From Saccharopolyspora rosea (GTDB taxonomy: Bacteria; Actinomycetota; Actinomycetes; Mycobacteriales; Pseudonocardiaceae), in assembly GCF_025643595.1 (NCBI RefSeq), contig NZ_CP102826.1, positions 4,464,001 through 4,528,000 of the forward strand: a stretch of 64,000 nt of DNA, written 5' to 3'. Under the pieces are notes generated by a model. That model ran no database searches, was not told the origin of the DNA, and saw only the letters and a program-made list of their open reading frames with translations. The stretch's first letter is position 1; every line of letters starts with the position of its first letter. Positions 1 to 64,000 of this stretch are shown here, piece by piece. The translations under genes and the position numbers were made by a program.

Positions 1-113
1 TAGCGCAGCAGGAACCCGGCCACCGGGGAGGCGAAGACCGCGACCAGCACCCGGTCCTCGGTCTCCGCCGCGACGTCGCCGTGCGCCACGGCGCAGCGGG
101 AGTCCTCGTTCAT
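1..113 (-). CDS. Hypothetical protein, N-terminal part only
   Basis: An open frame runs on the minus strand from an ATG at 113 off the left edge of the window; 37 codons are visible, beginning MNEDSRCAVAHGD and continuing into a hydrophobic stretch (DRVLVAVFASPVAGFLLR). The coding strand is inferred only from the continuous frame and plausible residue mix. There is no clear Shine-Dalgarno sequence upstream of the ATG. I do not recognise a family, and the rest of the gene lies outside the window. Confidence 0.4.
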   Translation of the reverse strand, partial: MNEDSRCAVAHGDVAAETEDRVLVAVFASPVAGFLLR

Positions 114-160
114 GCCGCGAGTGTGCCAGGTCACCGACCGGCACCACCACGGTGCGCGCA

Positions 161-243
161 GAGCCTGTTCTTCGAACTCGTCGTGGGTGGCCGGTGCTCA
201 GCGGCCGCCTCGGCCGCGGGAGCCCCGACTCATGCACGCCCGC
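161..243. repeat. Intergenic repeat, copy R1 (partial)
   Basis: This is a member of the interspersed repeat family found eight times in the window. Positions 161-186 match the repeat end (GTTCTTCGAACTCGTCGTG), and 218-240 match the internal module GGGAGCCCCGACTCATG also seen, inverted, at 53486-53511. The copy ends directly against the stop codon of the methyltransferase gene at 244. Confidence 0.6.
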
Positions 244-873
244 TCACAGCCGGGTGGCGCGGGCCAGCCACGCGGCGCACTCCACGCGCTGCCCGGGCGC
301 CACGCCGAGCTCGGCGGCCTGCTCTTCCGGGGCGCAGCCGAGGTAGCGGGAGGTGCGGATCTCCTCCAGCCGCCAGCCCGCGGCGAAGGCGTCGCGGATC
401 TCCAGCTCGCTGACCTGCGGTCCGACGGCCGGCCCGACGTCGGACAGGGCCAGCACGTGCGCGGTGGCCCCCGGTCGGCACGCCCGGTGCAGGGCGGCGG
501 TGTAGCGCACCTGGTCGTCGCGGCCGAACACGTGGAACAGGGCGCTGTCGACGACCGTGTCGAACCGCGGCGGCCCGTCGAGCGCGAGCGCGTCGGCCAC
601 CTCGAACCGCGCGTCGACGCCCTGCCCGGCGGCGTTGGCCCGCGCCAGTTCGACGCCGGACGCGGTGATGTCGAGCCCGAGCACGTCGTAGCCGAGCCGG
701 GCGAGGTGGATGGTGTGCTCCCCGGTGCCGCAGCCCGGGTGGAGCACCGCGCCGCGGATGCCGCCGGAGCGTTCCAGCTCCACGACGGCCGGTTGCGGCT
801 CACCGATCACCCACGGCGGGGTGCCGGTCTCGTACGCCGATTCGAAGATCTCCCGGCTGACCGTGCTGTCCAT
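244..873 (-). CDS. Class I SAM-dependent methyltransferase
   Basis: A 209-residue Rossmann-fold methyltransferase of the small-molecule type. The SAM-binding motif I is seen as VLHPGCGTGEHTIHLA, followed by the acidic motif II (GYDVLGLDIT) and a later DTVVDSALFHVF segment typical of this fold. The start at 873 (MDSTVSREIFESAYETG) was chosen because family members begin with this short helix; the longer open frame upstream reads through a GC-rich spacer and an unrelated gene relic. The substrate is unknown. It is monocistronic, with repeat copy R1 at its 3' end. Thiopurine-methyltransferase-like proteins are the closest family by motif order, but no specific activity can be assigned. Confidence 0.85.
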   Translation of the reverse strand: MDSTVSREIFESAYETGTPPWVIGEPQPAVVELERSGGIRGAVLHPGCGTGEHTIHLARLGYDVLGLDITASGVELARANAAGQGVDARFEVADALALDGPPRFDTVVDSALFHVFGRDDQVRYTAALHRACRPGATAHVLALSDVGPAVGPQVSELEIRDAFAAGWRLEEIRTSRYLGCAPEEQAAELGVAPGQRVECAAWLARATRL

Positions 874-927
874 GCGCTGCCTCCTGTTCGCGGTCCTCGC
901 GAACAGCTTCGTAGTTCGACCCAGGTC

Positions 928-1159
928 GAAGTCAACGCCTCCGACCGGCCGGTCCGCGTGCTGATGATCGCGGTGCTGCACTTCGCCGCGGACCCGCTCG
1001 GCGCGCTGCCCGGGTACGCGCGCCGGGTCGCCCCGGGCTCCTGGCCGGCGCTGACCCACCTCGCCCCGGACGAGGCTCGGCGAGCGGGCAGGCCGCCGTC
1101 GAGCGGTGCCGCGCCGCCTACGACGAGACCGAGACCCGGCTGCCGAAGCAGAGCGCGTG
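928..1159 (+). pseudogene. Relic of an actinomycete SAM_MT (PF04672-type) methyltransferase
   Basis: The plus-strand reading contains a fragment typical of the middle-to-C-terminal part of the large actinomycete S-adenosyl methyltransferase family formerly called DUF574: RPVRVLMIAVLHF, then LPGYARRVAPGSWPALTHL. After about residue 45 the similarity continues in another frame (AVERCRAAYDETETRLPKQ), so at least one frameshift is present. No start, no SAM-binding motif and no complete domain remain. I call it a decayed remnant. It sits in the 405-base gap between the minus-strand methyltransferase and the Clp gene. Confidence 0.5.
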
Positions 1160-1211
1160 AGCCTCGTCACTCGATCTTGTGGACGGAATTACCCGGCTTT
1201 CGCTAACGTTG

Positions 1212-1232
1212 GTTGACAACAGGTGACTCAAC
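1212..1232. promoter_or_regulatory. HAIR-like inverted repeat (HspR operator candidate)
   Basis: GTTGACA-N7-ACTCAAC lies 47 bases before the Clp start. It matches the known HspR operator CTTGAGT-N7-ACTCAAG in spacing and in most of the half-site bases; the right half is nearly perfect and the left half carries changes. The left half also looks like a -35 hexamer (TTGACA), which would place the operator over the promoter. Regulation by HspR is inferred. Confidence 0.5.
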
Positions 1233-1278
1233 TATGTGGCGGTTCGACACAGCAACCACCGCCGCTAGGAGGGAAGGA

Positions 1279-3786
<2,508 letters not shown>

Positions 3787-3797
3787 TCCGGCGCGAC

Positions 3798-3830
3798 GGG
3801 GGCGGGTGCTCGCCGCACCCGCCCCCTTTC
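3798..3830 (+). terminator. Intrinsic terminator after the Clp gene
   Basis: A perfect 12-bp stem (GGGGGCGGGTGC / GCACCCGCCCCC) with a five-base loop is followed by TTTC, 12 bases after the stop codon. Confidence 0.85.
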
Positions 3831-3864
3831 TTCCGCGTCGGAGCCGTCCTGCTGTCATCGGAGC

Positions 3865-4206
3865 ATGACGACACCGGACCGGATCGCGGTGTACGGGACG
3901 CTGCGGCACGGGCGCGCGGCCTGGGAGCTGCTGCGACCGCTGGTGGTCGGGCCGCCGGAGCCGGTGCGCCTGGCCGGAGCGCTGTACGACACCGGCTCCG
4001 GGTATCCCGCGCTGAAGCTGGACGGCTCCGGGCGGGTGCCCGCCGAGGTGTTCCGGTTGGCGGATCCGGGCCGCGCGCTGCCGCTGCTCGACGACTACGA
4101 GGGCCCGGAGTACGACCGGCTCGTCGTCGACCTGCGGGGTCCGTGCTGGGTGTACGTGTGGCGCGGCCCGGTCACCGGTATGCGGCGGTTGCCCGCGGGC
4201 TGGTGA
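3865..4206 (+). CDS. Gamma-glutamylcyclotransferase-like (AIG2/GGCT fold) protein
   Basis: A 113-residue protein with the family's N-terminal signature VYGTLRHG and the later DDYEGPEYDRL, matching the small AIG2-like cyclotransferases that cleave gamma-glutamyl compounds to 5-oxoproline or act on related amides. Length fits the family. The ATG at 3865 is the first in frame and is preceded by CGGAG very close to the start, so initiation may be weak or leaderless. It converges with the ArsC-like gene at 4208, the two stop codons being one base apart. The true substrate is unknown. Confidence 0.8.
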   Translation: MTTPDRIAVYGTLRHGRAAWELLRPLVVGPPEPVRLAGALYDTGSGYPALKLDGSGRVPAEVFRLADPGRALPLLDDYEGPEYDRLVVDLRGPCWVYVWRGPVTGMRRLPAGW

Positions 4207-4207
4207 G

Positions 4208-4564
4208 CTACGGCAGCACGGAGCGGACCGCGTCCGGGGTGCGGCCCACGACCGCCGTGCCGTCGTCGGCGGTGATGATCGGGCGCTGGATGAGCTTCGG
4301 GTTCTCCACCATCGCGGCGATCCACCGGTCCCGGGCGGCCTCCTCGCGCGGCCACCCCTCCAGCCCCAGCTCCCGGGCGACGGGTTCGGACGTCCGCGCG
4401 ACGTCCCAGGGTTGCAGGCCGAGGCGCCGCAGCACTTCGTCGAGTTCGGCCGCGGTGGGCGGATCGTCGAGGTAGCGACGGACCGTGTAGGACGCGCCCG
4501 CCTCGTCCAGCAGGGACAGCGCCGACCGGCATTTCGAACACGCGGGGTTGACCCAGATCTCCAT
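4208..4564 (-). CDS. ArsC/Spx-family protein (arsenate reductase family)
   Basis: A 118-residue thioredoxin-fold protein that begins MEIWVNPACSKCRSAL. In glutaredoxin-coupled arsenate reductases the corresponding motif is NPACGTSRNTL; here a CSKC pair provides the active-site cysteine and a possible resolving one. The conserved RRYLDDPP and PKLIQRPII segments of the family are also present. The start at 4564 matches homologues; the longer frame runs upstream without support. Actinomycete members of this subgroup are usually not linked to ars operons, and none is seen here, so arsenate reduction is only a family-level guess. Confidence 0.85.
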   Translation of the reverse strand: MEIWVNPACSKCRSALSLLDEAGASYTVRRYLDDPPTAAELDEVLRRLGLQPWDVARTSEPVARELGLEGWPREEAARDRWIAAMVENPKLIQRPIITADDGTAVVGRTPDAVRSVLP

Positions 4565-4684
4565 GTCGCCATCCCACCACGGTCGCGCGCCGGGCGTACC
4601 GTGATGGCGGGCGGACAGCCCTTCACACCACCGGCGATCGTTGCAATACTTGTTCAACTAGGCGGACGACTCGCGGAGGTGGCC

Positions 4685-4951
4685 ATGCTGCCCAGGGAGG
4701 AACGTCGCCGCCTCAAGGAGATCGAGCACCAGCTCACCGGCGACGACCCCAAGCTGGCACGTCGACTGACCGACATCGGACTGCTGCGGCGCGTGTGGGC
4801 GCGTCTCGGCCTGTACGCGGCCCTGTCCGCGGTGTCGGCCGTGCTCGCGGTCGTGTGCCTGTTCCTCGGCGACGGCGCCGGTCTCTTCCTCTGCGGCGCG
4901 CTGACCGGAGTCCTGCTGGCGTTCCGGAACTGGCACTTCCACGCGGAGTGA
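4685..4951 (+). CDS. DUF3040 small membrane protein
   Basis: An 88-residue protein with the DUF3040 pattern: a charged N-terminal helix (LPREERRRLKEIEHQL), then two transmembrane segments (about residues 42-61 and 63-80) and a short charged end. Family members are widespread in actinobacteria and have no established function. The ATG at 4685 has GGAGG six bases upstream; a GTG two codons earlier lies too close to that site. The gene ends in a strong bidirectional hairpin shared with the convergent aldo/keto reductase. Confidence 0.85.
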   Translation: MLPREERRRLKEIEHQLTGDDPKLARRLTDIGLLRRVWARLGLYAALSAVSAVLAVVCLFLGDGAGLFLCGALTGVLLAFRNWHFHAE

Positions 4952-4960
4952 GACGACGAA

Positions 4961-4994
4961 AAAGGGGGCACCCTGCGAGCCGGGTGCCCCCTTT
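4961..4994. terminator. Bidirectional terminator between convergent genes
   Basis: AAAGGGGGCACCC and GGGTGCCCCCTTT form a perfect 13-bp stem with an eight-base loop. A run of A precedes it and TTTC follows, so it can end transcription from both the DUF3040 gene and the aldo/keto reductase. Confidence 0.85.
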
Positions 4995-5007
4995 CGCGCG
5001 TGCGGGG

Positions 5008-5982
5008 TCAGGCCACGCCCTCGGGGCTGGCGCCCTCGATGGACACGCCTTCGGCGGTGATCCGGTCGATCTGCGCCAGGTCGTCGGCGGAGAGGTCGAA
5101 ATCGGCCGCGGCCAGGCTGTTCTCGATGTTGCGGGCACTGCGCGCGCCGACGATCGCCACGTGCACGCCGGGCTGCGCGAGCACCCAGGCGATGGCCAGC
5201 TGGCTGACCGACATGCCGCGCTCCTCGCCGAACCGGGAGAGCTGGTCCACCACGGCGAGGTTGCGCCGCAGCAGTTCGCCCTGGAACGCCGACGCCTGCG
5301 AACGCCAGTCGTCCGGTTCGAACGTGGTGTCGGCGGTCATCCGCCCGGTCAGCAGCCCGCTGGCCAGCGGGCTGTAGGCGAGCACGCCGATGTCGTGCTC
5401 CCGCGTGTAGGGCAACGTCTCCTGCTCGATGCCGCGGCGGAACAGGTGGTACGGCGGCTGGAGCGCCTCCACCGGCCGGAAGCGGTCGAACTCGGCCAGC
5501 TGCGCCGCGTTGTAGTTGGACACGCCGACGTGGCGGATCTTGCCCTCGTCGACGAGTTCCTGCAGCGCGGTCGCGGTTTCCTCGGCCGGGGTGTCCGGGT
5601 CGGGCCAGTGCACCTGGTAGAGGTCGATGTAGTCGAGCTTGAGCGCCCGCAGGCTCTCCTCCACGCCGCGGCGCAGCCACTCGCGACCGGCGTCGCGCGG
5701 CCGTTCGCCGCCGGGGTTGATGCCGCCCTTGGTCGCGATGACCAGGCTGTCGCGGTCGCGGTCCAGCTCCGCGCGCAGGGCCTTGCCCAGCACCTCCTCG
5801 GAGCGACCGAACCCGTACGCCTGAGCGGTGTCGAAGAAGTTCACGCCCAGTTCGCGGGCGTGCCGGATCGCGTCGATCGCGCCCTGCTCGTCGAACGAAC
5901 CCCAGTCCCCGCCGAGTTGCCACGTGCCGAAGGCGATCCGCGAGACGTCCAGACCTGTCTTGCCCAAGACCGTGTACCGCAT
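5008..5982 (-). CDS. Aldo/keto reductase
   Basis: A 324-residue NADPH-dependent oxidoreductase of the AKR superfamily (TIM barrel). The catalytic tetrad is visible: Asp and Tyr in FFDTAQAYGFGRSEE, Lys in VIATKGG, His in YQVHWPD. The C-terminal cofactor-binding segment (VAIVGARSARNIENSL) matches the AKR12/13 type found in actinomycetes. The start at 5982 (MRYTVLGKTGLDVSRI) is where family members begin; the extension to 6048 is not supported. It stands divergent to the dehydrogenase at 6144. The substrate, presumably an aldehyde or sugar, is unknown. Confidence 0.9.
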   Translation of the reverse strand: MRYTVLGKTGLDVSRIAFGTWQLGGDWGSFDEQGAIDAIRHARELGVNFFDTAQAYGFGRSEEVLGKALRAELDRDRDSLVIATKGGINPGGERPRDAGREWLRRGVEESLRALKLDYIDLYQVHWPDPDTPAEETATALQELVDEGKIRHVGVSNYNAAQLAEFDRFRPVEALQPPYHLFRRGIEQETLPYTREHDIGVLAYSPLASGLLTGRMTADTTFEPDDWRSQASAFQGELLRRNLAVVDQLSRFGEERGMSVSQLAIAWVLAQPGVHVAIVGARSARNIENSLAAADFDLSADDLAQIDRITAEGVSIEGASPEGVA

Positions 5983-6143
5983 GCCCCCATGACACCGCAC
6001 GGCCGCCGCGGCCGCCATGTCGCGTGCACCACCGTCCACAAGCGCCACCCGAACCCTGGGAAGATCGACGCCGCCGTGGTATGGGTGTCGATGGCATCGG
6101 GTATCACCTTCCCAACGGCACGTCGAACGGCAGGAGCACGTCG

Positions 6144-7001
6144 ATGACCACTGTTGCTTTCCTGGGCACCGGAACGATGGGCGCGCCGATGGCGCGGAAC
6201 CTGCTCGGCGCCGGGTTCGGGCTGCGGGCGTGGAACCGGACGGCGGAGAAGGCGCGGCCGCTCGCCGCCGACGGCGCGACCGTGGCCGACAGCCCCGCGC
6301 AGGCCGCCCAGGGCGCCGACGTGCTGGTGACCATGCTGCTCGACGGCGCGGCCACGGTGCAGGCCGCGCGCGCGGCCCTGCCGGAACTGGCCGAGAACGC
6401 GGTGTGGGTCCAGATGGGCACCATCGGCCTGGACGGAATGTCCGAAGTGCACGCCGCGGCCGGGGACGTCCCGGTCGTCGACGCGCCGGTGCTGGGCTCC
6501 ACCGTCCCGGCCGAGAAGGGCCAGCTCGTGGTGCTGGCCTCGGGCCCGACGTCGCTGCGCGACCGGGTGCAGCCGCTGTTCGACGCGGTGGGCGAGCGGA
6601 CGCTGTGGCTGGGCGAGGACAGCGCGCACGCCGACGGCACGCGGCTCAAACTCGCGATGAACAACTGGGTTCTGGCGCTGACCAACGCCGTCGGCGAGTC
6701 GTTGGCGCTGGCCGACGCGCTGGGCGTCGACCCGCGGCACTTCCTGGACGCGCTGCGCGGCACGCCGACCGACTCGCCGTACGCGCACCTGAAGGGCAAC
6801 GCGATCCTGGACGGCCGGTTCACCCCGTCCTTCACGGTGGCGGCAGCGCACAAGGACGCCGAACTCATCACCGAGGCCGCGGCGGGCAAGGTCCGCCTGG
6901 ACCTCGCCGAAGCGGCCCGCGAACGCCTCCGCCGCGCCATCGACGCGGGCCACGGCGAGCAGGACATGGCCGCCGCCTACTTCGCCTCCTTCCCGGAGTG
7001 A
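6144..7001 (+). CDS. 3-hydroxyisobutyrate dehydrogenase-family NAD(P)-dependent oxidoreductase
   Basis: A 285-residue beta-hydroxyacid dehydrogenase. The N-terminal Rossmann motif is FLGTGTMGAPMARNL; a DAPVLGSTVPAEKG segment corresponds to the family's substrate-binding loop, and KLAMNNW supplies the catalytic lysine region. The ATG at 6144 has GGAG seven bases upstream. Two domains (cofactor 1-160, all-alpha 165-285) fit the family length. Related actinomycete enzymes reduce imines or oxidise hydroxyacids, so the true substrate cannot be fixed. A copy of the dispersed palindrome GTCCACNNNGGACA starts four bases after the stop codon. Confidence 0.88.
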   Translation: MTTVAFLGTGTMGAPMARNLLGAGFGLRAWNRTAEKARPLAADGATVADSPAQAAQGADVLVTMLLDGAATVQAARAALPELAENAVWVQMGTIGLDGMSEVHAAAGDVPVVDAPVLGSTVPAEKGQLVVLASGPTSLRDRVQPLFDAVGERTLWLGEDSAHADGTRLKLAMNNWVLALTNAVGESLALADALGVDPRHFLDALRGTPTDSPYAHLKGNAILDGRFTPSFTVAAAHKDAELITEAAAGKVRLDLAEAARERLRRAIDAGHGEQDMAAAYFASFPE

Positions 7002-7004
7002 TCC

Positions 7005-7018
7005 GTCCACATCGGACA
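7005..7018. repeat. Dispersed palindrome GTCCACNNNGGACA
   Basis: Exact copies of this 14-base palindrome are at 7005, 22684, 25123, 40033, 40171, 41854 and 47211 (start positions). Near copies are at 7258, 11851, 20559, 29976, 34355, 35369, 40453, 61997 and 63374. They occur both within genes of different families and between genes, so shared protein sequence does not explain them. Function unknown. Confidence 0.65.
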
Positions 7019-7129
7019 TGACCGGTTCGCCGACCGCGGCAGGAAGATGTCGCGGGGCCGGACCGGGACCAGCGGCAGCGGGACGCCGACGCCGAGCCCG
7101 CGTCGCCACCGCCGTGCCGGCGGGTTGCC

Positions 7130-7320
7130 CGACGACCCGGGAGATCCCCGGCAGCCGGACCGTCGACGGCCCGCCCGGTGGGCGGCGCGGTTCCGGTGCG
7201 CATCGCGTCGCGCGCCCGCAGTTCCAGCGGGTCCGCGCCGAGTTCGCGCGCGGGTCCGTCCACGTTGGACTCGCAGCCGCAGGTGGACCGGACGACGCTT
7301 CGAGATCCGCCCTGCCGTCG
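7130..7320 (-). pseudogene. Relic of a xanthine dehydrogenase/aldehyde oxidase molybdenum subunit
   Basis: The minus-strand frame carries ESNVDGPARELGADPLELR followed by ARDAMRTGTAPPTGR. This matches the segment found in molybdenum-binding subunits of xanthine dehydrogenases (the ES-x-D-x-x-ARELGxDPLELRxxN region followed by G...PTG). Nothing else of the roughly 750-residue protein is present in readable form: downstream the similarity fades and frames shift. I read the 7002-7386 gap as holding a decayed fragment. The match is by eye and modest. Confidence 0.4.
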
Positions 7321-7386
7321 CCCGGGGACGCGACCCGCGCAGCACCGGGGTCGTGTTCATCGGCCGCGACCCGGACCGCGACCGGC

Positions 7387-8565
7387 TCACCGAGGGACTG
7401 CGCGGCTGCGCGGTCTGACGGCGGCGGGCGTCGGCGCCCTGCCGGGCGGCGGTGCGGGCGGGCCGAGGCCGACCTGCTGCGCCAGCCACGGCATGGTCGT
7501 GGCGAACGCCTGGCTCCACACGGGGAAGACGTGCTCGCCGCCCGGGATGACGTCCACGCGCGTGTCGATCCCGGCGCGGCGGGTCAGGCCCTCCAGGAAG
7601 CGCGTCGCCGCCAGGGGTTCGGGATCGGCCTCGCCCACGACGAAGTAGCCGTGCAGCCCCGGGAACCGGTGGCGGCCCAGCAGGGCGGCCGGTTCGTGCG
7701 CCTCGAACCGCTTCCGGGAGCCGTCGAACAGCGCCGCGATCGTGTCGCCCGGGTCGTTGACGTCGCCGTCGCGCGGTCCGACCAGTCCGCCGTAGTCGGC
7801 GAACGCGGCGAACATGTCCGGGTGCCGCAACGCCAGCACCAGCGAGCACGTCCCGCCCTCGGACAGGCCCGCCACCGCCCAGTACCGGCCGGGTTCGCGG
7901 GTCAGGAAGCGGCTGTGCACGAACTTGGGCACGTCGACGGTGAGGTAGCGCTCGGCCTTGCCGCGCGCGCTGTCCACGCATTCGGTGTCGTCGAACACGT
8001 CGCCGTTGACGTCCGGCATCACGATCACCGGCGCGACGCCGCCGTGGCCGGCCGCCCACTCGTTGGCGGCATCGGCGGCCCGGCCCCCGTCCACCCAGTC
8101 CGTCGGGCTGCCCGGCGTACCGTGCAGCAGCAGCACCACCGGCAGGCGCGGGCGCGGGCGCGCGAACCACGCGGGCGGCAGGTACACCTCCGCCGGGCGG
8201 GCGGCGAAACCCGAGCTGGAGCCGGGGATGTCGATGGTCGCCACGATCCCGTTCGCGGGGCGGGTCTGCTGCGCGTTGAGCATCGCCAGCGACCCCTGGT
8301 CCTCCCCGTCGAGCCCGAGCGCCTGCGCGACCGTGAGGTAGTAGCCGAAGTACGCGTTGACGCCGATCAGCACGTTCACCGCCACCAGCAGCACGACCAG
8401 CGGCAGCAGCGCCAGTCGCACCGCGCGCCTGCGGAACCGCCACACCAGCAGCGCGGCCAGCAGCACCGTGACCGCCAGCAGCACCAGCCGCAACGGCCAC
8501 CAATCCACCAGGGAGAGATCAGCGCAGAAATCGCCCAGCAGCCGCTGCACCACGGTCCACCGCAT
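7387..8565 (-). CDS. Membrane-anchored alpha/beta-hydrolase esterase (antigen 85/esterase D-like)
   Basis: A 392-residue protein with three N-terminal transmembrane segments (about residues 18-85) followed by an extracytoplasmic alpha/beta-hydrolase domain of the esterase D / mycolyltransferase superfamily. Visible features are PVVLLLHGTPGSPTDW (oxyanion-hole strand), the nucleophile elbow GLSEGGT and the late histidine in GGEHVFPVW. The start at 8565 (MRWTVVQRLL) was chosen as the first methionine before the membrane anchor; the upstream extension runs into the divergent promoter region. It is a paralogue of the divergent gene at 8838. Likely role is hydrolysis or transfer of acyl groups at the cell envelope; the substrate is unknown. 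The 3' tail is Pro/Arg-rich. Confidence 0.85.
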   Translation of the reverse strand: MRWTVVQRLLGDFCADLSLVDWWPLRLVLLAVTVLLAALLVWRFRRRAVRLALLPLVVLLVAVNVLIGVNAYFGYYLTVAQALGLDGEDQGSLAMLNAQQTRPANGIVATIDIPGSSSGFAARPAEVYLPPAWFARPRPRLPVVLLLHGTPGSPTDWVDGGRAADAANEWAAGHGGVAPVIVMPDVNGDVFDDTECVDSARGKAERYLTVDVPKFVHSRFLTREPGRYWAVAGLSEGGTCSLVLALRHPDMFAAFADYGGLVGPRDGDVNDPGDTIAALFDGSRKRFEAHEPAALLGRHRFPGLHGYFVVGEADPEPLAATRFLEGLTRRAGIDTRVDVIPGGEHVFPVWSQAFATTMPWLAQQVGLGPPAPPPGRAPTPAAVRPRSRAVPR

Positions 8566-8837
8566 CGTAAGCGGACTCCCCTCGAATTCCCCTCGAAGCA
8601 CCAAAACCCGAAATCGTGCGATTCCGGCGATTTCGTCCGATGTGGAAACGATCTGCGTCGACGATACCGACACAATTCCGGGCCGCGAGCACCGATCCCC
8701 GTTCGCGGAACCGGAAAATGCACCGATTCGGACGCGTTCCCGGGTTCCGCACCGAGCGATTTCCGGGGTGGTCCATAATCGCGCCGACAACTCGCCGCGC
8801 CGCGGCGACCAGAATTGATCACCAGAATGGGCGAAAA

Positions 8838-9983
8838 GTGCACGCAATTGTCGGACCCGGGCCACAACTGCCGCAGTCGGTGACCGAGCAGGCCGGTGGA
8901 CGCAGCCCGCTGGAGTCCGTGGTGCTCGTCGTCGTGCTGGCGCTGCTCACCGTCGCGTCGATCGCGCTGATCCGGTGGCGGCGCCTGCGGCGGGCGACGA
9001 TCGCCATCCCCGTGCTGCTGGGCGTGCTGACCTGCGCGGCCGGGGTGAACAGCTACGTCGGTTACGTGCGGTCGCTGGACGACTTCGGGCGGCTCCTGCT
9101 GCTGGCCACCGGCGGCAACGGCGTCGTGGGCGACCCGGAGACGCCGCAGGTGCCGTTGCGGCCCGGTGGCGTCCGCGTCGTCGACCTGTCGATCCCCGAC
9201 CCCGCGCGGGGCGTGCCGACCGGGCGCACCCGCGTGCTGCTGCCACCCGGCTACGACAGCCCAGCCCAGGCGGGCAGGCGCTACCCCGTGGTGTACCTGG
9301 TGCACGGCTACCCCAGCGGCGGCCCGGACGACTGGCTGGGGCCGGGCGGCGCACCGCAGACCCTCCAGGCGCTCGCGGACGCCCACGCGGCGCCGCCGAT
9401 GATCGTGGTGGCCGTGGACGCCACCGCGGGCGCCGGGACCGACTGGGAGTGCCTGAACGTCCCGCACGGCCCGCAGCTGGAGTCCTACCTGACCACGACC
9501 GTGCCGCACGCGGTCGACGCCCGGTTCCGCACCCTCGCCGACCGCGGCGACCGCGCCATCGGCGGGATGAGCGGCGGCGCGTTCTGCGCGCTGAACCTCG
9601 GGCTGCGCAACCAGGCCCAGTACTCGGTCGTGCTGGCCACCGAGCCCTACGACGAGCCGGGCGAGGCGGGTGCGTCACTGCTGGCCGGGCATCCGGACCT
9701 GCTGCGCGCCAACACGCCGCGCGAGTACCTGCCGACGCTGCCGATCGAGCAGCCGCTGTCGGTGATGCTGCACGCCGGGATCATCGCCAGCAGTGACGTC
9801 GACCTCGCCCACCGCCTCGGCGAACAGCTCGCCGCGCGCGGCGTCCACGTCGCCGTCCGCGCCGAACCCGGCGAATGGCACACCTGGCGCACCGCCCGCA
9901 TCGGCCTGCCCTACCTGCTGACCTTCGCGGGCCAGCACTTCACCGGCGTCCGCCCGAACGTGCCGCCCGGCCACCTCGGCTGA
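8838..9983 (+). CDS. Membrane-anchored alpha/beta-hydrolase esterase, paralogue of 7387-8565
   Basis: About 381 residues from a GTG at 8838; a second GTG at 8880 (TEQAGGRSPLESVV) is an equally possible start, as neither has a good Shine-Dalgarno site. Two to three N-terminal membrane segments precede an esterase D-like domain with PVVYLVHGYPSGGPDDW, the nucleophile elbow GGMSGGAF and a histidine in EPGEWHTWR. The divergent neighbour has the same architecture, including an NxYxGY segment after the last membrane helix (NAYFGYY there, NSYVGYV here), so the pair probably arose by duplication and inversion. The 272-base divergent region is comparatively AT-rich and should hold both promoters. Confidence 0.8.
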   Translation: MHAIVGPGPQLPQSVTEQAGGRSPLESVVLVVVLALLTVASIALIRWRRLRRATIAIPVLLGVLTCAAGVNSYVGYVRSLDDFGRLLLLATGGNGVVGDPETPQVPLRPGGVRVVDLSIPDPARGVPTGRTRVLLPPGYDSPAQAGRRYPVVYLVHGYPSGGPDDWLGPGGAPQTLQALADAHAAPPMIVVAVDATAGAGTDWECLNVPHGPQLESYLTTTVPHAVDARFRTLADRGDRAIGGMSGGAFCALNLGLRNQAQYSVVLATEPYDEPGEAGASLLAGHPDLLRANTPREYLPTLPIEQPLSVMLHAGIIASSDVDLAHRLGEQLAARGVHVAVRAEPGEWHTWRTARIGLPYLLTFAGQHFTGVRPNVPPGHLG

Positions 9984-10020
9984 CCACCCGCGAGGCGACA
10001 TCGACGACGCTCGGTTCCCA

Positions 10021-10310
10021 CGTGGCAAGCGGCGTCAGCCGCTTTCTCTTTCGGTGAGTACGCAAGCAACTTGCACCGCCGCGGGTTCTCCGATGAGCAC
10101 AGGGGCGCGTCAGCGCCTCCTTGGGGGGCGGTGGTCGGGCGACGGGCGGGCGTCTCGCGAGGACAGCCCCGACGCCGTGTATTGGGCATACATCAGGAGG
10201 GGCTTCCGCAGTCGATGTGACTGCGGCGCGTCAGCGCCTCGTTGGGGGGTGGTGGTCGGGTGACGGGCGGGCCGCTGAGGTTCCGCCACCGGCACCGCCA
10301 CCCAAAACGA
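10021..10310. repeat. Intergenic repeat, copy R2 (long form)
   Basis: This long copy fills most of the 343-base gap between the esterase and lysX. It contains the hairpin module (10027-10052), the stem-forming AGCCCC...GGGGCT module (about 10164-10212), and two tandem copies of GCGTCAGCGCCTC followed by a GGGGGG-rich segment and GGTCGGGYGACGGGCGGGC. Its right end (GAGGTTCCGCCACCGGCAC) is shared with R8 and, inverted, with R3 and R7. Confidence 0.75.
10027..10052 (+). terminator. Terminator-like hairpin inside repeat R2
   Basis: AAGCGGC-gtca-GCCGCTT is followed by TCTCTTTC, giving a 7-bp stem and a pyrimidine-rich tail in the orientation of the esterase gene that ends 43 bases earlier. The same hairpin recurs in R3, R4 and R8. 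Confidence 0.55.
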
Positions 10311-10326
10311 CCCCGATGACGAAACC

Positions 10327-13300
10327 TCACGTCCGGCGCACCAGCGGGAACGCCAGTGTCTCCCTGATGGACCTGCCGGTCAGGAGCATGACGAGGCGGT
10401 CGACGCCGAGGCCGAGACCGCCGGTGGGCGGCATCGCGTACTCCAGGGCGCTGAGGAAGTCCTCGTCCAGTTCCATCGCCTCCGGGTCGCCCCCGGCGGC
10501 CAGCAGCGACTGCTCGGTCAGCCGCCGGCGCTGCTCGACCGGGTCGACCAGTTCCGAGTAGCCGGTGCCGAGCTCGGTGCCGAAGGCGACCAGGTCCCAG
10601 CGCTCGGCCAGCCGCGGGTCGGCGCGGTGCTGGCGGGTCAGCGGGGAGACCTCGGTCGGGAAGTCGGTGAAGAACGTGGGCCGGGTGGTGCGGGCCTCCA
10701 CCAACCGCTCGTACATCTCCAGCAGGACCGCGCCGCGGTCCCACTTCTCCTGGTAGGGAACCCCGGCCCGGGTGCACAGCGCCCGCAGCTCGGCGAGCGA
10801 CGTGTCGGCGGTCACCTCGGCGTCGACGGCCTCGGAGACCGCCTCGTTGACCGGCACCACGGGCCACTCCCCGCCCAGGTCGACCTTCTCGCCGTCGGCC
10901 CCGACGGCCAGCGGAGCGCCGTGCGCGGCGGTGGCCGCCGCCTGCACCAGCTGCTGGCACAGCTCGCGCATGGTCGTGTAGTCGCCGAAGGCCTGGTACG
11001 CCTCCAGCATCGTGAACTCGGGGTTGTGCTTGTGCGAGACGCCCTCGTTGCGGAAGGTGCGGCCGATCTCGAACAACTTCTCCACCCCGCCGACGCACAG
11101 CCGCTTCAGGTACAGCTCGGGCGCGATCCGCAGGTACAGCCGCATGTCGTAGGCGTTGATGTGGGTGGTGAACGGCCGGGCGTTGGCGCCGCCGTGCACC
11201 GGTTGCAGCACCGGCGTCTCGACCTCCAGGAAGTCCGAGCGCACCAGCGTGTCCCGCAGCGCGTGCACCGCGGCGCTGCGCGCCCGCAGCGCCTCCCGCG
11301 CCTCGGGGCGCACGATCAGGTCGACGTGGCGGCGGCGGACGCGCGCCTCCGGGTCGACCAGGCCGCGGTGCTTGTCCGGCAACGGGTGCAGGCACTTGGC
11401 CGCCAGCTCCCATTGGTCGGCGAGCACGGACAGCTCACCGCGCCGGGAGGTGACGATCTCGCCGGTCACCGACACCTGGTCGCCGATGTCGACCCGGTCG
11501 TGCCAGCAGCGCAACGTCTCGCGACCGCTGTCCGCGGCGGTCAGCATCACCTGCAGGTCGCCGGACCAGTCGCGCAGCGTTGCGAAGCACACGCCGCCGT
11601 GGTCGCGCAGCAGCACCACGCGGCCGGCCACCGAGGTGCGCTCGCCGGTGCGGGTGTCGGCGGGCAGGCCGCGGTGGCGTTCGACCACCGCGCCGCACCG
11701 CTCGGTGCGCGGCACCTCCACCGGGTAGGGGTCCACACCGGACTCCCGGAGCGCGGACAGCTTGTCGTGGCGCACCTGTTCCTGCTGCGGCTTGCCGTGT
11801 TCGACCACCGCGGGCTCGGTGTCCGGGGCCGGTGCCGGATTCCCCGTCGCGTCCAATGTGGACATTCGGCCGGGGCCGGGCAGGAAGCCCTCGGCGACCG
11901 CGGAGGCCACGCCGACGCGCGCCAGGTCGCGGCGCTCGGCGAAGGCGACGAACCGGGGCCACCAGTGCGGCCGGTACTTGACGTTGGAGCGGTACAGCGA
12001 CTCCAGCTGCCACCAGCGGGAGAAGAACAGCAGCAACCCGCGCCACGCGCGCAACACCGGCCCCGCGCCGATGCGGGCCCCCTCCTCGAACGCCGAGCGG
12101 AACATCGCGAAGTTCAACGACACCCGCTCCACGCCCAGCCGCGGCGCGGCCTGCACCAGCGAGGCCACCATGAACTCCACGACGCCGTTGTCGGCCTCCC
12201 GCTCGCGGCGCATGACGTCCAGCGACAGCCCGGTGCGGCCCCACGGCACCAGCGACAGCAGCGCGACCGGCGTGCCGTCGGCGTTCAGCGCCTCGACGAG
12301 CACGGCCTCGCCGTCCTGCGGGTCGCCGAGGCGCCCCAGCGCCATCGAGAAACCGCGCTCGGTCTCGGTGTCGCGCCACTGCTCGGCCAGCCGCGCGATC
12401 CCGGACATCTCCTCGGCGGGCACCTCCCGGTGCCGCCGGATGCGGGCGGTGTGCCCGGCGCGCTGCACCCGGTTGACCGCCTGCCGAACCGGGCGCATCT
12501 CCCGGCCGTCCAAGCTGAACTCGGCGGTGCGCAGGATCGCCTCGTCGCCCAGTTGCAGGATCTTCATCCCGGCCCGCGAGTAGGCGGTCGCGCCCGCCTC
12601 GCTGAGCCCCATCACCGCCGGGGTCCAGGTGTACTCCCGGCACATCATCAGCCACTTGTCGATCGCCGGCGCCCACGCCTCGGGGTCGCCGAGCGGGTCG
12701 CCGCTGGCCAGGCACACCCCGGCCACCACGCGGTAGGTCACGGCGGCCTTGCCGCTGTCGGAGAACAGCACGGCCTTGTCCCGCCGGGTGGCGAAGTAGC
12801 CGAGCGAGTCCTGCTCGCCGTGCTCGGCGAGCAGGCGCCGGATGCCTAGCTCCTCGTCCGGGTGCAGGGCGGCGGCCAACCGCTGGGCCCGCAGCAGCAG
12901 GAACAGCGCGGTGAACAGCGCGGCGGTGCCGAACAGGCCGAGCACCAGGTTGACCCAGCCGGGCGCGTGCCCGACGCGGGTGACGTCGAACACGACCGCA
13001 CCGCCGAGCACCCGCTCCAACGTCCACGTCAGGCGCTCCCACGGGTCGCGCAGCGAGCCTGGGAACAGCGTCACCAGGCCCCATCCGACGGCCACGGACA
13101 CCGACACGATCAGCACGAACGCCGACGCGGCCTGGTGCGCGCTGCCGCGCTTGGCGCGGCCGAAGAACTCGCCGCGCACCCGCACCAGCAGTCCGATCGC
13201 CAGCAGTGACAGGACGATGTTCGCCACGAACATCCAGACGTGGGCGATGGTGAGCTGGTAGCGGCTGCTCATCTCGTCGATGTCGGACCACAGCGCCGGG

Positions 13301-13665
13301 GCGTGCCGCCACAGCGCCACCAGGACCACGACGTCGGCGATCGTCTGCAGCACCAGGATCGCGACGAGGATCCGGTGCGCCAACGCCTTCCGGCGGTTGA
13401 GCGCGGCGGCCAGGACCGCGAGGAACGCGCCGTAGGCGAGGTTCGGCGGCGCCGGGAACACCACGTCGTCGACGATCCGCCGCACCGGCTGCACGTGTCC
13501 GAACAACACCAGGCCCACCGCCGAGAACACGCACAGCGCCGCGATCAAGTAGACGATGCCTGCGGCGACGCCCGGCACCCTGGCCTGCCACCGGTGCCCG
13601 GGAACAACCCCGGTGGCCGCCTTCCCGCGCCGCTCGTCCGGCGGTGCGGCGACCTGCTGGACCAC
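10327..13665 (-). CDS. lysX: Bifunctional lysylphosphatidylglycerol synthetase / lysyl-tRNA synthetase LysX
   Basis: An 1112-residue fusion that both charges tRNA with lysine and transfers lysine to phosphatidylglycerol, giving resistance to cationic peptides. Six to seven transmembrane helices (about 25-270) are followed by the MprF-type aminoacyl-lipid transferase domain (about 280-600; LGYFATRRDKAVLFSDSGK) and a class II lysyl-tRNA synthetase with an OB-fold anticodon domain (about 690-780) and catalytic core (VETPVLQPVHGGANARPF, FEIGRTFRNEG, and GLGLGVDRLVMLLTG). The GTG at 13665 follows GAGGAGG; the upstream 23-residue extension is not needed. Domain order and length match mycobacterial LysX. 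A degenerate dispersed palindrome (11851) lies in the linker between the two enzymes. Repeat R2 lies downstream. Confidence 0.95.
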   Translation of the reverse strand: MVQQVAAPPDERRGKAATGVVPGHRWQARVPGVAAGIVYLIAALCVFSAVGLVLFGHVQPVRRIVDDVVFPAPPNLAYGAFLAVLAAALNRRKALAHRILVAILVLQTIADVVVLVALWRHAPALWSDIDEMSSRYQLTIAHVWMFVANIVLSLLAIGLLVRVRGEFFGRAKRGSAHQAASAFVLIVSVSVAVGWGLVTLFPGSLRDPWERLTWTLERVLGGAVVFDVTRVGHAPGWVNLVLGLFGTAALFTALFLLLRAQRLAAALHPDEELGIRRLLAEHGEQDSLGYFATRRDKAVLFSDSGKAAVTYRVVAGVCLASGDPLGDPEAWAPAIDKWLMMCREYTWTPAVMGLSEAGATAYSRAGMKILQLGDEAILRTAEFSLDGREMRPVRQAVNRVQRAGHTARIRRHREVPAEEMSGIARLAEQWRDTETERGFSMALGRLGDPQDGEAVLVEALNADGTPVALLSLVPWGRTGLSLDVMRREREADNGVVEFMVASLVQAAPRLGVERVSLNFAMFRSAFEEGARIGAGPVLRAWRGLLLFFSRWWQLESLYRSNVKYRPHWWPRFVAFAERRDLARVGVASAVAEGFLPGPGRMSTLDATGNPAPAPDTEPAVVEHGKPQQEQVRHDKLSALRESGVDPYPVEVPRTERCGAVVERHRGLPADTRTGERTSVAGRVVLLRDHGGVCFATLRDWSGDLQVMLTAADSGRETLRCWHDRVDIGDQVSVTGEIVTSRRGELSVLADQWELAAKCLHPLPDKHRGLVDPEARVRRRHVDLIVRPEAREALRARSAAVHALRDTLVRSDFLEVETPVLQPVHGGANARPFTTHINAYDMRLYLRIAPELYLKRLCVGGVEKLFEIGRTFRNEGVSHKHNPEFTMLEAYQAFGDYTTMRELCQQLVQAAATAAHGAPLAVGADGEKVDLGGEWPVVPVNEAVSEAVDAEVTADTSLAELRALCTRAGVPYQEKWDRGAVLLEMYERLVEARTTRPTFFTDFPTEVSPLTRQHRADPRLAERWDLVAFGTELGTGYSELVDPVEQRRRLTEQSLLAAGGDPEAMELDEDFLSALEYAMPPTGGLGLGVDRLVMLLTGRSIRETLAFPLVRRT

Positions 13666-13871
13666 TGATCCTCCTCGGCCGTTCCTGTTCGACGACGCGA
13701 CCAATCTACGACCGCCGGCACCGGCCGCGCGCACGCCCCGAATCGAATGCCAGTTTTGCGGCGAAACGCGAATTCGGTCGGCGGACAGCGGGCACCATTC
13801 GGACTCAACTCACGCGTTCCGGTGACCGATGGGGACGCGGAGGAAACGACCTGGAACCGGGAGGAACGCCG

Positions 13872-14321
13872 ATGACCGGAACGCGCCTGGCCGCCGCAGC
13901 GCTCGCCGCGGGCCTCGTGGGGGTGGCCGCGCCCGCCGCCTGGGTCGCGCTCGACCAGCGGCCCGCCGAGTCCGAACCCCGCGCCGCGGGCGCGCCGTAC
14001 GTGGAGACCACCCTGCTGTTCGGCACGCAGCGGCCGGACGGCGGCGCGCCCGTCACCGACGAGCAGTTCCACGGGTTCCTCGACGAGGTGGTCACGCCGC
14101 TGTTCCCGGACGGCCTGACCGTCGAGGACGCCTACGGCCAGTACCGGGACTCGCACGGCCGCATCGAGCGGGAGCGCTCCTACCGGCTCACCCTGCTCCA
14201 CCCGGAGTCCGAAGCGCCCCGCGACGACGCCCGGATAGACCACGTCCGCAAGACCTACCAGCAGCGTTTCGCCCAGGAGTCGGTGGCCCGCGTCGACGAG
14301 CGCACCCGCGTCGATTTCTGA
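13872..14321 (+). CDS. DUF3574 secreted protein
   Basis: A 149-residue protein with an N-terminal signal peptide (LAAAALAAGLVGVAAPAAW, about residues 6-24) and one DUF3574 domain, recognisable from VETTLLFGTQRPDG, FLDEVVTPLFPDGLTVEDA and RERSYRLTLL. The family is exported and has no established function. The ATG at 13872 is preceded by GGGAGGAA. The gene diverges from lysX across a 206-base gap in which I see no other feature. Confidence 0.85.
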   Translation: MTGTRLAAAALAAGLVGVAAPAAWVALDQRPAESEPRAAGAPYVETTLLFGTQRPDGGAPVTDEQFHGFLDEVVTPLFPDGLTVEDAYGQYRDSHGRIERERSYRLTLLHPESEAPRDDARIDHVRKTYQQRFAQESVARVDERTRVDF

Positions 14322-14410
14322 GCCGATCCGAGCGGCGGATGCGGCGCGCGGGATTCGACGCTTTTCCCACCAATTCGCCGAATCCCGCGGGCCGGCTGGG
14401 GAAACATCGC

Positions 14411-14429
14411 GCAAAAGGAGTTCAAACAG
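14411..14429. repeat. End fragment of the interspersed repeat
   Basis: GCAAAAGGAGTTCAAACAG is close to the inverted form of the R3 left end (CTTTGAACTCCTTTTGC) and sits just before the dehydroshikimate dehydratase stop codon. No other repeat module is seen here. Confidence 0.4.
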
Positions 14430-16278
14430 TTCCCCAACCGCCGTTGGCCAAACGTTGGCGGCGGTGCGCGGCCATTCGGACCGGGGCGTTGACCTCACCG
14501 CGACCCGCGTAGCCGCCGGTGCGTTCGACGATCTCGAAGAAGACGCGGGAGCCGAGCAGTTCGGTGCACAGGTGCAGGATCTCGCCGTGCTCGTCGCGGT
14601 CGTAGAGGATCGAGAGCTCGCGCAGCGCCGCCGCCCGCTCGGGCGGCAGGTCGAAGCGGGCCTGCAGGTCGTCGTAGTAGTTGTCCGGGATGCGCAGGAT
14701 CGGCGCGCCGCGCTCGCGCATGGCGCGCGCGGTCGCCACGGCGTCGTCGGTGCGCAGCGCGATGTGCTGCGGGTGGCGGACCGCGGGAGCCCACTGGCCC
14801 CGGCGCACCAGGGTGCCGTCCAGGGCCAGGCGCACCGAGCCGGTCTCGTCGGCGGCGGTGCGGGTGCGGACCATCCCGAACGGCGCGGCGAACTCGGTCG
14901 CCGGCCGGGCCTGCAGGCCGACGACCGCGCGGTAGAACAGCGCCGCCTCGTCGAACTGGTCGAACGGCTGGGTCAGCGCGACGTGGTCGACACCGGTCAC
15001 CCCGGTTCCCGGGTCGCGCTCGCTCCCGGTGGCGGCGAAGTCCGACAGCCAGCTGGTGGTGTCGTCGGCTCCGGTGCGGCAGAAGAACACCGCCGTGCCG
15101 TCCGGTGCGGCGACCGAGGACAGCTCGGTCTCCTCGGGGCCCCGGGTGCGCGGCAGGGTCGGGGCGAGCATGGCGGCGGCCCGCCGCGCCGACCGCGCGG
15201 GGTCGGCGCTCTCCACGGCCAGCGCCCCGATCGCGGCGCCGCCCTCGGCGCCGGACTCGTCCGCCGTCGAGCGGTTGAGCAGCACCCGCGCGTCGCCCTG
15301 TTCCCACAGCTCCACGGGTTTGCTGCGGTGCTGCCCGGTCCGGCTGAAGCCGAGCGCGGCCAGCGCGGCGGCCAGCCGGGGCGCGGAGACCTCGTCGGCG
15401 GCGAGTTCGGCGAAGGCGTACCCGGCCAGCCGCGGAGCCGGGGCCAACCCGGCGTCGGGCAGCCCGAGCTGTTCCTCCAGCAGCAGCAACGACCGCATCG
15501 CGTCCACCGCGGCGGGACGCGGGTCGGCCTGCCGGAACACGTCGTTGAACACCTCCAGGGACCACGGCCCCGCGTACCCGGTGGACAGCACGGCGTCGGT
15601 GAAGCCCCGCAGGTCGAACGCGCCCTGGCCGGGGAACAACCGGTGGTGCCTGCTCCACTGGAGGATGTCCATGTCCAGCTTCGGCGCGTCGGCCAGCTGC
15701 AGGAAGAACAGCTTCTCGCCGGGGATGGTGCGGATCAGCGACGGATCGCCGCCCCGGGACAGCACGTGGAAGCTGTCCAGGCACAGGCCCAGCGCCGGGT
15801 GGTCGGCGCGCCGCACGATCCGCCACGAGTGCTCGTAGGTGTTGACGAACCGGCCCCAGGCCAGCGCCTCGTAGGCGATGCGCATGCCGCGCTCGGCCGC
15901 GCGCGCGGCCAGCAGGTGCAGCTGCTCGGCGGCCAGCTCGTCGTCGTCCACCGCGTCCGGCGACACCGACGAGCACACCAGCATCGTGTCCACGCCCAGC
16001 TGCGCCATCACGTCGAACTTCGCCTCGGCGCGGCGCAGGTTGGCGCGCAGCACGTCCGGCGGGACCGCCTCGAAGTCCCGGAAGGGCTGGTAGAGGTCGA
16101 TGTCCAGGCCGAGTTCGGCGCAGCAGCGGCGGATCCGGGCCGGGGACCACGCCGAATGCACCAGGTCGTTCTCGAACAGCTCGACGCCGTCGAACCCGGC
16201 CGCGGCGGCCGCGACCAGCTTGTCCTCCAGCGTTCCGGACAGGCAGACGGTGGCGATCACGCGCCTGGCGTCAGCCAT
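14422..16278 (-). CDS. qsuB: 3-dehydroshikimate dehydratase, QsuB-type two-domain protein
   Basis: A 618-residue fusion of a sugar-phosphate isomerase/epimerase-like TIM barrel (about 1-280) with a 4-hydroxyphenylpyruvate-dioxygenase-like vicinal oxygen chelate domain (about 310-610). QsuB of Corynebacterium has this architecture and converts 3-dehydroshikimate to protocatechuate; the N-terminal half carries the activity there. Visible barrel motifs include GFDGVELFENDL, YEALAWGRFVNTYEH and LCLDSFHVLSRGGD. The C-terminal half keeps HPPD-like pieces (GVDHVALTQPFDQFD, FEIVERTGGYAG). The start at 16278 overlaps the end of the shikimate dehydrogenase gene by eight bases, so the two are translationally coupled. 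The cluster context (dehydrogenase, transporter, TetR) supports quinate/shikimate catabolism. Confidence 0.88.
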   Translation of the reverse strand: MADARRVIATVCLSGTLEDKLVAAAAAGFDGVELFENDLVHSAWSPARIRRCCAELGLDIDLYQPFRDFEAVPPDVLRANLRRAEAKFDVMAQLGVDTMLVCSSVSPDAVDDDELAAEQLHLLAARAAERGMRIAYEALAWGRFVNTYEHSWRIVRRADHPALGLCLDSFHVLSRGGDPSLIRTIPGEKLFFLQLADAPKLDMDILQWSRHHRLFPGQGAFDLRGFTDAVLSTGYAGPWSLEVFNDVFRQADPRPAAVDAMRSLLLLEEQLGLPDAGLAPAPRLAGYAFAELAADEVSAPRLAAALAALGFSRTGQHRSKPVELWEQGDARVLLNRSTADESGAEGGAAIGALAVESADPARSARRAAAMLAPTLPRTRGPEETELSSVAAPDGTAVFFCRTGADDTTSWLSDFAATGSERDPGTGVTGVDHVALTQPFDQFDEAALFYRAVVGLQARPATEFAAPFGMVRTRTAADETGSVRLALDGTLVRRGQWAPAVRHPQHIALRTDDAVATARAMRERGAPILRIPDNYYDDLQARFDLPPERAAALRELSILYDRDEHGEILHLCTELLGSRVFFEIVERTGGYAGRGEVNAPVRMAAHRRQRLANGGWGTV

Positions 16279-17143
16279 GCGCACCTCCCTTGTCGACGAG
16301 TTCGGCGAAGTGGCGCAGCATCCGCTCGGCGTCCGGCGCGACGCCGGTGAACAGCTCGAACGCGTCGGCGGCCTGGAAGACCGCCATGCCCCCACCGTCG
16401 AGGACGCGACAACCCCGCGCCCGCGCGGCGGTGACCAGTTCGGTGTTCAGCGGCCGGTAGACGACGTCGGCCACCCACAGCTCGGGACGCAGCGCCTCGA
16501 CCGGGACCGGCAGTCCGGGGTGGGCGGCCATGCCGGTCGGCGTGGCGTGCACGAACCCGTCCGCGGCGGCCAGCGCCCGCGCCGCGGCGTCGGCGTCCCC
16601 CGCTTCGGCGCGGTCGGCGCCGAACCGGGTGCGCAGCGCCCCGGCGAGGGCGTCGCTGCGCCGGGCGTCGACGTCGAGCACCCGCAACGTCCCGACGCCC
16701 AGCGACAGCAGTGCGTGCGCGACCGCGGCACCGGCGCCACCGGCCCCGAGCAGCACGACGTGGTCCAGCCGCGCGCCGGGCAGGCCGCGCGCGAAGGAGC
16801 GGGCGAACCCGGAGCCGTCGGTGTTGTGCCCGACGGCGCGCCCGTCGGCGAGGACGACGGTGTTGACGGCGCCGAGGGCGGCGGCGTCCGGGGCGAGCTC
16901 GTCGAGGTGCTTGATCACCCGCTGCTTGCCGGGGTGGGTGATGTTGAGCCCGTCGTAGCCGGCCAGCCGCGCGGCGTCGAGCAGCTCGCCGATGTCGGGG
17001 CGGCCGAGCACGTCCAGATCCCAGCGGCGGTAGAGGTAGCGCAGCCCGAGTTCGTCGGCCTCCCGTTCGTGCAGCGGGGGGCTCAGCGACGGGCCGATGC
17101 CCGCGCCGATCAGGCCGATGAGGAAGCTGTCCTGGTTGCGCAC
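16271..17143 (-). CDS. qsuD: Shikimate/quinate dehydrogenase
   Basis: A 290-residue NAD(P)-dependent dehydrogenase of the AroE/QsuD family. The substrate motif is LIGAGIGPSLSPPLHE, the catalytic lysine and lid residues are in GLNITHPGKQ, and the cofactor loop is LLGAGGAGAAVAHAL. The NITHPGKQ variant resembles catabolic QsuD rather than biosynthetic AroE, which fits its partner qsuB. I chose the GTG at 17143, with GGAG about eight bases upstream, because homologues begin with a similar short leader before LIGLIG; the alternative ATG at 17188 would put a perfect palindromic operator inside the coding region. It heads a two-gene operon with qsuB, divergent from the TetR gene. Confidence 0.88.
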   Translation of the reverse strand: MRNQDSFLIGLIGAGIGPSLSPPLHEREADELGLRYLYRRWDLDVLGRPDIGELLDAARLAGYDGLNITHPGKQRVIKHLDELAPDAAALGAVNTVVLADGRAVGHNTDGSGFARSFARGLPGARLDHVVLLGAGGAGAAVAHALLSLGVGTLRVLDVDARRSDALAGALRTRFGADRAEAGDADAAARALAAADGFVHATPTGMAAHPGLPVPVEALRPELWVADVVYRPLNTELVTAARARGCRVLDGGGMAVFQAADAFELFTGVAPDAERMLRHFAELVDKGGAHG

Positions 17144-17165
17144 TGCGGGATCTCCAGCCTTCGGA

Positions 17166-17185
17166 TACGAACTAACCAGTTCGTA
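17166..17185. promoter_or_regulatory. Palindromic operator between qsuD and the TetR gene
   Basis: TACGAACT-N4-AGTTCGTA is a perfect 8+8 inverted repeat in the divergent region, 23 bases before the chosen qsuD start. Size, spacing and position fit a TetR-family operator, and a related imperfect palindrome lies before the transporter gene. Binding by the adjacent regulator is inferred. Confidence 0.65.
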
Positions 17186-17267
17186 CATCCTAGAGTTCCG
17201 GTCCCCCGGCCCGGAAGGGGCGCTGCGCTACCGTGGGGATCCGACCGAGCCGATCCGAGGGAGCCCC

Positions 17268-17930
17268 GTGGCCGCACCGACGTCCGACCGCAACCGCCCC
17301 GACACGCGGCAGCGCGACGCCGACCGCACCCGGGCCGAGATCCTCGACGTGGCCACCGAGGAGTTCGCCGACAAGGGCTACACGGGCGCCCGGGTCGACG
17401 AGATCGCCGCTCGGACCAGCACCACCAAGCGGATGATCTACTACTACTTCGGCGGCAAGGAACAGCTCTACCTCGCGGTGCTGGAGCACGCCTACGCGGT
17501 GATCCGCGGCCTGGAGAGCGAGGTCGACGTCGAGCACCTGGACCCGGTGGAGGCGCTGCGGCGGCTGGCCGAGCTCACCTTCGACCACCACGAGGCGCAC
17601 CCCGCGTTCCTGCGGCTGGTCAGCATCGAGAACATCCACCGCGCAGAGCACCTGACCCGGTCCGCGCTGCTGCCCCGGCTGGCCGACCCGGCGCTGGAGG
17701 TGCTGGGCCGGATCCTGGAGCGCGGCCGCGCCGAGCACCGCTTCCGCACCGACGTGGACGCGCTCGACGTGCACGTGGTGATCAGCTCGTTCTGCGTGTT
17801 CCGGACCGCCAACCGGCACACCTTCCAGGCGATCTTCGGCCGCGACATGCTCGCGCCGGAGCACCGCGAGCACTACCGCCGGATGCTCGGCGATCTCGTC
17901 GTCGACTACCTGACCAACGTCGAGGACTGA
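17268..17930 (+). CDS. TetR/AcrR-family regulator of the quinate/shikimate locus
   Basis: A 220-residue repressor-type regulator. The N-terminal helix-turn-helix is clear (EILDVATEEFADKGYTGARV, then EIAARTSTTKRMIYYYFGGK), followed by an all-helical ligand domain. The GTG at 17268 follows GAGGGAG; the ORF extension upstream overlaps the operator and is rejected. It is divergent from qsuD-qsuB and lies directly upstream of the transporter gene, so it most likely senses a pathway intermediate such as shikimate, quinate or protocatechuate and controls both units through the two palindromes. Confidence 0.88.
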   Translation: MAAPTSDRNRPDTRQRDADRTRAEILDVATEEFADKGYTGARVDEIAARTSTTKRMIYYYFGGKEQLYLAVLEHAYAVIRGLESEVDVEHLDPVEALRRLAELTFDHHEAHPAFLRLVSIENIHRAEHLTRSALLPRLADPALEVLGRILERGRAEHRFRTDVDALDVHVVISSFCVFRTANRHTFQAIFGRDMLAPEHREHYRRMLGDLVVDYLTNVED

Positions 17931-17978
17931 GCCGCCGAACCCGCTCTTGACAGGTGACCCGAGCCACGTTCACCCTCT

Positions 17979-18002
17979 TGTAACTAACTAGGTGGTTCAT
18001 TA
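17979..18002. promoter_or_regulatory. Imperfect operator-like palindrome before the transporter
   Basis: GTAACTAACTAG and GTGGTTCATTAC form an imperfect inverted repeat that shares ACTAAC and GGTTC-type half-sites with the palindrome at 17166. A TTGACA hexamer lies at 17947-17952. It sits in the 245-base gap before the transporter and is a candidate second TetR site. Confidence 0.45.
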
Positions 18003-18175
18003 CCGCCGGGTTGCGAGCCCGTCCTCGAACCCGGTCGCGGCAGCAGCACCGCACTCCCGCGGATCCCGGCGGTCGTCGCCCGAGGACGGTCGTGGCGGCA
18101 GCCGGGATCGCCATCGCCGCGCGGAATCCGAGGACGGGTCGCCGAGCAACGGTGCACGGACTTCTGGAGTGACAC

Positions 18176-19513
18176 GTGACGGACCCCTCCACCACCACGC
18201 GGAGCCGCTCGCGCAGGGCCGCGACCGCCGCGTGGATCGGCAGCGCGCTGGAGTACTACGACTTCTTCATCTACGGCACGGCCGCGGCGCTGGTGTTCAA
18301 CCGGATCTTCTTCCCCGCCTCCGCCCCCGCCACCGGCACGCTGCTGGCACTGGCCAGCTTCGGGGTCGGCTACCTGGCTCGCCCGCTCGGCGCGTTCGTG
18401 CTGGGCCACATCGGGGACCGCTTCGGCCGCAAGCGGGTCCTGCTGCTGACCGTGCTGCTGATGGGCGTGGCCACGGTGGCGGTCGGCTGCCTGCCCACCT
18501 ACCGGCAGATCGGCATCACCGCGCCCGCGTTGCTGGTCGCGCTGCGGCTGTTGCAGGGCTTCTCCGCCGCCGGGGAGCAGGCCGGGGCGAACTCGATGTC
18601 GATGGAGCACGCGCCGCAGCACCGCCGCGCCTACTTCGCCAGCTTCACCCTCAGCGGCACCCAGGCCGGGCAGATCCTGGCGACCGCGATCTTCCTTCCG
18701 GTGGCCGCCATGCCCGAACCCCAGCTCCTGGCGTGGGGCTGGCGGATCCCGTTCTGGCTCAGCGGCCTGGTGGTCGTCGTCGGCCTGGTCATCCGCAGCC
18801 GGCTGGACGAGACACCGGTGTTCGAGGAGTCCGTCGCGCGCTCCGGGAAGCGGGAACTGCCGGTGCTCGCGCTGTTCCGCGACCACTGGGCGGACGTGCT
18901 GCGCGTCACCGCCGCCGCGATCATCTCGGCGGTGCAGACGATCTTCACCGTCTACGCGCTCAGCTACGCGGTCAACACCGTCGGCCTGGCCCGGACGCCG
19001 ATCCTGTGGGTGGGCATCCTGGCCAACGTCGTCGCGCTGGCGGCGATCCCGCTGTGGGCGGCGCTGTCCGACCGGGTCGGCCGCAAACCGGTGTTCATCG
19101 CCGGTTCGCTGGGGTGCGGGGTGCTGATGTTCGCCTACCTGTGGTCGCTGTCGGTCGGCGATTACGCGCTGATCTTCCTCGTCGGCGTCGTGCTGTTCGG
19201 GATCGTCTACAGCGCGCCGAACGGCATCTGGCCCGCGTTCTACGGCGAGATGTTCAGCGCCCGGGTGCGCCTGTCGGGGACCGCGATCGGCACCCAGATC
19301 GGCTTCACCCTCGCCGGTTTCGCACCCAGCATCGCCTCCGCGATCGGCCCGACGCGCCAGGACTGGATCCAGGTCGCCGTGTTCACCGCGCTGATCTGCG
19401 TGGTCAACGCGATCGCGGTCGCCACCGCCCGGGAGACCCACCGGGTCCCCACCGGCGAACTGGGCCGCGCCCGGTCGCGCAGCGACCGCGATCCCGAACC
19501 GGCCGGGGCCTGA
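18176..19513 (+). CDS. MHS-family MFS transporter, probable shikimate/quinate importer
   Basis: A 445-residue, 12-helix major facilitator of the metabolite:H+ symporter family (ShiA, KgtP, ProP relatives). Signatures are ALEYYDFFIYGTAAAL at the first helix, the loop GHIGDRFGRKR between helices 2 and 3, and the repeat LSDRVGRKPV in the second half. Start is the GTG at 18176 with GGAG six bases upstream. Position behind the TetR regulator and beside qsuD-qsuB suggests uptake of shikimate, quinate or a related hydroaromatic acid. A very strong hairpin follows the stop. Confidence 0.9.
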   Translation: MTDPSTTTRSRSRRAATAAWIGSALEYYDFFIYGTAAALVFNRIFFPASAPATGTLLALASFGVGYLARPLGAFVLGHIGDRFGRKRVLLLTVLLMGVATVAVGCLPTYRQIGITAPALLVALRLLQGFSAAGEQAGANSMSMEHAPQHRRAYFASFTLSGTQAGQILATAIFLPVAAMPEPQLLAWGWRIPFWLSGLVVVVGLVIRSRLDETPVFEESVARSGKRELPVLALFRDHWADVLRVTAAAIISAVQTIFTVYALSYAVNTVGLARTPILWVGILANVVALAAIPLWAALSDRVGRKPVFIAGSLGCGVLMFAYLWSLSVGDYALIFLVGVVLFGIVYSAPNGIWPAFYGEMFSARVRLSGTAIGTQIGFTLAGFAPSIASAIGPTRQDWIQVAVFTALICVVNAIAVATARETHRVPTGELGRARSRSDRDPEPAGA

Positions 19514-19517
19514 CGCG

Positions 19518-19561
19518 CACGAGGGCCCCTCGCCCGGTGGTGCGGGCGAGGGGCCCTCGTG
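19518..19561. terminator. Bidirectional terminator hairpin
   Basis: A perfect 19-bp stem (CACGAGGGCCCCTCGCCCG and its complement) with a six-base loop lies between the convergent transporter gene and the minus-strand membrane protein. There is no T-tract on either side, as often in high-GC actinomycetes. Confidence 0.8.
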
Positions 19562-19576
19562 CTGCGTCGCGACCCG

Positions 19577-19951
19577 TCAGCGGCCGCGGGCGGGGTTGCC
19601 CGGACCGCGCTGCGGCGCGCGGCGGGGCGCCGGACCTCGCTGCGCGGCGGGACGCCGCCCCGCCGGGGCGGCCGGGCGGCGCGGCGGGGTGCGCGGCTCC
19701 GGATCGAAGTCCAGGTCGTCGTCGTACCGACGGCCCCGGCCCCGCCGCTGCCACGGCTTGGGCCGGTTGCTCCAGCTGTCGAAGACGAGCACCACTGCCA
19801 CGAAGCCCACAATCCCCAGCCCCACTGACCACACCTGGATGAGCAGGAAGAACAGCGCGACGAGGAGCAAAGGCCCCACCGCGGCCCAGCAGAACGGGTC
19901 GATCCGCCCGAAATTCCTGGTACCGGGCCGGTCCCGGTCGTCACGTGCCAT
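19577..19951 (-). CDS. Small membrane protein with Arg/Pro-rich tail, unknown
   Basis: A 124-residue protein: a charged start (MARDDRDRPGTRNFGRIDPF), two adjacent transmembrane helices (about residues 20-55), then a low-complexity basic tail rich in Pro, Arg and Ala. The ATG at 19951 is chosen because it lies just before the conserved-looking charged segment; no strong ribosome site is visible. I recognise no domain. The proline/arginine tail could be cytoplasmic and unstructured. The gene stands between two minus-strand genes of unrelated function. Confidence 0.65.
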   Translation of the reverse strand: MARDDRDRPGTRNFGRIDPFCWAAVGPLLLVALFFLLIQVWSVGLGIVGFVAVVLVFDSWSNRPKPWQRRGRGRRYDDDLDFDPEPRTPPRRPAAPAGRRPAAQRGPAPRRAPQRGPGNPARGR

Positions 19952-20056
19952 CGAGGTACTCGCTTCCACTGTCTTGCCTGGGCTGCCGGTCTTCGGCACG
20001 CTCCACGGTAATGCGCCGCCTCCCGGCCACCGCGACGCGGCCCGGCGGCGCGGGGA

Positions 20057-20347
20057 TCAGCGGCGCAACCGCTTGCGCCCGGTGACCTTGTTGTAGATCA
20101 CCAGCACGATGATCGCGCCGATCACCGAGCCGATGAACCCGGCCGGGCGGAAGTCCTGGAAGCCGTGGAACCCGTGGCCCTTGATCAGGTCGAAGAGCAC
20201 GCCGCCCGCGATCGAGCCGACGATCCCGAGCACGATCGTCATGAACAGCCCGATGTCGTCCTTGCCGGGCACGATCGCGCGCGCGATGAGTCCGGCGATC
20301 AGGCCGAACACGACCCAGCCGATGATGTTCAAAACCACAGCGTTCAC
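20057..20347 (-). CDS. GlsB/YeaQ/YmgE-family stress-associated membrane protein
   Basis: A 96-residue, three-helix membrane protein with the family hallmarks [27 protein letters not shown] and [13 protein letters not shown], ending in a short basic tail. The family (transglycosylase-associated protein, GlsB) is linked to general stress in enterobacteria and firmicutes, but no biochemical role is settled. The GTG at 20347 is the first start in frame; a second GTG three codons on is possible. It diverges from RNase Z. Confidence 0.9.
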
Positions 20348-20653
20348 CTATCGTCGACGAACTCGTCCACGATCAGGTTACGTGTCCACCCAGTGGGACG
20401 ATCGACCGCGTTTGCCCGCTCCGCCGACTCGGCGCACGGCGACCGCCCGGCTCGGCACCGACGTGTCGAGGATCACGCCCCCGGAGCGAGGCGCGGACCG
20501 GGGAGCACCGGACCACCACGAACCCGCTCCCGCCGCCCGGCGCCGCCCCGACCGTCGAGTCCGTTGTGGACAGATGTGCTCCGTTGCCCGACGCGGTGGG
20601 GGTTTTCCCCGCGCGGGGAGCAGATCCCGGTGCGCTGCTCTAGGGTCCGGACC
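20348..20653. other. Intergenic region between glsB-like gene and rnz
   Basis: A 306-base divergent spacer. Apart from the -10-like TAGGGT at its right end and one degenerate dispersed palindrome at 20559-20572, I see no gene or structured element. Confidence 0.5.
20641..20646 (+). promoter_or_regulatory. -10 element, probable leaderless transcript of rnz
   Basis: TAGGGT stands seven bases before the ATG at 20654 and no Shine-Dalgarno sequence intervenes, so transcription would begin at or next to the start codon. The same layout occurs at 32083 and 44307. Confidence 0.5.
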
Positions 20654-21601
20654 ATGTCCGGTCGCGAACTGGTCGTGCTCGGCACGGCGAGTCAGGCACC
20701 CACCCGGCGGCGCAACCACAACGGCTACCTGCTGCTGTGGGACGGCGTCGGCATGCTGCTCGACCCGGGCGAGGGCACGCAGCGGCAGATGACGCACGCC
20801 GGCGTCAGCGTCCACCAGGTGCACCACGTGCTGATCAGCCACTTCCACGGCGACCACTGCCTGGGCCTGCCGGGCGTGGTGCAGCGGCTCTCCCGCGACC
20901 ACGTGCCGCACCTCGTGCACGTGCACTACCCCGCGTCCGGCCAGCGCTACTTCGAACGACTGCGCCACGCGGCCGCGTTCGACGAGACGGCCCGGCTGCA
21001 CCCGGAACCGGTCGACGGTGCGGGCGTGATCGCCACCGGACCGTTCGGCACCCTCGAAGCGGCGCGCCTGGACCACCGGATCGAGACCTTCGGCTACCGG
21101 CTCGCCGAACCCGACGGGCGGCGCATGGTGCCCGGACTGCTGGCCCGGCACGGCGTGCGCGGCGCCGACATCGGACGGCTGCAACGCGCCGGTGATCTCG
21201 TGGTCGGCGACCGCCGGGTGACGCTGGACGAGGTCAGCGAACCGCGGCCCGGCCAGCGGTTCGCCTTCGTCATGGACACCCGGCTCTGCGACGGGGTGTT
21301 CGCCCTGGCCGACCGCGCCGACCTGCTGGTGATCGAGTCGACGTTCCTGGACACCGACGCCGCGCTGGCCGAGCGGTACCGGCACCTCACCGCGGCCCAG
21401 GCCGCCCGCGTCGCCGCCGAGTGCGGCGTCCGCCACCTGGTGCTCACCCACTTCTCCCAGCGCTACACCGATCCCCGCCGGTTCCACGACGAGGCGGCAG
21501 CCGTCTTCGACGGGCCGATCACCGTCGCCGACGACCTCGTCCGCGTCCCCGTCCCGCCGCGCGCGACTTCCCGGCGCCAGCCCTCCCGCTCCCGCGGTTG
21601 A
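20654..21601 (+). CDS. rnz: Ribonuclease Z
   Basis: A 315-residue metallo-beta-lactamase-fold nuclease that matures tRNA 3' ends. The zinc-binding motif [13 protein letters not shown], an early PGEGTQRQM segment, the VMDTRLCD metal ligand and LTHFSQRY near the C-terminus are as in RNase Z. The exosite segment between residues 150 and 190 is present. The ATG at 20654 is the first in frame and follows a probable leaderless promoter. The C-terminus has a short Arg/Ser-rich extension. Confidence 0.92.
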
Positions 21602-21609
21602 CCCCTTGT

Positions 21610-21630
21610 TGGAAATGGTGTTCGTTTTCG
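21610..21630 (+). promoter_or_regulatory. Zur box upstream of the L36 paralogue
   Basis: TGGAAATGGTGTTCGTTTTCG agrees closely with the actinobacterial Zur consensus TGAAAATGATTTTCATTTTCA. It is followed by TTTAGGCT, a plausible -10, so zinc-bound Zur would block the promoter of rpmJ and perhaps of the GTPase gene downstream. The gene functions (zinc-free ribosomal protein, COG0523 GTPase) independently fit a zinc-starvation regulon. Confidence 0.75.
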
Positions 21631-21673
21631 TTTAGGCTGCGGTCGAGCGTCGTGCGCGAGGAAGGAGCTCGTC

Positions 21674-21796
21674 GTGAAGGTCCGCGCTTCGCTGAAGTCC
21701 CTGAAGAACAAGGACGGATCGCAGGTGATCCGGCGCCACGGGAAGGTGTACGTGATCAACAAGCGGAACCCGCGCTGGAAGGCCCGGCAGGGCTGA
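21674..21796 (+). CDS. rpmJ: 50S ribosomal protein L36, cysteine-free paralogue
   Basis: A 40-residue protein beginning [11 protein letters not shown] and ending NPRWKARQG. It is the C- type of L36: the zinc-binding cysteines of the common form are absent. Such paralogues replace the zinc-containing protein when zinc is scarce, releasing zinc from ribosomes. The GTG at 21674 follows GGAAGGAG. A Zur box lies 44 bases upstream and the COG0523 GTPase gene begins 93 bases downstream. An imperfect hairpin (21808-21839) in between may act as a partial terminator. Confidence 0.92.
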
Positions 21797-21888
21797 CGGA
21801 ACGTCCCGGGGGGGCCGGGCGGACGCCGTCCGGTCCCCCGCTATGTTCGGCGGGGCCGCGGAGGACGACGAGAGGTGCGGGAGTTCGG

Positions 21889-22920
21889 GTGGGTCAGCAG
21901 CGGATCCCGGTGATCGTCGTCGCGGGCTTCCTCGGATCCGGCAAGACGAGCCTGCTCAACCACCTGCTGCGCAACCCGGCGGGCGCGCGGATCGGCGTGG
22001 TGGTCAACGACTTCGGCGAGCTGGAGATCGACGCGATGAGCGTCGCCGGCCAGGTCGACTCGATGGTCTCGCTGGGCAACGGCTGCCTGTGCTGCGCGGT
22101 CGACGCCGCCGGCCTGGACGACCTGCTGTCCCGGCTCACCCGGCGCGGCAGCGGCATCGACGTGATCGTCATCGAGTGCAGCGGACTGGCCGATCCGCGG
22201 GTGCTGATCCGGATGCTGCTGGCCAGCACGCACCAGCGCACCACCTACGGCGGCCTGGTCGAGGTCGTCGACGCCGCCGAGTTCGACAGCACCCGCACCC
22301 GGCACCCCGAGCTCGACCGGCACCTGCGGTTCGCCGACCTGGTGCTGCTGAACAAGACCGACCGGGTCGACGGGGCGACCCGCGACCGCCTGGTCTCCGC
22401 GGTGCGCGACCTCGCCGACGGCACCCCCGTGCTGCCCACCGCGCACGGCCGGGTCGACCCCACCTGGTTCTTCGAACCGCGCGCGGCGCGGCCGGAGCGC
22501 GGTGGTCCCCGCCAGCTGTCCTTCGACGAACTGCTCGCCGAGACCCGCGACGAGGACCACCACGACCACCCGCACGCCACCTACCAGAGCGTCGAGTTCA
22601 CCGCCGACGACCCGATCGACCCCCGCGCGCTGATGCGGTTCCTCGACGACCGGCCGTCCGGCGTCTACCGGATGAAGGGGTTCGTCCACTTCGGACATGC
22701 CGGGGGCGGCCGGAGGTTCGAGCTGCACACCGTCGGCAACTTCCTGCGCTTCCGGCGCACCCGCTTCAGCCGCGGCGAGCCGAGGCGGACCCAGCTGGTC
22801 CTGATCGGCACCGACATCGACGCCGACGCCGTCCGCGACCGCCTCGCGGCGTGCGTCGGCGAGCCCGCCGCCGACGACGAGCACGCCATGCTGGACGTCC
22901 TGCGCTACGTCGAGCGCTGA
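21889..22920 (+). CDS. COG0523 (CobW/YjiA/ZigA) GTPase, probable zinc metallochaperone
   Basis: A 343-residue G3E-family GTPase. The P-loop is GFLGSGKTS, the metal-binding CxCC motif is GNGCLCCAV, the guanine-specificity motif is LLNKTD, and a His-rich loop (DEDHHDHPHATY) precedes the C-terminal CobW_C domain. This group inserts or delivers metals; members in Zur regulons act in zinc homeostasis. The GTG at 21889 (GQQRIPVIVVAGF) has GGGAG just upstream. Its position after a Zur box and the zinc-free L36 gene supports a zinc role over cobalamin synthesis, since no cob genes are near. Confidence 0.9.
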   Translation: MGQQRIPVIVVAGFLGSGKTSLLNHLLRNPAGARIGVVVNDFGELEIDAMSVAGQVDSMVSLGNGCLCCAVDAAGLDDLLSRLTRRGSGIDVIVIECSGLADPRVLIRMLLASTHQRTTYGGLVEVVDAAEFDSTRTRHPELDRHLRFADLVLLNKTDRVDGATRDRLVSAVRDLADGTPVLPTAHGRVDPTWFFEPRAARPERGGPRQLSFDELLAETRDEDHHDHPHATYQSVEFTADDPIDPRALMRFLDDRPSGVYRMKGFVHFGHAGGGRRFELHTVGNFLRFRRTRFSRGEPRRTQLVLIGTDIDADAVRDRLAACVGEPAADDEHAMLDVLRYVER

Positions 22921-22983
22921 CGCCGGTGTCGCGGTCCGCTCCGGCGGGTAGTGCCAGGGGCGCGGCCGACAGGGAGGACACCG

Positions 22984-24399
22984 GTGCGACTCGTCGAAGA
23001 AACGCCGTTCCGCTTCCGCATCGACCGGCACGGCGACATGCGGGTGCCGGGCGTGGTGTTCGCCTCGCGCGAGCTGCTGCCGCCCGCCGGGGACGGCTCG
23101 CTGGAACAGGTCGCGAACGTGGCCGCGCTGCCCGGGATCGTCGGCGCCTCCTACGCGATGCCGGACGTGCACTGGGGCTACGGCTTCCCCATCGGCGGCG
23201 TCGCCGCCACCGACGCGCGGCGCGGTGGGGTCGTCTCGCCCGGCGGCGTCGGCTTCGACATCTCCTGCGGGGTGCGGCTGCTGGCCGCCGACCTGGACCG
23301 CCGGGACTTCCAGCGGGTGCGGGAGGAACTCATGGATCAGCTGGGCCGGGCCGTGCCGCGCGGACCGGGCCGCGGAGCGGTGTGGGACCTGCCGCGGCGC
23401 GAGGACCTGGAGCGCCTGCTGCGCGACGGTTCCCGGCACGCCGTCGACCGCGGCTACGGCGTGCCGCGCGACCTGGACCGCTGCGAGGACTTCGGCGCCG
23501 TCCCGGACGCCGAACCGGAGCAGGTCGGCGAGCGGGCGCGGGAGCGCGGCCTCGGCCAGATCGGCAGCCTCGGCTCCGGCAACCACTTCCTGGAGGTGCA
23601 GGCGGTCGAGCAGGTGCACGACGCCCGGGCCGCCGAGGAGTTCGGCCTGCACCCGGACCAGGTGTGCGTGATGGTGCACTGCGGTTCGCGCGGACTGGGC
23701 CACCAGATCTGCACCGATCACGTGCGCGCGATGGACCGCACCATGGCCGACCGCGGCATCACCGTCCCCGACCGGCAGTTGGCGTGCGCGCCGGTCGACT
23801 CGCCGGAGGGCCGCGCCTACCTGGGCGCGATGGCCGCCGCCGCCAACTACGCCCGCGCCAACCGCCAGGTGCTCGGCTGGGCCGCCGGTGCGGCGCTGCG
23901 CCGGGTCACCGGGCGCGGCCTGGACCTCGTCTACGACATCTCGCACAACCTCGCCAAGTTGGAGGAGCACGAGGTCGGCGGTCAACGGCGCCTGCTGTGC
24001 GTGCACCGCAAGGGCGCGACCCGGGCGCTGCCGCCCGGTCACCCGGACCTGCCCCGGGACCTCGACGCCGCCGGACAACCGGTGCTGATCCCCGGTTCGA
24101 TGGGCACCGCGTCCTACGTGCTGACCGGTGTCGCGGGCGGGGACGCCTTCCACTCGACCTGCCACGGCGCGGGGCGCAGGCAGAGCCGCCACCAGGCGGT
24201 GCGCTCGGTCGACGCGAAGGTGCTGCGCCGCGACCTGGAGCGCAGCGGCGTCGCGGTGCGCGGCGGTTCGGCCCGCGGGCTGGCCGAGGAGGCGCCCACG
24301 GCGTACAAGGACGTCGACGCGGTCGTCGCCGTCGCCGAAGGCGCGGGGCTGTGCCGCCGGGTCGCCCGCCTCGTCCCGCTGGGCGTGGTGAAGGGGTGA
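22984..24399 (+). CDS. rtcB: RtcB-family RNA ligase
   Basis: A 471-residue GTP- and Mn-dependent RNA ligase that joins 2',3'-cyclic phosphate or 3'-phosphate ends to 5'-OH ends. Active-site segments visible: the metal-binding [35 protein letters not shown], and the guanylylated histidine region in [10 protein letters not shown]. The GTG at 22984 follows GGAGG. It overlaps the archease gene by four bases. The substrate in this organism (tRNA repair, or healing of toxin-cleaved RNA) is not evident. A large gap separates it from the Zur-linked genes only by 63 bases, so co-transcription with the GTPase is possible. Confidence 0.94.
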
Positions 24400-24809
24400 A
24401 CCGGGGGCACCGCCTGCTGCCGCACACCGCGGACGTGCGCTTCGAGGCGTGGGCGCCGACCCGCGAGGAGTGCCTGGCCGAGGCCGCGGCCGCCCTGGTG
24501 GCCGGATTCGCCGACGTCACCGGCGTTGCCGCGCGGACCACCCGCACCGCGCGGCTGCCGGGCGCCACCGACGAGGACGTGCTGCTCGCGCTGCTCGACG
24601 AGATCGTCTACCTCCTCGACACCGAGGACGCCGTGCCGCTGCGCGCGGAGGTGACCGGGGCCGCCGGTGACGCGTCGGTGCGCCTGGACCTCGCCCCGCT
24701 CGACCGGGTGGAGGTGATCGGCGCGGCACCGAAAGCGGTGTCGCTGCACGACCTGCGGTTCGAACGCGCCACCGGCGGCTGGTGGTGCACGGCCACGGTG
24801 GACGTCTGA
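24396..24809 (+). CDS. Archease, RtcB cofactor
   Basis: A 137-residue archease. The family start is clear ([17 protein letters not shown]) and the C-terminal [17 protein letters not shown] matches the conserved end. Archease speeds the guanylylation of RtcB and allows multiple turnover; conserved acidic residues (D in HTAD, others near the C-terminus) bind metal. The GTG start overlaps the rtcB stop (GTGA), so the two are translationally coupled. Length fits the family. Confidence 0.92.
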
Positions 24810-24838
24810 GGCGTCCGCCCGGCGGGTAGTCCGCGGGC

Positions 24839-25117
24839 ATGCCGAAACGCCGGCGCGAGGACTACGAGCGGGGTCTGCCCGGGTACCACGACCCGATGGC
24901 GGGCTACGCCGGTGCGCCCCGCGCGCTCAGCGCGCTCACCCTGCGGTTGTGGTTGGCCGGGTTCGGGCTGGTCTTCTGCGCGGTCGGCGGCTACCTGGTG
25001 CTGCGCTACATCCCCGACCTGGCCTGGCTCGGCTGGACCCTCGTGGTGCTCGCGGTCATCGCCGCCGTCGACCTGGCCTGGGTCGCCTACCGCAAACTCC
25101 GCGGCGAACCGGGCTGA
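24839..25117 (+). CDS. Small two-helix membrane protein, unknown
   Basis: A 92-residue protein with a basic N-terminus (MPKRRREDYERGLPGYHD), two transmembrane helices (about 37-56 and 62-82) and a short basic tail. The layout resembles actinomycete DUF6343-type proteins, but I cannot confirm the family. The ATG at 24839 is the first in frame. It follows archease by 29 bases and may share its transcript. One exact GTCCACNNNGGACA palindrome begins six bases after the stop, followed by repeat R3. Confidence 0.7.
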   Translation: MPKRRREDYERGLPGYHDPMAGYAGAPRALSALTLRLWLAGFGLVFCAVGGYLVLRYIPDLAWLGWTLVVLAVIAAVDLAWVAYRKLRGEPG

Positions 25118-25173
25118 GCCGCGTCCACAGCGGACATCCGCCGTGGGCGAACGGCCTCGACCGCCGGCTCCGC

Positions 25174-25311
25174 AGAGTCTGTCTTTGAACTCCTTTTGCG
25201 TGGCGGTGCCGGGAGCGGAACCTCAGCGGTGCCAGCGGCGAGACCACTCACCGAAAGAGAAAGCGGCTACCGCCGCTTACCACGCCCCTTCCGGGCCGAA
25301 GACGGGCACTA
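25174..25311. repeat. Intergenic repeat, copy R3
   Basis: Left end GTCTGTCTTTGAACTCC and right end CCGAAGACGGGCACTA are inverted relatives of each other. Inside are the GTGGCGGTGCCGG module and the hairpin AAGCGGctaccGCCGCTT preceded by GAAAGAGA, oriented as a terminator for the minus strand. The right end includes the stop codon (TAG) of the conservon gene cvnD at 25309-25311. Confidence 0.75.
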
Positions 25312-25914
25312 AGCCGGGATCGGGAGGCGGTCGATCGCGTGGCGGACGAGGCTGATCAGCGCCTGCTTGCAGGACTCCCGGTCGCGGGCGTCGCACAGCA
25401 CCATCGGCACGTCGTCCGCGATCGTCAGGGCCTCCCGCACCTCCTCGATCTCGTAGTGGTACGCGTCGTCGAAGACGTTGATGCCCACCAGGAACGGGAT
25501 GCCGCGCCGCTCGAAGAAGTCGACCGAGGCGAAGCCGTCCTCCAGCTTGCGGGTGTCGACCAGCACCACGGCGCCGACGGCTCCCAGCGCGAGGTCGTTC
25601 CACAGGGGCCAGAAGCGGCTCTGCCCGGGCGCGCCGAACAGGTACAGCACCACTTCGTCGGAGACGCTGATGCGGCCGAAGTCCAACGCGACCGTGGTGG
25701 TGTCCTTCTCCGCCACGCCGCTGAGGTCGTCGACGCCCTCGCTGGCCACGGTCATCTCTTCCTCGGTGGTCAGCGGCGGGATCTCGCTCACCGCGCCGAC
25801 GAGCGTCGTCTTGCCCACGCCGAAACCGCCCGCGACGATCAGCTTGACCGGCATCGGCGCGGCGGTGTCCTGCGCGGGGGCCGGGACGTCCGGCTCAGAG
25901 CCTGCAAAGCCCAC
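25309..25914 (-). CDS. cvnD: Conservon GTP-binding protein CvnD
   Basis: A 201-residue small GTPase of the conservon type. The P-loop is VAGGFGVGKTTLV and the switch/PGQ region is LFGAPGQSRFW, followed by VVLVDTR. It would act with CvnA, CvnB and CvnC at the membrane in a eukaryotic-like signalling complex. The GTG at 25914 (GFAGSEPDVP) is preferred to the ATG at 25953 because it overlaps the end of cvnC only briefly and has an AGCAGG-type ribosome site. The classical NKxD motif is replaced by GINVFDD, as is usual in this family. Its stop codon lies in repeat R3. Confidence 0.9.
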   Translation of the reverse strand: MGFAGSEPDVPAPAQDTAAPMPVKLIVAGGFGVGKTTLVGAVSEIPPLTTEEEMTVASEGVDDLSGVAEKDTTTVALDFGRISVSDEVVLYLFGAPGQSRFWPLWNDLALGAVGAVVLVDTRKLEDGFASVDFFERRGIPFLVGINVFDDAYHYEIEEVREALTIADDVPMVLCDARDRESCKQALISLVRHAIDRLPIPA

Positions 25915-26254
25915 GATAAACCTGCTCCAAGATCTCTCGGCTGACTTCCGCACGAGGCGCGCGCACGACTACGGCACCGTGGTCGAGCAGGTCCGAGCAC
26001 AACACCCGGACCACGCCCAACGGCTGCTCCATCGCGGCGGCCAGCTCGGCGAGCGACACCGGCCGTCGGCACGCGTCGAGGATCAGCCGGTGCTCCGGGG
26101 TCAACTCCGCTCCCGCCGCGTCGAGGCGGGTTCCCGCGCTGACGACCTGCGCGGCCGAGTCGAGCTGCGCGTGCCTGCCGGAGGTGCGGCCCCGGGTGAT
26201 GGTGTACGGCCGGACGATCGGCCCCGCTTCCTCGTCGTACCACGCCTCGTCCAC
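25895..26254 (-). CDS. cvnC: Conservon DUF742 protein CvnC
   Basis: A 119-residue DUF742 protein with a winged-helix-like core: VRPYTITRGRTSGRHAQLD at the start, then EHRLILDACRRPVSLAELAA and VVRVLCSDLLDHGAV. DUF742 proteins are the third member of conservons and probably act as adaptors. GTG start at 26254 lies three bases after the cvnB stop. Confidence 0.92.
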   Translation of the reverse strand: MDEAWYDEEAGPIVRPYTITRGRTSGRHAQLDSAAQVVSAGTRLDAAGAELTPEHRLILDACRRPVSLAELAAAMEQPLGVVRVLCSDLLDHGAVVVRAPRAEVSREILEQVYRGLCRL

Positions 26255-26257
26255 GAC

Positions 26258-26671
26258 TCAGTTCCTCTCCACCGACGCTTCCCGCGGTGCGGCCGACAGG
26301 AATGTGCCGACCCGGGTGATCAGGCGGCCCATGTCGTAGGCGACGAGTTCGATGTCGGCGTCGGTCTCGGTGAGCACCGACAGGCACGCACCGTTCCCGG
26401 CCGCGGACACGAACAGGAAGCCGCGCTCCATCTCCACGTGGGTCTGGGCCACGGCGCCGCGGTCGAAGTCCTTGCTCACGCCCTTGCCGATGCTGCGCAG
26501 GCTGGACGACGCCGCGGCGAGCTTGTCCGCGGCGTCGCGGTCCAGGCCGCCGGACTTGGCGATCACCAGTCCGTCGTTGGACAGCACCACGGCGTGCTGC
26601 GCGCCGTGCACGCCGGCCACGAAGTCGTCGAGCAGCCAGCTCAGCTTGGAACCCGCACTCGTTTCGATCAT
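26258..26671 (-). CDS. cvnB: Conservon roadblock/LC7 protein CvnB
   Basis: A 137-residue roadblock/LC7-domain protein (KLSWLLDDFVAGVHGAQHAV, then LSNDGLVIAKSGGL and the GFLFVSAAGNGACLSV strand). These proteins resemble MglB and serve as regulators or activators of the partner GTPase. The ATG at 26671 has GAGG seven bases upstream; a GTG two codons earlier would be too close. The gap to cvnA is nine bases. Confidence 0.92.
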   Translation of the reverse strand: MIETSAGSKLSWLLDDFVAGVHGAQHAVVLSNDGLVIAKSGGLDRDAADKLAAASSSLRSIGKGVSKDFDRGAVAQTHVEMERGFLFVSAAGNGACLSVLTETDADIELVAYDMGRLITRVGTFLSAAPREASVERN

Positions 26672-26680
26672 CCCCACACC

Positions 26681-29086
26681 TCACTGCTCGTGGTCGTCGC
26701 TGTCACGGTGTTCGCCCGAGTCCGCAATCGAACCGCCCTGGAACGCCCGGCGGAACCCGGCGAGCCGACTCGGGCTGGCCACCACGTCCGCCTCCTTGTC
26801 GGGGTCCTCCTTCAGCCCGTCCACCAGGTGGCTCTGCGGAACGCGCTTGGGCAGCGGCGGACGCCCGCCACTCGCGGCGACGCCCGCCGCCTCCGGCACC
26901 GGTTCGGCGGGCGCGGCCACCGGTTCAGCAGGAGCCGTTTCGGCAGGAGCCGGTTCGGCGGGCACAGCCGTCGGCGCCGCAGGCGGCTGGGACACGCTGA
27001 TGCCGGTCGGAGGGGTGTCGGCATCGGACGGCTGGGGGTCGCCGACCGCCCCGCCCGCGGCCAACGCGACCCGGGGCGCACCGCCGAGCGCCTGCTGGTC
27101 GGTGTCGCGGGGCGACAGGAGTCGCTCGGGCAGCAGCACGGTCGCCCGGGTTCCGCCGTAGGCGGAGACGCCGAACTCGACCGCGACGTCGCGCCGCTTG
27201 GCCAGCCGGGCCGCGGTGAACAGGCCCAGCTGCTCGGCCTTGTTGTTCTCCAGCACCAGCCGGTCGAACGCGGGCGGGTTGGCCATCATCCGGTTGGCGC
27301 GCAGCCGGCTCCGGTCGTCCATGCCCAGGCCCTGGTCGGCGATCTCGATGGCCACCCCGCGCGCCACCGCGTCGGCGCTGACGTGGACCTGGGTGTGCGG
27401 CGGGGAGAACGCGGTGGCGTTGTCGATGAGCTCGGACACCAGGTGGATGGCGTCCCCGACGGCCGCACCGGTGACCACCACGTCCGGGACGTGGCCGATG
27501 ACGACCCGCGAGTACTGGTCGATCTCGGAGACCGCCGAGCGCAGCACGTCCAGCAGCGGCACCGGCTTGCTCCACCGGCGGCCCGGCTGCTGGTCGCCGA
27601 GCACCAGCAGGTTCTCCACCGTGCGGCGGGCGCGGGTGGCCGCGTTGTCGAGCTCGAAGAGCCGGGACAGCTGGGCGGAGTTCTCCTCGTTGCGCTCCAG
27701 CGTGTCGATGGTGCTGTGCATGTGCCGCAGCAGCCGCTGGATCCGGTGCGCCATGCCGACGAACACCATGCGCGCGCCTTGCCGGGCGCGGGTCTCGCCG
27801 ACCGCGGCGTCCATCGCCTCCTTCTGGAACAGCTGGATGGCGTTGGCGACCTGGCCGAGCTCGTCGTTGCCGTAGCCGCGCAGCGCGTTCATCTCGGCGA
27901 CGACGTCGACGTGGCCGCCCTCGCGCAGCTTGCGCACCACCTCGGGCAGTCGTTGGGCCAGGTGCAGCGACTCGGTGCGCAGTCCCTTCAGCCGGCTGAT
28001 CAGCGTGTTGTCCACCACCGACCGGTACACGCGCCGGGACAGCAGGAACGAGACCAGCGCGACCAGCAGTGCGGCGAGGCTGCCCCACAGCACCGTCTGG
28101 AGCGTCCGGTTTCCGTTGTCCACCGCCTCCGCGGAGATCAGGTCGGCCTGCCGGTTCACCAGGCCGGACATCCGCTCGGTCACCTTGTCGGCGGCGCTGC
28201 CGAACGCCCGCGGGTCGACCGGTGGCGCCTCGCCCGCCCGGTGCGGACCGTGCGTGATGATCTCGTCCTCGGAGGTGACCAGCTGCTGCCACTCCGGACT
28301 GGCCAGCATCGCCTCGTACTGCGCGCGCACCTCGGGTTCGAGCTGGTCGACGCTGTTCTCCAGCTCCGCGTGGTAGGTGTCGCTGAGCTTGGCGAACTTG
28401 CGGTGGTCCTCGGCCGACAGCACGCCCTCGTTGAGCACCGCGGTGCCCAGCGTCGTCTCCCGGCCCATCATGTCCGTGGCGCGGAACAGCGCGATCCCGG
28501 TGAGCGCGCCCTGGAGCGTGTCGGTCTCGGTCGCGGTGCGGGCCTGGACCTCGAAGACGTTCGTGGCGGCGTCGAACAGGCCGTTGTAGAAGTTGACGAC
28601 CTCGTCCACCGAGGCGGTTCCGGCGTCGATGCGGGCCCGGATCTCCGGCATCCGGTCGAAGTAGCCGTTGAGGCGCTGGATCGCCCCGCTGACCCCGGTG
28701 GGGGCCGAGGACGCGGCCGCTTCGGCGGCCTGCCGCATGTCGGCCACGGCCGCGCTGGCCCGCTGCTGCTGGGCGATCAGTTCCGGGGAGGCGCCCGCGC
28801 GGCCGACCGACTCCAGGGCCAGCCGTCGTTCTTCCTGCACCTGTTCCAGGGCCGTGATGGCGGGCAGCGACGCCTGGCGGAAGCGCGAGGCGACCTGCTG
28901 GGTGTGGATGGCGTCGTAGGCGAACGCCGAGCAGGCGAACACCCACAGCACGGCGACCACGATCCACGGGATCGTCACCGTCCAGGCCAACCGCGCCTTG
29001 ATCGACGCCTCACCGGCGGACCGCCGGCTCCACCGCCTCCTCCCGGCGACCGGAGGGGTGGTCTGGTCTTGATTTGTCACTTCCAC
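26681..29086 (-). CDS. cvnA: Conservon sensor histidine kinase CvnA with NIT domain
   Basis: About 801 residues. An N-terminal helix (ARLAWTVTIPWIVVAVLWVF) and a second membrane helix near residue 335 flank a roughly 270-residue extracytoplasmic nitrate/nitrite-sensing-like (NIT) domain. A HAMP-like linker, dimerisation helices and a HATPase follow (N-box ELIDNATAFSPP, G-box IADQGLGM), then a Pro/Ala-rich C-terminal tail ending near the stop. The usual phospho-accepting histidine motif is not obvious, typical for CvnA. The GTG at 29086 is chosen; a GTG two codons on is possible. The gene heads the cvnABCD operon. The ligand is unknown. Confidence 0.88.
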   Translation of the reverse strand: MEVTNQDQTTPPVAGRRRWSRRSAGEASIKARLAWTVTIPWIVVAVLWVFACSAFAYDAIHTQQVASRFRQASLPAITALEQVQEERRLALESVGRAGASPELIAQQQRASAAVADMRQAAEAAASSAPTGVSGAIQRLNGYFDRMPEIRARIDAGTASVDEVVNFYNGLFDAATNVFEVQARTATETDTLQGALTGIALFRATDMMGRETTLGTAVLNEGVLSAEDHRKFAKLSDTYHAELENSVDQLEPEVRAQYEAMLASPEWQQLVTSEDEIITHGPHRAGEAPPVDPRAFGSAADKVTERMSGLVNRQADLISAEAVDNGNRTLQTVLWGSLAALLVALVSFLLSRRVYRSVVDNTLISRLKGLRTESLHLAQRLPEVVRKLREGGHVDVVAEMNALRGYGNDELGQVANAIQLFQKEAMDAAVGETRARQGARMVFVGMAHRIQRLLRHMHSTIDTLERNEENSAQLSRLFELDNAATRARRTVENLLVLGDQQPGRRWSKPVPLLDVLRSAVSEIDQYSRVVIGHVPDVVVTGAAVGDAIHLVSELIDNATAFSPPHTQVHVSADAVARGVAIEIADQGLGMDDRSRLRANRMMANPPAFDRLVLENNKAEQLGLFTAARLAKRRDVAVEFGVSAYGGTRATVLLPERLLSPRDTDQQALGGAPRVALAAGGAVGDPQPSDADTPPTGISVSQPPAAPTAVPAEPAPAETAPAEPVAAPAEPVPEAAGVAASGGRPPLPKRVPQSHLVDGLKEDPDKEADVVASPSRLAGFRRAFQGGSIADSGEHRDSDDHEQ

Positions 29087-29273
29087 GCACTTTCCGTCGC
29101 TGGTCGTCCCCCGCGCCCGGGGCTCGTCCGGTCCGGCCGCCGTGCTGGAGCGCGCGGGCGCCCGCTCGCTCCCACCGCTGTCGCACACCACCTACGACGA
29201 ACGCGCACCGGCGGTCCCCCATGACGCGACGCACTGTAGCTGATCGACGCCGACAGTCGATCTTTCGGCCTAA

Positions 29274-29385
29274 GAGTGCCCGTCTTCGAACTCGGTCCCG
29301 GCGGGGCGTGGTAAGCGGCGGGATCCGCTTTCTCTTGCGGTGAGTACGCACCGCCACGCACAACGAGTCCAAAGACAGGCCCTAA
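29274..29385. repeat. Intergenic repeat, copy R4
   Basis: A compact copy of about 110 bases. The left end (GTGCCCGTCTTCGAACTCG) and right end (CGAGTCCAAAGACAGGCC) are inverted relatives. Between them lies AAGCGGcgggatCCGCTTTCTCTTGCGG, a terminator-like hairpin, and a second hairpin-forming GCACCGCCACGC segment. It sits between the divergent-side start of cvnA and the end of the GtrA gene. The rest of the gap (29087-29273) should hold the cvn promoter; I see no clear hexamers. Confidence 0.75.
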
Positions 29386-29393
29386 CCGGCTCG

Positions 29394-29843
29394 TCACGCC
29401 GGATCGAATGACGAACCCGGTTCCCGGCGGAAGACCCAGGTGCTGAGCACCGCGAAGCGGCTGATCCCGCCGAACACGCTGGCCACCGACACCGCCACCG
29501 CCTCGGCCGCGCTGGACGGCCGCGGCACGAAGACCCCCAGCGCCCACAGCGCGAGGCTGTTCGAGGCGCAGTAGTAGGCGAACACGCCCACGGTCTGCAG
29601 GTGCATCCGCAGCGTCCGGGTGCGCCGGTCGGGGAAGACGAGGAACCGCTGGGCCGCGCTGCTCGCGGCGGTCGACAGCAGCAGCGCCAGCACGTTGGCG
29701 GCACCCGCGCTCAGCGCGATCCGCAGCAGGAGGTAGCAGACGGCGTTGAACAGCGTGGCGCCGACCCCGACGGCGGTGAACAGCACCGCCCGCGCGGGCA
29801 GGCGACGCTGCCGCCGCTGCGCGCGCACCGCTGTCGTGTCCAT
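29394..29843 (-). CDS. GtrA-family membrane protein
   Basis: A 149-residue protein with a basic N-terminus (MDTTAVRAQRRQRRLPARA) and four transmembrane helices (about 20-40, 45-63, 80-100, 112-132), including the family pattern FTAVGVGATLFNAVCYLLL and RFLVFPDRR. GtrA proteins are thought to help translocate or organise lipid-linked sugars for cell-surface polysaccharides. The ATG at 29843 follows GGGGAGCGG; the 54-residue upstream extension has no support. No glycosyltransferase is adjacent, so its partner is unclear. Confidence 0.88.
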   Translation of the reverse strand: MDTTAVRAQRRQRRLPARAVLFTAVGVGATLFNAVCYLLLRIALSAGAANVLALLLSTAASSAAQRFLVFPDRRTRTLRMHLQTVGVFAYYCASNSLALWALGVFVPRPSSAAEAVAVSVASVFGGISRFAVLSTWVFRREPGSSFDPA

Positions 29844-30440
29844 CCGCTCCCCCGGTCCGGCCCGTCCGCGCCGGCCACGGTAGGAGCGGGAGGTGGGAAC
29901 ACGGCAGGAGGAACCCGGGAATCGGCTGGGAACGTCGTCGGGAGACCGCGCGGACGGCACCGCTCCGGAACATCTCTCCACAGTGGACATCGATCTGCCG
30001 GGCATCCCTTCGACGGACCTGGCGGTCGCGACGAGCGGCGACCGCCTCCGGCGCCCACCATGGTGCCCGCCGCGCGGGCGGCGACAACACCCGCGGAACC
30101 CACCTGGAGCAACGGCGACGTGCCTCGGCGCGGACCCCGTTCACCTGTGCGGACCAAGATCGTACCGCCGGGACCGCGCACCGGGGCCCGGACTGTGCCC
30201 AACAGCACTCGCTTCCGCCGCCGGTTGCACTCAGACGTCGTAGTTGCGCGCAGCAGTCTGGGGTCAAGGGACCACGGCTGGGGCCGCTCGACTACAACCG
30301 GCCGCCTCCCAGCCACCCCGCACCGCGTCACCGACCTCCAGCCGCAGAACAGCTGGCGACGCTCAGCCGTCCTGTTCCATCCGCGCCATCGACTTCGGGC
30401 TACCCCTTGCCATGAGGCATCAGGGAACGAGCTCCCAGGC
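29844..30440. other. 597-base gap with no supported gene
   Basis: Open frames on both strands here are short and have no recognisable residues. A degenerate dispersed palindrome lies at 29976-29989. CTCAGACGTCGTAGT, the end of glnA, is repeated at 30230-30244, but the frame behind it closes after six codons. I see no RNA gene. Confidence 0.5.
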
Positions 30441-31865
<1,425 letters not shown>

Positions 31866-31986
31866 GGTCGCCTCCCACCGCCTAGTCGGCGTGCTCGCTT
31901 CCAAGGTCGCAGGCCGGGCGCCCGGTGGGCAGGCCGACGCACCCCAGCGGGACGCACGGGGCCAAAGAGGCCGGTGGGACGCTGCC

Positions 31987-32074
31987 GAGTGCCCGTCTTC
32001 GGACCTGCTCCCGGAAGGGGCGTGGCGAGCGGCCTCGCAACCGGCACCGCCGCGCAACGATCTCGAAGACGGGG
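31987..32074. repeat. Intergenic repeat, copy R5
   Basis: A short copy of about 88 bases with ends GTGCCCGTCTTCGGACC and ATCTCGAAGACGGG in inverted orientation, and a GAAGGGGCGTGGCGAGCGG core as in R8. Unlike most copies, it lies between two gene starts (glnA and the AhpD-like gene), only nine bases before the -10 element of the latter. Confidence 0.65.
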
Positions 32075-32082
32075 ATCTGAAC

Positions 32083-32088
32083 TAGGGT
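32083..32088 (+). promoter_or_regulatory. -10 element, probable leaderless transcript
   Basis: TAGGGT lies six bases before the ATG at 32095 and no ribosome-binding sequence is visible, suggesting that the transcript starts at the ATG. Confidence 0.45.
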
Positions 32089-32094
32089 GTCCCC

Positions 32095-32670
32095 ATGGGC
32101 GACGAGATCAGCCGGTTCGGCTCGGTTCGGTTGGCCGACCTCCCCGAGGACCTGCGGGAGCGCATCGCCGCCGTCGCGGAGCGCTCGGGGTTCGTGCCGA
32201 ACGTGTTCCTGGCGCTGGGCCACCGGCCCGCCGAACTGCGGGCGTTCTGCGACTACCACGACGCGCTGATGGACCGCGACTCCGGACTGTCGAAGGCCGA
32301 GCGCGAACTCGTCGTGGTGGCCACCTCGGCGGCCAACCACTGCACGTACTGCGTGGTCGCGCACGGCGCGATCCTGCGGGTCCGCGCCAAGGACGCCCAG
32401 CTGGCCGACCTGGTCGCCACCAACCCGTGGGGTGCGGACCTGCCGGCGCGGCAGCGCGCGATCGTCGACCTCGCGCTGTCGCTGGCGCGCGACTCGGAGC
32501 GGTTCGGCGAGGCCGAGCTGGCCGCGGCCCGCGCCGCCGGGCTGACCGAGGACGAGATCTGGGACGTCGGCGCGATCACCGCGTTCTTCGCGATGTCCAA
32601 CCGGTTGGCGCACCTGATGGCGCTGCGGCCCAACGAGGAGTTCTTCCTGATGGGCCGCGTGCCCCGGTGA
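32095..32670 (+). CDS. AhpD/carboxymuconolactone decarboxylase-family peroxidase-related protein
   Basis: A 191-residue all-helical protein with the AhpD-type redox motif CTYCVVAHG and the family's surrounding pattern (SKAERELVVVATSAANHCTYC, then ITAFFAMSNRLAHL). Members reduce peroxides using the Cys pair or act in related detoxification; the peroxidase-related enzyme subgroup has this length. The start at 32095 is the first ATG and appears leaderless. It converges with the monooxygenase gene, the two stops being separated only by repeat R6. Whether it works with glnA or the monooxygenase is unknown. Confidence 0.9.
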   Translation: MGDEISRFGSVRLADLPEDLRERIAAVAERSGFVPNVFLALGHRPAELRAFCDYHDALMDRDSGLSKAERELVVVATSAANHCTYCVVAHGAILRVRAKDAQLADLVATNPWGADLPARQRAIVDLALSLARDSERFGEAELAAARAAGLTEDEIWDVGAITAFFAMSNRLAHLMALRPNEEFFLMGRVPR

Positions 32671-32674
32671 GTCG

Positions 32675-32764
32675 GAGCCCGTCTTCGAAACCGGTCCGCA
32701 GGGGCCGCGGCGCGTGGCGGTGGCCGCTGGCGCCTCCGGTGCACGACGAGTTCGAGGCGGGCTC

Positions 32765-32767
<3 letters not shown>
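32675..32767. repeat. Intergenic repeat, copy R6, between two stop codons
   Basis: The copy exactly fills the space between convergent genes: GAGCCCGTCTTCGAAACCG begins four bases after the TGA at 32668-32670, and CACGACGAGTTCGAGGCGGG ends in CTCTCA, whose TCA is the stop codon of the monooxygenase gene. The two ends are inverted relatives. Confidence 0.75.
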
Positions 32768-34384
<1,617 letters not shown>

Positions 34385-34465
34385 CGCGCCTCCCCGCGGG
34401 CCGATGGCGTGGCCGACACCATGGTCACTCGCGGCGCGCGCCGGGTTGTAGCCGCCGAACGGGCA

Positions 34466-35866
34466 CTACCGCGCGGTTTCCGGATGCAGCGGGTGAGTGG
34501 CACCCCCTCGCGCGGCGGTCCGGAGCACCGACCGCAGCTCGTCGACGAACGACGCGATGTTGCGCCGCGCGGTCGCCGTGTCGGGGTACCGGACCACGAG
34601 GTCCATCCCTTCGTGCGTTCGGTTGACCCACAGGCTCGCCTTGTCACCGTACGACATCCGCACCAGCGCGCGGGCGTTCCAGTCGGCCCAGCGGTCGGCG
34701 CCGGGGATGTCGCGCATGTCGAGGTAGGACACGAACGAGAAGGCGTCCGGGGAGTGCAGCCGCATGTCGGCGCCGAGCAGCTCGCACACCCGCACGAACG
34801 GGGTGCGGGCCACCCGCATGGCGGTGCGCGCGGCGCGCTGCGCGCGGGGCAGGACGTCGGCGAAGTCCGCGGCGCCCGCCAGGTCGATCCGCACCGGCCC
34901 GGTGCCGACGTACCACCCCATCGATCCCAGCCACTCGGGCCCGGTCCGGGTCTGGAACGGCGCCACCGTGCGGTACACCGACTCGCCGCGCAGGCGGCAC
35001 GAGGTGATCGCGGTGGCGGCGAGCACGCCCGCGAGCGCGCTGCCGCGCCCGGCGCGGCAGACCTCCTCGAACGCGGCCGCGTCGAACGCGTCGAACAGCC
35101 GCTCCTCGTGCGCCGCGTGCGGTGCCAGGTCCCCGTCGGGCACACCGAGGTCGAGCGGGAACCGCGGGAGTTGCCCGCCGCAGTCGGCGAGGAACCGCTC
35201 CCATTCCACGACCGCGGGGTGGTCCCGGCCGATGCTCTCGGCCGCGCTGCGCTCGCCGCGGCTGAACCGCAGGTAGCTGCCCACCTCGGTGCGGTCCGGT
35301 TCCCGGCCGTCCACCGCGGCCTCGTAGAGCTCGCGCAGCTCGTGCGGCGTCGCCAGCAGCGAATGTCCGTCCACATTGGAGTGGTCGAAGGCGACGAGGA
35401 CGGTGGTCGAGCCGGGTCGTTCCACGGTTTCCACGACGTGGTTGGGCCAGCGGGTGCCGTCGGTGCCGCGGTCCAGGCGTTCCCGCAGGAACGCGGTGAC
35501 GTCGTCGGTGTCGGTCAGCTCGGCGAGCACCGTGCCGACCACCGGCGAGGGTGCGACGGTGAAGCGGTCGAGGTCCCGGCCACCGGTGCGGAATCCGCTG
35601 CGCAGCGTCTCGTGCCGGCGATTCCACGCGGTGAGCGCGGCGCCGAACGCCTCGACGTGCAGCTCGCCGGCGATCTCGAAGCCCACGCCGAGCCACGCGG
35701 GGGTGCGGATGCCGCGGGCCCGCAACGTCTCGATGCGCCGGAAGTGCCACTCCTGGTTGTACGAGGGCGGTGTCGCGTCCGGTGTCGCGGTCTCCGGTTC
35801 CCCCGGTCGCCACTCGCGGACTCGGCCGGGGCGCACCGGGTACTCGGCGAGTTCGGTGATCCTCAT
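34466..35866 (-). CDS. Stand-alone condensation-domain acyltransferase
   Basis: A 466-residue protein of the NRPS condensation / Pap acyltransferase superfamily. The active-site motif is FDHSNVDGHS (His162, Asp166, Gly167), a variant of HHxxxDG, and later blocks such as MGWYVGTGPVRIDL and SYLDMRDIPGA fit the second lobe with its DFGWG-like latch replaced. It carries no adenylation or thiolation domain, but the preceding gene encodes an acyl carrier protein, which could supply the acyl donor. The ATG overlaps the carrier protein stop (ATGA), so the two are translationally coupled. It likely forms an ester or amide with an unknown acceptor. No close known pathway is recognised. Confidence 0.85.
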   Translation of the reverse strand: MRITELAEYPVRPGRVREWRPGEPETATPDATPPSYNQEWHFRRIETLRARGIRTPAWLGVGFEIAGELHVEAFGAALTAWNRRHETLRSGFRTGGRDLDRFTVAPSPVVGTVLAELTDTDDVTAFLRERLDRGTDGTRWPNHVVETVERPGSTTVLVAFDHSNVDGHSLLATPHELRELYEAAVDGREPDRTEVGSYLRFSRGERSAAESIGRDHPAVVEWERFLADCGGQLPRFPLDLGVPDGDLAPHAAHEERLFDAFDAAAFEEVCRAGRGSALAGVLAATAITSCRLRGESVYRTVAPFQTRTGPEWLGSMGWYVGTGPVRIDLAGAADFADVLPRAQRAARTAMRVARTPFVRVCELLGADMRLHSPDAFSFVSYLDMRDIPGADRWADWNARALVRMSYGDKASLWVNRTHEGMDLVVRYPDTATARRNIASFVDELRSVLRTAARGGATHPLHPETAR

Positions 35867-36099
35867 GCGTTCGCGGCGGCGCGGCGCTGCTCGACGAGGC
35901 GGGCGATGTCGCCGATGGTCGGGGCGTCGCGCAGTTCCTCTTCGCTGATCCGGACGCCGAAATCCTCTTCCAGCGCCACCGACAGCTCGACGATCGCGAG
36001 CGAGTCCAGGTCGATGTCCTCCTGGGTGGCCTCCGGTTCGATGCGTTCGGCGGGGAGGTTGATCTTGTGGGCGAGGATCTCACTCAACGCGTGGAACAT
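35863..36099 (-). CDS. Acyl carrier protein
   Basis: A 78-residue carrier protein with the phosphopantetheine site in DIDLDSLAIVEL (Ser33) and four-helix pattern. The start at 36099 has GGAAAG upstream. It is the first gene of a three-gene unit with the condensation-domain acyltransferase and the monooxygenase. No ketosynthase or AMP ligase is adjacent, so the loading enzyme must lie elsewhere or be the condensation protein's unknown partner. Confidence 0.9.
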   Translation of the reverse strand: MFHALSEILAHKINLPAERIEPEATQEDIDLDSLAIVELSVALEEDFGVRISEEELRDAPTIGDIARLVEQRRAAANA

Positions 36100-36262
36100 G
36101 AACTTTCCTCAAGAATCGGGGTCGGGTGCGGTGCCGACTCACTCTGAAGGTGGCCCGCCGCCCGACTCCAGCGCGACGCCCTGATTTAACACCAACGAGT
36201 GATCATGGAGCCGCGTCGAGGAGGGGCATACGGTGGGAGCAGCACGCCGAGGAGGAGAGGAA

Positions 36263-37006
36263 ATGCCTGACATGGCCGGAAAAGCCGTTCCTGACGCGAT
36301 TCGCCGGGTACTCCCCCTGTTGTCCGAACCGCCCACCGACCCGCAGGTCGGCGACGGCTACCTGGACCTGCTCGGCGGCGCGGGCGACGAGCCCGCCGGG
36401 CCGGTGCAGTCGCTGTGGGAGTCCGGCCGCGGCTCGGCCGCCTACGACCACGCGCAGGCGCTGGTCCGCCGCCTGCTCCCGGCGGTCCAGCAGCTCCCCG
36501 GTCCGGCCCGCCGTCCGCCGTCGGGCGCCACGGTGCTGGACGTCGGCTGCGGACCGGGAAACGTGACCGCCGGGCTCGGCCGCGCCGTCGGTGCCGCGGG
36601 CCTGGCCGTGGGCCTGGACGTGTCCCGCCCCATGCTCGCCCGCGCGGTGCGCGCCGAAGCCGCCGACAACGTCGCGTTCGTCCGCGCCGACGCGCGCGAA
36701 CTCCCGTTCCGCGACGGCACTTTCGACGTCATCACCAGCATCGCGGCCCTGCAGCTCATCCCCGACCCGACGGCCGTGCTGGGCGCCCTGGTCCGCGCCC
36801 TGGCGCCCGGCGGATTCCTGGCGGCCATGGTCCCCACCCCGCGCGGCGGCCTGATGGAGCACGCCACCAAGCTGCTCGGCGTGCGCGGCGGGCTGTCGTT
36901 CTTCGACCCCGACGAGACCGCCGAAATCCTGCACTCCCACGGCATGAACACCGTCCACACCAGACGCTCCGGGACGGTGCTGTGGATCACCGGACGCCGC
37001 CCGTGA
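36263..37006 (+). CDS. Class I SAM-dependent methyltransferase
   Basis: A 247-residue methyltransferase of the Methyltransf_11/UbiE-like group. Motif I is VLDVGCGPGNVTAGLG, motif II is GLAVGLDVSRPML, and a post-motif FRDGTFDVITSIAALQLIPDP follows. ATG at 36263 is preceded by GGAGGAGAGG. It diverges from the carrier protein gene across 163 bases, so it may or may not belong to that small cluster. The substrate is unknown. It ends in a long hairpin shared with the convergent dmp operon. Confidence 0.88.
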   Translation: MPDMAGKAVPDAIRRVLPLLSEPPTDPQVGDGYLDLLGGAGDEPAGPVQSLWESGRGSAAYDHAQALVRRLLPAVQQLPGPARRPPSGATVLDVGCGPGNVTAGLGRAVGAAGLAVGLDVSRPMLARAVRAEAADNVAFVRADARELPFRDGTFDVITSIAALQLIPDPTAVLGALVRALAPGGFLAAMVPTPRGGLMEHATKLLGVRGGLSFFDPDETAEILHSHGMNTVHTRRSGTVLWITGRRP

Positions 37007-37018
37007 CCCCTGGCCAGT

Positions 37019-37064
37019 GCCGGTCTCGCGCGAAACCGGCGGGCTGGTTTCGCGCGAAACCGGC
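37019..37064. terminator. Bidirectional hairpin between convergent operons
   Basis: GCCGGTCTCGCGCGAAACC and GGTTTCGCGCGAAACCGGC pair into a 19-bp stem with one G-U-type mismatch and an eight-base loop. Each arm is itself palindromic (GTTTCGCGCGAAAC). It separates the methyltransferase gene from the end of the dmpEFGH operon. Confidence 0.7.
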
Positions 37065-37071
37065 GTTGCGG

Positions 37072-37854
37072 TCAGGAGCCGGTGACGGTGACCGAGCCGA
37101 GGCGGGTGAACTCCGCCGTGATCTGCTTGCCCGACGTGACCGGGACGGCATCGGTCATGCCGCCGGTGAAGACCAGCCAGCCGGGTTCCAGCGCGAGATC
37201 GCGCTCGGCCAGCGCGTTCGCCGCCAGCGCCAGGGCTTCGGCCGGGTTGCCCTGCACGGCCGCACCGGTCGCCGAGTCGACCACCTCGCCGTCCACCTGG
37301 AGCAGGCACGCCTCCAACGCCAGGTCCAGGCCCGCCGGCGGCACACCCGTGGAGCCGAGCACCACGCGCGCCGCCGAGGCGTTGTCCGCGACGACGTCGG
37401 GCAGCGCGAACCGGAAATCGGTGTACCGGCTGTCGATCACCTCCGCACCGCAGTGCACCGACTCGACGGCGGCCAGCGCGGTCGCCGCCGTGACGCCGGG
37501 GCCCCGCAGCCGGCGGCCGAGGACGAACACGATCTCCGGTTCCACCCGCGGGTGGATCAGCTCGTCCAGCGGCACCGGCTCGCCCGCGGGCAGCACCATG
37601 GCGTCGGTCAACCACGCGGTCAGCGGCGCGTCGACGCCCATCCGCTGCTGCTCGGCGCGGGAGGTCAGCCCGAGCTTGACGCCGACGACCTCCTCCCCCG
37701 CGCCGACCCGCCGGGACACCAGGCGGTCCTGGACCTCGTAGGCGGTGCGCAGGTCGAGGTCCGGCCACTCGTCGGTGAGCGGACCCCGGTCGGCCCGGCG
37801 CGCTTCGGCGTCGAGCAGGGCGTCCGCGGCGCGGTCGGTGGTCCAGTCGGTCAT
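37072..37854 (-). CDS. dmpH: 4-oxalocrotonate decarboxylase (DmpH/XylI type)
   Basis: A 260-residue member of the hydratase/decarboxylase family. [18 protein letters not shown], the WLTDAM segment and [16 protein letters not shown] (metal-binding Glu pair) match the decarboxylase XylI/DmpH better than the hydratase, and the order E-F-G-H of the operon agrees. It would convert 2-oxohex-3-enedioate to 2-oxopent-4-enoate. The start overlaps the end of dmpG by four bases (ATGA). It is the last gene of the operon. Confidence 0.8.
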
Positions 37855-38882
37855 GCGGGGGTCTCCTGCTGTTCGCGGGCGAGTTCCAGGGCGACGTCGA
37901 TGATCATGTCCTCCTGACCACCGACGTAGCCGCGTTCGCCGACCCGGCGCAGCACCTCGTGGGCGGCGACGCCGTAGCGGTCGGCGGCGCGTTCGGCGTG
38001 CAGCAGGAACGACCCGTACACGCCGTAGCGGCCCTGCACGATGGAGGACCGGTCGGCGACCGGCCGCCGCCGCATGATCGGGCGCAGCACGTCCTCGGCG
38101 GCGTTGATGACGCCGTGCACGTCCAGCCCGGTGGGCACGCCCATGCGGTCGAACACCGCGGCCAGGATCTCGGTCGGCGAGTTGCCCGCGCCCGCGCCCA
38201 GCGCGCACAGCGTCCCGTCGATCTGGCGGGCTCCCGCCTCGTAGGCGACCAGCGAACTGGCCACGCCCAGCGAGAAGTTCTGGTGCCCGTGGAAGCCGAC
38301 CTGCGCGTCGTCGCCCAGCTCGGCCACCAGCGCCGACACCCGGTCGCGGACGTCATCGGGCAGCAGCGCTCCGGCCGAGTCGACCACGTAGACGCACTGG
38401 CAGCCGGAGTCGGCCATGATCCGCGCCTGCGCCGCCAGCGCCTCCGGTCCGATGCGGTGCGCGAGCATGAGGAACCCGACGGTCTCCATGCCGAGTTCGC
38501 GGGCGGCGCCGAAGTGCTGCGCGGCGATGTCGGCCTCGGTGCAGTGGGTGGCGATCCGCACCACCCCGGCGCCCGCGTCGTGCGCCTGCCGCAGGTGCGC
38601 GACGGTGCCGACGCCGGGCAGCAGCAGCACGGCGATCCGCGCCTGGGTCGCCTCGTCGGCGGCGGCGCGCACCAGCTCGATCTCGTCGGTGTGGCTGAAG
38701 CCGTAGTTGAACGACGAGCCGCCCAGCCCGTCGCCGTGGGTCACCTCGACGACCCGCACCCCGGCGGCGTCCAACGCGCGGGTCACGGCGCGCGCGTGCT
38801 CCTCGGTGAACTGGTGCGCCATGGCGTGGCTGCCGTCGCGCAGGGTCGTGTCGGTGATCCGCACCGCGGGTCGTTCGGTCAT
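37851..38882 (-). CDS. dmpG: 4-hydroxy-2-oxovalerate aldolase
   Basis: A 343-residue DmpG/HsaF-type aldolase. Visible are [17 protein letters not shown] (substrate-binding RDG), [11 protein letters not shown], and [14 protein letters not shown] with the metal-binding His-x-His, plus the C-terminal communication domain ([11 protein letters not shown]). It cleaves 4-hydroxy-2-oxopentanoate to pyruvate and acetaldehyde, passing acetaldehyde through a tunnel to DmpF. Four-base overlaps link it to both neighbours. Confidence 0.95.
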
Positions 38883-39772
38883 CGGGCACCTCCTCGCTTG
38901 CGGGCGATGAGCTCACCGGCGCGCACCGCGGCCGCGGTCATGATGTCCAGGTTCCCCGCCCATTCCGGCAGGTGGTCGCCGTTGCCGCGGACTTCCAGGA
39001 AGACCGCCACGCGGCCCTTGCCGCCCCAGTCCGGGGACGGGTCGTCGAACTGCGGCTCGGCGCGCAGCGCGTAGCCGGGCACGTACCGGCGGACGTCGTC
39101 GACCATGCGGTGCACCGACTCGCTGACGGCGTCGCGGTCGACGTCCGGGGGCAGCGAGCAGAAGATCGTGTCGCGCATGATCATCGGCGGGTCGACCGGG
39201 TTGAGGATGATGATCGCCTTGCCCCGCCCGGCACCACCGACGGTCTCGATGGCGTGCGCGGTGGTCTCGGTGAACTCGTCGATGTTGGCGCGGGTGCCGG
39301 GTCCCGCCGAGCGGGACGAGATGGAGGCCACGATCTCGGCGTAGTCCACCGGCACCACCCGCGAGACCGCGTGCACGATCGGGATCGTGGCCTGCCCGCC
39401 GCAGGTGATCATGTTGACGTTCGGCGCGTCGTGGTGCTCGTCGAGGTTCACCGGCGGGCACACGAACGGCCCCGTGGCCGCCGGGGTCAGGTCGATCGCG
39501 GTGATCCCGGCCTCGGCGTAGCGCGGGGCGTTGGCCAGGTGCGCCTTCGCCGAGGTGGACTCGAAGACGAGGTCCGGCGGTTCCGGGCGGTCCAGCAGCC
39601 AGTCGACGCCGTCCGCGCTGGCCTGCACGCCGAGTTCGCGGGCCTTCGCCAGGCCGTCGGAGTCCGGGTCGACGCCGACCATGTAGCGGACGTCGACGTC
39701 CTCGCTGCGTTGCAGTTTCACGAGCAGGTCGGTCCCGATGTTGCCGGGACCGACGATGGCGGCCGTCGTCAT
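38879..39772 (-). CDS. dmpF: Acetaldehyde dehydrogenase (acylating)
   Basis: A 297-residue DmpF/HsaG-type enzyme. [15 protein letters not shown] binds NAD, the catalytic cysteine is in [13 protein letters not shown], and [20 protein letters not shown] is a family hallmark. It converts acetaldehyde to acetyl-CoA in complex with DmpG. The ATG at 39772 overlaps the dmpE stop by four bases. Confidence 0.95.
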
Positions 39773-40569
39773 GCCCTCACCTCCGCGAATGTGGCGGTCA
39801 CGCTGCCGAGCCCGGCGAACGTCGCGGTCACCGCGTCCCCGGCGGACACCGGGATGGCGGCGGTGATCGAACCCGGCAGCACCACGTGCCCCTCGTGCAG
39901 TTCCACGCCCAGTTCACCGACCGTGTTGGCCAACCACACCAGCGCGTTCAGCGGCGAGCCCAGCGCGGCTCCGCCCGCCCCGGTCGCCGCGATCCGCCCG
40001 TTGCGGTGCAGCACGCAGCCACCCAGCCGGAGGTCCACTGCGGACAGCGGTGTCGGTCGGCTGCCGAGCACGACGCCGCCGGAGGAGGCGTTGTCGGCGA
40101 TGGTGTCGGGCAGGCTGATGCGCCAGTCCCTGATGCGCGAGTCGATGATCTCCACGGCGGGCAGCACGAAGTCCACCGCGGACACCGCCTCGGCGACCGT
40201 GACGCCGGGTCCGCGCAGCGGTTTTCCCAGCACGAAGGCGATTTCCGGTTCGACGCGCGGGCTGATGAACTCGTCCGCGGCGATCGGCGTCGATTCCAGG
40301 TGGAACATGCCGTCGAGCAGGTGGCCGAAGTCCGGCTGGTCCACCTTCATCTGCCGGCGCATCGGTGCCGAGGTGAGGCCGACCTTGTGGCCCCTGATCT
40401 CACGCCCCTGAGCGCGCCAGGTCTCGACCTGGCGCTGCTGGATCGCGTAAGCGTCCACAATGGTCAGTCCGGCGTACTCCTCGGTCAGCGGTGCGACCGG
40501 TTCACCGGTCTCGTAGGCGTGCAACAGGCGTCGTGCCGCCTGTTCGCAGACGCCCTGGGCTTCGCTCAC
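39769..40569 (-). CDS. dmpE: 2-oxopent-4-enoate hydratase (DmpE/MhpD type)
   Basis: A 266-residue hydratase of the same family as dmp[30 protein letters not shown] and [16 protein letters not shown] fit hydratases such as MhpD and HsaE. It hydrates 2-oxopent-4-enoate to 4-hydroxy-2-oxopentanoate for DmpG. The GTG at 40569 ([14 protein letters not shown]) is chosen; the 22-residue extension enters the IclR gene's promoter. It is the first gene of the operon and diverges from the IclR gene by 73 bases. Exact dispersed palindromes lie inside at 40033 and 40171. Confidence 0.85.
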
Positions 40570-40642
40570 GGGGCCATCCCTGTCGTCGGGTGCGTTGTCG
40601 GGCTGTTTGCACACTCCCCCGCGGTCCGGCGACAATCAACAC

Positions 40643-41386
40643 GTGCGTCCCGCTGAGTCGAACGTCTCGATGGTCTCCCGCGTCGCCGCCGTGCTCGGCG
40701 CCTTCAGCGCGTCCGACCGGACGCTCGGCGTCTCCGAACTCGCCCGGCGCACCGGCCTGCCCAAGTCGACCGTGCACCGCCTGACCGGAGAACTGCTCGA
40801 ACACCGCTTCCTGGAGCGCGACGGGACCGCGCTGCGCCTGGGACTGCGGCTGTTCGAGCTCGGCGAGAACGTGCCGAGGCAACGCCACCTGCGCGACGTC
40901 GCGCTCCCGCACATGGCCGACCTGCGCGCGGCCACCGGGCAGACGGTGCACCTGGCGGTGCTGGACGGCACCGACGTGGTCTACGTGCAGATCGTGCGCA
41001 GCGAGAACTCGCCGAAGATGCCGTCGCGGATCGGCGGGCGGCTGCCCGCGCACGCCACCGGTGTCGGCAAGGCGCTGCTGGCCTTCGCCCCACCGGAGTC
41101 CCTGGAGGCCGTGCTGGCCCGCGGCCTGCGGCCGATGGGCCCGCGCACCGTGACGTCACCGGCGATCCTGCGCCGCCAGCTGGGCAGGATCCGCGAGACC
41201 GGCGTCGCCCACGACCACGAGGAGTCGGGGCCGGGCACGGTGTGCGCGGCCAGCCCGGTGCTCGACGACACCGGGCTGGCGCACGCGGCGATCTCGGTGT
41301 CCGGCTGGAGCGGCAAGCTCAACGTCAACCGGATCGCCCCCGCCGTGCACACGACCGCCCTGGCGCTCGCACGCACGTTGCACTGA
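40643..41386 (+). CDS. IclR-family regulator of the dmp operon
   Basis: A 247-residue IclR regulator with an N-terminal winged helix (SVS/TLGVSELARRTGLPKSTVHRL) and the effector domain (LPAHATGVGKALLAF). The GTG at 40643 is taken as start; an ATG at 40670 (MVSRVAAVLGAF) is also possible. It is divergent from dmpE with only 73 bases between them, so both promoters overlap there, and it most likely controls dmpEFGH in response to an aromatic-degradation intermediate. Repeat R7 follows its stop codon. Confidence 0.9.
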   Translation: MRPAESNVSMVSRVAAVLGAFSASDRTLGVSELARRTGLPKSTVHRLTGELLEHRFLERDGTALRLGLRLFELGENVPRQRHLRDVALPHMADLRAATGQTVHLAVLDGTDVVYVQIVRSENSPKMPSRIGGRLPAHATGVGKALLAFAPPESLEAVLARGLRPMGPRTVTSPAILRRQLGRIRETGVAHDHEESGPGTVCAASPVLDDTGLAHAAISVSGWSGKLNVNRIAPAVHTTALALARTLH

Positions 41387-41397
41387 TCCAGCCCTGG

Positions 41398-41496
41398 GTT
41401 TTGGGTGGCGGTGCCGGTGGCAGAACCTCCGCGACCGTCTCGACTGCGGAAACCCCTCCTGATGTACGCCCAGCACGACGAGTTCGAAGACACTCA
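41398..41496. repeat. Intergenic repeat, copy R7
   Basis: GGTTTTGGGTGGCGGTGCCGGTG matches the inner module of R3 and inverted R8, CGACTGCGGAAACCCC and GATGTACGCCC match inverted R2, and the right end CACGACGAGTTCGAAGAC is followed by ACTCA. The final TCA (41494-41496) is the stop codon of the ABC-F gene. The left inverted end seems lost. Confidence 0.7.
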
Positions 41497-43122
41497 CAAC
41501 TCGTCCGGGTCCACCGGTTCCAGCTCGCCGTCCAGTTGCAGCCAGCGGGTGATGCCTAGGTCTTGCAGGAACGGCAGGTCGTGGCTGACGACGAGCAGCG
41601 CTCCCCGGTAGGACTCCAGCGCGGCGGTCAGCTGCCGCACGCTGGCCATGTCGAGGTTGTTCGTGGGTTCGTCGAGCACGAGCAGTTGCGGCGCGGGCTC
41701 GGCGAGCAGCAGCGCCGCGAGCGTCGCCCGGAACCGTTCGCCGCCGGACAGCGTCCGCACCACCTGGTCGGCCCGCGCTCCGGCGAACAGGAACCGCGCC
41801 AGCTGCGCCCGGATGTGGTTGTTGTCCGCCTGCGGCGCCAACCTCGCCACGTTGTCCACGATGGACAGTGAATCGTCGAGGACGTCGAGCCGCTGCGGCA
41901 GGTACCGCACGGGCACGTGCACCTCGACCCGTCCGCTCTCGGGCGGGATCCGACCCACCAGGGTGCGCAGCAGGGTCGTCTTCCCCGCCCCGTTGCGACC
42001 GGTGAGCGCGAGGCGCTCGGGACCGTGCACCTGGAGGTCGCCGACCCGCGCCCCGAAGCGGAGTTCGACGTCGGTGAGCGTCAGAACCCGCTTGCGGGCG
42101 GGTACTTCGGTGCGCGGCAGGTCCACGCGGATCTCGTCGTCCTCGCGGACGTTGCCTGCGGCCTCCGCCAGCTTCTCCTTGGCCTCTTCGAGCCGTTGTT
42201 CGTGCATGATGCGGTGCTTGCCGGCGGACTCCTGGGCGGCGCGTTTGCGCCCGTTCATGACGATCTTCGGCTCGCGCTTCTCGGCGGCTGCCTTCCGGCC
42301 GTGGCGCTCGCGGCGGGCCAGCTTGGTCCGCGCCTCGATCAGTTCCCGCTGCTGCCGCCGCACGTCGGCCTCGGCGGCCCGCACCATCCGCTCGGCGGCT
42401 TCCTGCTCGGCGGCCACCGCCGCTTCGTAGTCGTCGAGGTTGCCGCCGTAGGTGCGGATCTCCCCGTCGCGGAGGTCGGCGATCCGGTCGACGCGCGCGA
42501 GCAGTTCGCGGTCGTGGCTGACGACCACCAGCGCACCCGGGTAGGCGGAAACGGCTTCGTGCAACCGTTTCCGGGCGTCCCGGTCCAGGTTGTTGGTCGG
42601 TTCGTCCAACAGCAGCACGCCGGGTCGGGCCAGCAGCAGCGCGGCCAACCGGAGCAGCACGGACTCGCCGCCGGAGACCTCGCCGACGGTCCGGTCCAGC
42701 CCGAGCCGCCCGAGCCCGAGCTGGTCGAGCAGCCCGACCGCGCGCTCCTCGACGTCCCAGTCGTCGCCGACGACCTCGAAGTGCTCGGGACTGCCGTCAC
42801 CGGCCTCGATGGCGTGCAGCGCGGCCCGGACGCCACCGATGCCCAGGACGTCGTCGACCCGGGCCCGGGTGTCCAGCACCAGGTCCTGCGGCAGGTAGCC
42901 GACCTCGCCGCTGACGTGCACCGAGCCGCCTCCGGGCGCGAGCTCGCCCGCGACCAGCTTGAGCAGCGTGGACTTGCCGCACCCGTTGACACCGATCAGC
43001 CCGGTCCGCCCCGGCCCGACGGCCCAGTCCAGGCCCGCCAGCACCGACGTCCCGTCCGGCCAGGCGAACGACAGCCCGACGCAGTTGATCGAAGGATTCG
43101 TGGAAATGGTGTTCTCCCGCAA
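41494..43122 (-). CDS. ABC-F ATPase (translation factor or antibiotic-resistance type)
   Basis: A 542-residue soluble protein with two ABC ATPase domains and no membrane segment. First: Walker A GVNGCGKST, signature VSGGESVLLRL, Walker B LLLDEPTNNLD. Second: GRNGAGKTT, LSGGERFRATL, LVLDEPTNNLD. A charged coiled linker (about 230-320; RREL/ERHGRKAAAEKREPK) separates them. ABC-F proteins bind the ribosomal E site; actinomycete members may give antibiotic resistance. The span starts at the TTG at 43122, but the true start may be ATT at 43107: GGGAG is six bases before it, and homologues begin MS..PSI at this point. A 355-base leader lies upstream. The stop codon is in repeat R7. Confidence 0.9.
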   Translation of the reverse strand: MRENTISTNPSINCVGLSFAWPDGTSVLAGLDWAVGPGRTGLIGVNGCGKSTLLKLVAGELAPGGGSVHVSGEVGYLPQDLVLDTRARVDDVLGIGGVRAALHAIEAGDGSPEHFEVVGDDWDVEERAVGLLDQLGLGRLGLDRTVGEVSGGESVLLRLAALLLARPGVLLLDEPTNNLDRDARKRLHEAVSAYPGALVVVSHDRELLARVDRIADLRDGEIRTYGGNLDDYEAAVAAEQEAAERMVRAAEADVRRQQRELIEARTKLARRERHGRKAAAEKREPKIVMNGRKRAAQESAGKHRIMHEQRLEEAKEKLAEAAGNVREDDEIRVDLPRTEVPARKRVLTLTDVELRFGARVGDLQVHGPERLALTGRNGAGKTTLLRTLVGRIPPESGRVEVHVPVRYLPQRLDVLDDSLSIVDNVARLAPQADNNHIRAQLARFLFAGARADQVVRTLSGGERFRATLAALLLAEPAPQLLVLDEPTNNLDMASVRQLTAALESYRGALLVVSHDLPFLQDLGITRWLQLDGELEPVDPDEL

Positions 43123-43442
43123 GAAGTGACGGATGGATGTGCACCACGCGGAGACACCGGCACCCCGTCGGCAGCGGGGCGGGCGGGCGAGGACATCGCG
43201 GCAGCCCGAGGTCGCACACGTGCACCCGAACGGGAAGCACGGCGTCTCACGACCTCAGAGCCTCAACTGCCCATCCCCTCGCCGACTGCAGAACCGCGCA
43301 AACGCTACACCCGCCCCGAACCGGCGGGCAAACCGTTTTCCGCGCGACGTGACGCGGCCGACCGGCGCGCGGGAAGGGGCACGCACCGGTCGGCCGCCAG
43401 CGGCGGGAGCGCGTTCGCCGGCGCGGGGCGCTCCCACCTCCA
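43123..43442 (-). other. Long leader region of the ABC-F gene
   Basis: About 320 bases without a supported gene. Short open frames enter the ABC-F gene in other frames, but none has a convincing ribosome site or residue pattern. The region could hold an attenuator, as is known for ABC-F resistance genes; this is not shown by the sequence. Confidence 0.35.
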
Positions 43443-43473
43443 GGCCCGGTGCCGGGGGCAGCGGCACCGGGCC
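43443..43473 (-). terminator. Terminator-like hairpin after the small-gene operon
   Basis: GGCCCGGTGCC and GGCACCGGGCC form an 11-bp stem with a nine-base loop, five bases beyond the stop codon at 43478 on the minus strand. Confidence 0.6.
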
Positions 43474-43477
43474 GCGA

Positions 43478-43774
43478 CTAGAGACGTCGCAACCCCTGCA
43501 GAACCCGCTGTTGCACGTCCAGGGGCGGCGGGACCAACGCCGCGACCCCGAAGTCCTCAGTGGACGCATCGTCCGGCGGCTCGCGGAGATGGTGCCGTCC
43601 TCCGCCAGTGCGCCGGGCCTGCTCGGCCTCGACCTGGCGGCGCAGTTGCCACACGGTCGTCGCACCCTCCCCCGCGCCCGCGTGGCGCGGGAACCGACGT
43701 CCGAGCAGCAGCGCCAGCCCAGCACCGAACAGCATCGACACCAAGCACGCCAGCCCCACCACGAATGCCTGCAC
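43478..43774 (-). CDS. Small membrane-anchored protein, unknown
   Basis: A 98-residue protein: an N-terminal membrane helix (FVVGLACLVSMLFGAGLALLL, about residues 4-24), then a cytoplasmic, charged, Arg/Glu-rich region with a coiled-coil-like VWQLRRQVEAEQARR. The GTG at 43774 follows GGAGGT by six bases, which fixes the start. It is the last of three co-directional small genes (43970, 43779, 43478) placed divergent to an XRE/DUF397 pair. No family recognised. Confidence 0.7.
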   Translation of the reverse strand: MQAFVVGLACLVSMLFGAGLALLLGRRFPRHAGAGEGATTVWQLRRQVEAEQARRTGGGRHHLREPPDDASTEDFGVAALVPPPLDVQQRVLQGLRRL

Positions 43775-43778
43775 AGCG

Positions 43779-43973
43779 CTACCTCCGGTCTTCTGCCGCG
43801 TGCGCCAGGGAACGCTTTTCCCGCAACAGCGAGGAGATTTCGTCGAGCACGGCGGCCACGTCCTCGGTCTCGACACCGTCGATCCCCGATCTGCCGACCT
43901 GGAACGCGAGATCTCCCAACAGCCACTGGGCCCGCCGCAGGAGCACCGCGAGCACCCTGTTGTCGGAACTCAC
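43779..43973 (-). CDS. Small helical protein, unknown
   Basis: A 64-residue, mostly helical protein (SSDNRVLAVLLRRAQWLLGDL at the start, then DVAAVLDEISSLLREKR). The GTG at 43973 overlaps the stop of the preceding zinc-ribbon gene (GTGA), and GGGAG lies about ten bases upstream. A longer frame starting at 44039 is less likely. The four-base gap to the next gene suggests one operon. Function unknown. Confidence 0.65.
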   Translation of the reverse strand: MSSDNRVLAVLLRRAQWLLGDLAFQVGRSGIDGVETEDVAAVLDEISSLLREKRSLAHAAEDRR

Positions 43974-44185
43974 GCGCGATCCACTCCCGCCAACCGCCGA
44001 GCGACCGCGTTGCACGCCGGACAGGTGCCCCACAACCACGCGAGGTCCCCGTCATCGGCGACGACCTGAGCCCCGCACAACGTCGTGACCCGAGTCCCCA
44101 CCGGGAACCGACATCCGCACGGCCGCACATCGCACGTCGCGTGCCGCGCACCTTCCGCAGGGACCCAATGGAATGGGTGAGGCAT
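43970..44185 (-). CDS. Small zinc-ribbon-like protein
   Basis: A 71-residue protein with several Cys/His pairs: HATCDVRPCGC, TTLCGAQ and WGTCPACN, arranged like a zinc ribbon. The ATG at 44185 follows GGAGGTGG at good spacing. It is the first of three coupled small genes divergent to an XRE regulator. Similar small zinc-binding proteins beside XRE/DUF397 pairs are known in Pseudonocardiales genomes as conserved hypothetical genes; the role is not established. Confidence 0.75.
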   Translation of the reverse strand: MPHPFHWVPAEGARHATCDVRPCGCRFPVGTRVTTLCGAQVVADDGDLAWLWGTCPACNAVARRLAGVDRA

Positions 44186-44206
44186 GTCCACCTCCGCCTT
44201 TCATAC

Positions 44207-44239
44207 GGTTCCGAGAACCATCGACTGGTTCTTGGAACC
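44207..44239. promoter_or_regulatory. 14-bp inverted repeat in the divergent XRE region
   Basis: GGTTCCGAGAACCA and TGGTTCTTGGAACC form an inverted repeat with a five-base spacer and one mismatch, each arm also containing a smaller GGTTC/GAACC palindrome. It lies in the 133-base gap between the zinc-ribbon gene and the XRE gene and is a likely operator of that regulator. Confidence 0.65.
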
Positions 44240-44306
44240 AGTTTGAAGACCTCGATGAGCTGCGGCAATCACCTGGCCGAGGGTTCTTGATCGAGACGCT
44301 GATCGT

Positions 44307-44312
44307 TAGGAT
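44307..44312 (+). promoter_or_regulatory. -10 element before the XRE gene
   Basis: TAGGAT lies six bases before the ATG at 44319, again suggesting a leaderless transcript, although AGGAT could also serve weakly as a ribosome site. Confidence 0.4.
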
Positions 44313-44318
44313 CGGTTC

Positions 44319-45173
44319 ATGGTCCGAACCGCGAAGACCAACCCGAGAGCCCGCGCGCTGGGCGCTGAACTGCGTCAACTGCGGGAAGATGCCGGACTTG
44401 GTGTTCGCGAACTGGGACGCAGGCTCGGCGTCGGGCACACAACGGTCTGGCGCTACGAGTCAGGTACCAAGCCTCCGTCTCCTGAGGACACCGCCAGCCT
44501 GCTGACCGCGCTCGGTGTGACCGGCGCCGAACGTGACCGCATCATCGAGATCGCCCGCACCGTGCGGGATCCCAACTGGCTTTCGTCCGGAGTACCCGGC
44601 ATCCGGGAAGAGCTGGCCACGCTGATCGAGTTCGAGCGAACCGCCAAGCGCATCACCGAAGTCGGCAACCTGGTGTTCTCGGGGTTGTTGCAGACGCGCG
44701 ACTACGCGCGTGCGGTGATGGCCACCGTTCCACCGGAGCGGCTGGAGACGCGCCTGGCGTTTCGCCTGAGTCGCAGGGAAGTACTCGATCGCGAGGACGG
44801 GCCGAAGTTGGTCTCGCTGATAGCGGAAGCTGCGCTGTGGGAACGCATCGGTGGTACGGGCGTGATGATCGACCAGCTCAGGCACCTGGTCAAGATGGCC
44901 GATCACGACAACGTCTCCATCCAGGTGATCAAGGCTGGCTCGACGGTCTGGCACCCGGCGCACGCGGGACCGTTCATCCTGTTCGAGTTCGACGACCAGG
45001 CACCGATCGTGCATCTGGAGCATTTCCGCACTTCCGCCTTCCTCCGCAACGTCAAAGACGTGGCGGACTACAGCGGCGCGGTGGATAGCCTTCTCGATGT
45101 CGCGATGACGCCCGAGGAGTCCCGGAAGGTCATCGCGCAACGCCTGGAAACGATGGAAAGTGAGAGCGACTGA
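44319..45173 (+). CDS. XRE-family regulator with DUF5753 domain
   Basis: A 284-residue protein with an N-terminal helix-turn-helix (LRQLREDAGLGVRELGRRLG, then VGHTTVWRYESG) and the DUF5753 effector domain (ENS-like IEFERTAKRITEV, LVFSGLLQTRDYARAV, VSIQVIKAG). This architecture, followed by a DUF397 gene, is common in actinomycetes and includes BldB/WhiJ-associated pairs. The stop overlaps the DUF397 start (TGATG). It is divergent from three small genes, which it may regulate together with itself. Base composition here is slightly lower in GC than neighbouring genes, as is typical for such accessory pairs. Confidence 0.93.
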   Translation: MVRTAKTNPRARALGAELRQLREDAGLGVRELGRRLGVGHTTVWRYESGTKPPSPEDTASLLTALGVTGAERDRIIEIARTVRDPNWLSSGVPGIREELATLIEFERTAKRITEVGNLVFSGLLQTRDYARAVMATVPPERLETRLAFRLSRREVLDREDGPKLVSLIAEAALWERIGGTGVMIDQLRHLVKMADHDNVSIQVIKAGSTVWHPAHAGPFILFEFDDQAPIVHLEHFRTSAFLRNVKDVADYSGAVDSLLDVAMTPEESRKVIAQRLETMESESD

Positions 45174-45373
45174 TGTCGTTAGTCGAACCGACCCGCTGGC
45201 GCAAGTCCCGCCGATCGCAGCAGGAGACCGCCTGCGTCGAAGTCGGGTCAATCCCCGGAGGTGGCGCCGCCGTGCGGGACACCAAGCGCCGCGCCGCCGG
45301 GTACTTCACCACCACCGCCCCGCAGTGGCAGGCGTTCCTCGACGCGATCAGGCAGGGCCGCTTCGAACGCTGA
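45173..45373 (+). CDS. DUF397 protein
   Basis: A 66-residue DUF397 protein: WRKSRRSQQETACVEVG at the start, VRDTKRR in the middle and WQAFLDAIRQGRFE at the end. DUF397 proteins are partners of the XRE/DUF5753 regulators and may act as antagonists, by analogy with the WhiJ-type pairs of Streptomyces. The start overlaps the regulator's stop codon. Confidence 0.93.
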   Translation: MSLVEPTRWRKSRRSQQETACVEVGSIPGGGAAVRDTKRRAAGYFTTTAPQWQAFLDAIRQGRFER

Positions 45374-45385
45374 CCTCCGGGGGAG

Positions 45386-45425
45386 GAACGGACCGTTCGC
45401 CCCCCGACGAGCGAACGGTCCGTTC
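45386..45425. terminator. Bidirectional terminator hairpin
   Basis: GAACGGACCGTTCGC and GCGAACGGTCCGTTC form a perfect 15-bp stem with a ten-base loop, between the convergent DUF397 gene and the frameshifted symporter gene. Confidence 0.8.
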
Positions 45426-45438
45426 GGGTTCTCGCGCC

Positions 45439-46891
45439 CTAGCGGGCGGTTCCGGTGGGCGCGGCGTCGGCGGCGGGCTGCCGCGCCGGGTCGCGGCGGA
45501 GCAGGCGGGTGGTCGCCTCGACCGCCGCGACCGCGACGAGGTTGACGGCCAGGCCGAGGACTCCGTTGTCCACGTGGTCGATCGTGACGTCGGCCGCCGT
45601 GGTGGCCACGACCGTGGCGATGCCCAGGACGAGGCCGGTGGTGATCGCGGGTGCGCCGACGAAGCGGCGGGCGGGCAGCGCGAGGCCGATCGCCGGGGCG
45701 AGCTGGGTCAGCCCGCTGAAGGTCAGCAGCAGCAGGTTGGCCAGCAGGTCCGGGCGCAGGATGCCGAACAGCAGCGACAGGGCGGTGACGACCACCGCCG
45801 TGGCGTGGTTGACGCGCAGCCGGGTGCGCTCGCCGCGGGCGCGGACCACGTTGTTGGCCACCAGGGTCGACATGGCCAGCGTCAGCACCGCGGCCGGGAC
45901 CATGGCGGTGGCGGCGGCCGCGACGAGCACGAACCCGACCAGCCATTCCGGCAGCGCCCGCGCCGCGAGGGTGAGCAGCACCGAGTCGCCGTCGGAGGTC
46001 CGGTCCAGGACGACGACGCCGATCAGCGCGATGACCATGGGGATCGCCGCGAGCAGGTTGTAGACCGGCATGAAGACGTAGTTGCGCCAGCGCCCGGGCG
46101 TCGCGGGCGGCCAGCAGTCCCGGCCACTGGTGCGGGAAGGTCAGGAACAGCACGCCGATGCTGCTGATCAGCATGCTGGAGAAGTACCAGGCGTGCGTGT
46201 GCTCGCCGAACGGCACCGCGAGCGTCGCCGGGTTCCGGGCCGCGATGGCGTGCGTGGCGTCGGCGTAGGACAGGTGGAAGTGCAGCGGGACCGCGACCAT
46301 GATCACCGCCAGCACCACGACCATGATCACGTCCTTGAAGTAGGCCGCCGTGACCACGCCGCGCACTCCGGACCGCAGCACGAACAGCACGGTCACCACG
46401 AACGCCAGCACCATGCTGCCGATCCGCCCCGCCGAGCTCCCGGTGAGCAGCTGCACGATCAGGCCGAGTCCGGTCATCTGGAGCTGGAGGTACGGCAGCA
46501 GCGAGAGGATCGCGACGAGCGCGGCCACCACGCCAAGCGGTCTGCTGCCGAAGCGGTCGGACAGGAAGTCGGCCTGGGTGAGGTAACCGCGGCTGCGGCC
46601 CAGCTCCCACACCCGGGGGCCGAGGAAGTAGCCGCCGATCACCGCGATGCAGATGTAGGGGATGGCGTAGCTGGCCGCTCCCACCGCCACGAACGTCAAC
46701 CCGGTGGTGCCCAGGAAGGTGAAGGTCGTGAACGTCTCCCCGGCCTGCAGGAACCACATCGCCGCGGCACCCAGGTTCCGCCCGCCGACCGACCAGTTCT
46801 CCAGGTCGCGGACCCGGCCCCGGCTGCCGAGGAACCCGAGCAGTCCGGTGAACAGCACCCCGGCGACCGCGATGACCAGGGCGGTGGTCAT
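45439..46891 (-). pseudogene. Sodium:solute symporter with an internal frameshift
   Basis: An SSS-family transporter of about 480 residues split between two frames. The first part, from the ATG at 46891 (MTTALVIAVAGVLFTGL), keeps the family motifs ENWSVGGRNLG, FLQAGETFTTFTFLG and SDRFGSRPLGV through to FLTFPHQWPGLLAARDAR. The remainder (RNYVFMPVYNLLAAIP onward, to TGTAR) is in another frame. The shift lies between about 46085 and 46115, near a CGCCCGGGCG run. Both halves look under selection, so this is a recent mutation or a sequence error. It overlaps the DUF3311 gene (ATGA), the usual partner of this transporter type. Confidence 0.8.
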
Positions 46892-47091
46892 CGCCGCTCC
46901 CGGCGGCGTTCCACCAGGGCCAGCGCCGGGGTCACGAGCGTGCTCCACACGGCGGTCCAGACGAACATCGACGGCAGCCCGAACCACACGTGCGGACCGT
47001 TGACGAACGGGAGCCACTGCGTCGCCAGCATCGCGACGAGCGGAACCCCCAGCACGACCGCGGGAACGACGTGTCCGCGCAACCCGATCAT
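46888..47091 (-). CDS. DUF3311 small membrane protein, symporter partner
   Basis: A 67-residue protein with two transmembrane helices (about 8-27 and 38-60) and a basic tail, matching DUF3311. These proteins are nearly always coded directly before an SSS transporter and may be an accessory subunit. The ATG at 47091 is directly against GAGGAGG, too close for normal spacing; a TTG at 47082 (eight bases from that site) may be the real start. Stop and symporter start overlap by four bases. Confidence 0.85.
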   Translation of the reverse strand: MIGLRGHVVPAVVLGVPLVAMLATQWLPFVNGPHVWFGLPSMFVWTAVWSTLVTPALALVERRRERR

Positions 47092-47204
47092 CCTCCTCGC
47101 GCCGGGGCCCGACTGATCACCGGGTCAGTTGGCACGCCACTCTGTACCGCGAGGAATGGGTTCGTCAAGAGTCCAATGCGCCGGACCGCGGCCGCGGAAC
47201 CGAA

Positions 47205-47978
47205 TCAGTCGTCCACTGAGGACAGATGCGGATCCGCCGCGGACAGCCCCACCGCGATCCGCTCGGCCGCGGCCGCCAGGACCGCGGTGACGTCGCGCAT
47301 TTCGCCCAGCCTGCCGGGCGGGACGGACAGCCCCAACGCGGTCGGGTGCCGCCCGCACCGCACCGGCACCGCCAGGCAGCACACGCCCGTCCGGTACTCC
47401 TCGTAGTCCACCGCCACCCGTCCCTGCTCCCGGTGGACCAGGTCGCGCAGGCAGGTCGTGGTGCGCGGGGTGAGGTCGGCGGGCGGGTGCCGGGTGAAGT
47501 GGTCGGCCCGGGTCCGCGCGTCCAGCTCGCCGAGCAAGCACTTGCCCAGGGCCGTGGCGTGCCCGGCGTCGCGGAAGTCCACCCACATGTCCACCCGGGG
47601 CGACCGGGTGCTGTCGACGACCTCGACGAGTTCGATCTCGCCGTCCCGGTACCGGGACAGGTAGGTGGCGACCCGGTACCGGTCCCGCAACGCCGCCATG
47701 ACCTGCCGCGCCCCGGCCCGCGCGGCGTGCCGCCGCCCGGCCGCGCCGAGTCCGGCGACGCGCGCACCGAGCACGAACGCCCCGTCGTCCTCGCGGACCA
47801 GGTAGCCCTCGTGGACGAGGGTGCGCAGCAGGTGGTACGTCGTCGGCAGCGGAACGCCGGTGCGGTGCGCGATCGCCTTGGCGAGGATCCCGCCGGGGTG
47901 GCGGCTGACCTCGTCGAGGATGCGGAACGCGCGCTGCACCGAGGAGATCAGCGTCGGTCCCGAATTCCTGTCCGTCAT
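47205..47978 (-). CDS. IclR-family regulator
   Basis: A 257-residue IclR regulator: winged helix ISSVQRAFRILDEVSRHPGG and GVPLPTTYHLLRTLVHEG, then an effector domain with FRDAGHATALGKCLLGEL and the conserved CCLAVPV. The start at 47978 (MTDRNSGPT) is preferred to a 28-residue extension. It lies upstream of DUF3311 and the symporter on the same strand and probably controls them. An exact dispersed palindrome (47211-47224) overlaps its last codons. Confidence 0.88.
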   Translation of the reverse strand: MTDRNSGPTLISSVQRAFRILDEVSRHPGGILAKAIAHRTGVPLPTTYHLLRTLVHEGYLVREDDGAFVLGARVAGLGAAGRRHAARAGARQVMAALRDRYRVATYLSRYRDGEIELVEVVDSTRSPRVDMWVDFRDAGHATALGKCLLGELDARTRADHFTRHPPADLTPRTTTCLRDLVHREQGRVAVDYEEYRTGVCCLAVPVRCGRHPTALGLSVPPGRLGEMRDVTAVLAAAAERIAVGLSAADPHLSSVDD

Positions 47979-48083
47979 CAATGCCTCGCACGCCGGTGTG
48001 GCGCTGTTTGTCGTGCGGGAGTCCGCGACCACGGTGGCAGGATCAGAATGCAGCGGTCCCACCGGGTTCGGGTGAACCGGCCG

Positions 48084-48455
48084 TCACGATTCCGCGACGA
48101 AACCGCCCGGCGGCGGTTCGATGCCGCGCCGGATGACCCGCGACGGCGCGCCGCTGTCCCCCGGCGACGGCAGCGCGCGCAGCGCGACGAGGACCTCGGC
48201 CAGCGGACCGCGGTGCTCCCACACCACGTCCTCGGTGGTTCCGGTCGCGGCGGCGAGCAACCGGATCGCGAGCGCCACGTCGCGATCGGCGATCCAGAGC
48301 ACGTCGGTGTACCCGATCCAGTGATAGGTGCCGATGATGCCCTCCGGTTCGCCCCGGGAGTCCTGGAACCCGTGGAACCGCCATCCTGATCGGACCAGTT
48401 CGGACAGGCCGAGCATCTCCGGGTACCGCCGGGCCGCCTCTCCCACCCGGATCAT
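48084..48455 (-). CDS. Hypothetical protein
   Basis: A 123-residue soluble protein beginning MIRVGEAARRYPEMLGLSEL. A central aromatic-rich region (GWRFHGFQDSRGEPEGIIG, YHWIGYTDVLW) and a helical C-terminal half are visible. The ATG at 48455 has GGAGG at good spacing, which rejects the longer upstream frame. I recognise no domain; no membrane segment or signal peptide is present. It may be specific to Pseudonocardiales. Confidence 0.65.
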   Translation of the reverse strand: MIRVGEAARRYPEMLGLSELVRSGWRFHGFQDSRGEPEGIIGTYHWIGYTDVLWIADRDVALAIRLLAAATGTTEDVVWEHRGPLAEVLVALRALPSPGDSGAPSRVIRRGIEPPPGGFVAES

Positions 48456-48582
48456 CCACCGCCTCCTCCACGTCCACGTCGGTCGAAAGACCCGACCGAG
48501 ATTGCCACCGGCGCGCAAGCGCGGGAAGGCTCCGGGTTTCACATGATGATGCGAAACAGCCCGGAATTCACCCGGCCGGGTT

Positions 48583-49695
48583 TCAGTCGACGCAGTCCTC
48601 GGCGGGCGGGCCCGGTGCCGCGCTCTGCGGGTGCACCGGGACGGCACCGCCCGGGGTCGCCCCGCCGGCGAACGCCGTGCGCACCAGGGCGCGGATGCGC
48701 TGCGGGTCGACGACGTTGACGTCCTGGCCGTCGAGCGTGGCGTAGCCCTCGATCGGCAACGTGTCGAACCGGGTGCCCTCGGCGGTCATCCGGCGCAGCT
48801 GGTCGCCCAGGGCGAGCCCGTCCCAACCGGCGTCGAGCACCACGTCCCGCTCGGCCGCGTCGGCGAGGTTGCGCACCCTGGTGAGGTCGAGCAACGTCCG
48901 CGGGTCGCGGATCTCGCGCGCGGCGGAGGCCAGGAACGCCTGCTGGCGCCGGGTCCGGTCCAGGTCGCCGTTGGGCAGGCCGTGGCGCTGCCGCACGAAC
49001 GCCAGCGACTGGGCGCCGTCGAGGGTCTGCGGCCCCGCCGGGAACACCGCACCCGAATACTCCTCGTCGTGCACCGGGTGGTTCAGGCACACCCGGACCC
49101 CGCCCAGCGTCTCGGCGATGTCGTAGAACCCGGCCAGGCTGACCTCGGCGAAGTGGTCGACGGGAACCCCGGTCAGCGAGCGGACGACCTCCAGCGTCGC
49201 CCGGCGGCCCGCCTCCCGGCCGTGCGACTCCAGCACGGCGCGGTCGGTGACGCCCTGCCGCGCCAGCTCCGTCTCGGCGTCGGCCTTGGCCAGCCCGTAC
49301 GCCTCCTTGATCTTGCGCACGCCCTGGCCGGGCACCGGCACCGCGTCGTCGCGCGGGATGGAGAACCCGCGCACCGGTCCGCCGTCGGCGGGGACGTGCA
49401 CCAGGATCAGCGTGTTGGTGTTGTACCCGCCCTCGTCGCCGTCCCCGGCGTGCAGCTTGTCCAGGATCTGCGGCGGCAGCTGCCGACCGTTGCGGTCCTT
49501 GCGCGTGTCCAACCCCATCAGCAGGACGTTCGTGCCGCCGCCGGTGGACCGCGGCGCACCGTCCAACGCCCGCGAGGTCGCCATGGCCGAGGACACCTCG
49601 TCCAGCTTGCGGTGGACGAACACCCCGACGACGACCAGCACGATCACGACCACCACGACGAGCACGAGGACGCCCCGACGCAGGATCCGCCACAT
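48583..49695 (-). CDS. LytR-CpsA-Psr (LCP) family cell-wall ligase
   Basis: A 370-residue LCP protein with an N-terminal membrane anchor (RILRRGVLVLVVVVVIVLVVV) and an extracellular LCP domain. Key residues of the polyprenyl-phosphate site are seen in NVLLMGLDTRKDRNG, GFSIPRDD and FVRQRHGLPNGDLDRTRRQQ. LCP enzymes attach teichoic acid-like or arabinogalactan polymers to peptidoglycan. ATG at 49695 follows GGGGGAGG. It is a tandem paralogue of the next gene upstream (about two-thirds of the LCP core is the same), with 116 bases between them, and lacks that protein's LytR_C domain. Confidence 0.93.
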   Translation of the reverse strand: MWRILRRGVLVLVVVVVIVLVVVGVFVHRKLDEVSSAMATSRALDGAPRSTGGGTNVLLMGLDTRKDRNGRQLPPQILDKLHAGDGDEGGYNTNTLILVHVPADGGPVRGFSIPRDDAVPVPGQGVRKIKEAYGLAKADAETELARQGVTDRAVLESHGREAGRRATLEVVRSLTGVPVDHFAEVSLAGFYDIAETLGGVRVCLNHPVHDEEYSGAVFPAGPQTLDGAQSLAFVRQRHGLPNGDLDRTRRQQAFLASAAREIRDPRTLLDLTRVRNLADAAERDVVLDAGWDGLALGDQLRRMTAEGTRFDTLPIEGYATLDGQDVNVVDPQRIRALVRTAFAGGATPGGAVPVHPQSAAPGPPAEDCVD

Positions 49696-49811
49696 CCCGC
49701 CTCCCCCGAACGAACGCACCTCGCCCAGGACACCACCGCCACGGCCAGGTTGCAGCAGGGCGCGGCGCGATCAGCAGTCGTGCCAGGGGATCCGGCGGTC
49801 CGCGGGGCGCC

Positions 49812-51296
49812 TCAGTCGACGCAGGGCACGTCCCCGTCGCCCGGAGCGGGCGGCGCGATGGGCGGTGCGGCAGGGGGCGCGGCGGCGGGTGCGCTCGGCC
49901 CCGCAGCACCGGCCGACTGCGGCGTCGTGCTCGCGGGCAGGTCGGACGTCTTGAAGGTCGAGCCGAGGACCACGCGGACGTGGCCCGCCGGAACGGAGCT
50001 GTCCGCGCTGGTCGGCAGACCGCCGAGCAGCTGGGCGACCTGCTCGGCCGCGCTCTGCTCGCCCGGGTGGTACTGGACGGCCGAACGGCTGCGCGAGGCG
50101 GTGTTGGCGATCTGGCCGCGGGAGAAGCCGTGGCCCTCCAGCGTTCCGGCGACCCGGGAGGCCAGGCCGGTGGCCGAGCTGGCGTTGAGCACGTCGACGG
50201 TGGCACCGGCGGCGGGCGTCGGCGGTGCCGGCGGCGGGGCCGGGTAGCCGAAGGCGGTGCGGACGATGGTCCGGATCTGCTGCGGGTCGATGTTGTTGAC
50301 GTCCTCGCCGTCCACGGTGCGGTAGCCCTTGATCGGCAACGTCTGGAACCGCAGGTTGCCACCGGAGAGGTTCTGCGCCTCACCGGCGAACCCGAGCACG
50401 TCCCAGCCGGAGTCGATCACGACGTCCTGCTGCACCGCCCCGTACAGCGCCTGGAGCTTCGACGGGTCGGTGAAGGTGCCCGCGCTGCGCAGCTTCGCCG
50501 CCACCGACGACAGGAACGCCTGCTGGCGGTGGGTGCGGTCCAGGTCGCCGTTGGGCAGGCCGTGGCGCTGCCGCACGAACGCCAGCGACTGGGCGGCGTC
50601 GAGCGTCTGCCTGCCCGCCGGGAAGTCCGCGCCCGAGTAGTCGTCGTGCACCGGGTGGTTCAGGCAGACGTCGACGCCGTGCAGGGCCTGGGCGATGTCG
50701 TAGAACCCGGCGAGGTTGACCTCCGCGAAGTGGTCGATGGGCACTCCCGTCAGGCCGCGGACCACGTCCAGCGTCGCCCGGCGGCCCGCGTCGCGGCTCT
50801 GCATCTCCAGCTGGTGCTGGTCGGTCACGCCCTGGGCGCGCAGCGCGTTCTCCGCCTTGGCCTTGGCGTACCCGTACGCCTTCTTGATCTTGGCGGGGTG
50901 TTCGCCCGGGATGGACACCAGGTCGTCGCGCGGGATCGAGAACGCCGTGGCCGGACCGCCGCCCGCGGGGATGTGGATGAGGATGAGCGTGTTGGTGTTG
51001 TACCCGCCCTCCTCGCCGTCCCCGGCGTGCAGTTTGTCCAGGATCTGCGGCGGCAGCTGCCGACCGTCCTGGTCCTTGCGGCTGTCCAGGCCGATCAGCA
51101 GGATGTTCATCGCGCCGCCCGTGGAGTGCTCCCCGCCGTCCAGCGCGTTCGAGGTGTTCAACGCGTTGCGGTAGGTCGCCCACCCCGCGCCGACCAGGCA
51201 CAGCACGACAGCCGAGGCCATCGCGAGCGCGGTGCGCGCGATCCGACTCCCACCGACCGATGAAGAACGCTTTTCCACGGTTTTTCCCGTTCGCAT
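49812..51296 (-). CDS. LCP-family cell-wall ligase with LytR_C domain
   Basis: A 494-residue LCP protein. N-terminal membrane anchor (ALAMASAVVLCLVGAGWA), LCP domain with ILLIGLDSRKDQDG, AFSIPRDDLVSIPG and FVRQRHGLPNGDLDRTHRQQ, then a LytR_C domain (ATVDVLNASSATGLASRVA) and a Pro/Ala-rich end closing in DVPCVD. The downstream LCP paralogue ends in the similar EDCVD. The ATG at 51296 has no strong ribosome site; a GTG six codons on (VEKRSSSVGG) is an alternative. It would attach a glycopolymer to peptidoglycan at the cell surface. Confidence 0.92.
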   Translation of the reverse strand: MRTGKTVEKRSSSVGGSRIARTALAMASAVVLCLVGAGWATYRNALNTSNALDGGEHSTGGAMNILLIGLDSRKDQDGRQLPPQILDKLHAGDGEEGGYNTNTLILIHIPAGGGPATAFSIPRDDLVSIPGEHPAKIKKAYGYAKAKAENALRAQGVTDQHQLEMQSRDAGRRATLDVVRGLTGVPIDHFAEVNLAGFYDIAQALHGVDVCLNHPVHDDYSGADFPAGRQTLDAAQSLAFVRQRHGLPNGDLDRTHRQQAFLSSVAAKLRSAGTFTDPSKLQALYGAVQQDVVIDSGWDVLGFAGEAQNLSGGNLRFQTLPIKGYRTVDGEDVNNIDPQQIRTIVRTAFGYPAPPPAPPTPAAGATVDVLNASSATGLASRVAGTLEGHGFSRGQIANTASRSRSAVQYHPGEQSAAEQVAQLLGGLPTSADSSVPAGHVRVVLGSTFKTSDLPASTTPQSAGAAGPSAPAAAPPAAPPIAPPAPGDGDVPCVD

Positions 51297-51462
51297 GACT
51301 ATTTTCGCGACCAACCGCCAATTCCGGCGAAACCGGAATTCCGGCGAGCCGTGGAGGACGGCCGCCGGGGAAAGGGTAGACGACACTTCGGCCGGGTTTT
51401 CACACCCGATGGGAATCACCACTCGCGAACGCGCGAGTTCCACGCGGAAAAACGGATCATCG

Positions 51463-52776
51463 TCACGCCGGGCGCGATGCGGCGCGAACCGCCCGGTCGA
51501 CATCGACCCGCGCGAGCAGGACGAGACCGACCACGAAGAACACCACCAGCGACACCAACGCCGTCCGGTAGCTGCCGGTGTTCTGGTAGGCCAGGCCGAA
51601 CAACAGCGGACCGAACGTGCTGGTCGCCGAACTGGAGATCTCGTAGAGCCCGAAGTACTCGGCCTCCCTGCCCGTCGGGATCATGCGGGAGAACAACGAC
51701 CGCGACAGCGCCTGGCTGCCGCCCAGCACCAGCGCGATCACCAGCGCGAGCAGGTAGAACTGCAGGACGCTGCCCGCGGTCAGCCAGAACGCGGCGACCA
51801 CCACCCCGGTCCAGACCACCAGACTGGCCTCCACGACGCGCTTGGCGCCCCAGCGCTCGGCCAGCTCGCCGAGCAGCAGCGCCCCGCCGAACGCGGCGAA
51901 CTGGACGAACAGCAGCGCACCGAGCAGCGTGGACTCGCCCAGTCGCAGCTCGGCCTGCCCGTACTCGGCCGAGACCGTGGTGACCGTGACGATCCCGTCG
52001 TTGTAGACCAGGAACGCCGCCAGGAACAGCAGCGTCTGCGGATACCTCGCCAGGCTGCGCAGCGTCTCGCCGAGCTGCCGGAACCCGGCGGTGAGCACGC
52101 GCCCGTCGGCGGCCGTGCCCGGCGACCGGTCCCGCAGCAGCCGCAGCGGCACCAGGGCGAACAGCGCCCACCACACCCCGGCGCTGCACAACGACAGCCT
52201 GGCCAGCAGCGCGGAGTCGGCGATCGCGAACGACGCGGCGAAGTTCAGCGCCAGCAGCACCCCGCCGCCGACGTACCCGGCCGCCCAGCCCACCGCCGAG
52301 ACCCGGTCGCGCACCGCCGCCTCGGCGAGGTCGGGCAGCAGCGAGTTGTAGACGATGAACGCGCTGCTGTAGCTGAGGTAGGCGAGCACGAACAGCAGGG
52401 CGCCGAGCTGCCAGTCGCGCGGTCCGACGAAGAACATCGCCGCGCAGCTGAACGCCCCGAGGTAGCCGAAGCCCAGCAGCAGGGCGCGTTTGCGCCCGGT
52501 GCGGTCGGCGACGGCGCCGACCAGCGGCATCAGCACCACCAGCACCGCGCTGCACAGCGAGACGGTGTAGGTGAACAGCGACCCCGGTGCGATCGGGACG
52601 CCGAGCACGGAGAGCCTGCCGTCGCGCCCCACCACGTTCTCGGCCACCGCGGGCAGGTAGCGGCTCATGAACACGGTGACCACCGTGGTCTGGAAGGTGT
52701 GGCTGGCCCAGCCGTACGCGTACCAGCCGAACCGCTGGCGGCGCAGCTCCCGGTCCGCCGACGTCGTCGCGGTCAT
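51463..52776 (-). CDS. MFS transporter, Atg22/UMF1 type
   Basis: A 437-residue, 12-helix transporter beginning MTATTSADRELRRQRFGWYAYGWASH. Family landmarks: FGWYAYGWASHTFQTTVVTVF in helix 1, GAVADRTGRKR in the 2-3 loop, and SRSLFSRMIPTGREAEYFGLYE in the second half, which is characteristic of the Atg22-like (UMF1) group. Substrate may be amino acids by analogy with yeast Atg22, but this is not established in bacteria. A GGGGGAG site lies just before the ATG. It is upstream of the LCP genes on the same strand, 166 bases away. Confidence 0.9.
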   Translation of the reverse strand: MTATTSADRELRRQRFGWYAYGWASHTFQTTVVTVFMSRYLPAVAENVVGRDGRLSVLGVPIAPGSLFTYTVSLCSAVLVVLMPLVGAVADRTGRKRALLLGFGYLGAFSCAAMFFVGPRDWQLGALLFVLAYLSYSSAFIVYNSLLPDLAEAAVRDRVSAVGWAAGYVGGGVLLALNFAASFAIADSALLARLSLCSAGVWWALFALVPLRLLRDRSPGTAADGRVLTAGFRQLGETLRSLARYPQTLLFLAAFLVYNDGIVTVTTVSAEYGQAELRLGESTLLGALLFVQFAAFGGALLLGELAERWGAKRVVEASLVVWTGVVVAAFWLTAGSVLQFYLLALVIALVLGGSQALSRSLFSRMIPTGREAEYFGLYEISSSATSTFGPLLFGLAYQNTGSYRTALVSLVVFFVVGLVLLARVDVDRAVRAASRPA

Positions 52777-53006
52777 CTCCCCCCTCGCACCCACTTCGCG
52801 ATCGTCGCAGCCTACCTCGCAGCACTACGGTGGGTGCTCGCGCGGACACGTAGCGGGTGGTGCCGGGTCCAGGCCAGGTCGATCCGGACACATCGGAACC
52901 CCGGTGTCCGGTTCTCCCCCTCCCCGGAGGGGCTACGATCGGCAGCAGACCGCACCGACGCCCGGGATGGCATCGCCTGCCTCCTCGACCACACGGAGAG
53001 CCCACG

Positions 53007-53276
53007 ATGGGAAGTCTGAGCCCCACCCACTGGCTGATCGTGATCGTCGCGCTCGTGCTGCTCTTCGGCGCGACGAAGCTGCCGCAGATGGCACGTTCGC
53101 TGGGCCAGTCCGCCCGCATCCTGCGCGCCGAGGCGCGCGGGCTGAAGGACGACGACGACCACGCCCAGCGGGACAAGCAGAGCGGGAGCGACGCGCCGCA
53201 GCAGCTGTCCTCCGGCGAGCAGCAGTCCGCACCGACGACCGAGCAGAACCGGCAGAAGGACCAGCACAGCAGCTAG
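53007..53276 (+). CDS. tatA: Twin-arginine translocase subunit TatA
   Basis: An 89-residue TatA/E protein: a single membrane helix (HWLIVIVALVLLFGATKLP), the FGATKLP hinge, an amphipathic helix (MARSLGQSARILRAEARGLK), then an acidic and Gln/Ser-rich tail. It forms the pore of the Tat system that exports folded proteins, including perhaps the Tat-type lipoprotein encoded at 54636. ATG at 53007 is preceded by GGAGAG. It is monocistronic; repeat R8 with a terminator-like hairpin follows the stop. Confidence 0.93.
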   Translation: MGSLSPTHWLIVIVALVLLFGATKLPQMARSLGQSARILRAEARGLKDDDDHAQRDKQSGSDAPQQLSSGEQQSAPTTEQNRQKDQHSS

Positions 53277-53673
53277 CGAGTGCGTCCCGAGCGGCGGCAG
53301 CCGCTTTCTCGTTCCGCGAGTGGTCTCGCAGCCGACACCGCCTGAGGTGCGTGTCTTTGAACCTGCTCCCGGAAGGGGTGTGGCAAGCGGCGACAGCCGC
53401 TTTCTCTTTCGGTGAGCGGTCTCGCAGCCCGCACCGCCGCGGGTTCTCAGCGGTCGTCTCGCGAGGACAGCCCCGACGCTGTGTATTGGGCATACATGAG
53501 TCGGGGCTCCCGGAGCCGGTGTGGCTGTGGCGCGTCAGCGCCTCCGTGGGGGGCGGTGGTCGGGTGACGGGCGGGCCGCTGAGGTTCCGCCACCGGCACC
53601 GCCACGCAAATCGAGTTCGACGGCAGGCTCTGAAGGTTCCGCCACCCACGACGAGTTCGAAGACGGGTGCTCA
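53277..53673. repeat. Intergenic repeat, copy R8 (longest)
   Basis: The longest copy, filling the 394-base gap between tatA and ctaG. In order: two hairpin modules AGCGGC..GCCGCT followed by TTCTC (about 53291-53313 and 53387-53412), a 9-bp stem AGCCCCGAC...GTCGGGGCT (53469-53508) around CATACATGAG, the GCGTCAGCGCCTC and GGTCGGGTGACGGGCGGGC modules also in R2, and two copies of the inverted end (GAGTTCGACGGCAGG and GAGTTCGAAGACGGG). The TCA of the last module is the stop codon of the ctaG tail. Confidence 0.8.
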
Positions 53674-53883
53674 GCCGCGGCGCCGAAAGCGTTCCGCCAG
53701 CACCGGGTCGTGCTCCCACCACAGACCGCCGTCCGTGCCGTCCTCGTGCGCGTCCTCGTCGAGCTGCCGGTCGACCTCGGCCGCCTCGTGCTCGTCGTCG
53801 CGCTTCCACTGCCGCAGGAGCGCACCGAGGAACGGCAGGCCGGCCACGTCCCCGCCGATCCACACCACCCCGGCGGCGATGAT
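53671..53883 (-). pseudogene. C-terminal tail of ctaG behind an in-frame amber codon
   Basis: Directly after the ctaG stop (TAG, 53884-53886) the same frame stays open for 70 codons: IIAAGVVWIGGDVAGLPFL and ALLRQWKRDDEHEAAEVDR, ending RRRG. This is what the end of a CtaG-type protein should look like (last membrane helix and charged cytoplasmic tail with Trp-Glu-His). In homologues the position of the stop is commonly glutamine before such a segment, so a CAG-to-TAG change is the simplest explanation. Whether the tail is translated by readthrough, or lost, cannot be told. Confidence 0.7.
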
Positions 53884-54639
53884 CTAGTCGGTGCGCACGC
53901 TCGGGCCCCAGGTGCGGGCCAGCGCCTCGTAGTAGTGCGGCGCCCGCAGCGGGCCCAGCCACAGCACCAGGCCCAGCGCGCCGTCGAAGATGACTTCGGC
54001 CAGCGAGATCCCGAACGACACGACGTGCATGTCGTCGCGCGGCGTCCGGTCCACCCGCAGCCGCGTCCAGAAGTAGACGAACCCGGCGAACACCAGCATC
54101 CCGTGCATCAGCGCGTCCACCACCGACGACCGCAGCGTCAGCTCGTACAACGGCGTCAGGTACAGCGCGAACGGCACGCCGACCAGCAGCGCGGTCACCA
54201 CGCCCGGGAACGTCAGCAGCTTGGCCGCATCCGAGCGGCTCGCCGCCTCGACGCGGTCGGCGATCCGGCGCGGGACGGCGCGCACCAGCAGCGTCAGCGG
54301 CGCGCCGAGCGCCAGCAGCAGCGGGGTGACCATCAGCAGCACGGTGTTCTGCACCGCCCGCACCCAGAACAGGGTGTCCGAGTAGACGCCGAGGAACGAC
54401 GTGGTGACCAGCAGGACCGTGGCCAGCGCGCCCGCGAACGCCGCCGCGCGCGCCGCGGGCCAGTGCGCTCCGGCGGCGCGCAGCGCGCGCACGCCCCACC
54501 AGTAGGCCGCGCCGAGCACCACCACGACCACCAGCGCGGCCGGGTCCGGCGTCCAGGACGTGAACACCCGCTCCAGGGTGAGTTCGGGAGCGGGGACGGG
54601 AGGTGTCGGGAAGAACATGCTCATCTCTTCGGGGGTCAT
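53884..54639 (-). CDS. ctaG: CtaG-type cytochrome c oxidase assembly / copper membrane protein
   Basis: A 251-residue protein (to the amber codon) of the Caa3_CtaG family with about seven transmembrane helices. Visible blocks: FTSWTPDPAALVVVVVLGAAYWW, VQNTVLLMVTPLLLALGAP, HGMLVFAGFVYFW and ARTWGPSVRTD. CtaG proteins help build heme-copper oxidases or handle copper at the membrane. The ATG at 54639 overlaps the stop of the lipoprotein gene (ATGA), making this the last cistron of the NRPS operon. The product lacks the usual last helix because of the TAG at 53884; with readthrough it would be 322 residues. Confidence 0.82.
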   Translation of the reverse strand: MTPEEMSMFFPTPPVPAPELTLERVFTSWTPDPAALVVVVVLGAAYWWGVRALRAAGAHWPAARAAAFAGALATVLLVTTSFLGVYSDTLFWVRAVQNTVLLMVTPLLLALGAPLTLLVRAVPRRIADRVEAASRSDAAKLLTFPGVVTALLVGVPFALYLTPLYELTLRSSVVDALMHGMLVFAGFVYFWTRLRVDRTPRDDMHVVSFGISLAEVIFDGALGLVLWLGPLRAPHYYEALARTWGPSVRTD

Positions 54640-55415
54640 GCGCCCTGCCCGCGACCGGCGAGAGCGGTGTTCACCAGGTCCACGGCCAGGTCCCGGGTGG
54701 GTGCGGGGACCGGCAGCTCGTCGTCGGTGTACCAGGAGTCCGTGGCCTCCGGGTGCGGGCCGACCAGCCCGAAGGAGCCCCGTCCGTGGGAACCGACCAC
54801 CGCGGCGGGTTGGCCGCTGCGGTAGTGCGCGAGCACCGAGACCGGGGCGGCGGCTTCCAGCCTGAAGTACGGGCCGTCCTGGAAGTAGACCTGCCTGCCG
54901 CGCTGCCGCCAGTCGACGTCGACGACCGCTCCCGCGGTGTGGCTGATCTCGGAGCCGGGCGATCCGGCGTAGCGGTCGGTGTCGCCGGGCAGCAGCCCGA
55001 GCCCCGGGCTGCTGCCCGCGAGGTAGGCGCCGAGGCAGAAGCCCAGGTAGCAGCCACCGCCCCGGACGAAGTCGCGGATCGCCCCGGCGCTGCGGCGCAG
55101 CCGCCACCAGGCCGGGCCGACGTCACCGCCGCCCGGGTAGGCGTACAGCACCGCGCCGGACAGCGACTCGGCGTCCAGCGGCACGTCCTCGCCGGTGCCG
55201 GTGAAGGCCACCCGGTAGTTCAGCGGTGGCGCGGACAGCAGCTCCGCCACCGCCTCGGCCGTGCCCTGCGGCGCGCCGCTCCCGCGGTGCACCAGCGCGT
55301 TCGGCCGGGCGGCGGGCGGCGCCGGGCGCGGCGCGGGCGGCGGCGCGCACGCGGTGGCGAGCCCGGCGACGGCTGCGCCCAGGAAGACCCGGCGAGGAAT
55401 GCGGGGATTTGTCAC
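54636..55415 (-). CDS. Tat/lipobox-type BPL_N (GATase-like) lipoprotein
   Basis: A 259-residue protein with a Tat-like signal (PRRVFLGAAVAGLATAC) ending in a lipobox (LATAC), so it is probably a lipoprotein on the outer face of the membrane. The rest is a class I glutamine-amidotransferase-like BPL_N domain: nucleophile elbow LGFCLGAYLAG, YFQDGP, and the distal His-x-Glu in GPHPEATDSWY, so the Cys-His-Glu triad is kept. The GTG at 55415 stands one base after the stop of the paralogous gene before it. BPL_N proteins have no settled activity. Position behind a membrane NRPS suggests processing of its product. Confidence 0.85.
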   Translation of the reverse strand: MTNPRIPRRVFLGAAVAGLATACAPPPAPRPAPPAARPNALVHRGSGAPQGTAEAVAELLSAPPLNYRVAFTGTGEDVPLDAESLSGAVLYAYPGGGDVGPAWWRLRRSAGAIRDFVRGGGCYLGFCLGAYLAGSSPGLGLLPGDTDRYAGSPGSEISHTAGAVVDVDWRQRGRQVYFQDGPYFRLEAAAPVSVLAHYRSGQPAAVVGSHGRGSFGLVGPHPEATDSWYTDDELPVPAPTRDLAVDLVNTALAGRGQGA

Positions 55416-55416
55416 G

Positions 55417-56082
55417 TCATGCTCGCATCGTCGTGTCGATCAGGTCGTGGCCCAGGTCCGGGCGGATTCCGTCCGGGTTGGACAGACCGTGTTCGGCGTA
55501 CCAGGACTCGTCGGCCTCCGGGTGCGGCCCGCAGACGCCGACCGCTCCGGCGCCGAAGCGCACCACGGCGGCGGCGACGGTCCCGTTGTCGTAGGTGGCC
55601 AACACGGTCGGCTCCGCCCCGGGCTCGAACCAGAAGTGCGGCCCGTCCTGGAAGTACACGTGGCGCGGCCGGTCCCGCCAGCGCACCCGGACCACCGTGT
55701 CGGACTCGTCGGGCACGCTCGCCCCTGCCGAGGCGATGTACTGGTCGGTGTCCCCGGGCAGCAACCCGAACCCCGGGGTCGCCCCGGCGAGGTAGCCGCC
55801 GAGGCAGAACCCGAGGTACCGGCCGCCGGAGCGGACGAACTCGCGGATCCGCGCGCGGTGCCGCCGCATCCGGCGGTAGGCCGGGGCGAGGTCGCCGCCG
55901 CCGGGCTGGGCGTAGAGCGCGGCGTCGCGCAGCGCTCCGGCGGCCAGCTCGTCCGCCCCGGCGAGGCGAACGCGGAACCGCCACGCCGAGGCGGCGAGCA
56001 GCTCGGCGACCGCCTCGGCGCACCCCGGCGACGTGGCGGGCCCGCGGTAGACCACCGCGACCGGTGCGGCCACCGCGCTCAC
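55417..56082 (-). CDS. Cytoplasmic BPL_N (GATase-like) protein, paralogue of 54636-55415
   Basis: A 221-residue protein without signal peptide. It shares the BPL_N fold and triad with the next gene: YLGFCLGGYLAG, YFQDGPHFWFEPG, and GPHPEADESWY. The GTG at 56082 overlaps the NRPS stop (GTGA), so its translation is coupled to the synthetase. Having one cytoplasmic and one exported copy suggests the same chemistry on both sides of the membrane. The family includes the N-terminal domain of eukaryotic biotin ligase but no biotin-binding motif is seen here. Function unknown. Confidence 0.83.
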   Translation of the reverse strand: MSAVAAPVAVVYRGPATSPGCAEAVAELLAASAWRFRVRLAGADELAAGALRDAALYAQPGGGDLAPAYRRMRRHRARIREFVRSGGRYLGFCLGGYLAGATPGFGLLPGDTDQYIASAGASVPDESDTVVRVRWRDRPRHVYFQDGPHFWFEPGAEPTVLATYDNGTVAAAVVRFGAGAVGVCGPHPEADESWYAEHGLSNPDGIRPDLGHDLIDTTMRA

Positions 56083-59000
56083 CCGACCGCCCGGCACGGG
56101 ATCCCCCGCCACCTGGTGCCGGGCTCCAGGTGCTCGCCCTTCATGACCAGCGACAGCGCGTCCAGCCCGGCGCCGCGGCCGACCACCCCGTCGTAGAGCA
56201 CCACCGACCGGCCGCCGACCGAGGCGCCGGAGCGGACGGTGACCGTCGACATCTTCATCACCCGGTCCTCGAACAGGTGCGTCTGCAGCGAGGTGGCCGG
56301 GCCGACCGCCACGTCGTCGCCGAGCCGCACCAGGTCGAACTCGGTGAGGTAGGTGGTCGACAGCCACACCCGCCGGCCGATGCGCGCGCCGAACAACCGC
56401 AGCATCACCGGCAGCAGCGGTGTACCCGCGAGCCCGCCGAGCAGCACCGGGACGGCCGCGCTCTCGTACAGGCCGGTGACGAACTCGGTGCGCCGCACGA
56501 ACCGGCTCCACAGCGGTTCCACGCGGGGCCGGTAGCGGCCGACGACCACCCACTTCAGCAGCACCACGGTCAGCACCACCGCCAGTGCCGCGGCGGCGCC
56601 GACCACGGGGGCCAGCGGCGCGGCCACGGCCAGGCCCCCGGCGAGCACCAGCCGCCACAGCGCCAGCACCGCGCCGGTCAGGGCCAGCGACAGCAGCGCC
56701 GGGGGCAGCGCGATCCGGAAGAACTCGATGAGCAGCCGCTCGGCCACCCGGCCCCGGCCGGGGCGGAAGGTGAGCTCGTCGGCGAAGCTCGCGCTCTGCT
56801 CGCGGCGCGGCAGGAACATCGGCGGCGATCCCAACCACGAACCACCCTCGGTGGTGCCCTCCGGCGGGGTCACGCTGTGCACGCCGACCAGCGAGTTCGC
56901 CGCCAGGTCGGCACCGGCGCGGGCCAGCGCGGCGTTGCCGGCGAACGACCGGTGCTCCAGCCGGGTGCGGCCCAGCACGACGTGGCCGCGGTGGAAGGTC
57001 GCCGGTCCCAGGCTCGCCATGTCGGCGACGAAGCACTCGTCGCCGAGGTCCAGCAGGTCGGGGTCGAGGTGCGAGACGGTGGAGACCTCCGCGCGGCTGC
57101 CGATCCGCGCGCCGAGCGCCCGCAGCCACGGCGGGGTGTACAGCGTCGCGTACAGCGCGTTGGTCGCGGCGAGGCTGAACGCCAGCAGCCGGTCCGCGAC
57201 GTGCTTGCGCAGCCCCAGCGCCGTGCGCGCCGGGTGCACCCCGACCGGGGCCCGGTGCAGCACGAGGCGCTTGCCCACGGCCACGACCAGGCAACTGGTC
57301 AGCACGAACAGCGGCCCGCTGACCACCGCGGCGACCAGCGCACCGGGCAGGCCGTAGCGGAACCCGGCCAGCACGACCAGCACCAGCGACGGGACCGCGA
57401 CGAGGAACGGCAGCAGTTCCAGCCCCAGCCAGGCGACCGCGAACCCGAGCAGCAGCCGGACCGGCCAGCCCGCCGCGCTCCGCGCACCGATCCGGGACAG
57501 CACCGGGTGCGGTTCGTCGGTGCGGCGCGCGGGCGAGCCCGACCAGCGGCGGCCCGCGCCGGCCTCCTGCCCGGAGGCCAGCAGGGACTGCTCGTCGAGG
57601 TGCGCGCCGTCGCCGAGCCGGGCCCCGGGCATCAGCACGGCGTTGGCGCCGACGAACGCGCCGGCACCGACGGCGACCGGGCCCACGTGCAACCGGCCGC
57701 CCTCGACGTGGGTGGTCTCCAGCCGCGCGCCGTAGCCGACGGAGGCGTCGTCGCCGATCTCGACCAGCGACGGGATGCCGACGCTCGCGGCGGCGAGGTG
57801 GGTGCGCGCACCGACGCGGGCGCCGAGCAGCCGCAGGTAGGGCGCCAGCAGCGGCGATCCGCTCAGCGTGCCCAGCGGCGCGAGGCCGAGCAGCGCCTGC
57901 GCCGACCAGACCCGCAGGTACGTCGCGCCCCACAGCGGGTAGTGGCCGGGGCGCAGCCGGGCCGTCAGCAGGCGGCAGGCCAGCACCGGCAGCAGCAGTC
58001 GCAGCAGCACGAAGCCGACCGCCACCGCCGCGGCGCCCTGCCAGATCGCGGTCACGTCGAGCCGCCCGCCCCGCAGCGCGAGCACCCCGAGCAGCGGCAG
58101 GGCGAACACCAGCGCCAGCACGTACGCCACCGCCAGCTGGGCGGTACCGGCCACCGCGACCCGACCGGTGCTGTGGGTGCACGGCGGCGGCTGGTCGGCG
58201 GCGGGTTCGGCCGGGTCGCCGGTGTCGGTGAGGTGCTCGGTGAGCTGCCGCACGGTCGGGTTGGCGTAGAGCGCCGCCACCGACAGCGCGGGAGCGGTGC
58301 CGCTCTCGCGCAGCCGGGAGACGAGCGTGGTCGCCAGCAGCGAGTGCCCGCCGAGGTCGGTGAAGAAGTCCGCGTGCACCGACAGCTCGTCGACGGCCAG
58401 GTTCAACACCTGGGCCCAGACCTCGGCGACGGCGCGTTCGACCGGGGTGGCGGGCGGCTCGTGCGCGGCACCGGCGGCGACGAGCCTGCCGCCCACCGGG
58501 TCCGGCAGCGCCGACCGGTCGACCTTGCCGCTGGGCAGCATGGGCAGCGCGTCGAGCACCTCGACGTAGGCCGGGACCATGTAGGGCGGCAGCCTGCGCC
58601 GCATCCCGTCGTGCAGTTCCGCCACGAACGCCCCGTCGCGCGGCTCGGGCGAGGACCGGGTCACGTACGCGGCGAGCTCGGTCCCGCCGGGCAGCGCGCG
58701 CACCACCGCCCCGCCGACCGAACCGTGCTCCAGCAGCAGGCTCTCCACCTCCTGCAGGTCCACCCGGTGGCCGCGGACCTTCACCTCGCTGTCGGCCCGG
58801 CCCAGGTACTCGATTTCCCCGCCCGGCAGGACCCGCCCCAGGTCGCCGGTGCGGTAGTAGCGGCCTTCGGCGTCGGTGCGGAACTTCTCCGCGGTCAGCT
58901 CGGGGCGGTTCAGGTAGCGGCGCGCGACGCCGACGCCGCGCACGCAGATCTCGCCGACCTCGCCGTCGGGGACGAGGCGGTCCGCGTCGTCGCGGATCTC

Positions 59001-60038
59001 GACCCGGTAGGTGGGCATCGGGGTGCCGATGGTCACCGGGCGGCCGGGGCGCAGTTCCGCCCAGGTGGCGGTCACGGTCGTCTCGGTGGGGCCGTAGGTG
59101 TTGAGCATGCGGCGGCCGGGACGGCTCCACCGCTCGACCAGTTCGGCCGGGCACGCCTCGCCCCCGACGAGGAGCGTGCGCAGCGCGGGCAGGTCGTCCT
59201 CGACGGTCGCCAGGACGGTGGGCACGCAGCACAGGACCGTGACGCCGCTGCTGCGCAGGAACTCGGCCAGCCCCGGTCCGACGCGGGCCTCGCCGTCGGG
59301 CCCGGCCACGACCGTGGCGCCGACCGCCCAGGCGGGCCAGATCTCCTCGATGGAGAAGTCGAACGCCAGCGTCATGCCCTGGTAGACGCGGTCGTCGGAG
59401 CGCACGCCGTAGACGTGGGTGGCGACCTCGACGAAGTTGCAGATGCTCGACTGGGCCACCTCGACGCCCTTGGGGCGCCCGGTGGAACCCGAGGTGTAGA
59501 TCACGTAGCAGGCGGGGTCCCCGGACGCGGTCGCCCGGGGGCGTTCGGCGGTCCCGCCTCCGGCGGCCCGCTCGGCGCGCTCGACGTCGACGACCGGGCA
59601 CGGCTGCTCGCCGAGCTCCTGCGGGGCGTCGACCAGCAGCAGCGCCAGTTCGGCGTCAGCGGCGATGAACTCGATGCGGTCCGGCGGCGCGGCGGGGTCG
59701 ATCGGCACGTACGCCGCACCGGTCTTGAGCACCGCCAGCAGCGCGACGTAGGCGCGGACGGAGCGCCGCAGCATGATGCCGACGCGCGCTCCGACTCCGA
59801 CGCCGCGGGAGCGCAGGTGGTGCGCCAGCGCGTTGGCCCGCTCGTCGAGTTCTCGGTAGGTCAGCCGCCGGTCGCCGCACTCGACCGCGATGGCGGTGGG
59901 CATGACGTCGCACGTCGCCTCGAAGACGTGGTGCAGCGCGGTCGGGGCGGGCGTGCGCGGCTCGTGGCCGCGGACCCGGGGCTGCGGACGCCGGGAGGGG
60001 TGGGCGGTCACCACACCCGATACCCGAAATTCGTTCAT
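56079..60038 (-). CDS. Pls/PosA-type membrane NRPS (adenylation-thiolation-membrane repeat)
   Basis: A 1319-residue synthetase. Adenylation domain about 35-515 (A3 YTSGSTGRPKG, A5 NTYGPTETT, A7 YRTGDL, A8 GRADSEVKVRGHRV, A10 PSGKVDRSAL), thiolation domain with FFTDLGGHSLLAT (Ser566), then a membrane region of about six helices with three acyltransferase-like left-handed beta-helix repeats (e.g. ASVGIPSLVEIGDDASVGYG). The terminal part is that of epsilon-poly-L-lysine synthetase (Pls) and its relatives, which polymerise one amino acid through side-chain peptide bonds. Binding-pocket residues read by eye as D-F-E-C-L-G-T-V-T-K; Asp235-type and Glu at the third position suggest a basic amino acid. 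The ATG at 60038 is used. Confidence 0.92.
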   Translation of the reverse strand: MNEFRVSGVVTAHPSRRPQPRVRGHEPRTPAPTALHHVFEATCDVMPTAIAVECGDRRLTYRELDERANALAHHLRSRGVGVGARVGIMLRRSVRAYVALLAVLKTGAAYVPIDPAAPPDRIEFIAADAELALLLVDAPQELGEQPCPVVDVERAERAAGGGTAERPRATASGDPACYVIYTSGSTGRPKGVEVAQSSICNFVEVATHVYGVRSDDRVYQGMTLAFDFSIEEIWPAWAVGATVVAGPDGEARVGPGLAEFLRSSGVTVLCCVPTVLATVEDDLPALRTLLVGGEACPAELVERWSRPGRRMLNTYGPTETTVTATWAELRPGRPVTIGTPMPTYRVEIRDDADRLVPDGEVGEICVRGVGVARRYLNRPELTAEKFRTDAEGRYYRTGDLGRVLPGGEIEYLGRADSEVKVRGHRVDLQEVESLLLEHGSVGGAVVRALPGGTELAAYVTRSSPEPRDGAFVAELHDGMRRRLPPYMVPAYVEVLDALPMLPSGKVDRSALPDPVGGRLVAAGAAHEPPATPVERAVAEVWAQVLNLAVDELSVHADFFTDLGGHSLLATTLVSRLRESGTAPALSVAALYANPTVRQLTEHLTDTGDPAEPAADQPPPCTHSTGRVAVAGTAQLAVAYVLALVFALPLLGVLALRGGRLDVTAIWQGAAAVAVGFVLLRLLLPVLACRLLTARLRPGHYPLWGATYLRVWSAQALLGLAPLGTLSGSPLLAPYLRLLGARVGARTHLAAASVGIPSLVEIGDDASVGYGARLETTHVEGGRLHVGPVAVGAGAFVGANAVLMPGARLGDGAHLDEQSLLASGQEAGAGRRWSGSPARRTDEPHPVLSRIGARSAAGWPVRLLLGFAVAWLGLELLPFLVAVPSLVLVVLAGFRYGLPGALVAAVVSGPLFVLTSCLVVAVGKRLVLHRAPVGVHPARTALGLRKHVADRLLAFSLAATNALYATLYTPPWLRALGARIGSRAEVSTVSHLDPDLLDLGDECFVADMASLGPATFHRGHVVLGRTRLEHRSFAGNAALARAGADLAANSLVGVHSVTPPEGTTEGGSWLGSPPMFLPRREQSASFADELTFRPGRGRVAERLLIEFFRIALPPALLSLALTGAVLALWRLVLAGGLAVAAPLAPVVGAAAALAVVLTVVLLKWVVVGRYRPRVEPLWSRFVRRTEFVTGLYESAAVPVLLGGLAGTPLLPVMLRLFGARIGRRVWLSTTYLTEFDLVRLGDDVAVGPATSLQTHLFEDRVMKMSTVTVRSGASVGGRSVVLYDGVVGRGAGLDALSLVMKGEHLEPGTRWRGIPCRAVG

Positions 60039-60463
60039 CGATTCTGTCCTTCGGCACGGGGAACCGGAGAATTCAGGCACGCAATTCCGCCCAGTCGCAT
60101 TCGGGCGGCATCGCCAGTCTGCCACCCCGCCCACTCCAGAGCATTTCACCCCCACCCGCGCGAGCCAATCTGAAAATAATGGGAAATCAATCCCCGGCCA
60201 TTGGCAAAGATTTCGTCAAGAAAAAGTGTTGTTCCAGCTGAACACCTATGCGACCGCAGGGGCAGAAAGTTCGACACCACATTCCGGGTCCATATGCCGA
60301 CAATCGGGCACACAGGCGCGACCCGGCGCTTCCCGTCGAATTGGATAGCCGTCGCCTCCGGTCGGTCAACGGACGAAGGTCCCGAACCGCCGAGATCGTC
60401 GGGACAAGCCGCGCCCGGTGCCCCACGCTGTGGGCACGACCCCGGCGCGAAGGAGGACGGCCC
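60039..60463. other. Divergent promoter region of the NRPS and ndh genes
   Basis: A 425-base gap. The part 60165-60240 is markedly AT-rich for this genome (ATTGGCAAAGATTTCG, AAGAAAAAGTG), consistent with promoters for the NRPS operon and the NADH dehydrogenase. No gene, hairpin or clear operator is seen. The long plus-strand frames here are spurious. Confidence 0.5.
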
Positions 60464-61813
60464 ATGAACCGCCCGAAGATCCTCATCGTCGGCGGCGGCA
60501 TCTCGGGACTGGAGTGCGCGCGCCGCCTGGAACACCGGCTGGCGCCCGACGAAGCGGACATCGCCATGGTCGCCGCGCACAACTACCAGCTCTACCTGCC
60601 GCTGCTGCCGCAGGTCGCCTCGGGCACGCTCACTCCGCAGTCGATCGCGATACCGCTGCGGCGCTGCCTGCGCCGCACCCGCGTGATCCCCGGGGGCGCG
60701 ATCGGCATCGACGGCGCGGCCAAGGTGTGCGTGGTGCGCACGATCAGCCGCGACGTCATCAACGAGTCCTTCGACTACCTGCTCATCGCCGCGGGCAGCG
60801 TGACGAGGCAGTTCGACATCCCCGGCCTGGCCGAACACGCGCTGGGCGCCAAGACCCTCGCCGAAGCCGCCTACCTGCGCGATCACGTCATCTCCCAGCT
60901 CGACCTGGCCGCGGCGACCCAGGACGAGGCCGAGCAGGCCGCGCGGCTGCGGTTCGTGGTGGTCGGCGGCGGTTACACCGGCACCGAGACCGCCTCCTGC
61001 CTGCACCGGCTGACCGCGGACGCGGTGCACCGGTACCCGCGGCTGAACCCCTCGCTGATCCGCTGGCACCTGATCGACATCGCCCCGAAGCTGATGCCCG
61101 AACTCGGCGAGAAGCTGGGCCAGGTGGCGATGCGCACGTTGCAGCGGCGCGGCGTGGAGATCTCCCTCGGCGTCTCGGTGGCCCGGCTCGGCCCCGACCA
61201 CGTCGAGTTCACCGACGGCCGCTCGTTCCCGTGCCACACGGTGATCTGGACGGCCGGGGTCGCCGCCAGCCCGCTGGCCGCCACGCTGGGAGCCGAGAGC
61301 ATCAAGGGGCGGCTGACGGTGACGCCCCGGATGCAGGTGCCCCGGTTCGACGGCGTCTTCGCGGTCGGCGACGCCGCGGCGGTGCCGGACCTGGTCAAGG
61401 GGGGCGACGCGATCTGCCCGCCGACCGCCCAGCACGCCCAGCGGCAGGGCCGCACCGTCGCGGACAACCTCGTCGCCGCGGTGCGCGGGCAGCAGCTGCA
61501 CCCCTACACCCACCGCGACCTGGGCATGGTCGTCGATCTCGGCGGTCGCGACTCGGTGGCGCGCCCGCTGGGCGTGAACCTCACCGGGGTGCCCGCGCAG
61601 CTGGTGACGCGCGGCTACCACCTGTTCGCCATGCGCTCCGGCGTCGCGCGGTTCCGCACCGCGGCGAACTGGTTCCTGGGCGCCGTCACCGGCGCCGACT
61701 ACGTGCGCACCGGGTTCCAGGCGTACCGACCGGGCACGCTCAGCGACTTCGAGCGCACCGATGCGTACCTGACCCCGGAGCAGGTGAAGGAGCACGTGAC
61801 CAGCGCTTCCTGA
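60464..61813 (+). CDS. ndh: Type II NADH dehydrogenase-family flavoprotein
   Basis: A 449-residue single-subunit NADH:quinone oxidoreductase-type protein. FAD motif ILIVGGGISGLECARRL, NADH motif VVVGGGYTGTETASCLH, and the FAD-binding GVFAVGDAAAVPD. CPPTAQHAQRQG is typical of Ndh-2. The C-terminal amphipathic region would hold it to the membrane. It feeds electrons to the quinone pool without pumping protons. ATG at 60464 follows AGGAGG. Divergent from the NRPS operon; a functional link is not implied. A neighbouring carotenoid-like or FAD oxidoreductase role is possible but less likely. Confidence 0.88.
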   Translation: MNRPKILIVGGGISGLECARRLEHRLAPDEADIAMVAAHNYQLYLPLLPQVASGTLTPQSIAIPLRRCLRRTRVIPGGAIGIDGAAKVCVVRTISRDVINESFDYLLIAAGSVTRQFDIPGLAEHALGAKTLAEAAYLRDHVISQLDLAAATQDEAEQAARLRFVVVGGGYTGTETASCLHRLTADAVHRYPRLNPSLIRWHLIDIAPKLMPELGEKLGQVAMRTLQRRGVEISLGVSVARLGPDHVEFTDGRSFPCHTVIWTAGVAASPLAATLGAESIKGRLTVTPRMQVPRFDGVFAVGDAAAVPDLVKGGDAICPPTAQHAQRQGRTVADNLVAAVRGQQLHPYTHRDLGMVVDLGGRDSVARPLGVNLTGVPAQLVTRGYHLFAMRSGVARFRTAANWFLGAVTGADYVRTGFQAYRPGTLSDFERTDAYLTPEQVKEHVTSAS

Positions 61814-61911
61814 ACCCGGGCACGTTCCGCTGCGGCGTGGTGACCGCTCGCCACGTCCTGTTCCAGGTGCGTTGCATTCATCCGATCAGGCGACCAGGCG
61901 TCCGATCGGTA

Positions 61912-61924
61912 TTGCATACTGCAA
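61912..61924. promoter_or_regulatory. Small palindrome upstream of the P450 gene
   Basis: TTGCA-TAC-TGCAA lies in the 252-base gap before the P450 gene, near a tandem pair of CCGATCRG segments (61881-61909) and GTTGCATTC at 61871. It has the size of a regulator site, but no regulator gene is adjacent. Confidence 0.35.
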
Positions 61925-62065
61925 CAGCGTTTCGGTGCCGACCGTTGCGGACGAGGCGGCGCCACCGCCACCGGCGGCGGGTGCGGCAACATGATCGACC
62001 ACAATGGACAGTACCGGTACGCTCGGACCGCAGACCGCAACCACCTGGGGAAAGTTACGCCGACC

Positions 62066-63337
62066 ATGTCGAAGATCCGCTCGCGCATCACCGCCTGGCT
62101 GGGACGCCGCTACCTGGCGCGCACCCGGAAGAAGGGCTTCGACCTCGCCAAGATCCCCTTCCTGCCCGCGCAGGCGCTCGTCCCGCTGCTCCGGGACCGG
62201 CTCGACCCGGTGCCCGAACTCGGCAAGCAGCGCGCCGAAGCCCCGGTCGCCAAGCTCGACCTGCCGGTGGCCAAGGACGTCTGGCTGGTCACCGGCTACG
62301 ACGCGGCGCGCGCCGTGCTGGGCAACGTGCACGGTTTCAGCAGCGACTTCCGCAACCTCGTCGGCAGCGTCGGGGTCACCGAGGACATGGACCCGGGCGG
62401 CCTGGGCTTCACCGACCCGCCCGAGCACACCCGGTTGCGCCGCCTGCTGACGCCCGAGTTCACCATGCGCCGGCTGAGCCGGCTGACCCCGCGCATCCAG
62501 GCGATCGTGGACGAACGGCTGGACGCGATGGCCGCCGCGGACGGCCCGGTCGACCTGTGGGAGACCTTCGCGCTGCCGATCCCCTCGCTGACGATCTGCG
62601 AACTGCTCGGCGTGCCCTACTCCGACCGCGAGGAGTTCCAGAAGCACAGCACCGCCCGCTTCGACCTGCTCGGCGGCGCGACCGCCTCGCTCGGCGCGAT
62701 CTCCGAGCAGCTGACCTACCTGCGCGGCGTGGTCGCCAAGCAGCGCGAGGCGCCCGGCGACGGGTTGCTCGGCATGCTCATCACCGAGCACGGCGACGAG
62801 ATCGACGACCAGGAACTCGCCGAGCTCGCCGACGGCCTGCTCACCGGCGGCCTGGAGACCACCGCCAGCATGCTGGCGCTCGGCGCGTTGCTGCTCATGG
62901 ACGACCCGAAGTCGGCCGAGCAGGTGCTCGGCGAACCCGAGGACGTCAACCGCTTCGTCGAGGAACTGCTGCGCTACCTCACCGTCGTGCAGGTCGCGTT
63001 CCCGCGCACCGCGCGCGAGGACGTCGAGATCGGCGGGGTGCCGATCAAGGCCGGCGACGTCGTGCTGTGCTCGCTGAGCGGGGCCAACCGGGACGAGGCG
63101 CTCGCGGTGGGCGCCGAGACCTTCGACCCCACCCGGGAACCGACCTCGCACCTGGCCTTCGGCCACGGCATCCACCGCTGCATCGGCGCCGAACTGGCCC
63201 GCATGGAACTGCGCGCCGCCTTCCCGGCGCTCGTCCGGCGCTTCCCGGACATGCGGCCGGCGATCGACCCGGCCGAGGTCGACTTCCGCAAGACCTCCAT
63301 CGTCTACGGCGTCGAGTCGCTGCCCGTGCTGCCGTGA
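62066..63337 (+). CDS. Cytochrome P450
   Basis: A 423-residue soluble P450. The heme-binding loop is FGHGIHRCIGAELARMEL (Cys ligand), the K-helix ExxR is EELLRY, and the I-helix is GLLTGGLETTAS, where the usual acid-alcohol pair is Glu-Thr. FTDPPEHTRLRRLLTPEF is the family's helix C region. ATG at 62066 has GGGGAAAG upstream. No ferredoxin or ferredoxin reductase is adjacent. The substrate is unknown; nearest types by motif are actinomycete CYP105/107-like enzymes. Confidence 0.93.
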   Translation: MSKIRSRITAWLGRRYLARTRKKGFDLAKIPFLPAQALVPLLRDRLDPVPELGKQRAEAPVAKLDLPVAKDVWLVTGYDAARAVLGNVHGFSSDFRNLVGSVGVTEDMDPGGLGFTDPPEHTRLRRLLTPEFTMRRLSRLTPRIQAIVDERLDAMAAADGPVDLWETFALPIPSLTICELLGVPYSDREEFQKHSTARFDLLGGATASLGAISEQLTYLRGVVAKQREAPGDGLLGMLITEHGDEIDDQELAELADGLLTGGLETTASMLALGALLLMDDPKSAEQVLGEPEDVNRFVEELLRYLTVVQVAFPRTAREDVEIGGVPIKAGDVVLCSLSGANRDEALAVGAETFDPTREPTSHLAFGHGIHRCIGAELARMELRAAFPALVRRFPDMRPAIDPAEVDFRKTSIVYGVESLPVLP

Positions 63338-63465
63338 ACGAAGCGTGACCGGACCGGCACGCACCGCACATAAATCCACTGTGGACACTCCAGGGTCACC
63401 GCGACGGCGGAAGCGGTGCCGCACCCCCTGACCTACCGTGGCCCGGCGGGAGGAGGGGATGTCCG

Positions 63466-64000
63466 GTGGATCCGGCCGATCTGGTCTGGTACGTCAGTTA
63501 CGGCTCGAACATGCACGCCGCACGGTTCACCTGCTACCTGCGGGGCGGCACGCCACCCGGCGCGATGCGCAGCTGCCCCGGCTGCCGGGACCCGCGACCA
63601 CCGCGCCGCTCGACCGGCTACCAGCTGCCCGGCGGCATCTACTTCGCCACCGAGTCGGAAACCTGGGGTGGCGGACGCGCCTTCTACGACCCCGACCTGC
63701 CCGGTCCCGCCCCGGCCCGCGCCTACCTGATCACCGCCCAGCAGTTCTCCGACGTCACCGCCCAGGAGATGTACCGCCGGCCGGGCGCCGACATCGACCT
63801 GGCCCCGGTGTTGGAGACCGGCCGCCACCGGATCGGACCGGGCCGCTACGAAACGCTGCTGCACGTGGGAGAACTCGACGGCCACCCGGTGCTGACGTTC
63901 ACCGCCCCCTGGTCGGCCGGGGACGTCGCGCCCAACCCGCCATCCGAGGCGTACCTGCGGATGCTGGCGGGCGGTCTGCGGGAAGCCCACGGCTGGAGCG
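63466..64000 (+). CDS. Gamma-glutamylcyclotransferase-fold protein, 5' part
   Basis: The first 178 codons of a gene that leaves the window. It starts at GTG 63466 with AGGAGGGG eight bases upstream and reads VWYVSYGSNMHAARFTCYL, then GGIYFATESETWGGGRAFY and AYLITAQQFSDVTAQEMYR. The YGSN motif and layout match the actinomycete proteins often labelled histone deacetylase, which in fact have the GGCT cyclotransferase fold. It is unrelated in detail to the smaller AIG2-like gene at 3865. The rest of the gene and any role are outside view. An ATG at 63459 is in another frame. Confidence 0.82.
   Translation, partial: MDPADLVWYVSYGSNMHAARFTCYLRGGTPPGAMRSCPGCRDPRPPRRSTGYQLPGGIYFATESETWGGGRAFYDPDLPGPAPARAYLITAQQFSDVTAQEMYRRPGADIDLAPVLETGRHRIGPGRYETLLHVGELDGHPVLTFTAPWSAGDVAPNPPSEAYLRMLAGGLREAHGWS

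Follow-up and report, generated by a model that had tools for sequence, protein, structure and literature searches.

Conserved linkage of a Pls/PosA-type synthetase with a predicted inside/outside pair of BPL_N proteins points to a probable poly-Dap-type cluster in Saccharopolyspora rosea

Homopoly(amino acids), for example polylysine, serve as food preservatives. In the epsilon-poly-L-lysine system of Streptomyces albulus/noursei, a membrane synthetase with adenylation (A), thiolation (T) and terminal domains is followed by a gene for an enzyme that acts on the polymer (PMC4361855, PMC9223678), and the two genes, pls and pldII, are described as overlapping by 4 bp (PMC4361855). In the gamma-poly-Dab systems pldA-dat-ask and pddA-pddB-pddC-pddD, the described partners are monomer-supply enzymes (PMC8225329, PMC8117764); the legend in PMC8117764 gives the poly-L-Dab cluster as pldA-dat-ask. 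The poly-Dap (PDAP) synthetase of S. albulus PD-1 (PDAPs), published as 4338 bp and about 1445 aa, has the same A-T-terminal-domain architecture and a Phe at code position 2 (PMC10522769). The sections cited here name no BPL_N partner for PDAPs, and the release of PDAP is called unknown in section 5 of PMC4668381. A search of PMC titles and abstract beginnings found, among the matches listed, no publication linking a BPL_N or GATase-like protein to a Pls-type synthetase.

We analyzed a 64,000-nucleotide stretch of the S. rosea genome (contig NZ_CP102826.1, positions 4,464,001 to 4,528,000), referred to as the window. All features given below lie on its minus strand. Profile searches identified a Pls/PosA-type membrane NRPS of 1319 aa (56079..60038). 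It is followed by a predicted cytoplasmic BPL_N/GATase-like protein (55417..56082), assigned from a Pfam BPL_N match, tree position and predicted fold, a predicted exported BPL_N/GATase-like protein (54636..55415), assigned from the Pfam match and tree position, and a frame with a Caa3_CtaG match (53671..54639), which contains an in-frame stop and which we judge to be a neighbour outside the system. The NRPS and the first BPL_N gene overlap by GTGA (56079-56082), as pls and pldII overlap by 4 bp, a single base (55416) separates the two BPL_N genes, and the second BPL_N gene overlaps the ctaG-like frame by ATGA (54636-54639). The original prediction read these junctions as a chain of four coupled genes; the overlaps and the gap are as it described, but the last frame is not open, being interrupted by a TAG.

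The NRPS had been predicted to combine a single A and a single T domain with a Pls-like membrane end, the architecture of enzymes that make homopoly(amino acids). This was confirmed by one AMP-binding domain (4.3e-84; residues 39-505, 58524..59924), one PP-binding domain with a GGHSL motif (1.7e-14; residues 536-603, 58230..58433) and a terminal domain (residues 630-1314, 56097..58151) that scored 587.5 bits against TIGR02353 (Pls/PosA; cut-off 423.1). Hydropathy peaks and a Hexapep match suggest a terminal domain in which soluble, hexapeptide-like blocks are flanked by membrane segments. At E 0.01, the NRPS matched no condensation or thioesterase family. By these sequence tests, the NRPS of the window is a member of the Pls/PosA-type homopoly(amino acid) synthetases, at 1319 aa compared with the approximately 1445 aa of PDAPs.

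The pocket code of the A domain, which we take to be formed by the residues at the GrsA core-motif positions, reads DFECLGTVTK, versus DAESIGTVVK in lysine-type loci. Asp and Glu occupy positions 1 and 3, and position 2 is a Phe, a feature common to the Dap and Dab types. A Glu at position 3 is reported to be conserved among cationic homopolymer synthetases, and a Phe at position 2 to occur in PDAP/PDAB synthetases (PMC10522769). The code and its distribution suggest 2,3-diaminopropionic acid (Dap) as the most likely monomer. Two TIGR02353 genes, and no more, are present in Streptomyces noursei A-2-1: a lysine-code synthetase beside an M1-type gene, presumably pldII, and a synthetase beside BPL_N, which has at most 1422 codons versus the approximately 1445 aa of PDAPs. 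The PDAP producer S. albulus PD-1 is placed under S. noursei by NCBI taxonomy. In S. pinistramenti (L122), a DFE NRPS with BPL_N adjoins an NRPS that has the lysine code and is accompanied by an M1 peptidase.

A polymer of Dab or of another short diamino acid instead of Dap is unlikely, although it deserves serious weight. PDAP and PDAB synthetases both have the Phe at position 2, the Cys at position 4 is also found in Dab-type loci, and no gene of the S. rosea genome scored above the cut-off for SbnA (best 254.1 bits versus 349.95) or SbnB (121.7 versus 326.9). No SbnA above cut-off was found in S. noursei A-2-1 or Dactylosporangium fulvum either. A Kutzneria genome (G446) does have SbnA matches, but away from its NRPS-BPL_N cluster. 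The gamma-poly-Dab systems, with a code that likewise contains Phe, represent the nearest terminal-domain branch (two loci), yet the DFECLSAVTK synthetases of these Dab-type loci lie on a separate branch of the tree, differ in code from the DFECLGTVTK of the window, and have no BPL_N adjacent. Both of these close relatives encode an aspartate kinase as well as a class-III aminotransferase, resembling the pldA-dat-ask cluster. When the two genes of the Dab-type locus L205 were used as queries, no match at 1e-10 was found in the 64-kb window or in 94 cluster loci; the only matches were in L253.

The pairing of BPL_N with Pls-type synthetases is not peculiar to S. rosea. The neighbourhood search suggested in the original prediction clearly revealed co-occurrence: of 20 further neighbourhoods from the same family, 14 had NRPS and BPL_N paired (22 genomes matched; G016, a weak match, was left out). 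Across many actinobacterial genera, a near BPL_N relative was present in 74 named loci, and 63 of these also contained a Pls/PosA-type NRPS, which was directly upstream of BPL_N in 61 and head to head with it in two more. These loci derive from the best 80 of 270 BPL_N relatives, so the counts describe near relatives. Eleven of the 74 loci had no NRPS, with enough sequence to show its absence in 7. These loci, together with L066, in which BPL_N and a lysine-code NRPS stand head to head, indicate that the BPL_N family also occurs outside Dap clusters. Of the 83 NRPS-BPL_N pairs that were measured, with certain genomes entering twice, 34 had a 4-bp overlap.

The linkage follows the pocket code. 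In a class-wide sample of 84 synthetase loci, which included the window and was drawn without regard to BPL_N (loci L124-L153 with only about 1.5 kb per side), all five synthetases with the signature DFE[YC]xGTVTK, namely that of the window and four sharing one genus, were followed by BPL_N, compared with 0 of 79 with other codes. Genes for an HGSNAT-type acyltransferase, a DDAH-type protein and an M1 peptidase, none of them mentioned in the original prediction, also recur in relatives of the cluster. In S. rosea, HGSNAT- and DDAH-family genes are located outside the window, and the HGSNAT-family gene, 12 kb outside it, is just 32% identical to the cluster type.

Both small proteins of the window exceeded the Pfam BPL_N cut-off (58.4 and 46.6 versus 24.2 bits), with a best stretch restricted to profile positions 3-98 of 283. 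The profile match is shared with the N-terminal domain of eukaryotic biotin-protein ligase. The window proteins have no ligase domain, and a role as part of a biotin ligase was rejected since BPL_N was the only match and a ligase catalytic domain was lacking. The M1 peptidase family was not matched either. As predicted, Cys and His-x-Glu are present in both proteins, and the Cys-His-Glu triad is invariant in all 127 aligned rows (123 different). An AlphaFold2 model (pLDDT 94.1) compared with the PDB by Foldseek adopts the class I glutamine-amidotransferase fold. HisH, PdxT and other GATase subunits rank best among its matches, which also include gamma-glutamyl peptidase; phmmer against PDB sequences returned nothing relevant. 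The Foldseek matches also take in GH42 domains and IFT52, so the reaction cannot be read from the fold alone. According to the model, class I GATase-like hydrolases such as gamma-glutamyl peptidase would share both fold and triad with BPL_N, although identities in the structural alignments listed are 9-21% and BPL_N has an exported, lipoprotein-like form. Gamma-Glu-GABA hydrolase belongs to these hydrolases, and some of them cleave isopeptide bonds. We know of no activity described for any member of this BPL_N group.

The second BPL_N protein starts with a twin-arginine/lipobox-like signal (residues 1-23, 55347..55415), recognized by sequence reading and a home-made rule, which agrees with the original assignment of one copy to the cytoplasm and of the other to export. 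With the same rule, 71 of 72 NRPS-adjacent copies lacked a signal, while 35 of 37 second copies, the exported copy of the window among them, had one. In the tree, the inner BPL_N of the window groups with NRPS-adjacent copies and the second BPL_N, on a long end branch, with exported copies (split support 88); four signal-bearing rows (L064, L069, L088, L032) fall on the cytoplasmic side. Since each copy lies with its own kind, we consider a recent tandem duplication of the two genes unlikely. The signal and tree sets likewise comprise 127 rows, 123 of them different, with L255-L258 and L206 kept as repeats or near-repeats of named loci; L051, L055, L059 and L090, which repeat L031, L030, L032 and L033, were omitted from these sets and from the M1 set below. 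The predicted inside/outside split is thus conserved and is no local accident. This makes the earlier idea that the pair acts on both sides of the membrane a good one, with the activity itself a prediction; the amidation that was also suggested is disfavoured for the exported copy, because no ATP should be available outside.

The polylysine system has an aminopeptidase as partner (M1 by profile at the S. noursei locus) and no inside/outside pair, whereas the window has a GATase-fold Cys protein in two predicted compartments. In the class-wide sample, an M1 peptidase took the place of BPL_N in at least 44 of 63 lysine-code loci, a lower bound because the M1 model missed L141, L147, L150 and L153, seen by tblastn; BPL_N stood beside none of the 63. 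Among 64 NRPS-BPL_N clusters (six loci with too little downstream sequence dropped), 26 had only a second BPL_N, 18 only an M1 gene, none had both, and 20 had neither; the M1 gene scored for L122 belongs to the neighbouring lysine-code NRPS. When relatedness was allowed for, the apparent exclusion was not significant (sign test, median p 0.25; 0 pairs one way and about 3 the other). All 18 M1-bearing clusters, as the counting rule demanded, retain the inner BPL_N, arguing against BPL_N as a simple replacement for M1.

In our reading, to which we give about even credence, the synthetase gene and both BPL_N genes make up a small operon that directs the synthesis of a cationic, probably antimicrobial homopolymer, in which units of a short diamino acid, most likely Dap, are joined by isopeptide bonds and on which the BPL_N proteins act. 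After activation by the A domain and loading onto the carrier domain, the diamino acid would be polymerised by the terminal domain through its membrane-flanked blocks. Both BPL_N proteins would be GATase-fold cysteine enzymes, probably isopeptide hydrolases, that act on the polymer either free or bound to the carrier. The inner one, made in step with the NRPS, would occupy the place of PldII, trimming or releasing chains and clearing polymer that remains inside, and the membrane-anchored outer one would cap chain length and shield the cell surface. By analogy, this is most likely a poly-Dap-type cluster in which GATase-fold hydrolases fill the trimming and self-protection part of PldII; that the reaction is hydrolysis and its purpose self-protection is what we infer.

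It is less probable that the cytoplasmic BPL_N instead provides the missing chain release, as a separate thioesterase-like protein freeing the chain from the carrier, with the exported copy as a specialised degrader. Such a role would suit the lack of a thioesterase match in the synthetase, the release step left open for PDAP, the clustering of signal-free NRPS-adjacent copies in the tree, and the tight gene coupling expected of a stoichiometric partner. However, the lysine-code relatives do without an adjacent BPL_N (0 of 63), and S. lividans given the synthetase gene yielded PDAP according to section 4 of PMC4668381, which leaves unstated whether the construct included flanking genes. Doubtful to a greater degree is the view that the BPL_N proteins work as transamidases or true glutamine amidotransferase subunits, either amidating the polymer end or supplying ammonia for the monomer. 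The complete triad and the top structural matches, which are GATase subunits with HisH and PdxT among them, are compatible with it, and section 7 of PMC4668381 proposes released ammonia as the source of the Dap amino group in S. albulus PD-1. Against it, no ammonia-using synthetase was identified among the neighbours (20 ORFs; 10 of 45 recurrent groups listed), and the conserved exported copy could presumably neither use cytoplasmic ATP nor feed ammonia inside.

The ctaG-like frame matched Caa3_CtaG with 201.8 bits (stop read as X) but reached only 28.1 bits against the equivalog TIGR02737 (cut-off 279.35). Its TAG (53884..53886) is codon 252 of 322, a position where two same-genus relatives encode an amino acid. 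That all four genes form one functional unit, with CtaG as the polymer's link to copper or oxidase assembly as originally predicted, is highly improbable despite the ATGA overlap, since none of 94 other loci (90 distinct) gave a CtaG match, neither NRPS nor BPL_N lies near the close orthologues of two same-genus genomes, the frame in the window is broken by a stop, and the genome holds four more ctaG-like genes. We therefore excluded CtaG from the system; judged by its neighbourhoods, the gene is a bystander placed there by chance.

Returning to a poly-Dap-type operon with BPL_N hydrolases, the locus bears on how makers of poly-Dap release their product, control its length and survive it. The pocket signature predicts the partner family and its compartment pattern in dozens of actinobacteria. 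Tentatively, and with slightly less than even confidence, we propose that this BPL_N group represents new and widespread cysteine isopeptide hydrolases or chain-release enzymes for poly-Dap-type polymers, an old inside/outside device for immunity and chain length built on a GATase fold instead of a zinc peptidase. If BPL_N proteins do cut isopeptide chains, they would provide new polymer-cutting tools and markers for producers.

The Pls/PosA-type NRPS gene occupies positions 56079-60038 on the minus strand and is followed, on the same strand, by a first BPL_N gene (55417-56082), a second BPL_N gene (54636-55415) and a ctaG frame (53671-54639). The GTGA overlap, the one-base gap and the ATGA overlap were all confirmed in the sequence. 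The originally predicted four-gene chain therefore holds for three genes and the junctions but not for an intact ctaG, because an in-frame TAG (53884-53886, minus strand) that interrupts this frame had been overlooked. Past the TAG the frame still aligns with two relatives, suggesting a recent break, a sequencing error or a suppressed stop. Close ctaG orthologues were found in 2 of 21 other genomes of the genus (one partial), with neither an NRPS nor a BPL_N gene near them, and the window's genome holds four further ctaG-like genes. Both observations argue against CtaG being tied to the polymer operon, and chance is the best explanation for where it lies, downstream of the second BPL_N gene.

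In a domain profile search the NRPS matched the AMP-binding (4.3e-84) and carrier-domain (1.7e-14) families, and its Pls/PosA terminal domain (TIGR02353) scored 587.5 bits against a cut-off of 423.1, in agreement with the anticipated single A and T domains and Pls-like membrane end; no condensation or thioesterase family was listed in that search. It is the only TIGR02353 gene over the cut-off in the genome. The pocket code, read at the GrsA core-motif positions, is DFECLGTVTK. In work on PosA, Asp and Glu at code positions 1 and 3 proved essential for diamino acids, and position 2 is proposed to set chain length, with Ala in lysine, Met in ornithine and Phe in PDAP/PDAB synthetases (PMC10522769). 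By this rule, Phe at position 2 makes 2,3-diaminopropionic acid (Dap) or Dab the predicted monomer.

The association of NRPS and BPL_N genes is solidly established and wide across genomes, as a neighbourhood check of the original prediction confirmed; searches of the open PMC library turned up no description of it. Homologues of the first BPL_N gene occur in 22 of 150 genomes of the family, the window's included, and in none of the six other genomes of the genus listed. The 20 foreign neighbourhoods in the family comprise 14 with an NRPS beside BPL_N, five orphan copies and one weak match. A wide scan of genomes of 84,980 species gave 270 BPL_N relatives, the best of which form 74 named loci. 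A terminal-domain NRPS is present at 63 of these best matches, directly upstream of BPL_N on the same strand and within 1.8 kb at 61; two named loci (L064 and L066) are head to head. No NRPS was found at 11; for four of these (L069, L071, L088, L112) the contig is so short, or ends so close by, that an adjacent NRPS could have been missed. Among the hosts are Streptomyces, Micromonospora, Dactylosporangium, Microbispora, Kutzneria, Rhodococcus, Nocardia, Amycolatopsis, Actinomadura and Georgenia. Orphan lipoprotein-like BPL_N genes without a nearby NRPS were seen at L034, L038, L042, L044 and L206, and a Ktedonobacteraceae assembly carries relatives of 56% identity (L069, L088) on contigs too short for neighbours.

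Wherever it was readable, the code of BPL_N-coupled NRPSs was DFE[YC]xGTVTK (the broken reads L056 and L080 give a partial code). Other codes among the named loci belong to a lysine-code NRPS at L066, the second NRPS of L122 and an unrelated A domain (L115). At L066 (Streptomyces humicola, 5256-10657), it is an exported BPL_N gene that lies head to head with the lysine-code Pls-type NRPS.

In a class-wide sample of 296 genomes not chosen by BPL_N, TIGR02353 exceeded the cut-off in 73 and BPL_N was found in 7. Among the 84 synthetase loci examined, the window's included, the lysine code DAESIGTVVK accounts for 63; at least 44 of these have an M1 peptidase gene downstream, and none has BPL_N beside it. 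DFECLSAVTK was read at one locus, without BPL_N, and DFE[YC]xGTVTK at five, all with BPL_N and four also with M1. These four come from a single genus code and are duplicates or near-duplicates of Microbispora loci in the named set; the five therefore represent two independent lineages with the pair. The two remaining BPL_N genomes hold a signal-bearing orphan (G374, L206) and a weak partial match (G301). The other 15 loci (L124, L135, L136, L208-L212, L227, L246, L248, L250-L252, L259) lack BPL_N and have no A domain in the 0.9 kb upstream; at some, an A domain lies downstream instead. In the Kutzneria genome G446, an SbnA-type gene over the cut-off is found some 5 kb away from a TIGR02353 gene that has no A domain directly upstream (L159).

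Which of the two polymers is made was approached by comparison with known systems. At L205 (S. olivoreticuli) and L253, both with code DFECLSAVTK, the NRPS is immediately followed by a class-III aminotransferase and then by an aspartate kinase, the same order as in pldA-dat-ask, reported as the known poly-L-Dab arrangement (PMC8117764). Neither the 64-kb window nor the 94 cluster loci contained a match to this aminotransferase and kinase at 1e-10. In a terminal-domain tree, made by a quick method and carrying a warning on long branches, L205 and L253 branch beside the BPL_N-linked NRPSs, and the window NRPS appears to be an early branch of the BPL_N-linked group. Exactly two TIGR02353 genes are present in S. 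noursei A-2-1: one has the lysine code and lies beside an M1-type gene, the other has DFEYVGTVTK and BPL_N. A PDAP synthetase was reported as proven by disruption and heterologous expression in S. albulus PD-1 (PMC4668381), which is filed as S. noursei PD-1. On these grounds, the BPL_N-linked group is the best candidate for poly-Dap synthetases. Counting against Dap, the published synthetase has about 1445 aa versus at most 1422 codons in the A-2-1 frame, and SbnA/SbnB-type genes in the window's genome, like the SbnA-type gene in A-2-1, are all under the cut-off. Absence of Dap genes from the cluster itself is unsurprising, as they were reported to be remote from the synthetase (PMC4668381).

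In 127 aligned BPL_N rows (123 different) the presumed triad Cys, His and Glu never varies, and a Gln-Asp pair, a Trp, a Tyr and a Pro are equally invariant. Foldseek matched an AlphaFold2 model (pLDDT 94.1, pTM 0.92) to class I glutamine-amidotransferase folds, including HisH (9.5e-9), PdxT-type 2nv2 (TM 0.66/0.75) and gamma-glutamyl peptidase (7e-7), and also to GH42 domains and IFT52. By a home-made rule, a signal is lacking in 71 of 72 NRPS-adjacent copies and present in 35 of 37 second copies and 13 of 18 copies without NRPS. The BPL_N tree falls into two groups, one mostly cytoplasmic and NRPS-adjacent, the other exported (12 changes versus 49.7 in shuffles); support for the deep split is only 88, and a few rows with a signal sit on the opposite side. 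The window's copies each fall with their own kind. Together, tree and signals suggest that the inside/outside pair is old and has been kept.

Downstream sequence sufficed for 64 DFE clusters: 26 have only a second BPL_N gene, 18 only M1, none both and 20 neither, an exclusion that is not significant once kinship is allowed for. An HGSNAT_cat-type acyltransferase gene is nearby in 38 and a DDAH-type gene in 18. The former lies between the two BPL_N genes in most twin clusters (L033, 9284-10558), and its product would fit an N-acetylase of polymer amino groups. The DDAH/arginine-deiminase-like genes (L050, 9114-9905; L036, 6376-7164) mostly share 61-69% identity across genera. The window operon has no HGSNAT, DDAH-type or M1 gene; every other one of the 64 clusters that has a second BPL_N gene also has an HGSNAT gene, so the window operon looks like a reduced form of the cluster.

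The conserved outer copy argues against an ATP-dependent amidation by BPL_N, amidation being one of the activities first proposed. The main rival reading makes the inner copy, encoded next to the NRPS, a chain-release enzyme. In the polylysine system, pldII is reported to overlap pls by 4 bp (PMC4361855), and PldII to degrade polylysine outside the membrane, its repression lowering tolerance (PMC9223678). BPL_N takes the same place in the DFE group, with a 4-bp NRPS/BPL_N overlap in 34 of the 83 pairs measured, a count in which some genomes appear twice, and S. pinistramenti (L122, 5880-16476) carries in tandem a DFE-NRPS with BPL_N and a lysine-NRPS with M1 peptidase. Given this shared position and the conserved outer copy, the best reading of the twin BPL_N proteins is that they would cut isopeptide bonds of the polymer, one on each side of the membrane.
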